Assembly: GCA_016178305.1 (NCBI GenBank)
Contig: JACOTM010000048.1
Location: 1 to 64,000 of the forward strand
Source: Flavobacteriia bacterium
Lineage (GTDB): Bacteria > Bacteroidota > Bacteroidia > Flavobacteriales_D > Crocinitomicaceae
Reading direction: 5' to 3'
DNA: 64,000 bases
Below, piece after piece: positions 1 through 64,000 of this stretch. The notes under the pieces are model-generated. The model had not been told where the DNA came from. It saw only the letters and a list, made by a program, of their open reading frames with translations, and made no database searches. Every line of letters begins with the position of its first letter. Position 1 is the stretch's first letter. Both the position numbers and the translations under genes were made by a program.

Positions 1-104
1 ATATTCAAAGTTGTTTAGCCTTCCAATTATTAACCTTATTTTAACCTATAGATAAAAAAATGAAGTAAAACTCAGTGTTTATAGGGATAGTGGAATGTTA
101 ATGT

Positions 105-143
105 GACACCATATAAGGCATATAAGGTCATATAAGTGGTGTC
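105..143. repeat. Iterated ATATAAG element inside a short inverted repeat
   Basis: Three copies of ATATAAG lie at 111-117, 120-126 and 130-136, a spacing of 9-10 bases, close to one helical turn. The set is bracketed by GACACCA (105-111) and its complement TGGTGTC (137-143). It lies about 60 bases upstream of the CYTH gene and could be a protein-binding site; no regulator is identified. Confidence 0.35.
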
Positions 144-200
144 CTGATTATTTATTAGAAATGGTTTTAGTTTAGTTAATTAACCCTTACTATGGTTATT

Positions 201-650
201 ATGGAAATAGAAAGAAAATTTACTGTTAATATTGAAAAATGGGCTGAAGTAATAAAACCTCAGCCTATTTTTATTGCACAATCTTATTTATCAAGCTCTC
301 CTGAATGTACTGTAAGAGTTCGTTTAAAAGGGGATAAAGCCTATTTGACGATTAAAGGGAAAACTACAGGAATCAGTAGGTCAGAATTTGAATACGAAGT
401 TCCAGTTGGTGAAGCGAAAGAAATGATGAATACACTTTCATCAAAGACTTTATCTAAAAAACGCTATGAAATCAATATTGGAAATCATCTTTGGGAAGTC
501 GATGTTTTTGAAGGGAAATTAGCTGGTTTGATCATTGCTGAAATTGAATTGACTTCAGAAGGTGAATTCTTTGAATTACCTGAATGGGTGATTGAAGATG
601 TTTCTCATGATGTTCAATATTATAATTCTAATTTGATTGAACGTTTGTAG
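201..650 (+). CDS. CYTH domain protein (triphosphate tunnel metalloenzyme)
   Basis: The protein opens with the CYTH signature ExExK (MEIERKF), followed by the paired basic strands VRVRLKG and YLTIKG and the acidic strand FEYEVP that line the triphosphate tunnel of this family. At about 150 residues it matches the short bacterial CYTH proteins, which hydrolyse inorganic tripolyphosphate or related triphosphates with a divalent metal; the substrate here cannot be told from sequence. An in-frame ATG at 192 would add three residues (MVI), but the start at 201 places the signature at the N-terminus as is usual. It is cytoplasmic, with no signal peptide. The next gene starts 41 bases downstream on the same strand, so the two may be co-transcribed. 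Confidence 0.85.
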   Translation: MEIERKFTVNIEKWAEVIKPQPIFIAQSYLSSSPECTVRVRLKGDKAYLTIKGKTTGISRSEFEYEVPVGEAKEMMNTLSSKTLSKKRYEINIGNHLWEVDVFEGKLAGLIIAEIELTSEGEFFELPEWVIEDVSHDVQYYNSNLIERL

Positions 651-691
651 TTCAATTATTCCGATATTTACACTTCAAATAACATCTCATT

Positions 692-2887
692 TTGAAGCAA
701 AAAGTTTTTTTCATCACTCCTCCATTTACGCAGTTAAACACGCCTTATCCGGCAACTGCTTATTTAAAAGGATTTCTCAACACGCATCAAGTTCCTGTTT
801 ACCAAACAGATTTGGGTATTGAAGTGATATTGAAATTATTTTCAAAAGAAGGATTGATTCATTTATTTAATTCAATTGACAACACAAAAATCTTATCTGA
901 AAATAGTCGTAGAATTGTTCGCTTAAAAAGTGAATACATCAAAGCAATTGATCCGGTTATTTCATTTTTACACGATAAAAATCCAACTTTAGCGCACTTA
1001 ATTTGTGAACGCAATTATTTGCCAGAAGCTTCTCGTTTCAATCATCTAGAGGATTTGGAATGGGCTTTTGGAACGATGGGAATTCGTGATAAAGCGCGTC
1101 ATTTTGCGACTTTATTTTTAGAAGATATTTCTGATTTAATCATCGAAGCAATTGATCCTCATTTTGGTTTTAGTCGTTATGCTGAACGTTTGGGAAGATC
1201 GGCTTTGAGTTTTGATGGAATGTATAAAGCGCTTCAACTTACTGATACGTACATTGATTCGATTTTACTTTCATTGTTGAAAGAGAAATTGGAACAAGAA
1301 CAACCTACATTAGTTGCGATTTCTGTTCCGTTTCCAGGAAATCTATATGCAGCTTTTAAATGTGGTCAGTATATTAAAAAACATTATCCAACTATCAAAG
1401 TTACGATGGGTGGAGGTTATGCGAATACGGAATTACGTTCAGTAAAAGATCAACATGTTTTTGAGTTTGTTGATTTCATTACTTTAGATGATGGCGAACG
1501 AGCATTATTAAATTTATTGGAGTATTTGGAAGGCAATCGTTCGGAAGAATTATTGAAACGAACATTTAAACTTTCAAATAACGAAGTTGTTTATATCAAT
1601 GGTTCAAAAGATCCTGATTTCAAACAAAAAGATGTTGGAACACCCGATTATTCTGATTTGCCTTTGGATAAATATTTGTCGGTAATTGAAATTGCAAATC
1701 CCATGCATCGATTATGGAGCGATGGTCGATGGAACAAATTAACCTTGGCGCATGGTTGTTATTGGGGAAAATGTACATTTTGTGATATTTCATTGGATTA
1801 TATCAAAACGTATGAGGCTGCAACAGCTACGATTTTAGTCGATCGTATTGAACAGCTAATTCAACAAACAGGAAACAATGGATTTCATTTTGTTGATGAA
1901 GCTGCGCCACCGGCTTTGATGCGTGAAGTTGCGTTGGAAATCATTCGAAGAGAATTGACAGTTGTTTGGTGGACGAATATTCGTTTTGAAAAAAGTTTCT
2001 CGTTTGATTTATGTAGACTTCTTGCTCAGTCAGGATGTATCGCTGTTTCAGGTGGTTTAGAGGTTGCTTCTGATCGTTTACTTCGATTGATAGAAAAAGG
2101 AGTAACTGTTGCGCAAGTTGCAAAAGTTGCTGATAATTTTACGCAATCAGGTATCATGGTGCATGCTTATTTGATGTATGGATTCCCAACTCAAACGGCA
2201 CAAGAAACGATTGATTCTTTAGAAGTCGTTCGACAGTTATTTGAATTAGGCGTTCTTCAATCTGGTTTTTGGCATCAATTTGCGATGACAGCTCATAGTC
2301 CCGTTGGTTTGAATCCTGAAAAATACAATGTAATTAGAAATACACCTTTGGATGGGACTTTTGCGAATAATGATCTATACCATGACGATCCAACTGGTTG
2401 TGAACATGAATTATTTAGTGAAGGTTTGAAAAAATCGTTGTTCAATTATATGCATGGAATTGGTTTTGAATTACCCCTGCAACAATGGTTTGATTTTAAA
2501 ATTCCGAAAACAATTATTCCAAAAACATATATTGAACGTTCAATTGATGTTTCCGATGATAAGGAAATTAAACCAAGTTCCAAATTGATTTGGTTAGGTG
2601 GTGAAATCCAAAAGCGACTTTACTCAAAAAATAAAAAAGGAAAAACGCAAGCAATGGTAGAATTGAGTATCGCTTCAAAAAAAGAAGATGTGTTCATCAA
2701 TGTGAAAGAGGAAATAGGTCATTGGTTGTTTGATGAGTTGAATGAAATGCATGTCAAAAATAAAAAATTCAGAACCTTTGAACTTTTTAAAAGCAGTTAT
2801 GAATTAGCAAATATTGGTGATTTTGAGATTTTTTGGAGCAGTTTTACATTTGCCCAATTAAGGGATAACGGCTTGTATGTAATTTAA
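692..2887 (+). CDS. B12-binding-type radical SAM protein
   Basis: This is a large (731 residues) radical SAM enzyme of unassigned reaction. The N-terminus (VFFITPPFTQ) and the VAISVPFPGNLYAAF and VTMGGGYAN segments fit a cobalamin-binding-like Rossmann domain ahead of the radical SAM core. The cluster motif around residue 354 reads HGCYWGKCTFCD, giving Cys356, Cys361 and Cys364, a CX4CX2C spacing rather than the usual CX3CX2C. Later core strands (GFHFVDEAAPP, ISGGLEVASDRLL, YLMYGFPTQT) follow the expected order. The start is a TTG; the first in-frame ATG is far downstream and would remove the N-terminal domain. About 200 further residues follow the core and are not recognised. No substrate can be assigned from the CYTH and lipoprotein neighbours. 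Confidence 0.8.
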   Translation: MKQKVFFITPPFTQLNTPYPATAYLKGFLNTHQVPVYQTDLGIEVILKLFSKEGLIHLFNSIDNTKILSENSRRIVRLKSEYIKAIDPVISFLHDKNPTLAHLICERNYLPEASRFNHLEDLEWAFGTMGIRDKARHFATLFLEDISDLIIEAIDPHFGFSRYAERLGRSALSFDGMYKALQLTDTYIDSILLSLLKEKLEQEQPTLVAISVPFPGNLYAAFKCGQYIKKHYPTIKVTMGGGYANTELRSVKDQHVFEFVDFITLDDGERALLNLLEYLEGNRSEELLKRTFKLSNNEVVYINGSKDPDFKQKDVGTPDYSDLPLDKYLSVIEIANPMHRLWSDGRWNKLTLAHGCYWGKCTFCDISLDYIKTYEAATATILVDRIEQLIQQTGNNGFHFVDEAAPPALMREVALEIIRRELTVVWWTNIRFEKSFSFDLCRLLAQSGCIAVSGGLEVASDRLLRLIEKGVTVAQVAKVADNFTQSGIMVHAYLMYGFPTQTAQETIDSLEVVRQLFELGVLQSGFWHQFAMTAHSPVGLNPEKYNVIRNTPLDGTFANNDLYHDDPTGCEHELFSEGLKKSLFNYMHGIGFELPLQQWFDFKIPKTIIPKTYIERSIDVSDDKEIKPSSKLIWLGGEIQKRLYSKNKKGKTQAMVELSIASKKEDVFINVKEEIGHWLFDELNEMHVKNKKFRTFELFKSSYELANIGDFEIFWSSFTFAQLRDNGLYVI

Positions 2888-2891
2888 CAAT

Positions 2892-3437
2892 TTATTTTTT
2901 CAACGTATCTAATTCTAAAGCTAAATTCAAAGACTTGCAGCGATTAGAGTCTAAATAATGGTATGCATCTGGAAATAGAATTCGTTGTTTCGCTACGGAA
3001 TTTAATTTGTTTTGAAAATCTCGATTGTAATATTTTACTGAAATTGTAGAATCATTTTGCAGGGTTAACCGCATAAATACTTTATTGACAGTATGGCGTT
3101 TCATCAGTTTAATAATATCGTACTCTTTTGAAGAAAGAATTTCAGGCCTCCAATAAACTTCAATTTTATGATGATGTATGGTAATTGGGAAAATCACATT
3201 ACAGTCAGGTGCAAATTCTAAAGTTAAGCGATTAAATGTTTTGAAATTGAAATGTAAGATACTGGATGAAACACCACAATTTGAAAAAGCCCAATTCGAA
3301 TTTTTTTCTTTAATAACTTCTTCGATGGAAATGAATTTTGTTTTTTGATTCGCTTTCTTTTTTTTGGGGATACCGCTACAACAGCTTACGAATGTAAAAC
3401 CAACTAAGAGTATGGAAATAAAATATTTTAAAAGCAT
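2892..3437 (-). CDS. Putative lipoprotein of unknown function
   Basis: A 181-residue protein starting with a hydrophobic signal (LLKYFISILLVGFTF) and a lipobox-like VSCC, so it is probably an envelope lipoprotein. The mature part is basic and has no domain I recognise. The gene is convergent with the radical SAM gene, with only four bases between the stop codons, and divergent from the leucine operon. Confidence 0.6.
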   Translation of the reverse strand: MLLKYFISILLVGFTFVSCCSGIPKKKKANQKTKFISIEEVIKEKNSNWAFSNCGVSSSILHFNFKTFNRLTLEFAPDCNVIFPITIHHHKIEVYWRPEILSSKEYDIIKLMKRHTVNKVFMRLTLQNDSTISVKYYNRDFQNKLNSVAKQRILFPDAYHYLDSNRCKSLNLALELDTLKK

Positions 3438-3559
3438 TTTAGAATCAAAGTTATTTTACTATTCAATTGAATTTTAAATAAAGTTACATTAAAAAAAGGC
3501 AAAAATCTAATTTAACCACAATAAAAAAGTTAACTCTAAATAGTTGAAAAACAATAAAT

Positions 3560-3580
3560 AGCAATTAAGTATTGCTTTTT
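3560..3580 (+). promoter_or_regulatory. Terminator-like hairpin in the leu operon leader
   Basis: AGCAAT (3560-3565) and ATTGCT (3571-3576) form a 6-bp stem with a 5-nt loop, followed by four more T residues, about 110 bases upstream of leuA. Downstream of it, a 16-codon ORF at 3605-3655 encodes MNFYSLNKFGSLLPDS and contains a Leu-Leu pair. A hairpin before the short ORF is not the classical attenuation order, so control by this element is only a suggestion. Confidence 0.25.
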
Positions 3581-3692
3581 GACCAACGGAGCACCTCTTA
3601 AAAAATGAATTTTTATTCCTTGAATAAGTTCGGAAGTTTGTTACCCGATTCATGAATGGCTATAAATTTTACTGTAACAAATTAGAAATTGA

Positions 3693-4889
3693 ATGAAAAA
3701 TCAAATTATAATATTTGACACAACTTTAAGGGATGGCGAACAAGTTCCTGGTTCAAAATTAAATACTGCCGAAAAAATAAAAATTGCTTATCAATTAGAA
3801 GCTCTTGGAGTCAATGTGATTGAAGCAGGTTTTCCAATTTCTAGTCCTGGCGATTTTGAAGCGGTAGAAGCAATTGCTAAGCGGATCAAATTTGCAACGG
3901 TTTGTGCATTAACGCGAGCTGTCGAAAAAGACATAGATGTGGCAGCTGATGCGTTGAAACAAGCGGTTGCCCCACGGATTCATACTGGAATTGGAACTTC
4001 TGATTTTCATGTGTATTCTAAATTAAACATGAATCGCAGTTCTGTATTAGAGCAGGCAATTGCTTCTGTAAAATATGCAAAAAAATATGTATCTGATGTT
4101 GAGTTTTATGCGGAAGATGCAGGAAGGACTGAAAATCAATATTTAGCTAAGGTGGTGGAAGCTGTCATTAAAGCAGGAGCAACAGTTGTGAATATTCCAG
4201 ATACTACTGGTTTTTGCTTGCCGGAAGAATATGGTGCAAAAATCAACTATTTAATGGAAAATGTAAAGGGAATTGAAAATGTAATCATTTCTACGCATTG
4301 TCATAATGATTTAGGTTTAGCTACTGCAAATGCAATTGCTGGAATTGAAAATGGAGCTCGTCAAATCGAATGTACGATGAATGGCATTGGAGAAAGAGCA
4401 GGTAATACTTCTTTGGAAGAGGTGGTTATGATTATGCAAAAACATGATCGGTTACAATTTATTAATACAATTAATTCGAAATTATTATGCGAGACAAGTC
4501 AAATGGTTTCAGATATGATGCAAATGCCAATTCAAGCAAATAAAGCCATTGTGGGATCGAATGCCTTTGCACATTCTTCTGGGATTCACCAAGATGGGTT
4601 TTTAAAAAATAGAGAGAATTATGAAATTATAACTCCTGAAGAAGTTGGAGCAATTGATTCGAGTATCGTTTTGACAGCAAGAAGTGGAAGAGCTGCGCTG
4701 GCATACCGATTGAAAAATATTGGATTTGATTTAACGAAAGATGAAATTACAAATTTATACCCCGAATTTTTAGAAATGGCAGATAAAGAAAAGGAAATTA
4801 GAGACGAACAATTGAAAATTTTGATTGATAAAGCTTCTTTTCTAAATATAAATAGTCAAAACATTCAGGCAAGTTCCGTGAATCTATAA
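3693..4889 (+). CDS. leuA: 2-isopropylmalate synthase, short form
   Basis: Catalyses the first committed step of leucine synthesis: acetyl-CoA plus 2-oxoisovalerate to 2-isopropylmalate. The family signature [10 protein letters not shown] is near the N-terminus and the metal-binding HCHND is at residues 202-206. The [17 protein letters not shown] and [10 protein letters not shown] motifs of the catalytic and linker regions are present. The protein is 398 residues long and stops after the accessory subdomains, lacking the C-terminal LeuA regulatory (leucine-binding) domain of the classical enzyme of 500 or more residues. The related homocitrate and citramalate synthases share this fold, but the complete leuC-leuD-leuB set downstream supports the leucine assignment. 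It is the first gene of the operon, 16 bases before leuC. Confidence 0.93.
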
Positions 4890-4905
4890 TCATAAAAATC
4901 AACAA

Positions 4906-6276
4906 ATGAAGACATTAGTAGAAAAAATTTGGGACAATCATGTGGTTAAAATGTTGGATGAAAAAGAAGCTGTTATTTACATCGATCGACATTATATTCA
5001 TGAAGTGACTAGTCCTCAGGCTTTTGATATGTTAAAAGAAAAAGGATTGCAAGTGTTTCGTCCGAAAAAAACAACAGCAACAGTTGATCACAATATTCCG
5101 ACATTAAAGCAAGAGTTGCCCATTGAGGAAAAAGAATCGTTGAAACAGGTAGAACAATTACGACAAAATTGCAAAGATTTTGGAATTGAATTGCAAGATT
5201 TAGGAAGCAAACATCAAGGGATTGTACATGTTATTGGACCTGAAATGGGATTAACAATTCCGGGCTCTACAATTGTGTGCGGAGATAGTCATACCTCAAC
5301 GCATGGTGCATTTGGAACAATTGCTTTTGGAATAGGAACGTCTGAAGTGGCAACAGTTTTTGCAAGTCAATGTGTGATTCAATCAAAACCTTTGACAATG
5401 AAAATTGAAATTAATGGGGAGATTGGGAAGTACGTTACGCCTAAAGATGTTGTGTTACAAGTTATCGCAAAAATAGGAACAGCAGGTGCAACAGGTTATT
5501 TTATTGAATTTTCAGGGAATGTAATTCAAGAAATGTCGATGGAGGGACGAATGACAGTTTGTAATATGAGCATTGAAATGGGAGCAAGAGGAGGATTGAT
5601 TGCGCCAGATGAAATTACTTTTTCTTATTTAGAGCAAACAGATTATTGGAAAAATAGAGTAGCAGATTTTCAACTTCAAAAAGAGAATTGGAAATTGTTA
5701 AAATCAGATCAAAATGCTGAATTTGATCGTTTTGTTACGATTGATGCAACAGAAATTCAACAATTGATGACGTATGGAACAAATCCGGGTACTGGAATTC
5801 CGATTGGTTCTCTTATTCCTAATCAGGATGGAGGAATTGATTATATGCAATTTAAGCAAAATGAATCCATGGTGGGTATTCCTGTAGATTATGTTTTTCT
5901 TGGAAGTTGTACAAATGGAAGAATTGAAGATTTACGCCAATTTGCTTCAATCGTAAAAGGTAAGCAAAAAGCAGAAAATGTAACAGCGTGGATTGTTCCT
6001 GGTTCGAAACAAGTGGAGGAGCAATGTAGAATAGAAGGAATCGATATTATCTTAAAAAATGCCGGTTTTGAATTACGTCAGCCAGGGTGTTCAGCATGTT
6101 TAGCAATGAATCCAGACAAAGTTCCAACAGGAAAATTATGTGTTTCAACATCGAATCGAAATTTTGAAGGTAGGCAAGGGAAAGGTTCGCGTACCATTTT
6201 AGCAAGTCCAATTACAGCCGCTATGTGTGCCGTTGCTGGTGAAATTGTTTCATATAAAGAATTTGAATTATTATAA
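4906..6276 (+). CDS. leuC: 3-isopropylmalate dehydratase large subunit
   Basis: With LeuD this forms the isopropylmalate isomerase that converts 2- to 3-isopropylmalate. The aconitase-type 4Fe-4S ligands are visible as Cys335 (FLGSCTNGR), Cys395 and Cys398 (GCSACLAMNPD). The N-terminal VDHNIPT and GDSHTSTHGAFG motifs are intact, and the length (456 residues) is normal. leuD starts four bases after the stop. Confidence 0.96.
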   Translation: MKTLVEKIWDNHVVKMLDEKEAVIYIDRHYIHEVTSPQAFDMLKEKGLQVFRPKKTTATVDHNIPTLKQELPIEEKESLKQVEQLRQNCKDFGIELQDLGSKHQGIVHVIGPEMGLTIPGSTIVCGDSHTSTHGAFGTIAFGIGTSEVATVFASQCVIQSKPLTMKIEINGEIGKYVTPKDVVLQVIAKIGTAGATGYFIEFSGNVIQEMSMEGRMTVCNMSIEMGARGGLIAPDEITFSYLEQTDYWKNRVADFQLQKENWKLLKSDQNAEFDRFVTIDATEIQQLMTYGTNPGTGIPIGSLIPNQDGGIDYMQFKQNESMVGIPVDYVFLGSCTNGRIEDLRQFASIVKGKQKAENVTAWIVPGSKQVEEQCRIEGIDIILKNAGFELRQPGCSACLAMNPDKVPTGKLCVSTSNRNFEGRQGKGSRTILASPITAAMCAVAGEIVSYKEFELL

Positions 6277-6279
6277 ATT

Positions 6280-6849
6280 ATGGAAAAATTTGAACGATTA
6301 ATTTCTAATTACACATTATTAGAAACAGAAAATATTGATACAGACCAAATTATTCCAGCTGTACACTTAAAATCTATTGAAAGAATCAATTTTGGGAAAT
6401 ATTTATTTTCAAATTGGAGAAATGAAGGGAAATTGGATGAGATAGAATGGCCTCGCAATGGGACTACAAATAAAGTTTTGGTTGCAGGCTCCAATTTTGG
6501 CTGTGGCTCAAGTCGAGAACATGCTGTTTGGGCTTTGTCGGATTATGGATTTAAAGTAATCTTATCAACTCAAATAGCCGATATTTTTTCTTTAAATGCC
6601 TTGAATAATGGAGTGTTACCAATCAAAATTTCAGAAGAATTATACCGTCATTTAATCAAATTGAACAACACCAATTGTCAAATTGAAATTGATTTAGAAA
6701 CTCAAGAAGTGATTCTTGATTCAGTCGGGAAAAAAGAAAAATTTAAAATTTCAGAATTTAAACGGGAATGTTTATTGAATGGATTTGATACAATTGATTA
6801 TTTAGTAAGTATTTATTCAGATATTGAAAATTATGAGCAAGCAAGGTAA
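6280..6849 (+). CDS. leuD: 3-isopropylmalate dehydratase small subunit
   Basis: This is the swivelling small subunit of isopropylmalate isomerase. The key loop GSNFGCGSSREHAVWAL and the upstream NIDTDQIIPA motif are intact, and the 189-residue length is normal for LeuD. Its 3' end overlaps the ATG of leuB by 17 bases, which suggests translational coupling. Confidence 0.95.
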   Translation: MEKFERLISNYTLLETENIDTDQIIPAVHLKSIERINFGKYLFSNWRNEGKLDEIEWPRNGTTNKVLVAGSNFGCGSSREHAVWALSDYGFKVILSTQIADIFSLNALNNGVLPIKISEELYRHLIKLNNTNCQIEIDLETQEVILDSVGKKEKFKISEFKRECLLNGFDTIDYLVSIYSDIENYEQAR

Positions 6850-7966
6850 TTCTTATAAAATAATTGTTTTAGCAGGTGATGGAATTGGACCTGAAATCAT
6901 AAAGCAAGCAGAAAAAACAATTCGTGCTATTGAATTTAAATTTAACCATTCGTTTGATTTAATTTATTCTGATTTTGGTGCAATTTCTATTGATAAACAT
7001 GGAATCCCATTTACACTAGAAACAGAAAATTTATGTTTAGAATCGGATGCTATTTTATTGGGAGCAATCGGTGATCCAAAGTATGACAACGATCCCACAA
7101 TTAAAGTGCGACCAGAACAAGGACTTTTGGCGTTGAGGAAAGTGCTGGGTTTGTTTTCAAATATTCGACCGTTAAAAATTTATGATTCCTTGAAAGAAAT
7201 TTCTCCTTTGAAATCAGATCGTATTCAAAATGTTGACATCGAAATTTATAGAGAATTAACAGGAGGGATTTATTTTGGAGAAAAAGAATTTAATGAAATA
7301 ACGAATACCGCTTATGATATATGTAGTTATTCAGAAATTGAAATTAGGCGTATTGCAATCAAGGCTTTTGAAGCAGCGGGAAAACGTAAAAATAAATTAA
7401 CTTTAGTTGATAAAGCGAATGTATTAGCTACGAGTAAATTATGGAGGCAGGTAGTAAAGGAAATTCAACTGGATTATCCAAATGTAGTTGTAGATTTTAT
7501 GTATGTGGACAATGCAGCAATGCAATTGTTAATCAATCCATCTCAATTTGATGTTCTTTTAACTGAAAACATGTTTGGAGATATATTGTCAGATGAAGCA
7601 AGTGTCTTAAGTGGCTCAATCGGACTGTTACCATCTGCCTCAATCGGTGAAAAACATGCATTATTTGAGCCAATTCATGGGTCGTATCCTCAAGCAAAAG
7701 GAAAAGGAATTGCAAATCCAATCGCAACAATATTATCAGTAGCAATGATGATGGATTATTTCAATTTAACAGAAGAAGCGACAATGATTAGAGAAGCGGT
7801 AGATTTTGTAATTGAAAATAAAATTTTAACACCTGATTTAAATCCTATTGATGCTTTCTCGACAGATTATGTTGGAGACGTAATTGCATGTTTGATTGAG
7901 TCGGAATTACCATTGGAAAACATTAGTTTAGAAAATGCATTAGCAAATCGAATGACCATCATATAA
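6833..7966 (+). CDS. leuB: 3-isopropylmalate dehydrogenase
   Basis: Oxidatively decarboxylates 3-isopropylmalate with NAD+ to the precursor of leucine. The N-terminal GDGIGPEI, the substrate-loop ELTGGIYFGEK, the VDKANVL segment and the metal-binding NMFGDILSDEAS are present. The start is taken at ATG 6833 (MSKQGNSYKI); an in-frame TTG at 6824 would add three residues. The arrangement leuA-leuC-leuD-leuB is a complete leucine branch. A long imperfect hairpin (8003-8010 with 8051-8058) downstream could end the transcript, but it has no T tract. Confidence 0.95.
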   Translation: MSKQGNSYKIIVLAGDGIGPEIIKQAEKTIRAIEFKFNHSFDLIYSDFGAISIDKHGIPFTLETENLCLESDAILLGAIGDPKYDNDPTIKVRPEQGLLALRKVLGLFSNIRPLKIYDSLKEISPLKSDRIQNVDIEIYRELTGGIYFGEKEFNEITNTAYDICSYSEIEIRRIAIKAFEAAGKRKNKLTLVDKANVLATSKLWRQVVKEIQLDYPNVVVDFMYVDNAAMQLLINPSQFDVLLTENMFGDILSDEASVLSGSIGLLPSASIGEKHALFEPIHGSYPQAKGKGIANPIATILSVAMMMDYFNLTEEATMIREAVDFVIENKILTPDLNPIDAFSTDYVGDVIACLIESELPLENISLENALANRMTII

Positions 7967-8138
7967 TCGCATTGATTCTAAAAAGAAAAGATGGTGTGAA
8001 AGCGCTATTTTTTCTTTTTGAAATTTAGAATATCCGATCTTTGATGAAAGAAATAGCGGAGATTATTTAAAATATTTTCATCAAAATATACATTTCTAAA
8101 TTCATTTTTTACATTTGCAGTGAAACAAATCATTGAAG

Positions 8139-8822
8139 ATGAAAAAAACACTATTTATTGCAACATTATTTTTAGGGAATTTTATGGGGTTTGGGCAAGA
8201 ACAAGATTCTTCATTCATTTTTGATGAGGTTTCAATTTCTGTCAATAGAACGTTTGTTTCAGATGCAAATACAACAGATCAGTATGGATTTGGATTAGGA
8301 ATTTATCATACATTTCGAAAAGAACATAAATTAAATGTACGGACAGGTGTTGAATTTAACCAAACAGGTCAAAAGAAAGGATTGATTTATGAAGGGGAAT
8401 ATATTTTGTTCGACGGTCAACATATATACGAAAAAACCTTTACGAATGTGAATTACAGATTAAATTGCCTCTCAGTTCCCTTGACCGCTCGTTACAATTT
8501 CGGAAGTAAAATTAAATTTTTCGCCGAAGGAGGAATTTATGCTGATTTGATGTTTAATGCACGTAGAGATGCTTATATGTTTAGTGCAGAATGGAGAGAT
8601 ACGGCTTTTGTAGTGAAAAATGAAGATGTTCAAGAATCTGTAAATCTTGTTAATACAATTGGTTCTACTTTCAGTTTCGGGATACGATTTCCAATTAAAA
8701 AATATGAACTTATCATTCGTCCAGAATATAAATTTGCCTTCAGAAAAGTTTATGATTCCAATATCTCAATTACGGATATGTATAATCATTATGCTAAATT
8801 GACTTTTGGATTTAAATGGTGA
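8139..8822 (+). CDS. Outer-membrane beta-barrel protein
   Basis: The signal peptide MKKTLFIATLFLGNFMGFGQ is followed by alternating amphipathic strands (for example LNVRTGVEFNQTG, KIKFFAEGGIYADLMF, YELIIRPEYKFAF), and the protein ends on an aromatic strand (AKLTFGFKW), all as in the small porin-like outer-membrane barrels of Bacteroidota. The ATG at 8139 is preferred over TTG 8133 because it gives a clean signal peptide. A TAnnTTTG box (TACATTTG, 8110-8117) just upstream fits a promoter -7 element. Ligand and role are unknown. Confidence 0.75.
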   Translation: MKKTLFIATLFLGNFMGFGQEQDSSFIFDEVSISVNRTFVSDANTTDQYGFGLGIYHTFRKEHKLNVRTGVEFNQTGQKKGLIYEGEYILFDGQHIYEKTFTNVNYRLNCLSVPLTARYNFGSKIKFFAEGGIYADLMFNARRDAYMFSAEWRDTAFVVKNEDVQESVNLVNTIGSTFSFGIRFPIKKYELIIRPEYKFAFRKVYDSNISITDMYNHYAKLTFGFKW

Positions 8823-9077
8823 TCAAACTGTAAAAAGCATAAAAGGACATAAAAAGGAATTGTTTGATATGTTTTTGAAATATAAAAGTGTCTTCTGAGG
8901 ATTTTCTTTTGTTAGAATTGATTTTGATGGAAACAGCAGCTACTGTAATTACTTTGCATACTTTCTCTTTGAGTTATGAGAATTTTCAGTATTGGGGATA
9001 CTTCGTTGTTTTTCAATTTAACCTATATTAGCTATTGATAACTAGGTATTTATGTTTGTTAAAAGCAAACTTAAAAC

Positions 9078-9608
9078 TTAAATTTCTCTCTTCGCAAATT
9101 CCCATAAAACGACACCTGCGCAAACCGACACATTAAGGCTATGTTTTGTACCAAACTGAGGAATTTCAATAATGTAATCAGATTGATCTATTGCGTCTTG
9201 GTTGACTCCATCTACTTCATTTCCAAAGATTAATGCATATTTTCTTTTTGGTAGGTTTGGAACATCTTGTAAGAACGTTGTTTTTTCAGCTTGCTCGATA
9301 CTGCAAATTTTCACATCCTCTTTTTTCAATTCTTCGATTAACTCGATGATATTTGTACGATGCTCCCACTCTACTGATTCAGTTGCACCTAAAGCTGTTT
9401 TTTGAATATCTCTATGTGGTGGTGTTGCCGTGATCCCACATAAATAAATTTTTTCAACATTAAAAGCATCTGAAGTTCTGAAAAAAGAACCGATATTATT
9501 TAAGCTACGGATGCTATCTAAAATTACAATAATTGGAAATTTTTCTTGTTTTTTGAATTCTTCCTCAGAAACGCGTTCCAATTCCCATAATTTTAATTTT
9601 TTATTCAT
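9078..9608 (-). CDS. SpoU/TrmH-family RNA 2'-O-methyltransferase
   Basis: A SPOUT-fold methyltransferase using S-adenosylmethionine. Motif 1 (LDSIRSLNNIGSFFRTSDAF), motif 2 (LIFGNEVDGV) and motif 3 (SLNVSVCAGVVLWEF) are all visible and make up the trefoil-knot cofactor site. At about 176 residues it has only the catalytic domain and no N-terminal RNA-binding extension. The target could be tRNA (TrmH-like) or rRNA and is not resolved. The start is taken at ATG 9608 (MNKKLKLWEL); an upstream ATG at 9629 would add seven residues. Confidence 0.85.
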   Translation of the reverse strand: MNKKLKLWELERVSEEEFKKQEKFPIIVILDSIRSLNNIGSFFRTSDAFNVEKIYLCGITATPPHRDIQKTALGATESVEWEHRTNIIELIEELKKEDVKICSIEQAEKTTFLQDVPNLPKRKYALIFGNEVDGVNQDAIDQSDYIIEIPQFGTKHSLNVSVCAGVVLWEFAKREI

Positions 9609-9935
9609 CCTGTATTGATTTGAGAGCAAAGTTGGTAAATAAAATTCAGAATCTCTCTAAATTTTATTAGGACTTCCATGTTTTAAGTCTTTTTTTGCTG
9701 AAATTTTCGTGTTCTGAAAAAATTGCCTTTTTTGAATGGTAAATTCCTGAAAGTTGTTTATCAAGTAGTTTTAGTTGAATTCAGGTTACTTAGATAGTAA
9801 ATGCTAAAAGTGAAAAGAAAATATTTTTATTTTATTGATGTAAAACTTTTCAAATTGTTAATAATATTTGAAACTAAATTCATGTTATCTCTCAGATAGG
9901 ACTTAAATTTACCATGCGTATAAAAAGCATTCGAA
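9609..9935. other. Divergent intergenic region, RNA methyltransferase / mutS
   Basis: About 330 bases separate these two divergent starts and should hold both promoters. I see no ORF, RNA structure or clear consensus box. A short AT-rich TAAATTTA (9904-9911) resembles, but does not match, the TAnnTTTG element. Confidence 0.3.
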
Positions 9936-12569
9936 TTGGCAAAAGAAAAAGAGGGAAAAGGTATTGCAGAAACACCTCTGATGAAGCAATACAATCAAAT
10001 TAAAGCAAAACATCCACAAGCAATGTTGTTGTTTCGTGTAGGAGATTTTTATGAAACTTTTAGTGAAGATGCAATTAAAGCATCTAAAATTTTGGGAATC
10101 ACTTTGACGAAACGGAAAAATGGAGCAGCAGCATTTATTGAGTTAGCTGGTTTTCCCCATCATTCGATTGATAATTATTTGCCAAAACTTGTTAGGGCTG
10201 GACAAAGAGTTGCAATTTGTGATCAATTAGAAGATCCTAAAATGACAAAAACAATTGTTAAACGAGGGGTTACAGAATTAGTCACTCCAGGTGTTTCTTA
10301 CAATGACCAAGTTTTAGATCAAAAGAAAAATAATTTTTTATGCGCAATTCATTTTGATAAAAAGGAACACGGAATTTCATTTTTAGATGTTTCTACAGGG
10401 GAGTTTTTAGTTTCTCAAGGGTCGAATGAATATATTGAAAAATTAATTCAAGGTTTTGAACCAACTGAAATACTTTTTCAAAAAAATAGAGTAGCCGATT
10501 ACAAAGAACAATTTGGAGAAAAATATTATACATATCGTCTAGAAGATTGGATTTTTACGAAAGATTTTGCTGCAGAATCTTTAAATAAACATTTTGAAAC
10601 AAATTCTTTAAAAGGTTATGGGGTAGAAAATATCAATTTGGGTATTATTGCTGCCGGAGCTATTTTACATTATTTGTCTGAAACAGAACACAATCAATTA
10701 GGACATATTACTTCCATTTCTAGGATTGAAGAAGAACGCTATGTTTGGTTGGATCGCTTTACAATTCGTAATTTGGAATTAGTAAGTTCTCCTCATGAAA
10801 ATGCAACCACATTAATTCATGTTTTAGATAAAACCTTAACTCCTATGGGTGGGAGAATGATGAAACGTTGGATGGTGTTGCCGTTGAAAGATGAAAAACC
10901 AATCAATGAACGTTTAACAGCGGTTTCTTATTTGAAGGAAAATACTGAAATTACGGATGTAATTACGGAGCATTTATCTGAAATAGGAGATTTAGAACGA
11001 TTAATTTCCAAGGTAGCTGTTGGTCGCGTCAATCCACGAGAAGTGATGCATTTGAATCGTACTTTGAAGCAAATGTTACCAATACGAGAAATTTTAGCAG
11101 ACACTTCGTCGGATTTATTGAAGCGTATTTCAAGTCAATTAAATCCTTGTAAAGAAATTTTAGAGAATATTGCGCAGATGTTGGTGGAGGAACCAGCTGT
11201 TCAAGTAGGAAAGGGAATGGTGATTGCTGAGGGCTTTCATCAAGAATTAGATGATTTACGGATTATTTCTACAAATGGAAAAGATTACTTAGAAGCTTTA
11301 CAAGAACGAGAAAGTGAACGAACAGGTATTCCAAGTTTGAAAGTGTCTTTCAATAACGTATTTGGTTATTATTTAGAAGTTCGAAATACACATAAAGATA
11401 AAGTCCCTGAAGAATGGATTCGCAAGCAAACACTTGTTAGCGCTGAACGATACATTACTCCGGAACTAAAAGAATACGAAACAAAGATTTTAGGAGCTGA
11501 AGATAAAATTTATCAAATTGAAGCACGACTTTTTCAAGAATTAGTTCAGTCAATGGTGGTGCATATCCAATCCATTCAATTGAATGCATTATTAGTAGCG
11601 CAGTTGGATTGTTTGGTTTCTTTTTCGAAATCAGCATTGGAAAACAATTATGTCCTTCCAAATGTCAATGATTCACTTGTTATAGATATCAAAGATGGTC
11701 GTCATCCTGTCATTGAAAAACAATTGAAAATAGGGGAGCAATATATCGCTAATGATGTGCTTCTGGATAGTCATTCTCAACAAATCATTATGATTACGGG
11801 TCCCAACATGTCTGGTAAAAGTGCAATATTAAGACAGACAGCTCTCATTTGTTTGATGGCTCAAATGGGATCTTTTGTCCCGGCAAGAGAAGCAAATTTA
11901 GGTTTGGTAGATAAAGTTTTTACGAGAGTTGGAGCCTCTGATAATATTTCTTCAGGAGAATCGACGTTCATGGTGGAAATGAATGAAACATCGAGTATTT
12001 TAAATAATCTTTCTGAAAGAAGTTTAGTTTTATTAGATGAGATTGGTCGAGGAACAAGCACGTATGATGGAATTTCGATTGCATGGGCAATTGCAGAGTA
12101 TTTACACCAACACCCCAAAGCAAAGGCAAAAACGTTATTTGCAACCCATTATCATGAATTAAATGAAATGACGAAACAATTCGATCGGATTAAAAATTTC
12201 AATGTACAAGTAAAAGAAATAGGGCATAAAATATTGTTTCTACGTAAATTAATTGAGGGAGGTTCAGAACATTCATTTGGGATTCATGTAGCAAAACTAG
12301 CAGGAATGCCTTGTCAGGTTATTTTGAGGGCGTCAAAAATGTTAGAGCAATTGGAAGCGTCACACGACATGGGAGAGGGTAAGCGAGCAGATAAAGAAAA
12401 AGTAAAAGCGGCTGTATCGAATTCAAATATGCAATTAAGCTTCTTTCAATTGAACGATCCTGTACTCGAACAAATACATGAGCAACTTGTTTCGATAGAT
12501 ATTAATACATTAACACCTGTAGAGGCATTGATGAAGTTGAACGAAATCAAGAAGTTAACAGGAGGCTAA
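9936..12569 (+). CDS. mutS: DNA mismatch repair protein MutS
   Basis: The protein recognises mismatches and recruits MutL. The mismatch-contacting Phe-x-Glu is seen as FYE at residues 38-40 in [10 protein letters not shown]. The ABC-type ATPase at the C-terminus has Walker A GPNMSGKS at 622-629, [11 protein letters not shown], Walker [17 protein letters not shown] and the switch-region ATHYHEL. The length (877 residues) is normal for MutS1. The start codon is [23 protein letters not shown] agrees with the N-terminus of this family, and the next ATG (9981) would cut into the conserved PLMKQY segment. The tRNA operon promoter follows directly. Confidence 0.96.
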
Positions 12570-12600
12570 AAAATAAATTGATTTATTTTCAAAAAAGTCA

Positions 12601-12631
12601 TTGTTAAAATAAAAAAAGTTCTTAAATTTGC
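12601..12631 (+). promoter_or_regulatory. Promoter of the tRNA-Gly/tRNA-Leu operon
   Basis: TTG at 12601-12603 and TAAATTTG at 12623-12630 are separated by 19 bases, matching the Bacteroidota -33/-7 promoter (TTTG, about 19-21 bases, TAnnTTTG). It lies about 70 bases before the first tRNA. Confidence 0.65.
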
Positions 12632-12697
12632 ACACCGTTACAAATCGATGTAGCATTAAATTTGAAAAGCTGACTTACGAAAGTAAGAATATTATAA

Positions 12698-12770
12698 GCG
12701 AGAGTAGCTCAGTTGGTAGAGCACAACCTTGCCAAGGTTGGGGTCGCGAGTTCGAATCTCGTCTCCCGCT
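12698..12770 (+). tRNA. tRNA-Gly (anticodon GCC)
   Basis: A 73-nt cloverleaf. The anticodon stem CAACC/GGTTG encloses the loop TTGCCAA, giving anticodon GCC. The D-arm (AGCTCAGTTGGTAGAGC) and T-arm (GCGAG-TTCGAAT-CTCGT) are canonical. The acceptor stem GCGAGAG pairs with CTCCCGC except for one A4-C69 mismatch; discriminator T. The CCA end is not encoded. Confidence 0.95.
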
Positions 12771-12787
12771 CTTTATAAAGAAGTCCT

Positions 12788-12871
12788 GCTCGAGTGGTGG
12801 AATAGGTAGACACGCCGGACTTAAAATCCTGTGCCTGTATGGGCGTGCGGGTTCAAGTCCCGCCTCGAGTA
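12788..12871 (+). tRNA. tRNA-Leu (anticodon TAA)
   Basis: An 84-nt class II tRNA. The acceptor stem GCTCGAG pairs with CTCGAGT (one G-T end pair). The anticodon loop CTTAAAA gives TAA, a long variable arm (TGCCTGTATGGGCG) is present and the T-arm GCGGG-TTCAAGT-CCCGC is intact. It is 17 bases after the tRNA-Gly gene. Its 3' end abuts a serine-recombinase remnant, consistent with past use as an integration site. Confidence 0.95.
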
Positions 12872-12873
12872 CT

Positions 12874-12912
12874 AAAAGGGACGAAGAATTATTTTTATTC
12901 TTCGTCCCTTTT
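12874..12912 (+). terminator. Strong rho-independent terminator of the tRNA operon
   Basis: A perfect 16-bp inverted repeat (12874-12889 with 12897-12912) with a 7-nt loop carries a GC-rich centre (GGGACGAAG/CTTCGTCCC) and ends in a T run. It starts three bases after tRNA-Leu. The flanking A and T runs would also let it work on the minus strand. Confidence 0.92.
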
Positions 12913-13100
12913 TTATTTCCCCCAAAACCCTTGTCATTATTGAGAATTAGATTCATTACTTCATTGTAAATTGGGGTTCGATATTTGTTTTCTTCAAAAA
13001 TCAATTTTTCTTTAAATATCGAATCAATCAAATGTTTTTTAGCTTCTAGTGGTGCTGTCTTATAGTAATTACCTAGGTTTTTGATAATTCCAAAAACATA
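12880..13100 (-). pseudogene. Remnant of a serine recombinase C-terminus at tRNA-Leu
   Basis: Read on the minus strand, this stretch encodes IIKNLGNYYKTAPLEAKKHL, then IDSIFKEKLIFEENKYRTPI and YNEVMNLILNNDKGFGGNKK. That closely resembles the C-terminal tail of the large serine (resolvase-type) recombinases of Bacteroidota mobile elements (pattern IFPEKLxFExxxYRTPxxNEVL). The catalytic and zinc-ribbon domains are absent: upstream on the minus strand the frame is broken by stop codons and no recombinase motifs are seen. The open frame runs on through the antisense of both tRNAs, so it has no independent stop of its own. This looks like the trace of an element that integrated at tRNA-Leu. Family assignment is from recalled motif similarity only. 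Confidence 0.6.
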
Positions 13101-13417
13101 ATTGCACCCAAACGATTGAAACTGAAAAATTTCAGTCTTTGCTGTTAAATGTAGACGAACTCTCAATAATCCTTTATGAAATGATTAAGAATCTTTCGAA
13201 TTGAAGAAGATTTAGCATCTCTTTCAAGTCCAGAACGGAAACTTTTCGATTTTCTTTAAACATACACGTTCTATTTTTAATTTACAGTAAGATAAAGTGT
13301 CTTTTTATTTTGGGTTGACAATTTTGTCAGAAGATGTCAGTTTGTGTATGAATTTTGTCGAAGAATGTATTAAATTTGCCATCTTATTAATTACACTAAA
13401 TTTTAAAGAATACAAAA
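13101..13417. other. Non-coding region between recombinase remnant and next gene
   Basis: No intact ORF is seen. A TAAATTTG box at 13371-13378 could be the -7 element for the downstream gene, though no well-spaced TTTG is seen upstream. On the minus strand, short open segments interrupted by stops (for example one ending near 13170) may be further decayed element sequence. Confidence 0.3.
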
Positions 13418-14467
13418 ATGGATATTCTCAAAAAGACTGGGATTCAACTAAAAAATGATTATTTAATACAGAATGGTTACAAATCAGACAATCATATAAA
13501 AGAACTTTTATTATCTCAGCTCTCAAGTTTAAAAGGAAAAGTTATAGAATTAACCAATACTTTGTTAACCTTAAATAAAGAAACAAATCTTTATCGATCA
13601 GCTAGTTCCAATTGCTATATTTTCAATGATGAAAAAGAAATAGTCTCTATTCTTTATTTAAATGAAACATCTCAAGTAGGTAAAAAAATCGACTATTCAA
13701 GTTTCAAAGATAATATGATTTCAAGGGTAACCACTTATTATGAAACAGGGGAAGAATTTGAAGTTTCGACTTATGAATATGACGAGTTTTATAATATTTT
13801 AAAAACTGAGAAAAAGAGTTTGAACAGTAGCGAGAGTACTCAATACTCGTTTAGAAAAATTAGCTACAAAAATTTTTCAAAATATATCTATACTAATAAC
13901 AATGAACTTAGGTTATATCGAAACGGGAGATTAATAAAAACTCAGTCTAATGGAGCTCATCAATCCGAGACAATAAACTTTTTCTATTCAAATGATGGTC
14001 AATTGATTAAAATATTAAAAAAAATCAAAAGACAATTTGATATAGAGAGAGTTGTGACATACTATAATGAGCAAAATGATAAAACTGAAATAAAGATTCA
14101 ATGGATAAATAGAGAAGACAAATCAGAAAGCATTCATAACGAACAATTCAAATATCATGAAAATGGTAATCTTGAGAGTAGATATGTTACACAAACAAAT
14201 GATCTTGAAATTTACCAATATAATTCTGAAGGCTATTTAACCGAAATCTGGGAATACTGTGCTAAAAGGGAGAATAATCTTCTTGCAGTACTTAAATATG
14301 ATGAACGTAATAATTTGATTCTATTTGATCATTTACAAAACTCGTGGAAATGGGAAATATCTTATGAGTATGATGAGTTTGGAAATTGGATCAAAAGAAT
14401 AACTACTCATAATGGGCACAAGGAGATTGAAATAAGAAATATAAAATATGCTAAAAAAAAGAGTTGA
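13418..14467 (+). CDS. Hypothetical protein with YD-like repeats
   Basis: A 349-residue protein with no signal peptide, rich in Asn, Tyr and Glu. The middle and C-terminal parts contain spaced repeats such as YEYDEFYNIL, FFYSNDGQLIKI, FKYHENGNLESR, YQYNSEGYLTEI, LKYDERNNLI and YEYDEFGNWIKR, resembling the YD/RHS-type beta repeats found in Bacteroidota hypothetical proteins. No catalytic motif or toxin domain is visible. The position next to the recombinase remnant could mean it came in with the element, but that is inference. The stop codon directly abuts the stop of glmM on the other strand. Confidence 0.6.
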   Translation: MDILKKTGIQLKNDYLIQNGYKSDNHIKELLLSQLSSLKGKVIELTNTLLTLNKETNLYRSASSNCYIFNDEKEIVSILYLNETSQVGKKIDYSSFKDNMISRVTTYYETGEEFEVSTYEYDEFYNILKTEKKSLNSSESTQYSFRKISYKNFSKYIYTNNNELRLYRNGRLIKTQSNGAHQSETINFFYSNDGQLIKILKKIKRQFDIERVVTYYNEQNDKTEIKIQWINREDKSESIHNEQFKYHENGNLESRYVTQTNDLEIYQYNSEGYLTEIWEYCAKRENNLLAVLKYDERNNLILFDHLQNSWKWEISYEYDEFGNWIKRITTHNGHKEIEIRNIKYAKKKS

Positions 14468-14482
14468 TTATATCAACTCTTT
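14458..14482. terminator. Bidirectional terminator between convergent genes
   Basis: An 11-bp perfect stem (14458-14468 with 14472-14482; AAAGAGTTGAT/ATCAACTCTTT) has a 3-nt loop, with an A run upstream and Ts downstream. It spans the adjoining stop codons of the YD-like gene and glmM and can serve both strands. Confidence 0.7.
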
Positions 14483-15853
14483 AATTTCTTTTATGATTTT
14501 ATCAGCGAAAATATTCGCTTTTTCAGCTGTTTCACTTTCTGAATAAATTCGAATGATTGGTTCTGTATTACTTTTACGTAAATGAACCCATTCTTTTTCA
14601 ATGTATATTTTAACGCCATCAATTGTATCAACTTCAAATGAAGCATATTTTTTAGCCATTTCAGCTAAAATATTATCGACATTAATTTCAGGTGTTAACT
14701 CAATTTTATTTTTTGAAATGGTATAAGTAGGGTAACTATCTCTTAATTCAGAAACCGTCATTTTTTTATGTGCTAATAGACTTAAAAATAAAGCAATTCC
14801 AACTAAAGAATCACGTCCGTAATGTAATTCAGGATAGATGATTCCACCATTTCCTTCTCCTCCAATTACAGCATTCGTTTCTTTCATTTTCGTTACAACA
14901 TTCACTTCTCCTACAGCCGCTGCAGAATAAACTAAACCTCTGTTTTCCGTAATGTCTCTCAATGCTCTCGTAGATGAAAGATTGGAAACTGTTGCTCCTG
15001 GAGTATGTGTCAAAACATAATCGGCACAAGCTACTAATGTATATTCTTCGCCAAACATAGAACCATCTTCACAGACCAATGCTAAGCGATCAACATCTGG
15101 ATCAACTGTAATTCCCAAATCAGCTCCAATTGCTTTAATTTTATCTGACAAATCAGTTAAATGCTCAGGTAATGGCTCTGGATTGTGAGGGAAATGTCCC
15201 GTTGGGTCACAATACATTTTAGTGATGTTTTTTACTCCCAATGCTTCAAGCATTGCAGGAACAAAAATTCCACCTGTTGAATTTACTGCATCAACCACAA
15301 CCGAAAAATTGGCCGCTTCAATTGCTTTTTTATCAACTAATGGTAATGCTAAAATAGCATCGATATGTTTTTTTAAATATTCGTCTGTTTCTGAAACTTT
15401 TCCTAAATCATCCACTTCAGCAAATGAATACGATTCTTCTTCAGCAATTCTTAAAACTGCTTCACCATCTGTTCCTGAAATGAATTCTCCCTTTTCATTT
15501 AAAAGTTTTAAAGCATTCCATTGTTTTGGATTATGACTAGCAGTTAAAATGATACCTCCATGCGCATTTTCCATCGTAACAGCAACTTCAACGGTTGGAG
15601 TAGTAGATAGACCTAAGTTTACAACATCAATTCCTAATCCTATTAAAGTTGAAATTACTAAATCTGAAATCATTTGACCAGATAATCGCGCATCACGGCC
15701 AACAACCACTTTTAATGATTTAGATGTGTTTCTGTTTTTCAACCAAGTTCCGTAAGCTGCTGCAAATTTAACAGCATCAATAGGTGTTAATCCATCATTT
15801 ACTTTTCCGCCAATAGTACCTCTAATACCAGAAATAGATTTTATCAGTGTCAT
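14468..15853 (-). CDS. glmM: Phosphoglucosamine mutase
   Basis: An alpha-D-phosphohexomutase that interconverts glucosamine-6-phosphate and glucosamine-1-phosphate for UDP-GlcNAc, peptidoglycan and LPS. The phosphoserine loop TASHNPKQWNALK places the active Ser at residue 106. The metal loop DPDVDRLAL, sugar-binding loop GGEGNGGI and phosphate-binding RKSNTEPIIRIYSE are present; 461 residues is normal. The EGNGG sugar loop differs from the EQSGH loop of E. coli GlmM and is common in Bacteroidota homologues, so phosphomannomutase activity cannot be excluded. ribH is 17 bases upstream on the same strand. Confidence 0.87.
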   Translation of the reverse strand: MTLIKSISGIRGTIGGKVNDGLTPIDAVKFAAAYGTWLKNRNTSKSLKVVVGRDARLSGQMISDLVISTLIGLGIDVVNLGLSTTPTVEVAVTMENAHGGIILTASHNPKQWNALKLLNEKGEFISGTDGEAVLRIAEEESYSFAEVDDLGKVSETDEYLKKHIDAILALPLVDKKAIEAANFSVVVDAVNSTGGIFVPAMLEALGVKNITKMYCDPTGHFPHNPEPLPEHLTDLSDKIKAIGADLGITVDPDVDRLALVCEDGSMFGEEYTLVACADYVLTHTPGATVSNLSSTRALRDITENRGLVYSAAAVGEVNVVTKMKETNAVIGGEGNGGIIYPELHYGRDSLVGIALFLSLLAHKKMTVSELRDSYPTYTISKNKIELTPEINVDNILAEMAKKYASFEVDTIDGVKIYIEKEWVHLRKSNTEPIIRIYSESETAEKANIFADKIIKEIKELI

Positions 15854-15870
15854 AGAAAGAAAATTTAAGG

Positions 15871-16389
15871 TTAGTTATTAATAAAACGTGTGGTTTCTTG
15901 TTCAAAATCTTTTTGAAGTCCAATCATTTTCATACAAGCGATTGCACATTCAATTCCTTTGTTTCCATGTTTCCCTCCTGAACGATCAATTGATTGCTGA
16001 ATATTATTGTCTGTTAATAAACAGAAAGCAACTGGAGTATTGTAAGAAAGATTGACGTCTTTAATACCTTGCGTTGCGCCATCACATACAAAATCGAAAT
16101 GTTTTGTTTCCCCTTGAATAACAACGCCAATTGCAATTACGCCATCTACTTGAGTGTATTCACACATAAATTGCGCTCCAAGAGGTAATTCAAAAGCTCC
16201 GGGAACAAAACGGACAAGAATGTTTTCTTCTTGCACGCCATTTTCTATTAATGCTTCTTTGGCACCTTTTAATAGGTTTAACGTTATAGTATCATTCCAT
16301 TCAGAAACAACAATGCCGATTTTAAAATCGGCACCATTTGGAACAAAGTCCTTATTATATTCTGACAAATTGCGATTTGCTGTTGCCAT
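15871..16389 (-). CDS. ribH: 6,7-dimethyl-8-ribityllumazine synthase
   Basis: Condenses the ribityl-pyrimidine with dihydroxybutanone phosphate in the penultimate step of riboflavin synthesis. Conserved segments are the substrate loop VSEWNDTITLNLLKGAKEAL, VPGAFELPLGAQ, GVVIQGETKHFDFV with the catalytic His, and GIECA near the C-terminus. It is 172 residues long with no signal. It lies five bases downstream of the TPR gene, in an apparent TPR-ribH-glmM transcription unit. Confidence 0.94.
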   Translation of the reverse strand: MATANRNLSEYNKDFVPNGADFKIGIVVSEWNDTITLNLLKGAKEALIENGVQEENILVRFVPGAFELPLGAQFMCEYTQVDGVIAIGVVIQGETKHFDFVCDGATQGIKDVNLSYNTPVAFCLLTDNNIQQSIDRSGGKHGNKGIECAIACMKMIGLQKDFEQETTRFINN

Positions 16390-16394
16390 AAGTA

Positions 16395-17030
16395 TTATTT
16401 TACATTTTTAGTTCGTGCAATATATTTCTCAATTGTTTTTTGACGAGCAAACTCAGTATAATTTTCTTTAATTTGAATATACAACTCACTTGCTTTTTCA
16501 AATTCTTTTAAATTTTCAGCAACCAAAGCTGCTTTGAAAAGATACATAGGTGTAGTTAATTCATTTTCATTTGATTTAGCTGCTTCTAAATATAAATCCA
16601 ATGCCTCATCATTGTTACCTAATTCACTTTTACAATCACCTTGTAAGCCAATAGCCATTGCTGAAACATAAGTGTCTGAAACATCAACACCTTCTAATTC
16701 TTCCAATGCTTTAGCAAATTGTCTTTTGGCCATATATTGACGTGCTAACACAAATTGAGAGATTTCTCCTCCTATTTTTCCATCGTAATTTTTAACGAGG
16801 GGAGTCAAACTTTCAATAGCTGCATCCGTAGAATCTTTATCCGCTAAATTTAATGCGGCATAATAAACGCCTTTGGATTTTTCATTCGCAGGTTTTACAA
16901 TAAATTGTTTGTAAAGGAAAAAACCTAACACTAAAACAACCAAACCTCCTACGATATAAGTAGTCTTTTTAAGCTTGTCGTTGTTTTTAAATTGTTCTTT
17001 TAAATTGATATCTGATATATTTTCTAACAT
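16395..17030 (-). CDS. Single-pass membrane protein with TPR repeats
   Basis: A short cytoplasmic N-terminus is followed by one membrane helix at about residues 24-43 (TYIVGGLVVLVLGFFLYKQF) and a soluble helical domain with tetratricopeptide pairs such as FVLARQYMAKRQFAKALEEL and LYLEAAKSNENELTTPMYLF. The layout resembles the YfgM-like/TPR_21 proteins linked to envelope protein folding, but specific function is not shown. It is probably first in the unit with ribH and glmM. Confidence 0.72.
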   Translation of the reverse strand: MLENISDINLKEQFKNNDKLKKTTYIVGGLVVLVLGFFLYKQFIVKPANEKSKGVYYAALNLADKDSTDAAIESLTPLVKNYDGKIGGEISQFVLARQYMAKRQFAKALEELEGVDVSDTYVSAMAIGLQGDCKSELGNNDEALDLYLEAAKSNENELTTPMYLFKAALVAENLKEFEKASELYIQIKENYTEFARQKTIEKYIARTKNVK

Positions 17031-17286
17031 TGTTGCGATATTTAGCGTTGCAAAAATAGTTTTTTTTTTGAATTTTCATATTGAAGTTATCAACAACTTT
17101 TAATAAAGTTTTAATACCCTCTCTTTTAGAAGGTGAAAATTGTCCAAACTCCGATACAAAACCTTCATTTACCGATTTTTAAATTGAATCCTATTTTTTG
17201 TTTATATTTTTGAAAAGCAAACAAATAGTTAATCCTTTATACTCTTTTTATTTAAAGTATAGGGTTTAATTAATAAACTATAATTT

Positions 17287-18519
17287 ATGAGAAAAATAAT
17301 TTACTCTTTCATGCTTTTTACTTCTTCGCAGGTAATAGCTCAAGGTCCAGAAATTACTTCTTGGATTAGAAATACAACAGGTGCAACTGGTTACGGGGGA
17401 ATTGAATCCAATGTTCAGGTTGTTCAATATACTTCTACAGATGTTTATATCAGTAGTACTTGTATTCCTGATTATACCATTGGACCATGGACAGCAAATC
17501 CCAATACACCGTCCGATCAGAGTATTGTAACAAAATTAACAAGAAATCCAGTTCAAAATACAGGAACATTAACAACAACTCCAATGGGGAATATTGGTGT
17601 TTGGACAAATGGAGTAGTGATTTTCAATCAAAAAGATGGCTATTATTGGAATAATACGACTGGATCTTTCAGTAGCCCTGGAACTGGTACTTGGAATCGC
17701 AATGCGTTGGTTTATGAAGGAATCAGTTTCGATGATTGTTTAGGACATCCTAATCAAATGGGAGCTTATCATCATCATGTGAATCCAACTTGCTTATATG
17801 ATGCTGCTGATAGTAGTGTACATTCACCAATCATTGGGTATGCTTTTGATGGCTTTCCTATTTATGGTGCGTATGGTTATACAAATACGGATGGAACAGG
17901 TGCCATCAAAAGAATGGCAAGTAGTTATGTGCTTTCTACTGCGACATCGAGATTGAATGGTCCGCCTGTAAATTCAACGTATCCTTTAGGAAATTTATGC
18001 GAAGATTATGTTTATACCCAAGGTGCAGGAGATTTAGATGAACACAATGGTCGATTTTGTATTACTCCAGAATATCCAAATGGAATTTATGCCTATTTTG
18101 TAACCATTGACGAAGCATTATATCCTATATATCCATTTGTGATAGGGCCAACATATTACGGGACCGTTCAATCAGGAAATACGGGACCAACAGGTGGTAA
18201 CAATACAATACCAGGTTCTACAACAGTTTATACAGGTTCTACAAGCGCTGAATTGGCTGAAAATTGGAATTCTACAATTATTAGTTCTGTTTCACCAAAT
18301 CCTACAGAAGATTTTGTTCGTATAGAAATAGCTCCAAACAGTATCAATAATATCAAAGCTACTTTAGTAAATGCGAAAGGACAATTGGTTCAAAAAATCG
18401 ATTTCCTTCAACCAAGCTATACTTATACGATTGATCTATCAAATGAATCAAAAGGGGTTTATATTTTAACCTTAATTTCAAATGATTTGGTAACAACGCA
18501 TAGAATCGTAAAAAAATAA
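17287..18519 (+). CDS. Secreted YHYH-domain protein with T9SS sorting tail
   Basis: A signal peptide (MRKIIYSFMLFTSSQVIAQ) is followed by a YHYH domain: the name motif appears as Tyr161-His-His-His164 (GAYHHHVNPTCLYD), followed by IIGYAFDGFPIYGAYGY. The C-terminal 75 or so residues (SVSPNPTEDFVRIEI ... GVYILTLISN) form a type IX secretion sorting domain, so the protein should be exported through the outer membrane and anchored or released. YHYH proteins have no established reaction; the exposed histidines suggest metal binding. Three bases separate it from the MbnP-like gene, so the three genes to 20316 form an operon. Confidence 0.85.
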   Translation: MRKIIYSFMLFTSSQVIAQGPEITSWIRNTTGATGYGGIESNVQVVQYTSTDVYISSTCIPDYTIGPWTANPNTPSDQSIVTKLTRNPVQNTGTLTTTPMGNIGVWTNGVVIFNQKDGYYWNNTTGSFSSPGTGTWNRNALVYEGISFDDCLGHPNQMGAYHHHVNPTCLYDAADSSVHSPIIGYAFDGFPIYGAYGYTNTDGTGAIKRMASSYVLSTATSRLNGPPVNSTYPLGNLCEDYVYTQGAGDLDEHNGRFCITPEYPNGIYAYFVTIDEALYPIYPFVIGPTYYGTVQSGNTGPTGGNNTIPGSTTVYTGSTSAELAENWNSTIISSVSPNPTEDFVRIEIAPNSINNIKATLVNAKGQLVQKIDFLQPSYTYTIDLSNESKGVYILTLISNDLVTTHRIVKK

Positions 18520-18521
18520 TT

Positions 18522-19256
18522 TTGAAAAACTTTTTACATATCCAAAAATGGGGTTGTTTACTTGTATTTGTAAACTTCTCCTTTTTGGTTTTCGGGCAAT
18601 TGAATTTAACGTTTCAACATTTTGTTGGCGATGATAGTTTACAGCTTGATTCAGGGAAATACATAAATGAATTAAATCAAGATTTTACAGTTTCGAAAAT
18701 TAAGTACTATATAGGAAAAGTATCACTTATAAATTCGAAAGGAAATAGTACTTCAAAATCTTCTTATTTTTTAATAAATGAAGATGAAAAAGAAAGTTTG
18801 AGTAACAATCGATTAGATGTTCCTGAAGGCGATTACGTTGGAATTGAATTTATCATAGGAGTTGATAGTCTTGAAAATGTAAGTGGGATTCAAAATGGCG
18901 CTTTGGATGTTGTAAATGCGATGTTTTGGACCTGGAATTCGGGTTATGTTTTTATGAAATTAGAAGGAAATTCAAGTTTTTCCAATCAACCGAATCATAT
19001 TTTTGAATACCATATTGGAGGTTTTTCGGGAGAAAATAATTCCGTTAGAAAAATAAAATTAATCTTTAATAGTCCTGTCAAAATAAATAAGGGAGAAGAT
19101 GTGGTAATTAACCTAAAAGTTGATTTATTAGAAATATTAAAGCATCCAAATTCGATTGATTTTAGAGAAAATTCATCTATAGTTGAACCTTCAACAAGTT
19201 TTGTTATAGCAAATAATTATTCAGACATATTTTCAATCATTTCAATTGTAAAATAA
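18522..19256 (+). CDS. MbnP-like copper-binding protein
   Basis: A secreted 244-residue protein (signal ending near FLVFGQ) with the MbnP-family pattern: N-terminal LNLTFQHFVGDDSL, FTVSKIKYYIGKVSL, VPEGDYVGIEFIIGVDS and the core AMFWTWNSGYVFMKLEG with Trp136 and Trp138. In the studied methanotroph MbnP, a tryptophan is oxidised to kynurenine by the di-heme partner MbnH and this creates a copper site. The paired MbnH-like gene starts one base downstream. The start codon is TTG, three bases after the YHYH stop. Copper binding here is inferred from family and context. Confidence 0.8.
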   Translation: MKNFLHIQKWGCLLVFVNFSFLVFGQLNLTFQHFVGDDSLQLDSGKYINELNQDFTVSKIKYYIGKVSLINSKGNSTSKSSYFLINEDEKESLSNNRLDVPEGDYVGIEFIIGVDSLENVSGIQNGALDVVNAMFWTWNSGYVFMKLEGNSSFSNQPNHIFEYHIGGFSGENNSVRKIKLIFNSPVKINKGEDVVINLKVDLLEILKHPNSIDFRENSSIVEPSTSFVIANNYSDIFSIISIVK

Positions 19257-19257
19257 A

Positions 19258-20316
19258 GTGAAAGTTCAATTTTTATATCTGTTTGTGGTGATTTCAATTA
19301 CGCTTATTTTGTTCAGTTTTGATCAGAAAGAAGATTTTTTTGAGATTACTAAGAAAGATGTGAAGTTTATTGTTCCAAAAGGATTTCCAGAACCTAATTA
19401 CAAGTTTAAAAACAATAAATTGACACCTGAAATTTTTCTGATAGGAAGAAAATTATTTTATGATGAAATTCTTTCAAAAGACAATACGGTAAGTTGTGCA
19501 TCTTGTCATGAACGTATTGCTGCTTTTGCTCATGTCGATCATAAGTTAAGTCATGGAATTTATGGCAAAATAGGTACGCGTAATGTTCCTCCAATTCAAA
19601 ATATGGTTTGGAAAACATCTTTCATGTGGGACGGAGGAATCAATCACATAGAAGTTCAACCGATTGGACCAATTACCAATAAAATTGAAATGGATGAAAC
19701 GATTGAAAACGTCATTTTTAAAATAAAGAAAGATCCAATTTATGTTCAAATGTTTCAAAAAGCTTATAAAGATGATATAATTTCTAGTGAACGAATCATG
19801 AAATCGTTAACGCAATTCATTGGAATGATGGTTTCATCCAATTCGAGATACGATCGATTCATTCAACAGAAAGATACATTATCAAAGCTAGAAAAAAATG
19901 GATTGACTTTATTTAGACAGAAATGTGCTTCTTGTCATACTGAACCTTTGTTTTCAAATAATCAATTTTTGAGTAATGGTTTAAAGATGGATTCTACATT
20001 AAAAGATTATGGACGTTATTCGATTACCAAAAAAGAAGAAGATAAATTGAAATTTTCTGTTCCGAGTTTAAGAAATATTGAAATGACCTATCCATACATG
20101 CACGATGGTCGTTTTAAAAAATTATCTGATGTTTTAAACTTTTATTCAAATTCAAGTTTGCATTCAGAAAATGTTGATGCAAGAGTCAAAAATATTGGTG
20201 TATTATCTGCAGACGATAAAAAATCGATTATCGCATTTCTATTGACACTGACAGATAAAAGTTTTTTATACGACCGCAGATTTGTAGATCCTGAATATGT
20301 ATTTAGGAAGGAATAA
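19258..20316 (+). CDS. MbnH-like di-heme cytochrome c peroxidase
   Basis: An exported (MKVQFLYLFVVISITLILFS) 352-residue protein of the bacterial di-heme cytochrome c peroxidase/MauG superfamily. Two CASCH heme c motifs are at residues 80-84 and 223-227. Other family segments are GRKLFYDEILSKD, GTRNVPPIQNMVW, MWDGG and a C-terminal VPSLRNIEMTYPYMHDGRF. Members paired with MbnP modify a tryptophan of their partner rather than detoxifying peroxide. GTG start, one base after the MbnP-like stop. Maturation needs covalent heme attachment, which bears on the defective ccsBA gene at 40-43 kb. Confidence 0.85.
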   Translation: MKVQFLYLFVVISITLILFSFDQKEDFFEITKKDVKFIVPKGFPEPNYKFKNNKLTPEIFLIGRKLFYDEILSKDNTVSCASCHERIAAFAHVDHKLSHGIYGKIGTRNVPPIQNMVWKTSFMWDGGINHIEVQPIGPITNKIEMDETIENVIFKIKKDPIYVQMFQKAYKDDIISSERIMKSLTQFIGMMVSSNSRYDRFIQQKDTLSKLEKNGLTLFRQKCASCHTEPLFSNNQFLSNGLKMDSTLKDYGRYSITKKEEDKLKFSVPSLRNIEMTYPYMHDGRFKKLSDVLNFYSNSSLHSENVDARVKNIGVLSADDKKSIIAFLLTLTDKSFLYDRRFVDPEYVFRKE

Positions 20317-20333
20317 CTAATCACATCCATGTA

Positions 20334-21788
20334 TTATAGATAATCATTTGTATCTTTCATCTTCAATGTATTCACACCAATATTGTAGGCGTATAATGCA
20401 GATGGAATAAAAGTGAATTCAATGTTTTGAAATAACTTATTTCCCTCATTATTTTTTGTTGTAACCAGAGCAGTTGTCAATTTATTTTTATCACAAAATT
20501 GTATTAGACTACTTAATTCATTCGTTTTCTCAAGATAACGATTACTCCATTTTATCTCTAAACCCCAAGCAGGTTTGAAATGTTTATTATCTAATAATAC
20601 TAAATCAACTTCTCCTTCTTTTTTATCTTTCCAACGGGCATAATTTAGATTTAAATTTTCTCGATGCATCCATTGAGATAGAATTGCGGTTTCAACCATA
20701 TTCCCCATTTCTTGATCACTTTCTGAAATCGGTGAAAATAAAGCTGTTCGTAATGAAGGATTCGTTAAGTAAACTTTAAAACTAGTGACTCTTTTTAGCT
20801 TTTTAGCCGTTATATCTAATTTATTCAACACTTTAATCAGAAAAGCAGCTTCTAGATATTCTAAATATTTTTTTAAGGTATCTTTCTGAATACCACTTTC
20901 TTTAGACATACTTTCATAAGAAAATTCATTTCCGGTATTATAAGCTATATATGTAAAAAAACGATTGAGCTCTTGTACATCTTTTATTCCATAGAGACTA
21001 GGTAAATCACGAAGTAATACTTTATCTACAATATCATTTTTTACATATCTCCCCATATCACTTTGTATTTTTTCAGATAATACAACTTCTGGGTAGCCAC
21101 CAAAATTCAAGTAATTTACAAACTCTTTGTTTAGCTCGGTTATATTGTTTGTTAATTGGTATGAAATGAGATTTTTACCATAGGTTATATTTCCATCGAC
21201 CATTAAATGCGAAAGCTTTTTTAAATGAATAAATTCTTGAAAAGTTAATGGCGGTAACATAAAATCTGTAAATCTCCCTGCTCCACTTTCTGTACTATGC
21301 CAACGCAAAGCTGCTGCTGCTGAACCTGAAACTATAAATTTTGTTTTTGGATACATATCCACTAACACTTTTAAGTGTCGCTCCCAATCTTTTAAATATT
21401 GTATTTCATCAAAAAACACATAGCAATCTTCTATGTTATTAATTTTCAAAGCACTTATACATAAATCTAAAATGTCTTGTAAACTCAAATTGATATAAAT
21501 AGGATTATCTATTCCAATAAAAAATATTTTTTGGGGATTAACTTTATCTTGTATTAACTGATCAATTGTATGAAACATCATCACTGTTTTTCCAACCCTT
21601 CTTGGTCCCATCAATACAACAGACCTTTTAATTTCTTTTTCTAAAATAAATGGGTAAAAAAGACTGAAATACAATCTTTTAGACATAGAACGATAGAGGT
21701 CCGGAATTTCTCGGGTAACCCACCATGGATTTTCATAACGTAACCTCTCTATTATTTTTTCCTGTGGAATAAGAGTGTGTTTTTTCAT
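20334..21788 (-). CDS. AAA ATPase with C-terminal DUF4143 domain
   Basis: A 484-residue protein of a widespread AAA-type ATPase family with DUF4143. The Walker A GPRRVGKT is at 61-68, Walker B VFFDEIQYL near 123-131 and sensor FIVSGSAAAAL follows. The C-terminal part (EVDLVLLDN ... WGLEIKWSN) resembles a PD-(D/E)xK nuclease-like core with the Asp and Glu-x-Lys pattern. The biological role of these proteins is not established; they are frequent, patchily distributed and often horizontally acquired. It is convergent with the MbnH-like gene. Confidence 0.8.
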   Translation of the reverse strand: MKKHTLIPQEKIIERLRYENPWWVTREIPDLYRSMSKRLYFSLFYPFILEKEIKRSVVLMGPRRVGKTVMMFHTIDQLIQDKVNPQKIFFIGIDNPIYINLSLQDILDLCISALKINNIEDCYVFFDEIQYLKDWERHLKVLVDMYPKTKFIVSGSAAAALRWHSTESGAGRFTDFMLPPLTFQEFIHLKKLSHLMVDGNITYGKNLISYQLTNNITELNKEFVNYLNFGGYPEVVLSEKIQSDMGRYVKNDIVDKVLLRDLPSLYGIKDVQELNRFFTYIAYNTGNEFSYESMSKESGIQKDTLKKYLEYLEAAFLIKVLNKLDITAKKLKRVTSFKVYLTNPSLRTALFSPISESDQEMGNMVETAILSQWMHRENLNLNYARWKDKKEGEVDLVLLDNKHFKPAWGLEIKWSNRYLEKTNELSSLIQFCDKNKLTTALVTTKNNEGNKLFQNIEFTFIPSALYAYNIGVNTLKMKDTNDYL

Positions 21789-21973
21789 AATTCATCTTAT
21801 TTTAACAAAGATATTATAAATAAGAAGATTTAAATCTATCTATTTATAATAATTTCCAGAGATTAATAATTTTAACTAATATTAATCGCCTAATTCTAAC
21901 AATAATTGACCAAACCCAAAATAATCTAAAAATACAGAAGTATTGATTGCTTCAAAGGATTATTGCGAGGCTC

Positions 21974-22000
21974 AAAAAAAAACTGCCCCAATTGAGACAG
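21974..22000 (-). terminator. Rho-independent terminator downstream of the M3 peptidase gene
   Basis: On the minus strand CTGTCTC (22000-21994) pairs with GGGGCAG (21989-21983), seven pairs including two G-U, around an AATT loop, followed by nine Ts (21982-21974). It lies about 27 bases after the stop of the M3 peptidase gene. Confidence 0.75.
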
Positions 22001-22026
22001 CTTTCAGTATTCATTTTTAGTGTGAA

Positions 22027-24057
22027 TTAATTTAATCCCAATTTCTTCAATAACGCTTTGTTATTAGCTTTTCTACCTCTAAATTTTTCAAATAAAATTT
22101 CAGGATCTTCACTATTCCCTTTGCTCAAAATATTGTTTTCAAAAGATTGAGCAACTTCGGAATTAAAAATTCCTTTTTCTAAGAATAATTCAAAAGCATC
22201 TGCTTCCAATACTTCTGCCCATTTGTATGAATAATAAGCAGCAGTATAACCGCCTTGAAAAATATGAGAGAAATGTGTACTAATACTTTCGTCTTTTAAT
22301 CGTGGAGTAAATTGAAATTGTTCATTGATTTTGTTTTCAAATTCCAAGACATTGCCTTCGAAAGGTACTTCCATTGTATGCCATGATATATCCAATGTTC
22401 CTAAGAATATTTGACGAGCACTAACCATCCCACTCATGAAAGTTGAACTTTCTTTGATTTTTTCAATGTATTCTTGAGGAATTGGTTCACCTGTTTGGTA
22501 ATGTGAAGCGAAAAGATCTAAACATTCTTTTTCATAACACCAGTTTTCTAATATTTGAGAAGGTAATTCCACAAAATCCCAAAGAACAGAGGTTCCAGAC
22601 ATAGATTCATATTTTCCTTTTGCTAATAAACCGTGTAAAGCGTGACCAAATTCGTGGAACAACGTTGTTACTTCGCTAAATGCTAATAATGATGGTTTTT
22701 CTTTCGTTGGTTTAGTAAACGAACAAACAATACTCACATGTGGACGATGTTCAACTCCATCATTGTATTGACCTCTGAATGATGTCATCCAAGCTCCTGC
22801 TTTTTTACCTTCTCTTGGATGGTAATCAGCATAGAAAATACCAACAAAAGTTCCATCTAATTTTTTAACCTCGTAAGCTGTTACGTCTTTATGATATACT
22901 TGAATTTCTTTGTTTTCAATAAATTCGATTTGATACAAACGTTTAGCACATTCGAAAACGCCTGCAACTACTTTGTCTAATTGAAAATAAGGTCTTAATA
23001 ATTCCGTATTGATATTGTATTTTTCTTGACGTAATTTTTCACTGTAATAAGAAGTGTCATACGATTGAAGATCAGAAATGCCATCAATTTTAAGAGCGTA
23101 TGCTTTTAATTCTTCCATATCGTGAGTTCCTTTTTTCATTGCAGGCTCTACAAATTCATGTAAGAAATTCTTAACGTTTTTAGAAGATTTCGCCATGCGG
23201 TCTTCCAAAATCATGTCTGCAATATTTGGATACGAAAGTAGGTTTGCTAATTTGATTCTAAGATTAACAATTTTTTTAATGACCTCTTGATTGTTGTATT
23301 TACCAACGCTGTTTTTAGAATTGATTCCTTCTAAAAGTTGACGTCTGATTTCTCTGTTTTTAGCATATTTAATTACAGGGAAGTAAGAAGTGTATTGTCC
23401 AGTAAACAACCAAGCATTTTCTTTTCCAGCTTCAATCGCTTCTGCTTTCGCTTGTTCAATTTCATCTGAAGGCAAGCCGTCTAAATCGGTTTCGTTTTCA
23501 ATGAAAAACTGAAATTCATTCGTTGCATTTAGTACGTTTTCACCAAATTCTTGACTTAATTTCGCTAACTCTTCCGTGTATTCTTTTAAAATGATTTGTT
23601 CATTTTCAGGTAATTTGATACCACCTTTTAAGAATCCTTTGTAAACATCTTCTAATAAACGGGCTTCTTCAGAACTCAATTTTGTTTTATCAGTTGAGTT
23701 ATAAACACCTTCGATTCGGTTGAAATAATCTTTGTTTAATTTTTTCTCTAAGCTGAATTTAGTTAACTCAGGAATCAACTCGCGAACATACGCTTGCATT
23801 TCTTTTGTAGTTTCAGCTGAAGTCAAATTAAAGAAAACAGTGGAACAAACTTCCAAAGCATCTTGATGAGGTGATTTCGCATCGAATACATTCGCATATG
23901 TATTTTCAGATGGATCAGCACAAAAGACTAAAAACTCTTGGCGTGCATTTTCAATTAAGATAGGAAACGCTTCTTTAAATACGTCCAATGAAATTTTTTC
24001 AAAAGGAATTGTATTGAACGGTGTGTTGAAATTTTGTTGTATGAATATGTTTGACAT
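22027..24057 (-). CDS. M3-family oligopeptidase (Dcp/OpdA type)
   Basis: A 676-residue zinc metallopeptidase of the thimet oligopeptidase family. The zinc motif is His468-Glu-x-x-His472 in LFHEFGHALHGLL. The family-typical VCSFTKPT, SGTSVLWDFVELPSQ and HIFQGGYTAAYYSYKWAEVL segments follow in order, the last contributing substrate-binding Tyr residues. No signal peptide is seen, so it probably degrades short peptides in the cytoplasm. Dcp versus oligopeptidase A specificity is not resolved. Confidence 0.9.
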   Translation of the reverse strand: MSNIFIQQNFNTPFNTIPFEKISLDVFKEAFPILIENARQEFLVFCADPSENTYANVFDAKSPHQDALEVCSTVFFNLTSAETTKEMQAYVRELIPELTKFSLEKKLNKDYFNRIEGVYNSTDKTKLSSEEARLLEDVYKGFLKGGIKLPENEQIILKEYTEELAKLSQEFGENVLNATNEFQFFIENETDLDGLPSDEIEQAKAEAIEAGKENAWLFTGQYTSYFPVIKYAKNREIRRQLLEGINSKNSVGKYNNQEVIKKIVNLRIKLANLLSYPNIADMILEDRMAKSSKNVKNFLHEFVEPAMKKGTHDMEELKAYALKIDGISDLQSYDTSYYSEKLRQEKYNINTELLRPYFQLDKVVAGVFECAKRLYQIEFIENKEIQVYHKDVTAYEVKKLDGTFVGIFYADYHPREGKKAGAWMTSFRGQYNDGVEHRPHVSIVCSFTKPTKEKPSLLAFSEVTTLFHEFGHALHGLLAKGKYESMSGTSVLWDFVELPSQILENWCYEKECLDLFASHYQTGEPIPQEYIEKIKESSTFMSGMVSARQIFLGTLDISWHTMEVPFEGNVLEFENKINEQFQFTPRLKDESISTHFSHIFQGGYTAAYYSYKWAEVLEADAFELFLEKGIFNSEVAQSFENNILSKGNSEDPEILFEKFRGRKANNKALLKKLGLN

Positions 24058-24078
24058 CTTTTATTTAAATTTTGAATG

Positions 24079-24102
24079 TTGAATTTTAGATTTTGGATTT
24101 TT
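24079..24102. repeat. Left inverted-repeat arm beside four-helix-bundle gene
   Basis: The arm begins TTGAATTTTAGATTTTGGAT. The reverse complement of 24519-24555 contains the same blocks (TTGAATTTT, then TTTTGGATTTT) with an insertion between them. The two arms bracket the gene at 24113-24475. Confidence 0.4.
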
Positions 24103-24112
24103 TTAATTAAAG

Positions 24113-24475
24113 TTAAGATTTTTCGTTAATTAATTTTGTTTGTGATGTTTTTACAATTGAAGTTAAAATATTGATGATGCTAGCGCATTCTTTTTTTAAA
24201 GTATCATATTCGTAACCAATCAAGTTTGAAGCTTCAATTAACTGAATCCAATATAAAGTTTCTCTTGCTTCTTTTGATGCGATACTCATTTTAGATGTGA
24301 AATCTTTTTTTGAATATCCTGCTATAGCTTCATTTACGTTTGCTCCAATGCTTGTTGCACTTCTCAGAAATTGCTTTGATAAAATAAATTCTTTATTTTT
24401 TGATAGCTCTTTATATAATTCAATTGATAGAATTGAAAAATTAAATGATTTGTCTTGGATTAAGTTTTGTTTCAT
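24113..24475 (-). CDS. Four helix bundle protein (23S rRNA-IVS family)
   Basis: A roughly 120-residue all-helical protein of the family first found in intervening sequences of 23S rRNA genes: FSILSIELYKELSKNKEFIL, then LRSATSIGANVNEAIAGYSK with the conserved S-x-G-A-N-x-x-E-A core, then ASKEARETLYWIQLI. Members occur as scattered single genes in Bacteroidota and have no known function. The start is taken at ATG 24475 (MKQNLIQDKS); an upstream ATG at 24511 would add 12 low-complexity residues. The gene is flanked by imperfect inverted repeats, suggesting it may have arrived as a small cassette. Confidence 0.85.
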   Translation of the reverse strand: MKQNLIQDKSFNFSILSIELYKELSKNKEFILSKQFLRSATSIGANVNEAIAGYSKKDFTSKMSIASKEARETLYWIQLIEASNLIGYEYDTLKKECASIINILTSIVKTSQTKLINEKS

Positions 24476-24518
24476 CTCTTTTTTCTTATTTAAATTAATC
24501 AAAAAGTTCAAAACAACA

Positions 24519-24555
24519 ATTCAAAATCCAAAATTTATCATCCAAAATTCAATTA
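24519..24555. repeat. Right inverted-repeat arm beside four-helix-bundle gene
   Basis: This arm contains AATTCAAAATCCAAAATTT and then ATCCAAAATTCAATT, the inverted counterpart of the arm at 24079-24102. A related string, TTCAAAATTCATAATCCAAA, occurs just before purE (near 62520), so it belongs to a dispersed short repeat. Confidence 0.4.
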
Positions 24556-24885
24556 AATTTCCTCTCGTTTTAAATCACTTTTTTCTAAATCAAAAACCAT
24601 TGAACCGATTTCTAAATCGAACCATTCGTTGAAAGTTTCAATTTTTCTATTTTCTGGCCAATCAGTTGAATCTTCTGTGATTGCTGCTAATTCACTTTCG
24701 AAAATTTTCTTAAAGTTTTGTTCGATAATTGGTTCAATATCAAAAAAATCTTCTGTGATTAAATAGACATTTGGTTCGATTTGATCCTCTTCAGAAAATG
24801 CAATCGCATCTTCAAAAGAGTTAGCCCATTCGAAAAATGCTTTTTTTGGACGTACGGTTATAAAACCTCTATTTACAAATTTCAT
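24553..24885 (-). CDS. Conserved hypothetical protein, acidic
   Basis: A 110-residue acidic, soluble protein (MKFVNRGFITVRPKKAFFEW then EEDQIEPNVYLITEDFFDIE). The arrangement resembles a small conserved family of Bacteroidota without assigned function. Its start overlaps the stop of the upstream lipoprotein gene by four bases (ATGA), indicating translational coupling. No catalytic motif is visible. Confidence 0.65.
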   Translation of the reverse strand: MKFVNRGFITVRPKKAFFEWANSFEDAIAFSEEDQIEPNVYLITEDFFDIEPIIEQNFKKIFESELAAITEDSTDWPENRKIETFNEWFDLEIGSMVFDLEKSDLKREEI

Positions 24886-25520
24886 TTAATTGTTTTTATT
24901 TCAGTGTGAATTGTATCTTTAATTGTTTCCCATTTTGCTTTCCCTTTTGGAGTTTGGGAAATTACATATTTCCAATAAGGTTTTTTGATCGTATTATTTA
25001 GTGTTTTAATCCATGTTTCAGGGTTAATTTTCTTTGTAGCATCGATGAAAAATAAATCTTTTTCTCTTACCAAAAGCAGAAATGGGCGTTTTTGAAAATT
25101 AATAATAGATCCTACTTTAATGGATTTACATTTTTCGCCATAGCAATCCATCCAATTGTAAAATGCATTCAAGGTTTTAGACGAATCTTTGAAATTCCAA
25201 TGATAAAAATTGACAGAATCATTTTTCAAGTTCCAAACCATTTTTAGACTATTTTTCACTTCGAATCTATCTGGTAAATCTTTTGAATATAATAAATTGA
25301 TTTTATCGACCGGAATCATTAATGAATCAAGCATTGTTTGATAGAAAGGTTGAAGCGTATCGTAAAATGAAAGTTCTTTTTCTTTCTTTTTTTCAGAATA
25401 GCTTCCTTCTTTATATCGCTCTGAAGAAGGCATAATTTCATTGAGATCAATAATTTCTTCTTTTTTCTCTTGACAAGAATACACTAAAAATAATAAAAAG
25501 AAGCAAAAGATTTTAAACAT
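24882..25520 (-). CDS. Putative lipoprotein
   Basis: A 212-residue protein with signal MFKIFCFFLLFLVYSC and Cys16 as the probable lipid-attachment site, followed by a charged spacer (QEKKEEIIDLNE). The mature part contains FYHWNFKDSSKTLNAFYNWM and IINFQKRPFLLLVREKDLFF; no known domain is recognised. It is coupled to the acidic hypothetical gene by an ATGA overlap, suggesting a shared pathway. Confidence 0.65.
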   Translation of the reverse strand: MFKIFCFFLLFLVYSCQEKKEEIIDLNEIMPSSERYKEGSYSEKKKEKELSFYDTLQPFYQTMLDSLMIPVDKINLLYSKDLPDRFEVKNSLKMVWNLKNDSVNFYHWNFKDSSKTLNAFYNWMDCYGEKCKSIKVGSIINFQKRPFLLLVREKDLFFIDATKKINPETWIKTLNNTIKKPYWKYVISQTPKGKAKWETIKDTIHTEIKTIK

Positions 25521-25615
25521 GATTGAACGATATTGAACAAAGTTAAAAGATTTTTTGAATTTTATTGATGATTCAGAAGACTAATTATGATAGAGAATTC
25601 TCAACTTTAAGGCGT

Positions 25616-27499
25616 TTAGTTGTTGTAAAATCGAACTTGCTTGATGTATAATTCTCTAGTGTTTTCATCCAATTTAAATTCTATATCTAATCCAAAATCA
25701 TAGTAACGCTTGAAAATAATTTTGGAATTTGTGTAAAAATAGCTTTTAATGATTTCTAGTTGATTTGCTAAATTTTGAATTTCAGTGCTACTCATTACCA
25801 ACTTTCCTTGATTTAGATTAGAATAAGTTATTATATCGGTTGATTTAGAATAAAATTCTCCTGCATTATCAGGGAAACAAATAAATTGATCGCAAATTAT
25901 TCCAGGTTTTGGTTGAACAACACTTTCGTCTCCTTTTTGCGCATTAACGACAAATCCGAGGTAATTTTTTCGGTAAATATTTTTAGTTATCGCAACTCCA
26001 TTTACAGCTTCATTTGGGAAGGATCGATGAACTAAAATTCCCATATAAACATCCTCTTGATTAATTCCAAAATAAGACCTTTCCATGAAGGCTTCGAATG
26101 ACCAAAGACTTGCCCAAACTTTTTTGAGTGCGTTTTCAATTGATTTTTCAGGATTATCTAAATCAACAGTTTTGGAATCGTAAAGACCTGCACCGGAAAA
26201 GCCGTTTGCATCTTCAGCATTGGTTGATGAACGAAATCGAAATGTTTTATAAAGAGGTGTTTTTTTGAGTTTTTGATCAATGAGATTCAATAGATAAGGA
26301 TCTACTTTCCCTTCAATGATTGAATTGCGAATCAATTTTAAAGCGTTTTGTAAGGAATCAGGATTGTTTAAGATGGTTGAATCTTTTAATAATTGTTCTA
26401 TTAATCCTATCGTTTTTGATTGAATGATATGCTGATTGTAATAATAAAAAGGAATAGCAAAACCTGCTTCAGGAACTTTGAAATTTGAATTTTTACTTAA
26501 TTTAGCAAGTATTCCAAAATTTGTTGCTTTATTTCCAATAAACGAAGACGCATTTTTATCGATTTCATGGATTTCAACGAGTTTCGTTACGGTTAAATTT
26601 TTTTGTAGTTGAATTGGTTTTAGATTGTTTTTGGGCGCAAGTTTTAGCATCTTTTCTATGTAAAAAGTATCTAAATCTACTGAGAAATGAATAATTTCAT
26701 TTTCAAATTGCTTGAAGAAAGGATTCTTGAAAATGTTTTTAGAAGCGCAAATTGGAATTTTTCTATTTTGACCTAAAATAGATAAATGACTCAGAGGTGT
26801 TTGAAATTCAGTGACAATAATTCCTCGAACGAAAGGTAAAAATAGTGGCGTTTTTGTTATCACAATGATATCTTCAGCTTTTACTTTTTTTAAATCTTCA
26901 TCGCAATTTATAAATTTGAGTACACCTGAAGTTTCAGAACAACTAATGGCTTGAAATGTCAGGTTTTTGTAGATTTCAGATGGTAAAATAAAAGAAATTT
27001 TAGAATTTAATTCATGATTTAATTTTTCTGTATGGGGACTATTTACAAGAACAGTTAATTGTTTTTCAAAATAACAATGCGATGTGATTTCGTTGTAAAA
27101 TAATTCCATTTGCTTAGAATCCATCAAATCTGAAGGCGAAATTTCTAATACATATTTCGAAAGTGCCGGGTAATAATTAATGTTTCCTAGAAGATAACGT
27201 CTTGTAGCTAAATTGGAATAATTTTCAATATTAAATTCTTCTAAAGTAATATCATCCCATAAATATTGATTGCAAAATTCATAATGATATTTGTAAAATT
27301 GAGAATTGACAAAGAATATTTTTTGACTTTTTGAATCATAAACAACTTTAATTGAACTAACATTTCCGTATTTGGAGGAAAGAGGACTACCTGCAAATAA
27401 GGAAAATGATTCTTTGCTTGATAGTTCATTCAAACATTTTTGAGAATGAGTTTGACAACCAATGAGAAGTAAAAAATAAAGGGAATATAAATATTTCAT
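25616..27499 (-). CDS. Lipoprotein with dikinase-like phosphohistidine and ATP-grasp domains
   Basis: The N-terminus (MKYLYSLYFLLLIGC) has a lipobox with Cys15, so the 627-residue protein should be membrane anchored outside the cytoplasm. Residues about 205-270 form a swivelling phosphohistidine domain with TPLSHLSILGQ (His238 as the likely phospho-acceptor). Residues about 320-627 form the nucleotide-binding domain of the PEP synthase/pyruvate phosphate dikinase family: FIGNKATNFGIL, VPEAGFAIPFYYY, FRFRSSTNAED (420-430) and GFSGAGLYDS (433-442). Histidine domain before C-terminal ATP-grasp is the order of plant alpha-glucan water dikinases, the reverse of PEP synthase, and no PEP-binding barrel is present. 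A secreted ATP-dependent enzyme is odd; substrate and activity are unknown. Confidence 0.72.
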   Translation of the reverse strand: MKYLYSLYFLLLIGCQTHSQKCLNELSSKESFSLFAGSPLSSKYGNVSSIKVVYDSKSQKIFFVNSQFYKYHYEFCNQYLWDDITLEEFNIENYSNLATRRYLLGNINYYPALSKYVLEISPSDLMDSKQMELFYNEITSHCYFEKQLTVLVNSPHTEKLNHELNSKISFILPSEIYKNLTFQAISCSETSGVLKFINCDEDLKKVKAEDIIVITKTPLFLPFVRGIIVTEFQTPLSHLSILGQNRKIPICASKNIFKNPFFKQFENEIIHFSVDLDTFYIEKMLKLAPKNNLKPIQLQKNLTVTKLVEIHEIDKNASSFIGNKATNFGILAKLSKNSNFKVPEAGFAIPFYYYNQHIIQSKTIGLIEQLLKDSTILNNPDSLQNALKLIRNSIIEGKVDPYLLNLIDQKLKKTPLYKTFRFRSSTNAEDANGFSGAGLYDSKTVDLDNPEKSIENALKKVWASLWSFEAFMERSYFGINQEDVYMGILVHRSFPNEAVNGVAITKNIYRKNYLGFVVNAQKGDESVVQPKPGIICDQFICFPDNAGEFYSKSTDIITYSNLNQGKLVMSSTEIQNLANQLEIIKSYFYTNSKIIFKRYYDFGLDIEFKLDENTRELYIKQVRFYNN

Positions 27500-27549
27500 T
27501 TACGCTTTTGAATTAGATTATATGCTGTACAATTTACTTCTTTATTCGT

Positions 27550-28584
27550 TCAAAAGCGTTCTGAGGGAATGTAATTTTTTAAAACTTCACATGTTTTTAA
27601 TATATTTTCTCTTGAAATATTCAGATGTGTGACCATGCGAATTGCTCCTTCACCAAATGCTACTGTTAGCACTCCTTTTGATTTGAGTTGGGAAATGATT
27701 TCATCTCGCATTTCGATATTCTTTATAAGTATAACTACAATATTTGTCTGAACAGGTAGTATTTTTTTTACCCAAGAACATTGTAATAAAGATTCTTCTA
27801 ATTTCTTGGCATTTTCGTGATCCTCTTTGAGTCTATTAACATTGTTTTTCAAAGCATAAAGTCCACCAGCAGCAATGAATCCAGCTTGTCGCATTCCGCC
27901 TCCCAACACTTTTCGAACACGTCTTGCTTTTTTGATGAAATCTTTTGTTCCGATTAATAATGAACCAACTGGAGCGCCTAATCCTTTGGATAAGCAAAGT
28001 GAAATTGAATCAAATTGTGAGGCATATTCTTTCGATGAAATCCCATTGACCGCCAATGCATTCATTAATCGAGCGCCATCCAAATGCAAGGGTAAATGAT
28101 GTGCTTTGCATAAAGCTGAAATTTTCTTAATTTCTTCAAAATCGTAAACCGCACCACCACCACGATTGGCTGTGTCTTCCAAGCTTACCAATTCCGTTAC
28201 TGGAAAATGAATATCGTCTGGATTGATCCATTTGGCAATTATTTCCGCTGTCAATCGACCACGATCACCGGGAAGTAGCCTTACTGAAGCACCAGAATTT
28301 TTAGCAATTCCACCTCCTTCATATTTATAAATGTGACTTTCTTCGTGACAAATAATTTCTCCACCAGGACGAACATGAACATTGATTGCAATTTGATTGG
28401 TTTGTGTTCCCGAACTGCAAAATAAAGCATCTTCTTTACCAAAATATGCTGCCGAGAATAGTTGTAACTCATTAATCGTTGGATCTTCTCCAAAAACATC
28501 ATCTCCAACTTTAGCATTAAACATAAATTCTTTCATCTCGGGTGATGGAACGGTAACTGTATCGCTTCTGAAATCTATAATCAT
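27550..28584 (-). CDS. ltaE: Low-specificity L-threonine aldolase
   Basis: A PLP-dependent fold type I enzyme of the beta-eliminating lyase family that cleaves threonine or allo-threonine to glycine and acetaldehyde. DFRSDTVTVPSPEM at the N-terminus, the CSSGTQTNQIA segment, PLHLDGARLMNA (Asp169 contacting PLP) and SLCLSKGLGAPVGS with PLP lysine Lys200 are conserved; 344 residues is normal. The symbol is by family; stereospecificity cannot be told. Confidence 0.88.
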   Translation of the reverse strand: MIIDFRSDTVTVPSPEMKEFMFNAKVGDDVFGEDPTINELQLFSAAYFGKEDALFCSSGTQTNQIAINVHVRPGGEIICHEESHIYKYEGGGIAKNSGASVRLLPGDRGRLTAEIIAKWINPDDIHFPVTELVSLEDTANRGGGAVYDFEEIKKISALCKAHHLPLHLDGARLMNALAVNGISSKEYASQFDSISLCLSKGLGAPVGSLLIGTKDFIKKARRVRKVLGGGMRQAGFIAAGGLYALKNNVNRLKEDHENAKKLEESLLQCSWVKKILPVQTNIVVILIKNIEMRDEIISQLKSKGVLTVAFGEGAIRMVTHLNISRENILKTCEVLKNYIPSERF

Positions 28585-28638
28585 ACGTCGTTTTGTTTGA
28601 TATTTGAAAGGTGAATTTAAACAAAAAATAGCAAGTTT

Positions 28639-30075
28639 TTATATTCCGAGATATTTTGATAAGTCATTTGTGCATTTGATTGTACTCGACATGTTTGTTG
28701 CAGGAAATGTATATTTTCCATTTTGTTTAATATTCATATTTTTGAATGTCAATTCATCTACAATATAGATGTCATTGTTTTTTGTGAATAAAACAAGTAC
28801 ATTTTTGCCTTCAGCATTACAAGAAAATATCGAAGGGCTGAAGCTAAAAGCACCATTATATTTTAAGTCAATAAGTGATAAAAATTGAATATCAGTAATA
28901 GGTTTTCCTTTTTCATCTGTGTAAGTCGCTTGGATATTGACCAAATTTGGGATACGGTAAATTTGATCGCAATTGAAAACTCCAAAATTTCCAATATTTA
29001 GTCCTTTGATAATGTTTGGGTATGAGTGACCTGGGTCAAAAGATAAACCAGCACCTAATAAAGTATTTATTTGATCTGTTGAATCAAATTTTTCTTTCAT
29101 TTTAAATGTGTTAGCTTGTTTAAATTTAAGGACGCTCTCTTTTTTGTTTTCTTGGATTATTTTTTGTCTAGCTGTAAAAAATACAGAGTCATTTTGAAGG
29201 ATTACTTTCTCGGTTTTATCTGATTGTACGGCATTAATTGTTGAATTTTGCGTCTCAATAGTTTGAATTTTACTCCATCTTTCATTTGAATCATTTAATT
29301 CAAAAAAATTGATTTCAGGATTTTTTTTAGCAAGGGCATAATCTATAGTAAGCTTATTATTTGGATTGATTTCAATTTCCTGTCCTTCTGAAAAACCTCT
29401 GATTTCAAACATTCCAGAGCTGTTGAAGTAATAATTTTGTTCATTTTCTTGATATGTCATAGGGATTTTTGAAAAAGCTATTTCGGCTGAATTTCGGAAT
29501 TCCCGATATTGAAAATCGACGAGCGTGGTCACTTTCCCTCCATTTTGATTTACAAAAGCATTCGCAGGGATATTTATTTTTGTATTAAATTGATTGACAA
29601 AGAGTATTGTATCTTTATTTGGATTGATTTTAAAGTGCTGAAATTGTTGAATAAATGATTTAGAAATTTCAAATTCATCTTCAAATTCAATAATAACTTC
29701 GACACGTCTGTTTTTTTCTTTACCAATTAAAGATAAATTTGATGAAATGGGTTTTAATTCTCCAAAGTATTTTAGATGAATTAAATGGGGGTCAAACTGT
29801 TTAGAAGTGAAATAATCATTGACAATATTCGTTCTTTTTTTAGAAAGTTTAGCATTATATTCAATACTTCCATCAGCATCGGTATGTCCAATAATGGTGA
29901 TAGTTTTTATTTTCTTGTCATGAATTTTTTTTACAAATTGATCCAATTGTTTTACTGATTTCGGTGTTAAGGTATATTTCCCATAGTCAAAAAACACAGA
30001 TTCTTTCAAGGGTTCAGATGCATTCATGTAATTAGCGATACAAATGCTTACAAAGGTTAAAAATATTTTTTTCAT
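28639..30075 (-). CDS. Envelope protein with N-terminal OmpA-like domain
   Basis: A signal peptide (MKKIFLTFVSICIANYMNAS) is followed at once by an OmpA-C/MotB-like peptidoglycan-binding domain at about residues 25-132: VFFDYGKYTLTPKSVKQL, IIGHTDADGSIEYNAKLSKK and GKEKNRRVEVIIEF. The remaining 340 residues are a beta-rich region with no recognised domain (for example FNTKINIPANAFVNQNGGKV, reminiscent of envelope repeat proteins). OmpA domains normally sit at the C-terminus, so this inverted layout is unusual. The role may be anchoring the unknown domain to the cell wall. Confidence 0.75.
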   Translation of the reverse strand: MKKIFLTFVSICIANYMNASEPLKESVFFDYGKYTLTPKSVKQLDQFVKKIHDKKIKTITIIGHTDADGSIEYNAKLSKKRTNIVNDYFTSKQFDPHLIHLKYFGELKPISSNLSLIGKEKNRRVEVIIEFEDEFEISKSFIQQFQHFKINPNKDTILFVNQFNTKINIPANAFVNQNGGKVTTLVDFQYREFRNSAEIAFSKIPMTYQENEQNYYFNSSGMFEIRGFSEGQEIEINPNNKLTIDYALAKKNPEINFFELNDSNERWSKIQTIETQNSTINAVQSDKTEKVILQNDSVFFTARQKIIQENKKESVLKFKQANTFKMKEKFDSTDQINTLLGAGLSFDPGHSYPNIIKGLNIGNFGVFNCDQIYRIPNLVNIQATYTDEKGKPITDIQFLSLIDLKYNGAFSFSPSIFSCNAEGKNVLVLFTKNNDIYIVDELTFKNMNIKQNGKYTFPATNMSSTIKCTNDLSKYLGI

Positions 30076-30536
30076 ACAGTTCTTTTACACTTAAATGTCA
30101 AATAAATGAAAAAGTAACTTTTTTAGAAGAATCGTCGATGTTAACTGAAACCTTAGCTCGATTAAAATGGTACCTTAAGGTTTTAAAATTTGTAATGCTT
30201 TTTTTGTGAAAGGGTCAATGTTTTTTAATAGATTTTAATACGTGCAAAAGGTTTAAAAACGAATTGTAAAAAGGGATAATTTATATTGCTTGATATGTTT
30301 ATTTATTTGAATGTTTTGTTCTTCTCATTGAAAATTTAGTGAAAATAATTTTGGAATATAGATGATTGTTAAAATGTTTAGATTAGGAGAAGCAGACGGA
30401 TTATTTTATGAAAAAAAATCATGAATGCGTTTTCCAATTTCTAAATTCGAATCTTTCTAATTTGAAAATGTAATTTTTATAACTCATTTTAATCAAGCTT
30501 AGGTCTAAAGTTAATACTCTTTTTTATTTTTATCCT
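30076..30536. other. Divergent intergenic region
   Basis: This 461-base AT-rich spacer separates two divergent genes and must hold both promoters. No ORF of note, no convincing hairpin and no clear TAnnTTTG with correctly spaced TTTG were found. Confidence 0.3.
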
Positions 30537-31550
30537 ATGAACAACATCTCTCACAAGAAAAAATGTTATCCGATAACTGAAAATGTTAATCGGTATTTGA
30601 TGAAATATGGAAGGGTAGAGAAGTTGCCCCTTTCGTATGATTCATTGTTACAATATACAGATTCTTTTCCTCTAGGAAACACATTGTGGATTTCGGTGAT
30701 GTACCCGCAAGATGAATTTCAACAGATTAATAAAGATTTATGTTATGTTTACTCTTTATTGAAAACAGAAGGAGATGTTTCTGTAATCGAGCATTTGCGT
30801 GTCGATCGAATTGACTTTTGTTTGTTTGGAAATTCGAATCCTTTTCGGATTAAAATTATCAATAATTTCAATGATAATTACGATTATTTTTATGTAAAAC
30901 GAACAGATGTTTCCAGAATTTTTGGATTAGAAATGGAAGATATTCTTTCACCCAATCGTATTACCTATTTTGTAGATGAAAACACCTTGATAGAAGAGCA
31001 TATTTCAGGAATTCCCGGAGATGATTTTATCAAGACAGAATTAAGTCATCCGAAAACAAACAAAACACGTTTAGCCAAAGAGTTTATTAAGTTTAATGAA
31101 CGTTGTTTTTATACGCTTTTAGGAGATATGCGTTCGTATAATTATGTAGTAGAAATAACGCACGATTTTGACGATGTTCAATACCGTATTCGTGCAATTG
31201 ATTTTGATCAGCAATGTTATGAAGGTAGGCGAAAAATTTATTTGCCTCAATTCTACAAAGAAAATATAGCCTTAGTGAAATTAGTGACAGATTTGTTGAA
31301 TCCACAAACAATTAATCAATATCAGATTGAAGAACGATCTAGAATTGCCAGGCGAATTAAGCATTCTCGCTATGTTTTAAAAGATTTATTTGATACAATG
31401 ATTCATGAAGAGTTATCTACAAAAAAGAAAATAAATCAATTGAAAAAAGAATTGGCTGAATTTCATGGCGATAATCGGTTTTTAAAATACGAAAACATGG
31501 CTAAAATTTTGAAATTACATTTGGTTTCTTTGAGAAAACATTTGAAGTAA
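30537..31550 (+). CDS. Uncharacterised protein with kinase-like motifs
   Basis: A 337-residue soluble protein without a signal peptide. Candidate kinase-fold elements occur in the right order: a basic strand YFYVKRTD (Lys121), the hinge-like LIEEHISGIPGDDFI (151-165), a catalytic-loop-like GDMRSYNYVV (196-205; Asp197, Asn202) and a metal-binding-like RAIDFDQQ (219-226). A basic helical tail follows. The G-D-x-R-x-x-N and I-D-F-D patterns resemble those of phosphotransferases of the aminoglycoside/HipA type, but spacing is atypical and no glycine loop is visible. I recall similar uncharacterised proteins in Flavobacteriia. The kinase idea is inference. Confidence 0.55.
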   Translation: MNNISHKKKCYPITENVNRYLMKYGRVEKLPLSYDSLLQYTDSFPLGNTLWISVMYPQDEFQQINKDLCYVYSLLKTEGDVSVIEHLRVDRIDFCLFGNSNPFRIKIINNFNDNYDYFYVKRTDVSRIFGLEMEDILSPNRITYFVDENTLIEEHISGIPGDDFIKTELSHPKTNKTRLAKEFIKFNERCFYTLLGDMRSYNYVVEITHDFDDVQYRIRAIDFDQQCYEGRRKIYLPQFYKENIALVKLVTDLLNPQTINQYQIEERSRIARRIKHSRYVLKDLFDTMIHEELSTKKKINQLKKELAEFHGDNRFLKYENMAKILKLHLVSLRKHLK

Positions 31551-31731
31551 AAAAAAAATGGTAACTAAAAGAATCAAAAAAATCAATTACCCTCGAAAAT
31601 TCTTGGTTGTATTTCCTTGATTTATTTTGCTAAACTTACTGAAATTGATGTTGTTTTTTCAAATTTTATTAAAATCTGATAGTAAAATATTCGTTGAACT
31701 TCAGTTAATATACTAACTTTGAAAGAGAATT

Positions 31732-33105
31732 TTGAGTGATATGATAGGAAGTAAATTACATAATTTATTAAAAGATTTATCGAAATCGCAACAAAATAAT
31801 TTGCTTTTGAAATGTAGAAATAGTAATGATAAAAGATTATCGCTTCTAAAAAACTATATGATTCATCAAGTGCATTCGATTGATAATTTGAATGCTTTTC
31901 TAATTAAAGAGGTTGCATTGATGTGGCCTCATTCTTCAGCAAAAGAAAAAGATTTAAAAATTCGTCGATTAACAAATCTTTATTCTGGAATCATTGAGAA
32001 AATCATATTAGAAGAAGAATATCTAGAAAAAAATTCGAGTTTCAAAAGTATTTTGCTCGCTAAATCATTGGTGAAAAATGGAAATACGGAATTGGTTAAT
32101 TACTATTATGATAAAGCTTATTTGAAATCGATAGAAGAGGATGATAAAATATATCAAATCACTGGTTTACGGGGTAAAATAAGAATGATTTATACTTCTC
32201 AAAATGAAAAAAAAATAGAGAAAGTTTTTGAATATAATAAGAAGTTAGCCGAATTAAATGAAAGTATTTATAAAAAATCAATAACGGATTATTACAATAA
32301 TATTTCAAATGTTTATTTAGAAAAAAATTCGTTGGTAAAAGATGAAAAAGCAAAATACATTACAGAAATAGGGGATTATTTAGAGGAGTTTAAAGATCCA
32401 CTGTTAAAGTCGTCATTGCATGTTTCGATGGCTAAATTAAATTTTGATAATGATAATTTGTACTTTCATTTTAATGAGGCTAAAAAATTAATGGAAGCTA
32501 TTGCAATTAAAGATAAATCATATTATGATTTTGAACGAAAACTGAACTTTTTGGAATTACGATTAAGTTTCTTTAGCGGAAAAGATGTTGATGAATTAAT
32601 TTTATTGACACATGCCATTTTTAAGGATAGCAATAAATTTTCGGTTATCAATAACAATACTTTGTTTTACCGCATTTTCATTACTGTTTTAGCGGATAAA
32701 ATTGACGAAGCGCAATTGTTTCTAGATCAAAATCATATTTATTTTAAAGGAGAAAGCAAAATTCTAGAGCAGTTTTTGAAAGCAATCATTTTTGAAAAAA
32801 CAGGGGATGATAAAAAAGCGATTCAACTGTTACAACATATTGTTTATTCATCGAATTATTTTTTCTCGATAATGTCTCGCCTATTATTAATTAAAATTTA
32901 TATTAAGCAAAATAAAATTTCAGTTTTAAAATCATTCGTTGAATCGACACAACGTTATTTGATTATTAATCAGGACAATCCATTAGGTATGAATTCGCAT
33001 CAATTTGTATTGTCAAAATTAAAATCAAAATTCATGAATTTGAAAGGGAAAAAGAATGAAATTGTTCCTAAATTGACAATTTTTCATCGCTATTTATTGC
33101 AATGA
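31732..33105 (+). CDS. Helical-repeat (TPR-like) hypothetical protein
   Basis: A 457-residue, almost entirely helical protein without signal peptide or membrane helix. Repeated amphipathic pairs such as ELVNYYYDKAYLKSIEEDDK and FLKAIIFEKTGDDKKAIQLL suggest a tetratricopeptide-like scaffold. No enzyme motif is seen. The first codon is TTG at 31732 or ATG at 31741 (MIGSK). A TAACTTTG box at 31714-31721 lies immediately upstream. The 3' end overlaps the convergent membrane-protein gene by 38 bases. Confidence 0.65.
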   Translation: MSDMIGSKLHNLLKDLSKSQQNNLLLKCRNSNDKRLSLLKNYMIHQVHSIDNLNAFLIKEVALMWPHSSAKEKDLKIRRLTNLYSGIIEKIILEEEYLEKNSSFKSILLAKSLVKNGNTELVNYYYDKAYLKSIEEDDKIYQITGLRGKIRMIYTSQNEKKIEKVFEYNKKLAELNESIYKKSITDYYNNISNVYLEKNSLVKDEKAKYITEIGDYLEEFKDPLLKSSLHVSMAKLNFDNDNLYFHFNEAKKLMEAIAIKDKSYYDFERKLNFLELRLSFFSGKDVDELILLTHAIFKDSNKFSVINNNTLFYRIFITVLADKIDEAQLFLDQNHIYFKGESKILEQFLKAIIFEKTGDDKKAIQLLQHIVYSSNYFFSIMSRLLLIKIYIKQNKISVLKSFVESTQRYLIINQDNPLGMNSHQFVLSKLKSKFMNLKGKKNEIVPKLTIFHRYLLQ

Positions 33106-34102
33106 TTTTTTGGTGAAATAATTCTTTTTGATCAACTTGAAGTAATAAGATTTCAACTTCTCTTTGAATACCATAAGCTTTTTCTAGCATTTGTTTTGAT
33201 TTGAAATGAATAACAGTATTGTATCCCTCCAAACCTTTTAATAATGCTAATTGTTCAATTTTTTTATCTGAAAAATTGACATCATTGGAAGTAAATTCAA
33301 TTTTTTCTATTTCGGAAATTGGAATGATTGCATCGCTAAACAACCCATTGCGTAAATATAGTAATTCAGAGGATATTTCAATAAATCGGCGTTTAATAGC
33401 TTTTAGATGCCCAAACAATTGAAGTGCACCATAACAACTTCCTGCTAATAAAATCCAAGAAATTACAGGGTAAGATTTTACAAGCAGAAGATGTACAACA
33501 AAAGTTTCAGTTAATATGATAAATAATATTGCACCGAATAAAGCAATAACTCCATTTTCATTGTAACTTGTAAATTGATTTTCGTTTATTTTTTTCTTTT
33601 TCCAACAAAATAAAGAGAAATATATCATAGCAATTTCTGAAGTAAATATTTTTGCTGTTTTTGGATGCCCAAAAGCTTTGACGATACTTTCTTTTAAAAG
33701 GCTGTAAAAGTCATTGTAAGAATGGGCGGTTTGTTTGAAGTTTTTTTTAATTTTTGAAATAGTCCAAAAGATAGTCGTTAAAAAAGTAAGTTCAACAACT
33801 GGAAATAGATATGTTTCAATATAATTTAAATGTGTTTGTTGGCCTTCAGGAAGCAACCAATTTGCGATAATAATTCCAATAATAAAAAAGGGAATGACAG
33901 TTATTTTGGGGATTGTTTTTTTTCGTATGATTAAAAAATAGATCAAGGGAGAGACAATTGTTAAATCATAAGTGATTCCAATTGATAATTCAGGACACTT
34001 TTCAAATAGCTGACTTAGCCCAATGCTTATTGATGAACCAATTATTGCTAAAGGAATAAAGTATATGAGGATTGCTTTTCGAGGGTTAATTTGTGAGACC
34101 AT
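33068..34102 (-). CDS. Multi-pass membrane protein, unknown
   Basis: A 344-residue protein with about six predicted membrane segments (for example AILIYFIPLAIIGSSISIGL, IIGIIIANWLL, GVIALFGAILFIILTETFVV) and a cytoplasmic C-terminal part (LLYLRNGLFSDAIIPISEIE) that looks like a small beta domain of the bacterial PH type. No transporter or enzyme signature is recognised. The convergent 38-base overlap with the preceding gene is direct. Confidence 0.6.
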   Translation of the reverse strand: MVSQINPRKAILIYFIPLAIIGSSISIGLSQLFEKCPELSIGITYDLTIVSPLIYFLIIRKKTIPKITVIPFFIIGIIIANWLLPEGQQTHLNYIETYLFPVVELTFLTTIFWTISKIKKNFKQTAHSYNDFYSLLKESIVKAFGHPKTAKIFTSEIAMIYFSLFCWKKKKINENQFTSYNENGVIALFGAILFIILTETFVVHLLLVKSYPVISWILLAGSCYGALQLFGHLKAIKRRFIEISSELLYLRNGLFSDAIIPISEIEKIEFTSNDVNFSDKKIEQLALLKGLEGYNTVIHFKSKQMLEKAYGIQREVEILLLQVDQKELFHQKIIAINSDEKLSI

Positions 34103-34162
34103 AAGCTTGATTTTGAGCTATAAATATATGATTAATATCTAAATATTTCAAAAAAAATGGGG

Positions 34163-35002
34163 TTAAATTTTTAAAATCATTTCATATTGTTGCACATTTT
34201 GTCTCAATCCAATGGAGTTTAAAAAATAATTTGTTTCGTTTGAATTTTCAGCTGTATTAACAACCAAAATAGGTGTTTCTTGAATCATATTTAACTCTTT
34301 AAATAAAGCGCATGCTACTCCAGTTTTTCGATGTTTTTTAGCTACGGCAAATTGTACAACTTTATTATTGATGGGGTTGAAGATTAAGTATCCTACTTTT
34401 ATATTTTCCAAGTATGCACCGTAAATTTTCAGCGTTGATTTTAATGATTCTACTGCTGCTATATTGTTTTGCCACGATGGATTCCAGTCCCAAAATGCTG
34501 TGATTTCATTCCAATCCAGATTTGTTTCAGATTTGATTCCAACTTCTGTATTATAGCTTGAAATTGAAATATTCCCTTTGAAACAATTGAAAATACGATT
34601 GACTTTATAACCTATTTTTTCATAAATATAGATAGCTTTTGGGTTTTCTAAAATAACCTCTAATAAGGATTGTTCAATCCCTTTTTTCCTTAAATATGGT
34701 AAAATAAAAGCATACATTTTTTCAGTTATTTGATTTCCACGCATTGACGGGATTACACCTGTACCGGCGTTATAAGCAGTTTTCACGCCATTAATTGTAT
34801 CAATACCAATCAGCATAGCACCGATTAACTGTTCGTTTTTAAAAGTTCCTACCGATAAATTTAAGGCAATTCTATCACCATTTATTTTTGAACGTAGTTG
34901 CTTAATTGACATTTTAATTGGAACAATATAGTCCGAAAAAGCAAGGTTGTAATTTTCAGTAAAAAAATGTAAATCAATTTTCTCTAATGTTTGAAAGGTC
35001 AT
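34163..35002 (-). CDS. GNAT-family N-acetyltransferase, probably tandem
   Basis: A 280-residue protein with an N-terminal GNAT-like half (NAGTGVIPSMRGNQITEKMY as the acetyl-CoA loop, then ENPKAIYIYEKIGYKVNRIF) and a second, weaker half at the C-terminus (VVQFAVAKKHRKTGVACALF, NYFLNSIGLRQNVQQYEMIL). Two acetyltransferase folds in one chain are common in this family. The substrate is unknown. Start chosen at ATG 35002 (MTFQTLEKID); an ATG at 35026 would add eight residues. Confidence 0.78.
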   Translation of the reverse strand: MTFQTLEKIDLHFFTENYNLAFSDYIVPIKMSIKQLRSKINGDRIALNLSVGTFKNEQLIGAMLIGIDTINGVKTAYNAGTGVIPSMRGNQITEKMYAFILPYLRKKGIEQSLLEVILENPKAIYIYEKIGYKVNRIFNCFKGNISISSYNTEVGIKSETNLDWNEITAFWDWNPSWQNNIAAVESLKSTLKIYGAYLENIKVGYLIFNPINNKVVQFAVAKKHRKTGVACALFKELNMIQETPILVVNTAENSNETNYFLNSIGLRQNVQQYEMILKI

Positions 35003-35243
35003 ATTGAAAGAATATTTAGTAATCATTATACATCAAGAAGAGGCTTTTTTATTCCAATGTACTAACGTAAAATTAATTGTATTTTCGAATATTAATCGAA
35101 CTGAGGTTATTACAACGAAAATCGATCGACCTTTGATAATACGGAATAAGATTGCATTTATTCTCTCGATTCGTTTTTAGGTCAATCATGCGAATCAAAG
35201 TTATTTCAATTTTGTATGTTAACTTTGACTAAAATTTAGTGTG

Positions 35244-36014
35244 ATGGGAATTTTACTTGTTTGTTTAGTTGTATTTATAGGCGCTTTGCTTACTTTTTTT
35301 TCAGGTTTTGGTTTAGGTACTTTGATGTTGCCTGTATTTAGTTTGTTTTTCCCTTTACCTGTAGCAATTGGAGCAACTGCTGTGATTCATTTTGCTAATA
35401 ATATCTTCAAATTTACAATGGTGTATAAAGGGATTCATTGGCCTACGATACTTCGTTTTGGCCTTCCAGCTTTTGTGGCAGCAATTTTAGGAAGTAAGGT
35501 GTTAACCTATTGTGGTGATTTCCCTCCTCTTTTTTCTTATCATCTTTTCAATAAGGTTTTTGATGTAACTTATATGAAAACATTGATTGGACTTTTGATG
35601 ATTGTTTTTGCTTTAATTGAATTTTCTAGATTTAAAGAACGTCAATTTCCTATAAAATACATGCCTTTAGGAGGTTTTTTGTCAGGTTTTTTTGGCGGTG
35701 TTTCGGGACATCAAGGAGCTTTTCGTTCAGCATTTTTAGCGAAATCAGGATTGACAAAAGAGCAATTTATAGGTACATCAAATTCAATTGCCTTAGTTAT
35801 TGATTTAACCCGTTTAATTGTTTATTACGAGACAATTAACTTCGGAATATTCAACGAAAATAAAGACATTCTTATATCAGGAACACTTGTTGCTTTTTTA
35901 GGAACATTTCTAGGAAACAAATATGTGAAAAAGATTACTTTATTATTTATTAAAAAAATAGTAGCCGTTTGTTTACTATTAATTGGGACATTGTTTTTGA
36001 TAGGAATACTTTAA
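35244..36014 (+). CDS. TauE/SafE-family membrane permease
   Basis: A protein of about 256 residues with eight or so hydrophobic segments arranged in two halves: GILLVCLVVFIGALLTFFSG with the family GFGLGTLMLPVF loop, and later GGFLSGFFGGVSGHQGAFRS, the matching second-half signature. Members move sulfite, sulfoacetate or other small anions across the inner membrane. A GTG directly before the ATG is an alternative start. A TAACTTTG box lies at 35220-35227. A sulfur link with the persulfide enzyme at 60.6 kb is possible but distant. Confidence 0.85.
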   Translation: MGILLVCLVVFIGALLTFFSGFGLGTLMLPVFSLFFPLPVAIGATAVIHFANNIFKFTMVYKGIHWPTILRFGLPAFVAAILGSKVLTYCGDFPPLFSYHLFNKVFDVTYMKTLIGLLMIVFALIEFSRFKERQFPIKYMPLGGFLSGFFGGVSGHQGAFRSAFLAKSGLTKEQFIGTSNSIALVIDLTRLIVYYETINFGIFNENKDILISGTLVAFLGTFLGNKYVKKITLLFIKKIVAVCLLLIGTLFLIGIL

Positions 36015-36057
36015 GAAACAGTCTAAATTGAATCAATTATTACTGCTTAAAAACACA

Positions 36058-37797
36058 TTATTCTTCGTATGCCTTCCATTTTTTCAGAAGTGTAAAGAAC
36101 AGTAAAATTCCAATTATAGCATAAAGAAAAAACAAATAGGGATGCATCAAAACGGACTCCGTATATACGTTTTCTAACCGTCCTGTGCATCGATTGATTT
36201 GTTCACTTTTTCTTGTTTCTGCATTGTACAGTAATACTAAAAGCATAATGAAAATAGGTGAAAATAAATATGTTAAGTTGATTAATACATTGATTATTTT
36301 TTTTGAAACTTTTTTACTGTATAAAGCAATCAGGGTATATCCAATGATGAGTAGTGTAGTTGAATTTACAGCGATTAAAAAGTAATTGGCTTCTGATCCG
36401 AAATGGTGGAAATAAATTAATGTTAATGAATTTAAGATTATTAATACTCCTATAATGGGAATACTAATTAAGAAACTTTTGATTACTGTAAATTCAAAAC
36501 AAATAAATAACCATGTTAAAAAGAGTGCGATAAAAAGAAACGGAAGAAGATAATAATCACTGAAAAGATTAATGTGAATATTTTTCAAATTGAAGAAAAC
36601 AGACTCTAATTCATTTTTATCATAGAAGTACACATGTTGTGAAGCCATTAATCGAATTGTTTCTTTTTTATGACTCAGCATAGATTCAATTAGATTAATT
36701 TCATCTTGAGGGTTGTAGAAAGAGTAATTATCCTCATACGTTTTTGTAATCGGTTTTCTGAAGTTTTTGAACTCTTTATATATTAAAAAACGCAAGATAT
36801 GTTTTGAATTTAGATTGCATCCAACTTCATATTTTTTGCAAATTGCTTTAAAGCCTTCAATTGAATTTTGAATTTGATTGTATTTTTTATTTGTAACCCA
36901 ATTGTGTATTATTGGAGCATAATTTGATTTGTATTCATTCGAATTTCCCTCATTGTAATCATAAAAACGGAAAAAGTTTTTTTCACTTTTTTTAGTGATT
37001 GAAATGCTTGAAAAATTTTGAATAGCATTTGCTGTAGGATTATCCAACTCGTTTTTTGAATAAACTTTGTAAATGATGTTTTTTCCAAGACATTTTTTTT
37101 CATCGATATATTTATATTTTTTAGATACAAATAATTTTTTATCGCCATTCAATTGAATGCTTTTTTCCTCATACAATTCAGGATTGAATGTAGTGTAATT
37201 ATGCGTTTTATTATTTTTCAGAACATAACTGTAACTTGATTTTTCCCATCGATTTTCATTCTTTTGAAAATTTATTTCATCAATTGGATAAGGTTTGGGA
37301 TAAATTCTGTTTGCTAGTTTATAACGATCAACATCTTGAATTAGGAAAACATTTGCCAAATTAATCGTATTGATTTCACTTTTTAATTCTTCTTCTGTAA
37401 AATAGGTGCTTGCTTTTGAATAACAACCGTCCGTAAAAGGGAAGTATGCTGAAATCAGTATTAATATTGGAATAAAAATATGAAAAAATAGTTTGGTGAA
37501 ATAACCTTTTTGTAGAGGATAATAATTTTTAAAAGCATTGTTCTTAAAAAAGTAAATTGCCCAAATCGAAATAATGATGACACAAAAAATAATATGAAAG
37601 AAAATAAAAGAACTATCAAAATAATAAGAGAGTAAATTTTTATTTTTCAGGACATTTAAATCTGTTATATTATAACCAATAATAAAAGAGATAATACTAA
37701 ATAAGATGCTTACAGATATTAATTGAATAACTTTTGAATGCCAAGTTAATGGATGATTTTCAATTAAATATGTGGTAAATCGTTTGTAAATATTCAT
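36058..37797 (-). CDS. Membrane protein, putative partner of the ABC ATPase
   Basis: A 579-residue protein with three N-terminal membrane helices, a central soluble domain of about 270 residues, and about six C-terminal helices (for example LLPFLFIALFLTWLFICFEF, SFLISIPIIGVLIILN). The stop-start distance to the upstream ATP-binding gene is 15 bases, so it is probably the membrane component of that transporter. No standard permease motif is recognised; the large domain between helix groups resembles the layout of ABC-2 or FtsX-type exporters only in outline. Confidence 0.6.
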   Translation of the reverse strand: MNIYKRFTTYLIENHPLTWHSKVIQLISVSILFSIISFIIGYNITDLNVLKNKNLLSYYFDSSFIFFHIIFCVIIISIWAIYFFKNNAFKNYYPLQKGYFTKLFFHIFIPILILISAYFPFTDGCYSKASTYFTEEELKSEINTINLANVFLIQDVDRYKLANRIYPKPYPIDEINFQKNENRWEKSSYSYVLKNNKTHNYTTFNPELYEEKSIQLNGDKKLFVSKKYKYIDEKKCLGKNIIYKVYSKNELDNPTANAIQNFSSISITKKSEKNFFRFYDYNEGNSNEYKSNYAPIIHNWVTNKKYNQIQNSIEGFKAICKKYEVGCNLNSKHILRFLIYKEFKNFRKPITKTYEDNYSFYNPQDEINLIESMLSHKKETIRLMASQHVYFYDKNELESVFFNLKNIHINLFSDYYLLPFLFIALFLTWLFICFEFTVIKSFLISIPIIGVLIILNSLTLIYFHHFGSEANYFLIAVNSTTLLIIGYTLIALYSKKVSKKIINVLINLTYLFSPIFIMLLVLLYNAETRKSEQINRCTGRLENVYTESVLMHPYLFFLYAIIGILLFFTLLKKWKAYEE

Positions 37798-37812
37798 CGA
37801 AATAGTGTTTTA

Positions 37813-38955
37813 TTAAATGAAAAGTCTTTTTGTAGATTGTGAAATATTTCGGACATATTTAATGTCAATTTGATTTTTAATCAAGGCGGTCAGTAAATTA
37901 TTGAAACCATTTTCTTCATCAATAGTTATGAGATATAAGCCGCCATTGTAATCTATTTTTTTTTTTTTTTTATGTCCAATTGCGTTGTTTAATTCGTCTC
38001 TCGTACAATTGACATCGAGTTCCATAAAGCATAAACCTTCTTCAGTGTTGGTATCTGATAATTTAGTTGGTTTGCCATTTTTTAAGAACATTACCTTATC
38101 GGAAACTTTTTCGACTTCAAATAATTGTTGTGAGCTTAAAATAATCCCAATTGGGTTTGAAATACTTAAAGATAAGTTCTTTAAATCTTCTAATATTACT
38201 TGCTGTGCTACAACATCAAGGTTTGCTAATGGCTCATCTAATAACAAAATTTGAGGTGCTCTCAGGAATGTTCGAGCTAATTCAAAGCGCATTTTGTAGC
38301 CAGAGGATAATTCGTCCCAATTATGATTTCGATAACTCCATAAGCCAAATCGAATGATCATCATATTAACCATCAATTCATTTTCTTCACCATTGATTCC
38401 GTAATGGGAAGCTGCAAATTTTAAATTGCTTTTTAACGATCCGTACCATTTTGGTGTTCGCTGTGGGATATAAGTTAATTTAGTTCGAAGTTCATATTCG
38501 GAGAGATCGCTTTCGTCTAAAGAATATTTTATTTCTCCTGAATCGTATTTTAAATCTTTTGCTAATATTCTTAAAAGAGTCGTTTTTCCATTTCCATTTT
38601 CACCAACTAATCCCCAAACATCTCCTTGCTTTACTTTTAAAGAAACTTCTCCTAATTGAAAATTTCCACGACCGTATTTTTTAACAATATTTGTGGCTTC
38701 TAACAAGGTAGGATGTTTGTCTGATTCTACTTCAATTTTTTCTAATTTTGAAATAAAAAGAGAGACTTTTTGATGAAGAATATCTTTGGAAGGAACATGA
38801 GTTTCTTTCCAATCTGTTAAATCAATCGCTTCTTGGTAGATACTTAAATTTTTTGTATCTAAAACGCAGTCAATTAATTTTCGATAACCTAAATTATAGT
38901 CTCCATTTTGAAAATGTTCGGTAACGATTTGTAGTTTTTCTTTGTATGTTATCAT
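37813..38955 (-). CDS. ABC transporter ATP-binding protein with N-terminal helical extension
   Basis: A 380-residue ATPase. An 80-residue helical N-terminal extension precedes the ABC domain. Walker A GENGNGKTT is at 118-126, the signature region LSSGYKMRFELARTF at 216-230 (replacing LSGGQ) and Walker B ILLLDE at 236-241. Where most family members carry the switch His (SSH), this protein reads ILSSQQLFEVE. A C-terminal domain of about 90 residues follows and contains a five-lysine run (329-333) encoded by a 16-nt A tract. The gene is followed by the membrane protein at 36058-37797; substrate unknown. Confidence 0.85.
   Translation of the reverse strand: MITYKEKLQIVTEHFQNGDYNLGYRKLIDCVLDTKNLSIYQEAIDLTDWKETHVPSKDILHQKVSLFISKLEKIEVESDKHPTLLEATNIVKKYGRGNFQLGEVSLKVKQGDVWGLVGENGNGKTTLLRILAKDLKYDSGEIKYSLDESDLSEYELRTKLTYIPQRTPKWYGSLKSNLKFAASHYGINGEENELMVNMMIIRFGLWSYRNHNWDELSSGYKMRFELARTFLRAPQILLLDEPLANLDVVAQQVILEDLKNLSLSISNPIGIILSSQQLFEVEKVSDKVMFLKNGKPTKLSDTNTEEGLCFMELDVNCTRDELNNAIGHKKKKKIDYNGGLYLITIDEENGFNNLLTALIKNQIDIKYVRNISQSTKRLFI
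37956..37971. repeat. 16-nt homopolymer tract inside the ABC ATPase gene
   Basis: Sixteen consecutive T on the plus strand, hence sixteen A in the coding strand, encode Lys329-Lys333 plus the first base of an Ile codon. Slippage by one or two bases would change the last roughly 47 residues without touching the ATPase motifs. It could also be a sequencing or assembly weak point. Confidence 0.85.
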
Positions 38956-39075
38956 AAACTCTTTTCAGTGTAAATTCGAGAAAGTTGTTTAGCTAAAATA
39001 ATAGATTTTTAAATATGATTTGAAATTCAATAATTTATCAATAAACATTGAATTGTTAAGAGCTGACTTCGAGAG

Positions 39076-39180
39076 CCTCAGTCAGCATTTAGCCTCAATC
39101 AACTTTCAGCTTCAATTAGCTTTCATCCTCAGTCAGCATTTAGCCTCAGTCAGCGTGTTTCAGCTTCAGTTAACTTTCAG
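39076..39180. repeat. Six-unit 17-bp tandem repeat
   Basis: Units start at 39076, 39093, 39110, 39127, 39144 and 39164; the fifth is 20 bases, the rest 17. Examples are CCTCAGTCAGCATTTAG (units 1 and 4, identical), CCTCAATCAACTTTCAG (unit 2) and CTTCAGTTAACTTTCAG (unit 6). It occupies the spacer between the bshB1 3' end and the ABC ATPase gene start. An open frame through it is a product of the repeat and not a gene. Confidence 0.8.
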
Positions 39181-39217
39181 TTTCAGGGGGGAAATGTTTT
39201 GGGGATTTAGGTAGCGT

Positions 39218-39934
39218 TTAAATTAAATCAAAAAAATCGTTGACTCCAATTGTTCGTTCAGTCGTAAATCCTTCACCGTATTTTGTTTGAATAACCCTGC
39301 CGAATTGTATCATTCGGGCTTCGACACTGTCTAAAAAATCTTGTCCTGAAATAGGCGTTTGAGGTTCTTTTGATTGCGGATTGTAAAATTGTGTTTTGTA
39401 AGCTTTGATTGCTTTCATTTTTTGATCATAATATTCAGAAACATCAACGATAAAGTCTGGTTTTAAATAAATGTCTTGAATGTAATGATAAACAAATTTT
39501 GGACGGTGCACTTCCTGAATTTTATGATCCCATTTGGTTTCAATTTTTCTCAATCCAGCCAAAAAGCAAGCTTCAGAAACTAATTTTGAGGCTTTTGGAT
39601 GATCAGGATGCCGATCGTCAATAGCATTCGCTAAAATTATTTCAGGCTTAAAACGTCTGATTTGTTCAATTATTTGTATTAAATTTTCTTTAGAGTGTTC
39701 AAAAAATCCATCAGCCATTTTTAAATTCCCTCTGAAATGAATCCCCATTATTTTAGAGGCTTCTAATGCTTCATCATAACGCGATTCAATAGTGCCACGA
39801 GAACCTAATTCACCTTGAGTTAAGTCAATAATCCCCACTTTTTTACCAGCTTCAATGTGTTTCATTAAAGTGCCAGAGGCTGCTAGTTCAATGTCGTCGG
39901 GATGGGCTGCGAATGCAAGAATGTTCAGTTTCAT
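39218..39934 (-). CDS. bshB1: Bacillithiol biosynthesis deacetylase BshB1
   Basis: A LmbE/PIG-L-type zinc deacetylase that removes acetate from GlcNAc-malate in bacillithiol synthesis. The zinc motif AAHPDDIE with the later HPDH (DDRHPDHPKASKL), GELGSRGT and FVYHYIQDIYLKPDFIVDVS are typical of BshB1. It is 238 residues and cytoplasmic. Its ATG overlaps the stop codon of the ccsBA C-terminal fragment (ATGA at 39934-39931), so translation was coupled to intact ccsBA. Confidence 0.93.
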   Translation of the reverse strand: MKLNILAFAAHPDDIELAASGTLMKHIEAGKKVGIIDLTQGELGSRGTIESRYDEALEASKIMGIHFRGNLKMADGFFEHSKENLIQIIEQIRRFKPEIILANAIDDRHPDHPKASKLVSEACFLAGLRKIETKWDHKIQEVHRPKFVYHYIQDIYLKPDFIVDVSEYYDQKMKAIKAYKTQFYNPQSKEPQTPISGQDFLDSVEARMIQFGRVIQTKYGEGFTTERTIGVNDFFDLI

Positions 39935-40074
39935 TCGAATTTATTATTTGGTTGGTTCACTTCTTTAAGATATTTTTTATTCTTAAAACTGGCTAGAATT
40001 GTTAATCCAACAAAGAACAATAATACATATTTTATCCAACTCGGAATTGTCCCTAATCCATCTCCTTGAGCAAT
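39931..40074 (-). pseudogene. Frameshifted C-terminal end of ccsBA
   Basis: On the minus strand, in a different frame from the main ccsBA ORF and overlapping its last codons, the DNA encodes 47 residues: IAQGDGLGTIPSWIKYVLLF, then FVGLTILASF, then a basic tail ending KFE. This matches the usual end of Bacteroidota CcsA (a Gly-Asp after the last periplasmic His, then one membrane helix and a Lys-rich tail). It has no start codon of its own. Its TGA overlaps the bshB1 ATG, evidence that it is the original end of ccsBA. Confidence 0.75.
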
Positions 40075-42839
40075 CCGATTGTCATTGTCATCTCACTGAT
40101 GTATGTTATTTCTAAAATATGAAGTGAAATTGATTTTCCATTGTTTTCATTTCTAAAAATGTATAATATTAAATTCATCAGTCCTAAAATACAAGCTAAT
40201 CCGAGGAAACCATAACTTCCTGTGATGATGGCAACATGAATCATTAACCAATAAGATTTTAAGACGGGTTGTAAAGGTGTAATTTGAGGGTCCATTAAAT
40301 TCATTTCAGTAACGAATATCATTAAAGAAGCTAAAATGGCTGCGACTGCTAAAATAACTGGATTTTTTCTTGCAAAAGCAAATCCGGCAATCATTGTTAC
40401 CCAAGAGATAAATACAACAGCTTCATAACCATTACTCCAAGGAGCATGTTCTGTTATTGTCCATCTGAATCCGATCCCCGTACCTTGATAAATAAACGTT
40501 ATAGCTAAAAGGATTGTTCCAATTAAGCCGATATTTTTAAATTTTTTAGAATTTGGATTTTTTGAAAAAATACGTAAGAAAAACACAATTAACAGTCCAA
40601 AGCCAATTGAAATATACAACTTCAAAGTATTTCCGAAAATATTCATTTTGTTGTATTTAATCTCAATGTTGACTTTTGTTTCAGAGGGAACTACATTTTT
40701 TCCAACTGTCCGTTGAAACTGGATTAATTTATCCAATAATACATCTGATTTTGAAAATGATTTTTTTTCTGCGGAACTATTCAGACTTGAAATATATTCC
40801 AAAGCAATTCTTGATGAAGTGGAATCAATCTGATTTAATTCTGGACTCAACGGAACATACCACGTGTTGTTTTGCGCATTCGTAACAGGAATTATTTTCA
40901 TGAATTGCCAGCTAAATATCGCTTGAACCATTTGAAAATCATCTACTAATTTAACTAGTTTTTTATCAAATTCATCTCTTTTTGAATCTGGTTTTTGAAA
41001 TGCAGACTCATATTCTTTGGCTAATTTAAAATCGCCATTTGGGGTAATTAATTCTTTGTATGATGCAAATGAGCCCACTTTCAAACGGTCTCTTAAATTG
41101 ACAGGTATAACAATGATTTTTTCATTCATCCAATGTTCAGGATACATGTGCATACTAAATATTGTTTGAACTGCGTTAAGATTATTGTATCTTGTATTAT
41201 TTGCTATATCTCGAAGTAATTTATCGCATAAAGTATGCATAGGAGAAATTCTCCCTTCAAATTCTTGAACCAATAAATGACCTAATTTTTCGGAGTGTTC
41301 CTCTGAGATAATTCTATAAACAGGTTTGGTATGTTGATGATTTTCATGTTGTGCTAAAGTTGTAAATTGAACCATTGAAATAAGTGCAACAAGAATTCCG
41401 AGGGAGTTTCTTTTATCGTTTAATTTTTTCAATTTTTCATTGATTTCTCTGAAACGACCACCTGGAGCAAAAATAGATAGAATCATCCCTGTAAACATTA
41501 ATAAATAACCTATGTATGTAATATTTGTACCCCACCAATCATGGTTTACACTTAAATGAGTCCCTTTTTCATCTTGATCGTAACCGGATTGGAAAAAGCG
41601 AAAACCATTGTAGTCCATTACGTGATTCATAAATATTTTTTGATCTCTTTTGTAATTGTTTTTCATGTCCACAATGGTCACTTGACTCGAAAAAGAAGAA
41701 GGAGAGTTTGATCCTGGGTAGCGAATTAATTCAAAATCTCTACAAGCAACTCGAAAAGGAATTTCAATTTTTGTTGAACCATATTCCATTTCGTAAATTA
41801 AACCAGCAAAACTAAAGGTTACATGTTCCGGTATTGCATCTTTTCCTCCCGCTAATGAAACGAGCGTACTTACTTTACCATCCGTTATTTTTACGGTTAA
41901 ATAATCTGTGCCAACATTTCTTTTTCCTGAAGGAAGACGCATTTTTTTAGCATTTTTAATCACTTCTTTAAATACGAATTGTTGTCCATTTACGATGTAA
42001 AGTGTTGTTGTTTTGAGATCTACCAATGTATCAATTGGAATTTGTTCGTAAAGTGAATCATTTGGCATTTGCCCTGATTGTCTTACTTTTTGCATCTCAG
42101 CCATCGGTAAGCATTTCAAAGGAAAAGCAGATTTTAATTTTAATTTACCATTGATTGCATAAAGATTGATACCTTGGGCAGCATCTTGTTTTTCAAAAGA
42201 TATTGGAACTGTTCCAATCATTAAGAAATTATTTTTTTCTAAATAATTAGATTTCATTCCATCGGTTTTGATATCCAGTACAAAATCTTTAATCGAGTCG
42301 TTGACAACCAATGAATCGATCATTTTTTTCTCATATTTGACAAATTCAATTTTTATTGGATTTTTATGTTTGGGAAAAATGAAATCGTGTGAAAAATAGT
42401 TGGATGTTATTTCAGACATTAACATTTTTTCATTGTACTGATATTGCATTTTTCCATCATTGACCTTGAACCAAAAATGCGGGTCTGAGGAAAGAATAGT
42501 GTTGCTGTCTTCGCCTTCTCGAATAATCATCATGCCTTCGTACCCAAAATAGCGTGTAACTCCAGCGCCAATTAAAACAATAATAAATGATAAGTGAAAA
42601 GCCAATGAAGCAATTTTTTCCCGACGAAATAGGTTGTATTTAAAGATATTTGAAATTAAATTCATACCTAAATAAGTTAATAATATCTCAAACCATAAAG
42701 CGTTATAAATTATTATTTTAGCAGTTTGAGTATCATAAGCGGATTCTAAAAATGTTGCTGTTCCAATTGCAAAAAGGAAGATAAACATTCCAAGAGCCAT
42801 CATTTTCATTGAAAAAAAAGATTGTGCAAACTTTTCCAT
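40053..42839 (-). CDS. ccsBA: Cytochrome c biogenesis protein CcsBA lacking the WWD heme site
   Basis: A System II heme lyase fusion. The N-terminal ResB/CcsB part (MEKFAQSFFSMKMMALGMFI, FHLSFIIVLIGAGVTRYFGY, HVMDYNGFRFFQSGYDQDE) and a large periplasmic domain precede the CcsA part (WTITEHAPWSNGYEAVVFIS, MIHVAIITGSYGFLGLACIL). The frame then reads SEMTMTIGLLKEMD and stops at the point where CcsA proteins continue with the tryptophan-rich WWD heme-binding segment and the second periplasmic His. Those 75 or so residues are absent, while the C-terminus survives in another frame (39931-40074). This points to an internal deletion that should abolish heme attachment, or to an assembly error. Start chosen at ATG 42839 (MEKFAQ) rather than 42860. 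Confidence 0.85.
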   Translation of the reverse strand: MEKFAQSFFSMKMMALGMFIFLFAIGTATFLESAYDTQTAKIIIYNALWFEILLTYLGMNLISNIFKYNLFRREKIASLAFHLSFIIVLIGAGVTRYFGYEGMMIIREGEDSNTILSSDPHFWFKVNDGKMQYQYNEKMLMSEITSNYFSHDFIFPKHKNPIKIEFVKYEKKMIDSLVVNDSIKDFVLDIKTDGMKSNYLEKNNFLMIGTVPISFEKQDAAQGINLYAINGKLKLKSAFPLKCLPMAEMQKVRQSGQMPNDSLYEQIPIDTLVDLKTTTLYIVNGQQFVFKEVIKNAKKMRLPSGKRNVGTDYLTVKITDGKVSTLVSLAGGKDAIPEHVTFSFAGLIYEMEYGSTKIEIPFRVACRDFELIRYPGSNSPSSFSSQVTIVDMKNNYKRDQKIFMNHVMDYNGFRFFQSGYDQDEKGTHLSVNHDWWGTNITYIGYLLMFTGMILSIFAPGGRFREINEKLKKLNDKRNSLGILVALISMVQFTTLAQHENHQHTKPVYRIISEEHSEKLGHLLVQEFEGRISPMHTLCDKLLRDIANNTRYNNLNAVQTIFSMHMYPEHWMNEKIIVIPVNLRDRLKVGSFASYKELITPNGDFKLAKEYESAFQKPDSKRDEFDKKLVKLVDDFQMVQAIFSWQFMKIIPVTNAQNNTWYVPLSPELNQIDSTSSRIALEYISSLNSSAEKKSFSKSDVLLDKLIQFQRTVGKNVVPSETKVNIEIKYNKMNIFGNTLKLYISIGFGLLIVFFLRIFSKNPNSKKFKNIGLIGTILLAITFIYQGTGIGFRWTITEHAPWSNGYEAVVFISWVTMIAGFAFARKNPVILAVAAILASLMIFVTEMNLMDPQITPLQPVLKSYWLMIHVAIITGSYGFLGLACILGLMNLILYIFRNENNGKSISLHILEITYISEMTMTIGLLKEMD

Positions 42840-42988
42840 TGTGTCTATTTTGAGGTACAAAAATAAGCATTGCAGTTAAAACAATCATCGGGTTTCGAAT
42901 TAAAGAATGTTATTTTTTGTCTTTTCAATGATGAATATCATTTTTGAAGAAAACGATCAACTGTATTTTTGCGAAAAAATGGAAAATA

Positions 42989-43609
42989 ATGGATGAAATA
43001 AATTACATCATCTTTGGAAAAGAGCATTTTGAAGCGACCAAAAAATGTCTTTTTGATAATTTTTTCGGTATTGAACCGATGACTAAAGTTTTACAAATTT
43101 CATCCGAAGAAATAGATTTGTTTTTAGAAGTTATTTTAGGGAAAGCTGCTCATGAAGGTTTGTCATTAGTGGCAATTAATTCGAAAGATGAAATTGTTGG
43201 ATGCATTATTTCCGATGATTATTTTGGAGAAACGGCCCCTGGATTTGAGTTGATTAGTGATAAATTTCATCCCATCTTTTGTCTTTTAGAAGAGTTAGGA
43301 ACAAAGTTTAGAGCAAGCAAAAAACCTAATTTGAATGCTTATTTTCATTTGTTTATGATTACAACAAAGCAAAGAGGTATCGCTAAAGAATTAACAAATA
43401 AAGCTATTGATTTAGCCAGAAATAAAGGTTTTAAATACGCTATATTAGAAGCCACAGGTCCAACATCTCAGCATATTTCAGAAAATACATTTCATTTTGA
43501 AGAGATAGATAAAATTGAATATTCAAATTTTAAAATAGCAAATAAATTGATTTTTCAAGCTGTATCAGATGCACAAGATTGTAAACTTTATTTGAGAAAT
43601 TTGAATTAG
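42989..43609 (+). CDS. GNAT-family acetyltransferase
   Basis: A protein of 206 residues. The segments HEGLSLVAINSKDEIVGCII, LFMITTKQRGIAKELTNKAI (acetyl-CoA loop) and LARNKGFKYAILEATGPTSQ follow the GNAT fold. The start is taken at ATG 42989 (MDEINYIIFG); a TTG at 42944 would add 15 residues without homology value. The ATG lies 30 bases or so after a non-consensus AT-rich promoter region, divergent from ccsBA. Substrate is not known. Confidence 0.75.
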   Translation: MDEINYIIFGKEHFEATKKCLFDNFFGIEPMTKVLQISSEEIDLFLEVILGKAAHEGLSLVAINSKDEIVGCIISDDYFGETAPGFELISDKFHPIFCLLEELGTKFRASKKPNLNAYFHLFMITTKQRGIAKELTNKAIDLARNKGFKYAILEATGPTSQHISENTFHFEEIDKIEYSNFKIANKLIFQAVSDAQDCKLYLRNLN

Positions 43610-43652
43610 AAATGTAAAAGAGATTTGAAATTTATTCTAATTTTACTATCAA

Positions 43653-44639
43653 ATGAAGATTTATTTGACATTTGATTATGAACTATTTTTTGGGTCTGTT
43701 ACAGGGTCAGTGGCTAAATGTATCCTAAATCCTACGAATGATTTATTGGATTTAGTTGAGAAATACCATACACCAATGACTTTTTTTGTAGATGCAGGTT
43801 ACTTAATTGCTTTAGAAAAAAACAAGTTAGATTTTCCTGAATTTGCAAAAGATTTAGATCAAATTAAAGCTCAAATTCAACGTATGATTTTATTGAATTG
43901 CTCCGTTCAATTACATATTCATCCGCATTGGGAAAAAGCAATTTACAAAGATTCAAAATGGATTATTGATACAACCAATTGTTATAAAATTCATGATTTT
44001 TCAGATGATGAAATTGGTCGTATTTTTAGAAGTTACAAGAATTATTTAGACGAATTAACAGGAATGAAATCAACTGTTTTTCGCGCAGGAGGTTGGTGTA
44101 TTCAACCGTTTGATAGATTGAAAAAAAGTTTTCTTGAATTGGGGTTAAAAATAGATAGCAGTGTTTTTGAGGGAGGTTATTTTGAATCAAAGGATTATTA
44201 TTTCGATTTTCGAACAGCGCCAAATAAATCTAAATATTATTTTGAAAGCGATATTTGTAAAGAAAGTGAACATGGAAGTTTTATGGAATTACCAATTTCA
44301 TCCTATCGTTATTCTCCTTTGTTTTATTGGCGTTTATATATTTTAGGGCGTTTGTTTCCAAAGAGACATAAGATGGTTGGTGATGGAATTTATTTGGCGC
44401 AACCAGGAAGAAAAAAATCAGTATTAACACATTTTACGTGGAATCATATTAGCACAGATGGATATTATGCCTCAAATTTGAATAAAGGATTAAAAAAACA
44501 TCTCCAAAATCAAAAACAAGAATATGTTAGTATTGGACATCCGAAATGTAATACTCATTTTTCAATGAAAATTTTGAGTAGATTTATAAGAGTTCAACAT
44601 GTAAAACATGAATTTTGCACTTTAGACTCTGAGTTGTGA
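43653..44639 (+). CDS. NodB-like polysaccharide deacetylase family protein
   Basis: A 328-residue protein beginning with the motif YLTFDYELFFG (Asp8 in the position of the NodB catalytic/metal aspartate). FFVDAGYLI and the histidine cluster QLHIHPHW (His88, His90, His92) provide likely metal ligands, and FRAGGWCIQPF matches the later Arg motif. Such proteins deacetylate or otherwise trim surface polysaccharide. No signal peptide is present, so it probably acts on a cytoplasmic intermediate. It overlaps the next gene by four bases (GTGA), forming a glycan gene group with the following two genes. Confidence 0.78.
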   Translation: MKIYLTFDYELFFGSVTGSVAKCILNPTNDLLDLVEKYHTPMTFFVDAGYLIALEKNKLDFPEFAKDLDQIKAQIQRMILLNCSVQLHIHPHWEKAIYKDSKWIIDTTNCYKIHDFSDDEIGRIFRSYKNYLDELTGMKSTVFRAGGWCIQPFDRLKKSFLELGLKIDSSVFEGGYFESKDYYFDFRTAPNKSKYYFESDICKESEHGSFMELPISSYRYSPLFYWRLYILGRLFPKRHKMVGDGIYLAQPGRKKSVLTHFTWNHISTDGYYASNLNKGLKKHLQNQKQEYVSIGHPKCNTHFSMKILSRFIRVQHVKHEFCTLDSEL

Positions 44640-45514
44640 GAATTATAGAAAGAAAAAAAATAGACATCATAAAATGGGATGCTTTAGTTGAAAAGCATCA
44701 TGATTCAACCATTTTTAATCTTTCGGTTTATTTGGATTCCGTAGCTGAAAATTGGTGTGTGCTTGTCGATGAATATTACACCTGTGGGATAGCTTTGCCT
44801 TACACTATTCGTTTAGGAGTGAAGCAATTATATACGCCAATCTTTGGAAGATATGTTGATGTTATAGGTCGTTTTCCAGAAGAAATAAATCTAATAGATT
44901 TTTTAAAGAGAAATTTTTTAATTTCTTCAATCTCTATTCGAAATTTAAATATTTCTACAATAGAGAATCAGTTTATTTATCAGGAGATTAAAGAAAAGAA
45001 ATTGAATTCACAAGCGAAAAGAATGCTGTTGAAATTTCAGAAATCTAATGTTAAAATTGAGGAAAGTAACAACTTTGATAGCATTCATGAAATTGTAGAG
45101 AGAGAATTATCAGAGAAAGTTACAAATTTTAAAAGGAATACAAATTTAATTTTAAGTTTAATACATCAATTATCAAGTATAGGTTACTTGAAATCTTTTG
45201 CATTTTATGAAAATGAAAGTTTAGTTGGAGGAATGTTTTTTATGGAGTATAAGAACAGGGTTGTTTATCTAAAAGGAGCAGCGGAAAAAAAAGCAAGAGA
45301 TCAGGGAGTGATGTATAAGTGTATGGATCAAATGATTGATTATACCTTGCAAGCAAACAAAGTTTTTGATTTTGGAGGTTCTAGAGTAGAAGGTGTTAGG
45401 CGTTTTAATATGAATTTTGGAGGAGTAGATGTGATTTATGTTAATTTACATTGGAACAATGCTTCCTTTTGTTGGAAGTTAATGCAGAAAATAAAATTCA
45501 AATTGTTAAAATAG
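44636..45514 (+). CDS. FemAB/GNAT-like acyltransferase
   Basis: A 292-residue protein with the FemAB-type arrangement: an N-terminal GNAT-like half (WDALVEKHHDSTIFNLSVYL) and a C-terminal half with LVGGMFFMEYKNRVVYLKGA, a GVMYKCMDQMIDYTL helix and VFDFGGSRVEGVRRFNMNFG, the last being a conserved FemAB/GNAT signature. Its role is probably transfer of an amino-acyl or acyl group to a surface sugar or peptide. GTG start; coupled by overlap to the NodB-like gene. Confidence 0.75.
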   Translation: MRIIERKKIDIIKWDALVEKHHDSTIFNLSVYLDSVAENWCVLVDEYYTCGIALPYTIRLGVKQLYTPIFGRYVDVIGRFPEEINLIDFLKRNFLISSISIRNLNISTIENQFIYQEIKEKKLNSQAKRMLLKFQKSNVKIEESNNFDSIHEIVERELSEKVTNFKRNTNLILSLIHQLSSIGYLKSFAFYENESLVGGMFFMEYKNRVVYLKGAAEKKARDQGVMYKCMDQMIDYTLQANKVFDFGGSRVEGVRRFNMNFGGVDVIYVNLHWNNASFCWKLMQKIKFKLLK

Positions 45515-45559
45515 AATTGATGTACTCTAAAAATTGAAGATATTTTTTTACTTTTGCTT

Positions 45560-47440
45560 ATGCTTCTACCAAAAACAAGTATTCCCAGATGGATAATAAT
45601 AGTGATGGATTTAATTTTATCATTATTTTCGCTGTTTTTCGCCTATTTAATTCGATTCGATTTGAAAGCTGACAGTTCTTTATTTATGAAAGAATGGGAA
45701 ATATTATCAAAATCAATTTTATTTTATTTCGGCGTAAAATTCATTGTATTTTATTTGTTTAAAATTCATAAAGGATTGATACGACACACTTCTACGGCAG
45801 ATTTTAGGAGGTTGTTTTTTGCTGTATCGGTTACTACATTGATCTATCTAATATTTGGGATTATTCGAAAAACGGTTATAGACGGTTTTTATTTGTTTCC
45901 TATGTCCGTTTTATTGATAGAATATCTTACTTCAATAATGACTTTGGTAGGCGCACGTTTTTTTATTAAATTACTTTATTTGGAGTCAGTTAAGTCTAAA
46001 AAAAGTGACAATAGAGTTTTGATTTATGGAGCTGGGATTTCGGGATTGATTACAAAACGTACGATTGAAAAAGATCAGAGAATATCTTATCAAATCATTG
46101 GGTTTTTGGATGATAATAAAAAGATGAATGGAAGTAGATTGGAAGGTCTCGCTATTTTTCATTCTTCGAAATTAGAAACAATTATCAAAGATGAAGGTGT
46201 AACACAATTAATTATTGCTATTCAAAACCCAAATGAAGAGAATCGCAAAAAAGTTATTGAGACATGTTTGAAGAATAATGTATTAGTTCACCAAGTACCA
46301 AATCCCAAAAGTTGGATTAATGGTGAATTTTCGACCAAACAGATAGCTAAAATTAAAATTGAAGATTTATTGGGACGAAAGCCAATAGTATTAGATGAAG
46401 TAAAAATAAAAGAAGAATTAAGTCATAAAGTAATATTAATTACAGGAGCGGCTGGTTCAATTGGTTCCGGTATGGTTTTGCAAATTGCCAAATATAATCC
46501 AGCCAAAATAATTTTATTGGATCAAGCTGAGTCTCCGATGTATGACCTTCAAATTCAATTGCAATCCCAATATTCGAACTTAATCTTTGAAGTTGTGATA
46601 GGAGATATTCGTAATTTTGAGAGAATGGAAAGATTATTTGATTTTTTCAAACCAGAATATGTATTTCATGCAGCCGCTTATAAACATGTTCCATTAATGG
46701 AGAATAATCCTTCTGAAGCATTATTGACGAATGTAAAAGGTACCAAAAATTTGGTTGATCTGTCTTTGAAATTTAAGGTGAAAAAATTTGTCATGATTTC
46801 AACTGATAAAGCGGTAAATCCAACAAATGTAATGGGAGCTTCTAAAAGAATAGCAGAAATTTATGCCCAAGCATCGAATGAAAAAGGTCAAACAAAATTT
46901 GTGACAACTCGATTTGGAAACGTACTTGGATCCAATGGCTCTGTGATACCTTTGTTTCAACGACAAATAGAACAAGGAGGACCTTTGACGATTACTGATG
47001 AAAGAATTACGAGGTTTTTCATGACAATTCCAGAAGCTTGTCAATTAGTTTTAGAGGCTGGTTCGATGGGAATGGGAGGCGAGATTTTTGTGTTTGATAT
47101 GGGTGAATCTGTTAAAATTATTGATTTGGCTCGAAAAATGATACAATTAAGCGGTTTGACTGAAGGAGAAGATATTGAAATTAAAATTACGGGACTTAGA
47201 CCTGGTGAAAAATTATACGAAGAATTATTAGCACAAGAAGAAAATACATTACCAACACATCATCCTCAAATACTAAAAGCAAAAATACGTTTAGAAGATG
47301 AATCAAAAATTATGGAAATTGAAAATTTGATTAAATTATTTGAAAGTCAAAAAAACAATGAAATAGTACAAAAAATGAAAAATATAGTACCTGAATATAT
47401 TAGCAATAATTCAGAATACGAATTGTTAGATAAAAAATGA
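45560..47440 (+). CDS. CapD/WbpM-type UDP-sugar 4,6-dehydratase
   Basis: A large (about 626 residues) membrane-bound short-chain dehydrogenase for nucleotide sugars. Four N-terminal membrane helices (to about residue 125) are followed by a Rossmann-like domain (VLIYGAGISGLITKR) and the catalytic domain: TGAAGSIGS at 297-305, the STDKAVNP loop with Lys419 and MGASK at 427-431, where Met replaces the usual Tyr of YxxxK as in WbpM/CapD. These enzymes make UDP-4-keto-6-deoxy-GlcNAc for O-antigen, capsule or bacillosamine glycans. Numbers count from TTG 45554; ATG 45560 is preferred. The next gene overlaps its 3' end by four bases (ATGA). Confidence 0.9.
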   Translation: MLLPKTSIPRWIIIVMDLILSLFSLFFAYLIRFDLKADSSLFMKEWEILSKSILFYFGVKFIVFYLFKIHKGLIRHTSTADFRRLFFAVSVTTLIYLIFGIIRKTVIDGFYLFPMSVLLIEYLTSIMTLVGARFFIKLLYLESVKSKKSDNRVLIYGAGISGLITKRTIEKDQRISYQIIGFLDDNKKMNGSRLEGLAIFHSSKLETIIKDEGVTQLIIAIQNPNEENRKKVIETCLKNNVLVHQVPNPKSWINGEFSTKQIAKIKIEDLLGRKPIVLDEVKIKEELSHKVILITGAAGSIGSGMVLQIAKYNPAKIILLDQAESPMYDLQIQLQSQYSNLIFEVVIGDIRNFERMERLFDFFKPEYVFHAAAYKHVPLMENNPSEALLTNVKGTKNLVDLSLKFKVKKFVMISTDKAVNPTNVMGASKRIAEIYAQASNEKGQTKFVTTRFGNVLGSNGSVIPLFQRQIEQGGPLTITDERITRFFMTIPEACQLVLEAGSMGMGGEIFVFDMGESVKIIDLARKMIQLSGLTEGEDIEIKITGLRPGEKLYEELLAQEENTLPTHHPQILKAKIRLEDESKIMEIENLIKLFESQKNNEIVQKMKNIVPEYISNNSEYELLDKK

Positions 47441-47841
47441 TAAAACCAGTTAAAATACAAGTAAGATTCGCTGATTTAGATTTAATGGCGCATGTGAATA
47501 ATTCAGTTTATTTCACCTATTTTGAATTGGCTAGGGTACAATATTTTCAACAATTATTGGGTGAAAAATGGGATTGGAGAAAATATGGTATGCTTTTGAA
47601 AAAAAATGAAATAACTTACCATAAATCTGTATTGCTATATGATGAACCTGAAATATATATTTATACTTCTTATATAGGGACTAAGAGCTTTGTTTTTGAT
47701 TATGAATTAATGGTGAATAATGAGCTTTATACAACCGGAAGTTCATTAATGATTTGTTACGATGCAATTAATAATCAAACTATTGAAATTCCATTGAAAT
47801 TAAAAGAGGCATTAGAGTCGATAAAAAGAATAGAAAAGTAA
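47437..47841 (+). CDS. Acyl-CoA thioesterase, 4HBT hotdog family
   Basis: A 134-residue hotdog-fold thioesterase. The family pattern VRFADLDLMAHVNNSVYFTY has the catalytic Asp and the H-V-N-N motif of 4-hydroxybenzoyl-CoA/YbgC-type enzymes. ATGA overlap with the dehydratase gene indicates coupling, though a shared pathway is unclear. Substrate unknown. Confidence 0.88.
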   Translation: MIKPVKIQVRFADLDLMAHVNNSVYFTYFELARVQYFQQLLGEKWDWRKYGMLLKKNEITYHKSVLLYDEPEIYIYTSYIGTKSFVFDYELMVNNELYTTGSSLMICYDAINNQTIEIPLKLKEALESIKRIEK

Positions 47842-47865
47842 TTTTACATTAATTATTTAACCGAT

Positions 47866-48915
47866 ATGAATTTGAAAAATTTTATTTTATTTATTACTGT
47901 ATTAAACATGAGCTGGTGTTTTTCTCAACTGGAAGTAAAAAAAGCAGCTCCTTGTAATCAAAAATCAATTGATCGTAAAAAAAATTCAAGATATGCAGAG
48001 TGGGAATGTGGAAAACTTGCAGGAGCAGTAGATTGTAATGAAAAGCTATCTTATGATGAAGGAAGTAATACGTTTACTTCAGGTTTAGATAATTTGCCCT
48101 TTACTGGAACTTGTGAAACATGTCATAACAATGGCTTATTAGAAAGAAGAGTGTCTTTTGTTAATGGTAAAGAATCTGGAAAAGATACAACGACTTATGA
48201 GTCTGGTTGCCCTGAAGTTATTCGAGAACATATTGATGGATTAAGACATGGACAGTGGATTTATTATTTTGATACTGTTGGAAGTCCAATTCAATGGGAG
48301 ATGAATTTTTTTATGGGAGAGAAGCATGGGAAACATGTTTTTTTTACTCAAAAAGGGGATACAATAAATCTTGAAAATTATAATCATGGTTTATTAGAAG
48401 GTGTGAAGAAAGTTTATTTTCCACAATCAAAATTAGAAAAAGAAATACATTACTCAAAAGGTGTATTTAATGGCTCTTATAAGTCTTATAGTAGAGAAGG
48501 GAAACTATTGCAAGAATCGAATTATGTATTAGGTAAAAAAGATGGCGAATTTAAATATTATTACAACGATGGGGTATTGTTGAAAATTGAACATTGGAAG
48601 TTAGATGTAAAAGAAGGTGAATTTAAAGTGTTTTATTATGAAGGTAATATACAAACCCTTGAAAATTACAAAAAAGGTAAAAAAGAAGGATGGTTTGAGG
48701 AATATTACCCAAATCAGAAAATAAAAAGTCGTGCGCTTTATAAAAAAGACATCGTTATTGAAGAACATAAATTCAACGAAAAAGGCCAAGAAACTTATAC
48801 GTATGTATTAGAAAAAGGGAGAAAGAAAAAGAAAACTGAAGATGATGAGGCACCTGGAGAAAAAACAAAAAAAACAAAAAAAACAAAAGATCCAGTAGAA
48901 TCAAAAGAAAAATAA
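47866..48915 (+). CDS. Secreted MORN-repeat (YwqK-like) protein
   Basis: A 349-residue protein with signal MNLKNFILFITVLNMSWCFS and about eight MORN-type repeats (for example GLRHGQWIYYFDTVG, GEKHGKHVFFTQKG, GVFNGSYKSYSREGK, GKKDGEFKYYYNDG, KEGWFEEYYPNQKIKSRALY). The family is often labelled YwqK antitoxin but no toxin gene is adjacent. It ends in a Lys/Thr-rich tail (KTKKTKKTKDPVE). The role is probably structural, at the envelope. Confidence 0.8.
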   Translation: MNLKNFILFITVLNMSWCFSQLEVKKAAPCNQKSIDRKKNSRYAEWECGKLAGAVDCNEKLSYDEGSNTFTSGLDNLPFTGTCETCHNNGLLERRVSFVNGKESGKDTTTYESGCPEVIREHIDGLRHGQWIYYFDTVGSPIQWEMNFFMGEKHGKHVFFTQKGDTINLENYNHGLLEGVKKVYFPQSKLEKEIHYSKGVFNGSYKSYSREGKLLQESNYVLGKKDGEFKYYYNDGVLLKIEHWKLDVKEGEFKVFYYEGNIQTLENYKKGKKEGWFEEYYPNQKIKSRALYKKDIVIEEHKFNEKGQETYTYVLEKGRKKKKTEDDEAPGEKTKKTKKTKDPVESKEK

Positions 48916-49061
48916 TTGATTATGGCAGTTCGTTTGTTAATGAAAATGACGGACAATTTTTTTATTTTGTTAATTAATTCTTAATTATTATTCGTTTTAT
49001 TTTTTTGGCGCAATCATTGAGTTAGCTATATTAAAATTCAATTCATTTAATATTTTGGATT

Positions 49062-49772
49062 ATGAAAACAAGATTACTTTTCGGTTTATTTATATTTTTC
49101 ACAGGTCAATTTTATGCCGCTGAAATTTATATTCGAGTATTGAAAACAGGAACGCATTATGCAACAGTTTACAATCAAACTCAGTACAATTCAACAAATA
49201 TTTTTCGCTTTTTTGATTTACCCGGAGGAAATATCTCGATTCAAATCATAGAGCAATCAACGGGTACATTTATTTGGAATAGTTCGATGTATCTTAATTC
49301 AAATCAGCGAATTGTTGCTGAAATTGATAATGCTGGAAATTTGATAATTCTACAAAATGTTACAGTTGAATATTCAAATTGGTACACCCCAGTCAATTCT
49401 GGAAACAGCTTGATTAATGGGGGAACTCAATCCACTTTTCCTAATAATGGGACAAATATGGGAAATAATTCAGGGAGTAATGCTGTAGGGGTTAATAATC
49501 AAATGTTTACACAATTTTTAGCGACTTTAGATAAAGAAAGTTTTGATTCTAAAAAATTAGAAAAATCAAAAAGATATATTGATAAAGGAAACTTGAATGC
49601 AAGTCAAATAGCTGAAATAGCTAAAAAATTCAGTTTTGACTCAAATCGTTTGGATTGGACAAAATATGCTTATTCAAAATGCAGTGATAAAGTCAATTAT
49701 TTTATTTTGAAAGATGTATTTTCCTTTAATTCAAGTTATGATGAACTGGAAGATTATACGTTGAATCATTAA
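49062..49772 (+). CDS. Secreted DUF4476-domain protein
   Basis: A 236-residue protein with a signal peptide (MKTRLLFGLFIFFTGQFYAA), a beta-rich N-terminal part (IYIRVLKTGTHYATVYNQTQ), an Asn/Gly-rich linker (about residues 120-145) and a C-terminal DUF4476 domain (LDKESFDSKKLEKSKRYIDK then NASQIAEIAKKFSFDSNRLD). Function of DUF4476 is unknown; it recurs in secreted Bacteroidota proteins. Confidence 0.8.
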   Translation: MKTRLLFGLFIFFTGQFYAAEIYIRVLKTGTHYATVYNQTQYNSTNIFRFFDLPGGNISIQIIEQSTGTFIWNSSMYLNSNQRIVAEIDNAGNLIILQNVTVEYSNWYTPVNSGNSLINGGTQSTFPNNGTNMGNNSGSNAVGVNNQMFTQFLATLDKESFDSKKLEKSKRYIDKGNLNASQIAEIAKKFSFDSNRLDWTKYAYSKCSDKVNYFILKDVFSFNSSYDELEDYTLNH

Positions 49773-49841
49773 TTGTAAACAAAATGCTTCAGAGTGTTTC
49801 GGGACATTATTATTTTTCTTACATTTGAAAAAAAAAGTATT

Positions 49842-49940
49842 ATGTCTGATAAGTTTTTCGAAGGTTCAACAGCTGCAATTGGAACATTATACACTGTAGC
49901 AGTGATAATTATTTTAGCAGCAATTATGATTTGGGGTTAA
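49842..49940 (+). CDS. 32-residue single-pass membrane peptide
   Basis: The ORF reads MSDKFFEGSTAAIGTLYTVA followed by VIIILAAIMIWG and a TAA stop. It has a soluble, charged N-terminus of about 14 residues and one strongly hydrophobic helix to the end. It has its own transcription signals: TACATTTG (TAnnTTTG) at 49820-49827, 15 bases before the ATG, and a terminator at 49967-49996. The hydrophobic pattern and small-residue content (Gly, Ala, Ser) suggest a membrane partner subunit; the lack of homology knowledge means function is open. Confidence 0.6.
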   Translation: MSDKFFEGSTAAIGTLYTVAVIIILAAIMIWG

Positions 49941-49966
49941 TCCCTAAAAATAATCGGTAAAAAATT

Positions 49967-49996
49967 ATCCTGTTCTGTTGAGCAGGATTTTTTTTG
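49967..49996 (+). terminator. Rho-independent terminator of the small peptide gene
   Basis: ATCCTGTTC (49967-49975) pairs with GAGCAGGAT (49980-49988) through a TGTT loop, nine pairs with one G-T, and is followed by about eight Ts. Confidence 0.85.
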
Positions 49997-50031
49997 ATTT
50001 ATTAATTTCGATACTAATTATTTGATTAAAT

Positions 50032-51558
50032 ATGGCTTTCAATTCAATTTTCGCATGGATAATAAAAAAAAGAATTCATCAAATTGATTTGTTTCGTAAG
50101 TATCCACTTGAAGTTCAGGACGAAATATTAAGTCAATTAATTGAAAAAGGGAAAGATACCGAATGGGGTAAAAAATATGAGTTTAGTAGAATTCAATCTT
50201 ACTTAGATTTTCAAAGAAAAATACCTTTACAAGATTTTGATACTTTAAAGCCTTTTATTGATCGCTTGTTAAAAGGAGAAGAAAATATTTTGTGGCCTTC
50301 TGAATTAAAATGGTTTGCAAAATCGTCAGGAACAACGTCTGACAGAAGTAAATTAATCCCCGTTTCTAAAGATGCTTTGGAAGATTGCCATCAAAAAGGA
50401 GGCAAGGATTTGTTAGCATTGTATTATGATCAACATCCGGAAGCTAAATTATATCGAGGAAAACATCTGATAGTTGGAGGTAGTGTAGAAATAAATTCGG
50501 TTACAGAAAAATCATTTTCAGGTGATTTATCCGCGATTATTGTAAAGAATTTACCTTGGTGGGCAGAACGTCGAAGAACACCTTCACGCGAAATAGCGAT
50601 GATGCACGAGTGGGAAGCGAAAATAGAAAAGATGGCGCAAAGTACGGTTCACGAAGATGTTTGCATTATTGCAGGAGTACCGAGCTGGACAATGGTTTTG
50701 TTGAATCGTGTTTTAGAAATTTCAGGAAAAAATAACCTGAAAGAAGTTTGGCCAAATTTGGTATTGTATATGCATGGGGGAGTTAGTTTTGAACCCTATA
50801 GAGCTCAATTTAAGAAAATAATTCCTGACGAAAAAATGAATTATATTGAAACATATAATGCTTCAGAAGGATTTTTTGGAATTCAAGATCAATCAAGATC
50901 AAATGAATTATTGTTGATGTTAGATTATGGGGTTTATTATGAATTTATTCCTATGGATCAATTTCAAGGGATTGGTTCAACTGAAATAACTAATTTATCG
51001 AATGTTGAATTAGGTAAAAATTATGCTTTAGTTATTTCAACAAATGCGGGCTTATGGCGTTACATTATTGGAGATACAATTAAATTTACATCTCTTTTTC
51101 CTTTTAGATTTGTTATTACAGGTAGAACAAAAAGTTATATTAACACTTTTGGAGAAGAATTAATTGTTGAAAATGCTGAAAATGCAATAGCGGCAGCTTG
51201 TTTAAAAACTAGGGCAATTTTGAAAGAATATACTGCATGTCCTGTTTATATGGATGAAAATCAAAAAGGAAAACATGAGTGGTTTATTGAATTTCAAGAT
51301 GAACCGACAAATTATGACTTATTTCGAGAGGTTTTGGATTCAAAGTTAAGAGAAATTAATTCGGACTACGATGCTAAAAGATATAAAAACATGATTTTAG
51401 AATTTCCTCAGATTCATTTTATGAAAAAAGGATTTTTTGACGCATGGCTGAAATCAAAAGGTAAGTTGGGAGGACAAAATAAAATACCGAGATTGCAAAA
51501 TGATCGAAAAATTGCTGAAGAATTGTTAAATTTCGAAAAAAACACATTTGAAAAGTAA
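50032..51558 (+). CDS. GH3-family acyl-adenylating protein
   Basis: A 508-residue member of the GH3 family (adenylate-forming amido-synthetases). The ATP-binding motif FAKSSGTTSDRSKLIPVS, YIETYNASEGFFGIQDQ and YRYIIGDTIKF-like RYIIGDTI segments, and FGEELIVENAE in the C-terminal domain are family signatures. In plants GH3 proteins conjugate amino acids to acyl hormones; bacterial members have no defined substrate. It has no signal peptide and a normal length. Its 3' end overlaps the start of the next gene. Confidence 0.87.
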   Translation: MAFNSIFAWIIKKRIHQIDLFRKYPLEVQDEILSQLIEKGKDTEWGKKYEFSRIQSYLDFQRKIPLQDFDTLKPFIDRLLKGEENILWPSELKWFAKSSGTTSDRSKLIPVSKDALEDCHQKGGKDLLALYYDQHPEAKLYRGKHLIVGGSVEINSVTEKSFSGDLSAIIVKNLPWWAERRRTPSREIAMMHEWEAKIEKMAQSTVHEDVCIIAGVPSWTMVLLNRVLEISGKNNLKEVWPNLVLYMHGGVSFEPYRAQFKKIIPDEKMNYIETYNASEGFFGIQDQSRSNELLLMLDYGVYYEFIPMDQFQGIGSTEITNLSNVELGKNYALVISTNAGLWRYIIGDTIKFTSLFPFRFVITGRTKSYINTFGEELIVENAENAIAAACLKTRAILKEYTACPVYMDENQKGKHEWFIEFQDEPTNYDLFREVLDSKLREINSDYDAKRYKNMILEFPQIHFMKKGFFDAWLKSKGKLGGQNKIPRLQNDRKIAEELLNFEKNTFEK

Positions 51559-52357
51559 ACTATATATCACATTCTTATGCATTCACTTCTGTGTAATAGT
51601 TTGTAATGGACAAAATAAATGGGAATTAATTCAAACTTATTCTGTAGATTCTAATAGTGTTTGGAATGTGGATGTTTTGGGAAATGTTTATGTAACCAAA
51701 AATGATTTACTTCAAAAATTTGATTCTGTAGGCATTTTAAAATTTTCTCAAAGTCAAAAATCGATAGGAAAAATATCATCAATTCAACCTATTAACACAA
51801 TGAAACTTATTGTGTTTTCAGAAGAACAACAAGAATATTGTGTCTTGGATAACACATTAACACGAATAGAAAATTGTGTTGATTTGTCGGAAAAGGATAT
51901 TAGTTATGCTTCCTTTTTTGTTGTTTCAGCTCAACCAGATAAATATTGGGTTTATGATCAATTGAATTCTCGTTTTCATTTAGTTTCTCATGGGCAGACA
52001 GGACAAAATCAAGATATTGAAAATTTAAAAGGAATATTAAATTCAAACAATTTTTCATTTGTTTTGGAACAAAATTATCAATTGTATTTAGTTGATTCTT
52101 TAAAAGGGGTTTATATTTTAGATTTGTATGGGACTTTATTAGATTTTTTACCAGAACGAAATGTTTTAAGTTTAAGTGCCGATGAAAAGTTTATTTATTT
52201 ATTTCGACAAAATGATTTAAAAATAATTCAAAAGGAAACTATGAAATCAATTGAAATTAAGATGCCAGAGGCTGAAATACTTGATTTTAAAAAAAATGGT
52301 TCAAGTTTTTATTTTAAGACAAAAACAAATATTAAGAAATTCAAGCTATTTTTTTAG
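51548..52357 (+). CDS. Secreted hypothetical protein, propeller-like
   Basis: A 269-residue protein with a signal peptide (LYITFLCIHFCVIVCNGQ) and repeated strands that could form blades (WNVDVLGNVYVTKNDLLQKF; TMKLIVFSEEQQEYCVLDNT; LSADEKFIYLFRQNDLKIIQ). The TTG start overlaps the GH3 gene by 11 bases, so it is probably co-translated with it. No domain family recognised. Confidence 0.6.
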   Translation: MKSKLYITFLCIHFCVIVCNGQNKWELIQTYSVDSNSVWNVDVLGNVYVTKNDLLQKFDSVGILKFSQSQKSIGKISSIQPINTMKLIVFSEEQQEYCVLDNTLTRIENCVDLSEKDISYASFFVVSAQPDKYWVYDQLNSRFHLVSHGQTGQNQDIENLKGILNSNNFSFVLEQNYQLYLVDSLKGVYILDLYGTLLDFLPERNVLSLSADEKFIYLFRQNDLKIIQKETMKSIEIKMPEAEILDFKKNGSSFYFKTKTNIKKFKLFF

Positions 52358-52439
52358 TAATTCTGTTGTTGTTAAAAGCAATTTTTGTAATTTAGGAACC
52401 CTGTTTAAACATTTTAAACACGCTCAAAACTTATATACT

Positions 52440-53054
52440 ATGCATATCGCTGTCGCAGGAAATATTGGATCGGGAAAAACAACGTTAACTAATTTGTTAG
52501 CAAAGCATTATGGTTGGGATACTCATTTGGAAGATGTTGAGCAAAATCCTTATCTAAATGATTTTTATGAAGATATGCAACGCTGGTCTTTTAATTTGCA
52601 GATTTATTATCTGAACAGTCGATTTACGCAAATTCAAGAAATTAAAGAAACTGAGAAAAATGTAATTCAAGATAGAACGATTTATGAAGATGCATTTATT
52701 TTTGCTCCGAATTTACATTCGATGGGTTTGATGACAACAAGAGATTTTGAAAATTATTTTTCATTATTCAACTTGATGGATTCTTTTGTTTCTGCCCCAG
52801 ATTTGTTAATCTATTTAAGAGCAAGTGTCCCTACTTTGGTAAACCATATTCAAGCAAGAGGTAGAGATTATGAAGAGAGTATTCGATTGGATTATTTAAA
52901 ACGATTGAACGAACGCTATGAAGCTTGGATTTCAACCTATGACAAAGGAAAGTTGCTGATTATTGATATTGATAACAATAGGTTTCATGATGATCAAGAG
53001 GATTTAGGAAAAATAATCAATGCAATTGAAGCAGAAATTAATGGTTTATTTTAG
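52440..53054 (+). CDS. Deoxynucleoside kinase
   Basis: A protein of 204 residues phosphorylating deoxynucleosides in salvage. P-loop GNIGSGKTT is at about 7-15, the base-specificity/ERS-like DRTIYEDAFIFA and the LID-region ARGRDYEESIRLDYL with the typical Arg residues are present. The true start is ATG 52440 (MHIAVAG); the open frame extends upstream without homology. Whether it prefers deoxyadenosine, deoxyguanosine or pyrimidines is not resolvable. Confidence 0.9.
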   Translation: MHIAVAGNIGSGKTTLTNLLAKHYGWDTHLEDVEQNPYLNDFYEDMQRWSFNLQIYYLNSRFTQIQEIKETEKNVIQDRTIYEDAFIFAPNLHSMGLMTTRDFENYFSLFNLMDSFVSAPDLLIYLRASVPTLVNHIQARGRDYEESIRLDYLKRLNERYEAWISTYDKGKLLIIDIDNNRFHDDQEDLGKIINAIEAEINGLF

Positions 53055-53095
53055 ACTTAAGCTGCTGAATTCAAAATGCTAAAATCTTTTTAAAA

Positions 53096-54061
53096 ATGAT
53101 AGTTGTAACAGGTGCCGCTGGCTTTATTGGAAGTTGTTTAGTTGGAAGATTAAACAAAGAAGGCAGAAATGATATTGTTGTTGTAGATGATTTCTCCAAA
53201 ACTGAAAAGTCCCAAAATTTGGAAGGAAAAACAATACAGAGTAAAGTTGGAAGAAAAGATTTTATTGCTTGGTTAAAAGATTTTGCAGATGAAATTGATT
53301 TTATTTTTCATATTGGAGCAAGAACGGATACAACGGAGTTTGATAAAGCAATTTTTGATGAGTTAAACGTTAACTATTCAAAAGCAATTTGGAATATCTG
53401 TGTTGAAAAAAACATACCTTTAGTTTATGCTAGTTCAGCAGCTACTTACGGTTTGGGTGAATTTGGGTACAAAGATGAGCATGCTATAGTTTCTAAATTA
53501 GTTCCCCTAAATCCTTATGGTGATTCCAAAAATGATTTTGATAAATGGGTTTTAACTCAATCAACATTTCCTCCATTTTGGGCTGGTTTGAAATTTTTCA
53601 ATGTTTATGGCCCAAATGAATACCATAAAGGGAGAATGGCAAGTGTTATTTTTCATACATTCAATCAAATTCAATCAAATGGTGGAATGAAATTATTTCG
53701 TTCGCATAATCCAAATTATACTGATGGTGGACAATTGCGTGATTTTGTTTATGTTAAAGATGTTGTTGAAGTTTGTACATTTTTAATGAATGACAAACCA
53801 ACTTCTGGGATTTATAATCTAGGCTCAGGTAAGGCAAGAACATTTCTGGATTTAGCTAAAAATACTTTTAAAAATGTTGGAAAACCAGAAAAAATAGATT
53901 TCATAGACACACCGATTGATATACGCGATAAATACCAATACTTTACCGAAGCTGACATGTCAAAATTAATTGGACAAGGCTATAAAATCCCTTTTCATAC
54001 CTTAGAAGAAGGTGTTGCAGATTATGTGACGAATTATTTGGTAGGATCAAAGTATTATTGA
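53096..54061 (+). CDS. hldD: ADP-L-glycero-D-manno-heptose 6-epimerase
   Basis: An extended short-chain dehydrogenase that epimerises ADP-heptose for the LPS inner core. TGAAGFIGS binds NADP at the N-terminus, and the catalytic triad parts appear as SSAATYG and PYGDSKNDFD (YxxxK). FNVYGPNEYHKGRMASV and the RDFVYVKDV segment are typical of HldD/RfaD; 321 residues is normal. It fits the cell-surface glycan genes at 43-47 kb. Confidence 0.9.
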   Translation: MIVVTGAAGFIGSCLVGRLNKEGRNDIVVVDDFSKTEKSQNLEGKTIQSKVGRKDFIAWLKDFADEIDFIFHIGARTDTTEFDKAIFDELNVNYSKAIWNICVEKNIPLVYASSAATYGLGEFGYKDEHAIVSKLVPLNPYGDSKNDFDKWVLTQSTFPPFWAGLKFFNVYGPNEYHKGRMASVIFHTFNQIQSNGGMKLFRSHNPNYTDGGQLRDFVYVKDVVEVCTFLMNDKPTSGIYNLGSGKARTFLDLAKNTFKNVGKPEKIDFIDTPIDIRDKYQYFTEADMSKLIGQGYKIPFHTLEEGVADYVTNYLVGSKYY

Positions 54062-54068
54062 TTTAAAT

Positions 54069-54728
54069 ATGGAAATAAAATTAGCTAACTACACTAAATA
54101 CAGTTACAATCAAATTATTGAAGGAAAAGAAAAAGGGGGGAAGTTTGTTTCTTTTCAATGGATTTTGCCTTTACCTTGGTTTACTCCTGTTAGAAGATTG
54201 TCTAAAGTATATTATATTGAACCTGGGATTGATTCATCTGTTTACGCATTAAAATACAATAATTTAAGTCGATTACTTGGTTGGTGGGGTTTGCCGTTTG
54301 GACCATTATATGTAGGTAAGTCAATTCGATTAAATAATAATGGAGGCATTGATGTAACGGACGATATTTATTTAAATCTGAACGAGGAAAATTTTAAAAA
54401 GGGCTTTGTAGATTTAAAGTTAAATAGTATGAAGTTTACTAGTCCAAATAAAACAGAGATTAATGAATTAAAGAAAGTTTCGAAAAAATTAATTGAGGAT
54501 AATATTATAAACAAATCTTTTAAAGTTGCTTATTTTATTGATACGAAAGAGAATGAATTCCCATATTATTTAATTGCAGTTGATTCTGAAATTAGCATAG
54601 AGTTGGAAGAAATTGTAAAAAAGGAAATTTATAAGCGTTTTTACAAGCAATTTAGATATCAATTAATTTGTATTCATTCCGAATTTACGGATAAAGAGAT
54701 GTTTCTAAAAGAAGCCGTTGTGGTTTGA
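54069..54728 (+). CDS. Conserved hypothetical protein
   Basis: A 219-residue protein of no recognised family, starting seven bases after hldD. It has an aromatic-rich segment (VSFQWILPLPWFTPVRRLSK and LLGWWGLPFGPLYVGKSI) and an otherwise mixed, charged C-terminal domain. The short spacing suggests co-expression with hldD. No signal peptide; possibly peripheral to the membrane. Confidence 0.65.
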   Translation: MEIKLANYTKYSYNQIIEGKEKGGKFVSFQWILPLPWFTPVRRLSKVYYIEPGIDSSVYALKYNNLSRLLGWWGLPFGPLYVGKSIRLNNNGGIDVTDDIYLNLNEENFKKGFVDLKLNSMKFTSPNKTEINELKKVSKKLIEDNIINKSFKVAYFIDTKENEFPYYLIAVDSEISIELEEIVKKEIYKRFYKQFRYQLICIHSEFTDKEMFLKEAVVV

Positions 54729-55221
54729 AAATGAGTTTTTAAAATCAATATAAAAATAAATTATGAGACATATATTCATTTTGAAAACGCAATATTATTA
54801 CATCAATCAACATAAAAACTGCACCTAACAGCTAGGTGATAACGGGTTGAGATGTATTAAGTCAGCCAGTTCGTAGAAACAACTAACCGCGAATACAGGA
54901 AACTTTTCTTTTGACGAATAAAAATCGAAATCTTCAGTTGAAGTTGATGCACGGATTCGTAATTTATATAGAATTAGACATTTGACAATTATTATTCGGA
55001 CAATAACTGTTTGACATTGATAATTAGAATTTTGACAATCATAGTTTGACAAACGTCATTAAATTTGATGTTTATGACAAAAAAAATGGACTATACAATA
55101 AAAAATATCGGTTTAATAAAAAGTTGAATTCGAGAGACAAACAAAAACTGAAAAAGAGATAGATCGTGTGCTCACAACAGCAACTAACATCGCATAGTTG
55201 AAGGTAGTTGAGATAGTCGAA
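54729..55221. other. Non-coding spacer with repeated TTTGACA boxes
   Basis: This spacer of nearly 500 bases lies between convergent genes. It contains a short palindrome (CACCTA 54822-54827 with TAGGTG 54833-54838) and four TTTGACA copies at 54981, 55010, 55031 and 55045. No convincing gene is seen; a 75-codon minus-strand frame (54825-55052) has a cysteine-rich, low-complexity product without homology. The sequence may be a decayed insertion. Confidence 0.4.
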
Positions 55222-55247
55222 GGTAGTTGAGCCTAGTCGAAACTACC
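55222..55247. repeat. Palindromic repeat spanning the hydrolase stop codon
   Basis: GGTAGTT (55222-55228) and AACTACC (55241-55247) form a 7-bp stem around GAGCCTAGTCGA. An upstream half-copy, AAGGTAGTTGAGATAGTCGA, lies at 55201-55220. The GTTGAGCnTAGTCGAAAC type of sequence recurs as a dispersed element in flavobacterial genomes as I recall, and can end transcripts. It overlaps the stop codon of the alpha/beta hydrolase gene. Confidence 0.5.
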
Positions 55248-56004
55248 GTAGACAAAACCCCAACACTGTATCCATAAATTCTTCAGGAGCTTCTGCATGT
55301 ACCCAATGACCAGCATTTTCAATTGTTTTTAATTGAATATCAGGAAACACTTCTTCTAAAGCTTCAATGTCATCGTCTAAAATGTAGTTTGATTGAGCGC
55401 CTCTAATAAATAGAGTAGGTAAGAAAACTTCTGTTGTTGGTAAAGCAGATAATATCTCTGTCATTTCACGTTCGAGAACTTCAATATTCATTCTCCAAGC
55501 TAATTTCCCTTTTTCAATCCAATACAGATTTTTTAAAAGAAACTGTCTGGTGCCATACGAATCTACATATTGTGTTAATATTGATTCTGCAAGACTTCTA
55601 GAATTAACTGTTCTTAAATCAATAGCATGCAGTCCTTTTAAAATTTCAGCATGATGCATTGGATATTGTTTGATGCCAATGTCAACGACGATTAATTTTT
55701 CAAGAAAATCAGGATAAGTTTGAGCGAATTTAATAGCAGTTTTGCCTCCCATCGAATGACCAAGTAGTAAGATTTTTGAGATATTTAAATCATTTATCAA
55801 TTCAAATAAATCCGATGTCATTAATTGATATGAAAATTCATTACTCCAATCTGAATGTCCATGATTTCTTAAATCAACGAGAATTACACGATAGTATTCA
55901 GAAAGTTTTTTAGCATGAGTTTGCCAATTGTCGGAATAACCAAAAAGACCGTGAAGTATAACCAATGGTTGTCCTTCACCCATTTCTCGGTAATGTAATT
56001 TCAT
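55243..56004 (-). CDS. Alpha/beta hydrolase (YbfF-like esterase)
   Basis: A 253-residue hydrolase: oxyanion-hole HGLFGYSDNW, the nucleophile elbow LLGHSMGGKTA (Ser), and a C-terminal NAGHWVHAEAPEEF with the catalytic His; the acid residue is probably in the PTLFIRGAQSNYI region. The pattern fits the YbfF/epoxide-hydrolase-like esterases that act on short acyl esters. No signal peptide. It lies 25 bases after the HMA lipoprotein gene on the same strand. Confidence 0.87.
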   Translation of the reverse strand: MKLHYREMGEGQPLVILHGLFGYSDNWQTHAKKLSEYYRVILVDLRNHGHSDWSNEFSYQLMTSDLFELINDLNISKILLLGHSMGGKTAIKFAQTYPDFLEKLIVVDIGIKQYPMHHAEILKGLHAIDLRTVNSRSLAESILTQYVDSYGTRQFLLKNLYWIEKGKLAWRMNIEVLEREMTEILSALPTTEVFLPTLFIRGAQSNYILDDDIEALEEVFPDIQLKTIENAGHWVHAEAPEEFMDTVLGFCLR

Positions 56005-56029
56005 TCGAATGTTTTAAAAAGAGTTTGTA

Positions 56030-56557
56030 TTAATTAACAAAAAAGCGAGTGATTAAATTAAGGAAATTAGGTGACTCGATGTTGTTTGAAGAAATTTTTA
56101 TTTTAGAGTCTTCTGATTCACATGCTTTTTCACATTTTTCTTCGCATTTACTTTTACATTCCTCAGTTGATTTTTCACAAATGAATTCTTTAGATGAAGT
56201 TTTTCCAACTTTGAATTGTTTTTCGTTTATTGTACTGATGATATTGATGATTTTATCAACTGTAATTTTATCTTTATCAAATGCGATTGTTGCAGTATTT
56301 GATTTTCGACCTTCTTTAAAGTCAAATTCAACAGTACTCACTGCTTCTGTAGCTCTTAATTCTTTTCGGATAGAAGCGCCGCAACCCATAACACATGTCA
56401 TTCCTTCAATTTCAGCAGTCAAGATTCTATTTGTATTAACTTTTACTGCTTTGAAAGAAGTATTTACTGATTTTTTACGAGTCACTTTAGAACTCTCTTG
56501 TGAGTTACAAGCAGTTAAAACTAAGAGTCCTGCAAAAAATACAATTTGAAGTTTCAT
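56030..56557 (-). CDS. HMA-domain lipoprotein with Cys-ladder tail
   Basis: A 175-residue protein with a lipoprotein signal (MKLQIVFFAGLLVLTAC, Cys17). Residues about 45-115 form a heavy-metal-associated domain with EGMTCVMGCGASIRKEL, where the metal cysteines Cys55 and Cys59 are spaced CX3C, a variant seen in Bacteroidota lipoproteins. After it, Cys127 and then Cys134, Cys138, Cys142 and Cys146 occur at every fourth residue (TEECKSKCEEKCEKACES), a helical ladder that could bind metal in the manner of a metallothionein. It probably carries copper or another soft metal in the envelope. It precedes the hydrolase by 25 bases. Confidence 0.82.
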   Translation of the reverse strand: MKLQIVFFAGLLVLTACNSQESSKVTRKKSVNTSFKAVKVNTNRILTAEIEGMTCVMGCGASIRKELRATEAVSTVEFDFKEGRKSNTATIAFDKDKITVDKIINIISTINEKQFKVGKTSSKEFICEKSTEECKSKCEEKCEKACESEDSKIKISSNNIESPNFLNLITRFFVN

Positions 56558-56634
56558 GTAACTTGGTTTACAATGTGTTACAAATATATTGAATTCGAAT
56601 AGATTTTGAATTAAAAAAATGTTAAAAAATGATT

Positions 56635-59600
56635 TTATTTTGAATTTTTAATAATTTTTTGATTTACAACATTATTATTTTCGCATTGAAATTCAATAAA
56701 ATAAATTCCATCAGAGAAATTTGATAAATCAATTAATTGGTCATTTATCGTGTTTTCATTTGTAATCGTTAAGATATTTTGACCTAAATTGTTTTTTAAA
56801 GTTAAAGTTGTAAAATCAAAATTCTTTTTGATATAAATCATTGAATTAGTAGGGTTAGGGTATAGAATTGAATTTTCTGTTGTTTGACTTTCAATATTTA
56901 GATAACTATCCCAACTGATATTGAAACCATTGTTATTAATATAAGAATCAGAATACCATATTAAAAAGAAATTTCCCGTTGTTGATTCAAATGAAGTGTA
57001 TGGAATTGTACCTGAATAATAAGCAATTAAATTTCCGTTCTGAGAACTTCCATCATAAATGGATAAATAATCGAAATTTTCTTCTGAATAAAATGAATTT
57101 ATATGCAACGTTAAAACGCCTTGCGAATTTGGATGAATTAAAAAGCTACAATATTCATTATCTGAATAGTTCTGATCTACTCCAGAATCATAAAGTATTC
57201 CTGTAGGGGCATTTGATTCAAATGAAGAGCACATTGTAAATTGATTTAATATATTTATATAAGAAATTTTAGTAATTGAATCTTCCCCATATTGATTCGT
57301 GACTTTTAATTTTACGAAGTAAGTACCAATGTTGGAATAGGATACAGTTGGATTCTGTTGGTTTGAATGAAGGATGTCTGCTCCTTCAAAAGTCCATTCC
57401 CAGGTTGTAGGGACATTTAAAGATAAATCGTTAAAAGCAACAGGAGTGTTAATATTTTGGTTTGTTGATGTAGTTGAAAAATTTGCTATCGGAGGGTTAT
57501 TATTAGGTAAAATTGTTATAGCATAATCAATAACTTGACCATAATGAGGTTGAGAACAAGCGTTGAAAAGATGTTGTATATCAGTTCCAAGTCTCATTCG
57601 TAAAGGAGTATTGTAAACACAGTTACCTGGTATAATGATAGATGTGTTGGTAGATGTACTTTGTGAATTTGAAATGTATATCAGTTCTGATTCCTCAAAA
57701 TTACCATCGTTATTTAAATCAACCCAAATTTTGTTATGTTGTAAACTGCCTGTTTGAATAGAGAGTATATAAGATAAACCTGCAGTAACAGTCGTCGTGT
57801 AATTACAACTTAAATCTTTGTATGATTCAGATATAGACGAAGCTGCAGTGTATATAAGATCATTGAAAGTAAAAGATGAAAGTCCAAATGAATTGTAGGG
57901 ATATAATGTTTGGGGAGCACAGTTAGGTGATAGAGGTCCGCCATTATTCGTGATATTTAAATAGTTTGGAATAAAAGTAGTGTCTGTAGTATTACAATCC
58001 CCTGTTCCTGAAACAATTAGCATTACATTGTAAGTCCCTTGATTGGTGTATGTGTGAGTTGGATTTTCAAGTGTACTACTGCTACCATCTCCAAAATCCC
58101 AAATATATGAATTTCCATTTGTGCTTATGTTATTAAAAGTAATTGTTGCTGGAATAGTGCAACTATAAGTACTGCTGACACTAAAGTTTGATGTGACATC
58201 CGGTGAAAAAAGATTCCCAATTCCAACGGCATACCAAGCATTTGTAACTGCAATTACTTCCGGACTGCAATAACCGTATAAATCTTCAGCAGCTTTTATT
58301 GAATAATAGCGAGCGTCTTCATAATTTGAACTTGGTACAAGATAATTGCTTAATGTTCTGAAACAAATTTCAGCTGATTTTTGCATACCAATACCATTCA
58401 TTGAATAGAAATTATTTAAATCATTTGTACCATTTCCTCCATTTACTAGTAAATAAAACCAATAATTTTGAACATTTGAATTCGTATGAACACCTCCGTT
58501 ATCACTTCCGTCAGTTATCCAAAAATTACCCAAATAGGTGTCTGGATGACCTTTTGAATTTGGATTTGACATATCACGAAAAAAATTGCCATTAATAGCA
58601 AATTGGTCTCCGATTTGAAAATTAGCTGTTGTGGGATTTTGAGAATAATCTAAAATAACACCAAATATATCACTAAATGACTCATTTAAAGCACCAGATT
58701 CATCGATATATTCTAAGCCTGCAGTATATTGCGTAATGGCATGAGTTAATTCATGGCCAACAACATCTAAAGAAGTTAAAGCATTGTATTCAATACCATC
58801 TCCATCCCCAAAAGTAATACTTGATCCATCCCAAAAGGCATTTACAAAATTTAAATTGTAATGAACATAAGCATTTATTTGTGCATTTGCATTATCAAAA
58901 GAATTATATCCGAAATTTTGACTAAAATAATCGTAAAAAACTTCTGAGCCAAAATGTACATCTAAAGCTGCGTCATCCTGATTTTGAGTAGAATTCCAAT
59001 TGTTGTCATTATCCGAAAATAATGTAGCACTAGAATAATCTCCAGTTGTATTTAAATTATAAGTGTTAATCCCATTTCCTCTAGAAGTTTCACTTAGGAA
59101 ATAAGTGTTGTTAGAGTTGTCGGTAGTAATTGAACGAACACCATTGTATTTAGTATGTGCTGTTCCAATTACATCATTGTGTTGTATGCGGTTAATTTGA
59201 TGTATAATTGTACCTTTAATCGCATCGATATATAAATATTGTCGGTTTAGCGGCTTTGTTGCGTAAATATCTGCTTTGTAACTAAGCAAGAATTCATTGT
59301 TGATTTGATAAAAGACCAGTTCAGGTTTAGGTTGATTTTGTGATGACCAAAAATAATTTTCTCCTTGAATGAAATTTTTACCGATTTCAATTGCTTGTTC
59401 AGGTGAAATGTTGGGAGTTAAGACATTGAATTTACTGATAGCGGCGTAACAGCCATTTGCTGATTCAATTAAATTATTATTGATATGAATGTTGTAAATG
59501 TTTTTTTCAATTTTTATTCCTTTATAATAAAGTTGAAATTTGTAATCAATTAAACCTGATTTACTGGTTGTTTGATTTATCCTAGAAAATGAATAATCAT

Positions 59601-59820
59601 TTGTTAAATGAAGTGTATTTAATAAATATTGTTCACAATTTGTTGCTTTTATATTGGCATTTTTGGCCAATTGAAAAAATTGAATAGTGTTGTCTATTGG
59701 ATTGATTTTAACTTTAGAACTTTTAGGTACGTATTTCAAGGCTTCATTCCCTGAAAATTCTTGTGAAAAAACAAGGCTAAAAATGAAAAAGGAAGAAAAA
59801 AGTAAGTAATTTTTTATCAT
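56635..59820 (-). CDS. Secreted M4-family metalloprotease with PKD, GEVED, CUB and T9SS domains
   Basis: A 1061-residue thermolysin-like protease. After a signal peptide comes an FTP-type propeptide (to about residue 210), then the catalytic domain with His356-Glu357-x-x-His360 (GHELTHAITQY) and Glu380 (GALNESFSD), and the GGVHTNSN loop. Downstream, in order: a PKD domain near 545-620 (YIWDFGDGSSS), a GEVED-type domain near 640-770 (WVDLNNDGNFEESEL), a second PKD near 775-860 (WEWTFEGADI), a CUB domain near 870-970 (LSIYDGSSQNGNLI) and a C-terminal T9SS sorting tail (YPNPTNSMIYI). It is secreted through the type IX system, with the added domains probably binding substrate. Pro-region removal would activate it. 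Confidence 0.92.
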   Translation of the reverse strand: MIKNYLLFSSFFIFSLVFSQEFSGNEALKYVPKSSKVKINPIDNTIQFFQLAKNANIKATNCEQYLLNTLHLTNDYSFSRINQTTSKSGLIDYKFQLYYKGIKIEKNIYNIHINNNLIESANGCYAAISKFNVLTPNISPEQAIEIGKNFIQGENYFWSSQNQPKPELVFYQINNEFLLSYKADIYATKPLNRQYLYIDAIKGTIIHQINRIQHNDVIGTAHTKYNGVRSITTDNSNNTYFLSETSRGNGINTYNLNTTGDYSSATLFSDNDNNWNSTQNQDDAALDVHFGSEVFYDYFSQNFGYNSFDNANAQINAYVHYNLNFVNAFWDGSSITFGDGDGIEYNALTSLDVVGHELTHAITQYTAGLEYIDESGALNESFSDIFGVILDYSQNPTTANFQIGDQFAINGNFFRDMSNPNSKGHPDTYLGNFWITDGSDNGGVHTNSNVQNYWFYLLVNGGNGTNDLNNFYSMNGIGMQKSAEICFRTLSNYLVPSSNYEDARYYSIKAAEDLYGYCSPEVIAVTNAWYAVGIGNLFSPDVTSNFSVSSTYSCTIPATITFNNISTNGNSYIWDFGDGSSSTLENPTHTYTNQGTYNVMLIVSGTGDCNTTDTTFIPNYLNITNNGGPLSPNCAPQTLYPYNSFGLSSFTFNDLIYTAASSISESYKDLSCNYTTTVTAGLSYILSIQTGSLQHNKIWVDLNNDGNFEESELIYISNSQSTSTNTSIIIPGNCVYNTPLRMRLGTDIQHLFNACSQPHYGQVIDYAITILPNNNPPIANFSTTSTNQNINTPVAFNDLSLNVPTTWEWTFEGADILHSNQQNPTVSYSNIGTYFVKLKVTNQYGEDSITKISYINILNQFTMCSSFESNAPTGILYDSGVDQNYSDNEYCSFLIHPNSQGVLTLHINSFYSEENFDYLSIYDGSSQNGNLIAYYSGTIPYTSFESTTGNFFLIWYSDSYINNNGFNISWDSYLNIESQTTENSILYPNPTNSMIYIKKNFDFTTLTLKNNLGQNILTITNENTINDQLIDLSNFSDGIYFIEFQCENNNVVNQKIIKNSK

Positions 59821-59959
59821 GATTGTCAGATTAGTATATTTTCGTGTTTATCAAATATACAGAAAATAAATAATTCAAAAAAATATTTGCGAATTCTAGT
59901 TGTTTAATTGATTGAAAGGTATAGGAATTCAATTGAAATGTAAGAATGCTAGAATAATA

Positions 59960-59992
59960 TTTGAAGGATACGATATATTTTTAATAGCTTTG
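59960..59992 (+). promoter_or_regulatory. Promoter of engB
   Basis: TTTG at 59960-59963 and TAGCTTTG at 59985-59992 are separated by 21 bases, matching the Bacteroidota -33/-7 promoter, with the engB ATG at 60010. Confidence 0.6.
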
Positions 59993-60009
59993 TATATAAA
60001 TCTCATGAT

Positions 60010-60615
60010 ATGTTAATAAAAGAAGCTGTTTTTGTAGTGTCTAATACGGATCACAAATTAAGTCCATCTGACGGGAGACCTGAATATGCGTTCATTGGTC
60101 GTTCAAATGTTGGTAAATCTTCTTTGATTAATATGTTGACAGGAAATAAAAAATTAGCAAAAACATCTGGAACTCCAGGTAAAACGCAGTTAATTAATCA
60201 TTTCTTAATTAATCAAGATTGGTATTTAGTTGATTTACCAGGTTATGGTTATGCGAAAACGTCTAAAAAAATGAGAGCTGAATTTGAGGTGTTTATCTCT
60301 GAATACTTGATGCATCGAGAAACATTGATGAATGTTTTTGTATTGTTGGATTCTCGCTTGGAACCTCAAAAGATAGATATAGAATTTATGAATTGGTGTG
60401 GAGAAAAACAAATTCCATTTTGTATGATTTTTACAAAAATTGATAAAATATCAAGTTCTGTCCTAGCTAAAAATTTAGCAAAATATAAAAAAGAAATGAT
60501 TAAATATTGGGATGAAATCCCCCCTCTTTTCACAACTTCTAGTGAATCAGGTTTTGGAAAAGAAAAAGTGTTAAATTATATTGAAAGCATTAACCTTGCA
60601 TTAAAAGAATCTTAA
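60010..60615 (+). CDS. engB: Ribosome biogenesis GTP-binding protein EngB/YsxC (YihA)
   Basis: A 201-residue essential GTPase acting in large-subunit assembly. G1 is GRSNVGKSSLIN, the switch I T follows in TSGTPGKTQLINHF, G3 is VDLPGYGYAK, G4 is TKIDK and G5 SSESGFG. The length is normal. The promoter at 59960-59992 lies upstream. The next gene starts 5-14 bases after the stop, suggesting co-transcription. Confidence 0.95.
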   Translation: MLIKEAVFVVSNTDHKLSPSDGRPEYAFIGRSNVGKSSLINMLTGNKKLAKTSGTPGKTQLINHFLINQDWYLVDLPGYGYAKTSKKMRAEFEVFISEYLMHRETLMNVFVLLDSRLEPQKIDIEFMNWCGEKQIPFCMIFTKIDKISSSVLAKNLAKYKKEMIKYWDEIPPLFTTSSESGFGKEKVLNYIESINLALKES

Positions 60616-60629
60616 TAAAATTGAGCGAA

Positions 60630-62030
60630 ATGATATTAGAACAAATGTACACAAAATGTTTAGCTGAAGCGGCATATTATATTGAAAGTAAAGGAGAAGT
60701 TGCTATTATTGACCCTTTAAGAGAGTCAGCACCTTATATTGAAATGGCTGAAAAAAATGGTGCTAAAATTAAATATATTTTTGAGACCCATTTTCATGCA
60801 GATTTTGTAAGTGGTCATTTGGATTTAGCAAAAAAAACAGGCGCTCAAATTGTGTATGGTCCAACTGCTAAAACAAAATTTGAGGCTATAATTGCGGAAG
60901 ATAATCAAGAATATAAGATTGGGGATTTAACACTTAAAGTGCTTCATACACCAGGACATACACCGGAATCGGTGACTTATTTATTACTGGATGAAAATGG
61001 AAAAGAAAATGCCATTTTTTCTGGAGATACTTTATTCCTTGGAGATGTTGGTCGGCCAGATTTAGCGATTAAAAGTGACTTAACAAAAGAGGATTTGGCA
61101 GGTATGCTTTATGATTCTTTGAGAAAAAGAATTATGACTTTAGCAGATGATGTTGTTGTTTATCCAGGTCATGGTGCAGGATCTTCTTGTGGAAAAAATA
61201 TGAGTACTGAAACTATTGGTACAATAGGAGAACAAAAAAAATCAAATTATGCTTTGAGAGCAGATATGACTAAAGAAGAATTTATTAAAGAGGTTACAAG
61301 TGGAATCTTGCCACCTCCTCAATATTTCCCTAAAAATGCCATGCTGAATAAAATGGGGTATAGTTCGTTTGATGAGGTTTTAGCAAAAGGCACTACGGCA
61401 TTAAATGTTGCTGATTTCAAAAAAGAGGTAGTAGATGGAGCATTAATTTTAGATGTTAGAAGTCAGGATTTATTTAGTAAAGGGTATATTAAAAATTCAT
61501 TATTCATTGGATTAAATGGAACTTTTGCTATGTGGGTTGGCGCTTTAATTGAAGATATTAATCAGAAAATTGTTTTAATTGTTCCTGAAGGGAAAGAAGA
61601 AGAAGCTGTTTTACGTTTATCACGAGTGGGATATGATAATTGTGTTGGTTTTTTGAAGAACGGGGTAGCTGACTATCAAGCATCCGGTGAAATATTGGAG
61701 ACAATTGATTCAATTTCAGCGGAAGATTTAGCGACTATTGTTCATGATGTAAATGTAGTAGATGTTCGTAAACCAGGAGAGTTTGAAGCGGAACATATTG
61801 AAAATGTGACACATTGTGCTTTAGATTTTATCGAATCAGAAGAATCAAAATTAGAAAAATCAAAAAAATATTACGTGCATTGCGCTGGAGGTTATCGAAG
61901 TGTAATCGCAATTTCAGTTTTAAAAAGAAAAGGTTATACCAATCTTATTGATGTACTAGGAGGTTTTGGCGCAATCCAAAAAACGAATATTCCAGTGACT
62001 AAATTTGTATGTCCAAGTACATTGAAATAA
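60630..62030 (+). CDS. Persulfide dioxygenase-rhodanese fusion (CstB-like)
   Basis: An MBL-fold enzyme fused to rhodanese domains, 466 residues from ATG 60630 (MILEQMYTKCLAEA). The metal motif ETHFHADFVSGH gives His54, His56, Asp58 and His63, and later HTPGHTPESV, FSGDTLFLGDVGRPDL and YPGHGAGSSCG complete the persulfide dioxygenase site. A degenerate first rhodanese (VDGALILDVRSQDLFSKGYI, no active Cys) precedes a second with VHCAGGYRS (Cys418). Such proteins oxidise persulfide to thiosulfate in sulfide detoxification. A TTG at 60621 would add three residues. Confidence 0.88.
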   Translation: MILEQMYTKCLAEAAYYIESKGEVAIIDPLRESAPYIEMAEKNGAKIKYIFETHFHADFVSGHLDLAKKTGAQIVYGPTAKTKFEAIIAEDNQEYKIGDLTLKVLHTPGHTPESVTYLLLDENGKENAIFSGDTLFLGDVGRPDLAIKSDLTKEDLAGMLYDSLRKRIMTLADDVVVYPGHGAGSSCGKNMSTETIGTIGEQKKSNYALRADMTKEEFIKEVTSGILPPPQYFPKNAMLNKMGYSSFDEVLAKGTTALNVADFKKEVVDGALILDVRSQDLFSKGYIKNSLFIGLNGTFAMWVGALIEDINQKIVLIVPEGKEEEAVLRLSRVGYDNCVGFLKNGVADYQASGEILETIDSISAEDLATIVHDVNVVDVRKPGEFEAEHIENVTHCALDFIESEESKLEKSKKYYVHCAGGYRSVIAISVLKRKGYTNLIDVLGGFGAIQKTNIPVTKFVCPSTLK

Positions 62031-62091
62031 CTTTTATTTTTAACTTCGATTTTTCTTGGGTTATTAATTTTAATTGCAATAGATTCAAAAT

Positions 62092-62439
62092 ATGGCTTAT
62101 AACGAGATTTTAGCAGATAGAATAGCTGAACAACTATTGTCAAGTGAGATTCATTTTACAGAAAAAAAAATGTTTGGAGGAATTGCTTTTATGATCAATG
62201 ATAAAATGTGTGTAGGAGTTGTAAAAGAAGAACTAATGTTACGTGTGTTGGATGAGAAATACGATGAGTTAATTGAACATCAATATGCAAATCCCATGAA
62301 ATTTACAGGTAAAACAATGAAAGGTTTTATTTTTGTAGCTTCTGAAGGAGTTGAAAATAATATTGATTTAAAACGATGGATAGATTTTGGAATTGAATTT
62401 GGAAAATTTGGCATTGTAAAATCGAAAAAAAAGAAATAG
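62092..62439 (+). CDS. TfoX N-terminal domain protein
   Basis: A 115-residue protein with the TfoX-N pattern: ADRIAEQLLSSEIHFTEKKM, FGGIAFMINDKMCVGVVKEE and LMLRVLDEKYDELIEH. Single-domain TfoX-N proteins are common in Bacteroidota and may bind nucleic acid or regulatory partners; a competence role is not shown here. It ends in a basic tail (KKKK). Confidence 0.85.
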   Translation: MAYNEILADRIAEQLLSSEIHFTEKKMFGGIAFMINDKMCVGVVKEELMLRVLDEKYDELIEHQYANPMKFTGKTMKGFIFVASEGVENNIDLKRWIDFGIEFGKFGIVKSKKKK

Positions 62440-62548
62440 AATTTATTTGAAATTAACAAATAGACAGCACTTCATTCAGTGTGTCTTTGAATATATTAAA
62501 ATATGAATGTCGAATTCAGTTCAAAATTCATAATCCAAAATAAAAAAA

Positions 62549-63031
62549 ATGGTTGAAGTAGGAATAATAATGGGAAGTGCATCTGATCTTCCTGTAATGC
62601 AAGAAGCAGCGGATATATTGAAAGAATTTGGAGTATCGTATGAAATTAATATTGTTTCAGCTCATAGAACACCTGAATTAATGTTTGAATATGGGAAAAA
62701 TGCTCACAAACGGGGATTGAAAGTAATTATTGCAGGAGCTGGTGGTGCTGCACATTTACCAGGGATGACAGCTTCGTTAACCCCATTGCCAGTTATCGGT
62801 GTTCCTGTTAAATCAAGTAATTCAATTGACGGTTGGGACAGTATTTTATCAATTTTGCAAATGCCAGGCGGAATTCCCGTTGCAACAGTAGCTTTGAACG
62901 GAGCTAAAAATGCAGGAATTTTAGCAACCAAAATTATTGGGGCCTCAAATCCAATTTTGTTAGCAAAACTGGAAGTTTACATGGAAGAGCTGAAACAAAA
63001 AGTGCTTGAAAGCGCTGAAAAGTTAAAATAG
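62549..63031 (+). CDS. purE: N5-carboxyaminoimidazole ribonucleotide mutase
   Basis: A class I PurE that converts N5-CAIR to CAIR in purine synthesis. [29 protein letters not shown] and NAGILA segments are conserved; 160 residues is normal. purK is not in the window. Confidence 0.96.
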
Positions 63032-63036
63032 TAGTT

Positions 63037-63117
63037 AGACTTTAAGATATTAAGGTATTAATATTTAAGACTTTAAGACTATTTCTTGGTTCTTAAAGTC
63101 TTGAATCTTAAAGTCTT
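63037..63117. repeat. Inverted and direct copies of TCTTAAAGTCTT
   Basis: TCTTAAAGTCTT occurs at 63091-63102 and 63106-63117 (15-bp period). Its reverse complement is at 63067-63078, giving a 12-bp perfect stem with a 12-nt loop, and an 11-nt part at 63037-63047. It lies between purE and the helicase gene; it could end the purE transcript or be a dispersed repeat. Confidence 0.6.
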
Positions 63118-63149
63118 GATTTTTAATGTTTTGAATCTTAAAATCTAAA

Positions 63150-64000
63150 ATGGAATCAACGCAACAAAAACCTTTGAAAATTTTAAACGCTTCTGCTGGG
63201 AGTGGGAAAACTTTTAACCTTGTTAAGGAATACATTCAATTATTGTTGACGGACAAATCAAATACATTCAAATTTGCCCAAATAATTGCTATGACTTTTA
63301 CGAATAAAGCTGCTTTTGAAATGAAAAGTAGAATTATTCAAGCATTAGATGAGTTGAGTTTTCCAGATAAATATGGTAAGAAATCAGACGAATATGCGCT
63401 CTTAATTGGAAATGCTTTAGGTTTAAATCCCGAAGAAATTCATATAAGAGCCAAAATTGTTTTACAAAATATTTTACATCGGTATGAAGATTTTCATGTG
63501 CTTACAATCGATAAATTCAACCTTAAATTAATTCGATCTTTTAGCCGAGATTTAAATTTAACGACCGATTTTGAAATCATTTTTAATGAAACAGAAGTCA
63601 TAGAAAAGGTCATCGACAAAATGATGAGCGAGTTGGATATTTCGGAGCAAAATCATTTGACAAAAATTATTTTTGAGTATGCTAAAAGCAATATAGAAGA
63701 AGGAGAGAAGTGGGATTTTCGCAAAAATCTAATTAAATTTTCTGAAATAATTAAAAATGAGAAATATAATTCCATAGTTGAATCTTTAATAGATAAAGAT
63801 TTTTCCATAGAACGATTGAAAGAATTAAAACTTGATTTAAAACGGAAAAAAGATTATTTCATAAGTGAATGTCAAAAAGTTTATTCTCTATTTTTGAATG
63901 AAAATATTGAATCTTCTGATTTGCCTGATGGTAGCAGAACATATAATGCAATCATTCAGATTAATGCCATAAAAACAGTTCCGAATAATTTGTTTACGGA
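63150..64000 (+). CDS. UvrD/RecB-like helicase (AddA type), N-terminal part
   Basis: The gene runs off the window end; 283 codons are visible. The start is ATG 63150. The P-loop ILNASAGSGKTFNLVKEYI, motif Ia IAMTFTNKAAFEMKSRI and HVLTIDKFNLKLIRSFSRDL are the first motifs of superfamily 1A helicases in the RecB/AddA branch. It is probably the helicase-nuclease used in recombinational repair; the nuclease domain would be beyond the window. Confidence 0.85.
   Translation, partial: MESTQQKPLKILNASAGSGKTFNLVKEYIQLLLTDKSNTFKFAQIIAMTFTNKAAFEMKSRIIQALDELSFPDKYGKKSDEYALLIGNALGLNPEEIHIRAKIVLQNILHRYEDFHVLTIDKFNLKLIRSFSRDLNLTTDFEIIFNETEVIEKVIDKMMSELDISEQNHLTKIIFEYAKSNIEEGEKWDFRKNLIKFSEIIKNEKYNSIVESLIDKDFSIERLKELKLDLKRKKDYFISECQKVYSLFLNENIESSDLPDGSRTYNAIIQINAIKTVPNNLFT

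Follow-up and report, generated by a model that had tools for sequence, protein, structure and literature searches.

The ccsBA gene in the window analysed here (the whole 64,000-nucleotide stretch, on contig C50 of a Crocinitomicaceae assembly) lacks an internal block that encodes the WWD segment and two conserved histidines of a heme lyase, and its C-terminal tail is out of frame. Most likely, the broken ccsBA is not a feature of the organism's biology. With a probability of about 0.6, we consider the deletion to be false, an assembly or sequencing error, and living cells to carry an intact ccsBA; this estimate comes from assembled sequences rather than from reads. The favoured ranking places a false deletion in the assembly first, followed by a null allele that is very recent or belongs to part of a mixed population.

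The ccsBA locus and the missing block

The ccsBA open reading frame (40053-42860, minus strand) encodes 935 amino acids and ends in ...ISEMTMTIGLLKEMD before its stop codon. It tracks intact relatives through L930 (TTG, 40073-40071), the final genuine codon, and the C-terminal tail then follows in another frame, so that residues L931 to D935 form the frameshifted end of the reading frame (Table 1). Most full-length matches in relatives stop at window residue 929-931, and the pairing of L931 with a relative's F, being past the join, is on this reading due to chance. As the earlier note had described, the C terminus survives out of frame (AQGDGLGTIPSWIKYVLLFFVGLTILASFKNKKYLKEVNQPNNKFE and a stop), and its TGA (39933-39931) overlaps the ATG of bshB1 (39934-39932). 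The tail scores 76-117 against the tails of three relatives, whereas shuffled sequences (1,000 each) reach maxima of 10-19, and over the same stretch each of the other two frames contains five stops. By these comparisons, the tail is a real homologue.

Table 1. Coordinates (window numbering) of the features discussed in the text
Feature	Position	Strand	Remarks
MbnP-family protein	18522..19256	+	PF20243 166.5 bits; adjoins MbnH-like gene
MbnH/MauG-like di-heme protein, two CXXCH, intact	19258..20316	+	PF03150 170 bits; predicted CcsBA substrate
bshB1, bacillithiol biosynthesis deacetylase, intact	39218..39934	-	TIGR04001 301.1 bits, cut-off 182.5, profile 1-226/226
Out-of-frame ccsBA C-terminal tail, 46 codons + TGA	39931..40071	-	TGA overlaps bshB1 start
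Frameshifted ORF end (L K E M D, TAG)	40053..40070	-	residues L931-D935 and stop
Deletion join GGATT(G)/CTCAAGG	40070..40072	-	about 253 bases absent vs relatives
ccsBA retained 5' part	40071..42860	-	930 codons; ResB-like domain + start of Cytochrom_C_asm; TM-His2, P-His1 equivalents present

The closest named relatives are metagenome-assembled genomes (MAGs) with titles such as Fluviicola sp., Flavobacteriales, and Crocinitomicaceae, some of whose species labels are implausible. The intact genes of L032 to L035 (e.g., L033, Fluviicola sp. MAG 49624_E28) share 73-74% identity over residues 8-931, and in L004 and L006 a bshB1-like start lies next downstream, as in the window. Intact relatives carry the codons that the window gene has lost. 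Aligning their CcsBA, which the earlier note had proposed as a way to size the deletion, gave a spacing of 84 codons between the two break points in 101 of the 102 measurable loci (86 in L030), rather than the roughly 75 codons that it had estimated. These 102 were among 107 loci taken (96 of them distinct), the other five being interrupted by contig ends (L023, L014, L086, and L091) or by an NN gap (L076). The frameshift that had been suggested together with the deletion is borne out, with a predicted loss of 84 × 3 + 1 = 253 bases and a join at 40071/40070, placed to within 1-2 bases and free of Ns. Past the break point, L004 continues with 30 protein letters (not shown) and later reads ...GLHSYAQGDG...; in the window DNA, GGATTG is followed directly by CTCAAGGAGATGG, the stretch that encodes the AQGDG end, here in another frame. 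Rescue by frameshifting was rejected, since the missing 84 codons occur in none of the frames.

A repeat search of the window itself is uninformative about repeats flanking the deletion, because the deleted side is gone, and relatives were used instead. For the 90 distinct relatives in which the spacing is 84 codons, the break points have no base in common in 50, one in 5, and two in 35, and flanking repeats were rejected accordingly. A search of viral contigs with the 22-mer spanning the junction gave no match, which says little. Read from the letters, the damage to ccsBA appears to be one clean internal deletion.

The content of the missing block was established by aligning the window protein and the intact relative L033 to Helicobacter hepaticus CcsBA, a fused System II cytochrome c synthase (PDB 7s9y/7s9z); positions were counted by hand on the alignments to 7s9y, and histidines were assigned with a residue table in PMC11322641. 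The alignment extends over the CcsB/ResB-like part and the beginning of the CcsA domain, with the equivalents of TM-His2 (H83) and P-His1 (H761) in place, so that two of the four conserved histidines are kept. In contrast to the H. hepaticus protein, the window gene is without the WWD segment, which lies between P-His1 and P-His2, and without TM-His1 (H858) and P-His2 (H897). The earlier note had placed the stop just where the WWD segment and the second periplasmic His are expected; both are indeed absent, and TM-His1 is lost as well. Profile matches agree with the alignments: the CcsB/ResB-like domain is recognised (PF05140, 71.2 bits; cut-off, 24.6), while Cytochrom_C_asm is incomplete (PF01578 positions 1-137 of 212, 46.5 bits; cut-off, 29.9) and is covered over positions 1-212 in L033. 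For TIGR03144 the window protein scores 76.1 bits and intact L033 173.3 bits, both below the cut-off of 187.6. According to PMC6299221, cytochrome c maturation requires the WWD motif and the four histidines. As written, ccsBA could not function as a heme lyase, and the allele should be inactive.

Among the other genes of the window, those with a full-length model look complete, namely, LeuC, LeuD, LeuB, MutS, GlmM, lumazine synthase, a Dcp/OpdA-like peptidase, an aldolase, BshB1, a heptose epimerase, YsxC, PurE, and MbnH; three proteins had no full-length model. LeuA covers 385 of the 516 positions of its best model and nearly all of the shorter LeuA-type models, and so was not counted as damaged. 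Downstream of bshB1, on the same strand, lies an ABC ATPase gene (ORF 37813-38955, minus strand), separated from bshB1 by short tandem repeats with periods of 17 and 51 (39074-39186). The ATPase frame contains a run of 16 T (37956-37971), translated as a lysine run, which is a possible site of slippage or sequencing error.

Search for another lyase

The assembly comprises 3.6 Mb in 124 contigs and is rated 99.99% complete and 0.5% contaminated. Its only PF01578 match is the broken ccsBA; the profile search found no further match in the 3.6 Mb. Likewise, a 99-residue peptide of the WWD segment had no match in this assembly at E values up to 10, whereas at E values up to 0.001 it matched 223 of the 240 family genomes. 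Among good family genomes (at least 90% complete and at most 5% contaminated), 149 of 151 matched, the misses being this genome and G237, in which the ccsBA match extends to the end of its contig (bp 3744 of 3746); the remaining 15 misses fall in genomes less than 90% complete. The 149 include two weak, System I-like matches (E about 1e-5) in G014 and G035. A search of the assembly with a DNA motif also found no second copy, but carries little weight, having no positive control. The genome search for another ccsA or ccsB proposed in the earlier note thus came back empty for this assembly.

PF01578 was matched in 47 of 47 good genomes (among 59 searched, with the partial match of this genome counted). 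Of 111 fetched ccsBA loci, 109 matched the segment before the join (L080 and L096, at contig ends, did not), and 103 of these 109 carry the W-x-W-D motif; the six that do not comprise the window itself (L001 and L002), three loci at contig ends (L014, L086, and L091), and one with an NN gap (L076). Because no other PF01578 match exists in the assembly, a second lyase and a replacement by System I (CcmC/CcmF) were both rejected for this genome. Elsewhere in the family, G014 and G035 (genus g4) have no CcsBA match and two other PF01578 proteins each, one of the open frames in G035 being 1,011 amino acids long, and the same pattern occurs in several other Flavobacteriales families. It suggests that System I replaces System II within the family.

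Demand for c-type cytochromes and selection on the retained gene

Three COX1-type matches were found in this genome, and the CXXCH partners of all three sets are intact. The first (L154) consists of CcoN and CcoO fused into a protein that has one CXXCH and, next to it, a CcoP that has two. The second (L155 and L159) groups an aa3-type oxidase with two CXXCH proteins in one run, one of 239 amino acids with a single CXXCH and one of 449 amino acids with six, which we read as putative ActE and ActA, respectively, from gene order and motifs; the dependence of this oxidase on c-type heme is presumed from these neighbours. The third (L157) is a COX1-like protein of 445 amino acids preceded by a one-CXXCH protein resembling NorC, and on the same grounds the pair is tentatively named NorC-like/NorB-like. 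PF13442 has seven matches in the genome, three of which can be placed among the matches listed. No cytochrome bd was found in this genome at E values up to 0.001, at which 10 of 14 control genomes matched.

The window adds a predicted substrate of its own. The MbnH-like protein with two CXXCH motifs to which the earlier note had drawn attention is present (Table 1); it aligns to positions 4-335 of 336 of TIGR04039 with 201.7 bits, below the cut-off of 362.85. Its gene directly follows that of an MbnP-family protein, the two together occupying 18522-20316. From the intact c-type genes we infer that maturation of c-type cytochromes continues in the cells; the deletion would then be absent from them, or from most of them.

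The retained part of ccsBA points in the same direction. Its dN/dS was 0.111-0.115 against L003, L004, and L005, 0.133 against L007, and 0.206 against L008, figures that are rough since dS exceeds 1 and is saturated in the pairs that include the window. Pairs of intact genes gave 0.03-0.07 when both came from L003-L005 and 0.13-0.15 in the remaining comparisons. This analysis covered 10 sequences and 926 aligned codons, with gapped columns and the last few codons dropped; L006 (in-frame TAA in its match) and many more-distant loci were left out. The window gene is 0.006 to 0.023 farther from four outgroups than L003-L005 are, and its tree branch is 0.205, compared with about 0.14-0.16 for its sisters; by these measures the rate excess is mild at most. 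The 930 retained codons are free of stops, although one is expected to arise with every 0.0076 neutral substitutions per site. As far as such comparisons reach, the pattern shows purifying selection on the remaining ccsBA. The deletion, if real, is very young.

Origin and meaning of the deletion

The earlier note had left three options, namely, a second copy elsewhere, loss of heme attachment, and a wrong assembly. The last, or else a very recent deletion that is not fixed, is the best remaining explanation, while the other two have lost ground. Because the only lyase found is broken, the c-type respiratory genes are intact, no cytochrome bd was found, and the rest of ccsBA has been under selection, a fixed loss of ccsBA is implausible; a stable loss of heme attachment fits this genome badly. 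In the reading that we prefer, a chimeric read or a local assembly error would have been fixed into the consensus and produced a false deletion of about 253 bases; living cells would have an intact, ordinary System II heme lyase gene, and the null version would exist only in the assembly. The contrast between the broken sole lyase and the intact demand for c-type heme speaks for it, as do the segment matches in 149 of the 151 good family genomes and the selected, stop-free remainder of ccsBA. An independent example is L076 (UBA5871), a MAG in which an assembly gap of NN (L076:3945-3946) falls within the WWD segment, so that some of it is lost and the reading frame changes; that locus has seven NN gaps in 7.9 kb. 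Against a false deletion stand the cleanness of the join and its 0-2 shared bases, a pattern not expected from a repeat-driven graph error, and the apparent completeness of the other window genes that have full-length models, which means that the assembly is not generally bad. The dN/dS of 0.11 for the window gene, higher than the 0.03-0.07 among L003-L005, also counts against it, with the limitation that these three are much closer to one another. A graph tangle caused by DNA that related species have in common was rejected, since the 31-mers shared with L033 and L009, the two loci used (L034 and L035 were merged with identical sequences), show no clustering at the deleted block; this, too, counts against a false deletion. 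Reads must cross such a join for it to be assembled cleanly, which makes a mixed population or a library chimera at a poorly covered spot more likely than a purely computational collapse.

The same clean join, with so few shared bases, is also what illegitimate recombination leaves, and a real and very recent deletion comes next in our ranking, at odds clearly below even. The sequenced strain, or a large part of a mixed population, would then carry a null allele beside c-type genes that have not yet decayed; both pieces of ccsBA are otherwise intact and the neighbouring genes with full-length models are complete, as this would predict. However, all three COX1-type sets include CXXCH proteins and no cytochrome bd was found, so cells with the deletion should not respire, and apart from this genome the segment match is missing, among the good family genomes, only where a contig ends. 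That the deletion is real and tolerated thanks to an intact second ccsBA that escaped assembly or binning is improbable. G004, of the same genus, does have two copies, each with a match to the WWD peptide, but one of them (L009) differs by 4% from a protein of genus g2 (L010) and may reflect bin contamination, G004 being rated 5% contaminated; moreover, no piece of a second copy is present in an assembly rated as nearly complete as this one. We give hardly any credence to heme attachment by an unrecognised route in a respiring bacterium with a full c-type set and no WWD-type lyase: the negative lyase searches are all that favour it, and both the PF01578 match in every good genome searched and the purifying selection on the remaining ccsBA speak against it.

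If the deletion is false, as we favour, it is a useful caution that even in a genome rated 99.99% complete a central gene can have a clean internal deletion, which automatic annotation could report as a pseudogene or as a lost cytochrome c maturation pathway. According to PMC11322641, CcsBA is essential in Campylobacter jejuni, a species that also has cytochrome bd, and this likewise favours a false deletion. If the deletion is real, the window would hold a natural null allele of a gene that the same source reports to be essential in other bacteria.
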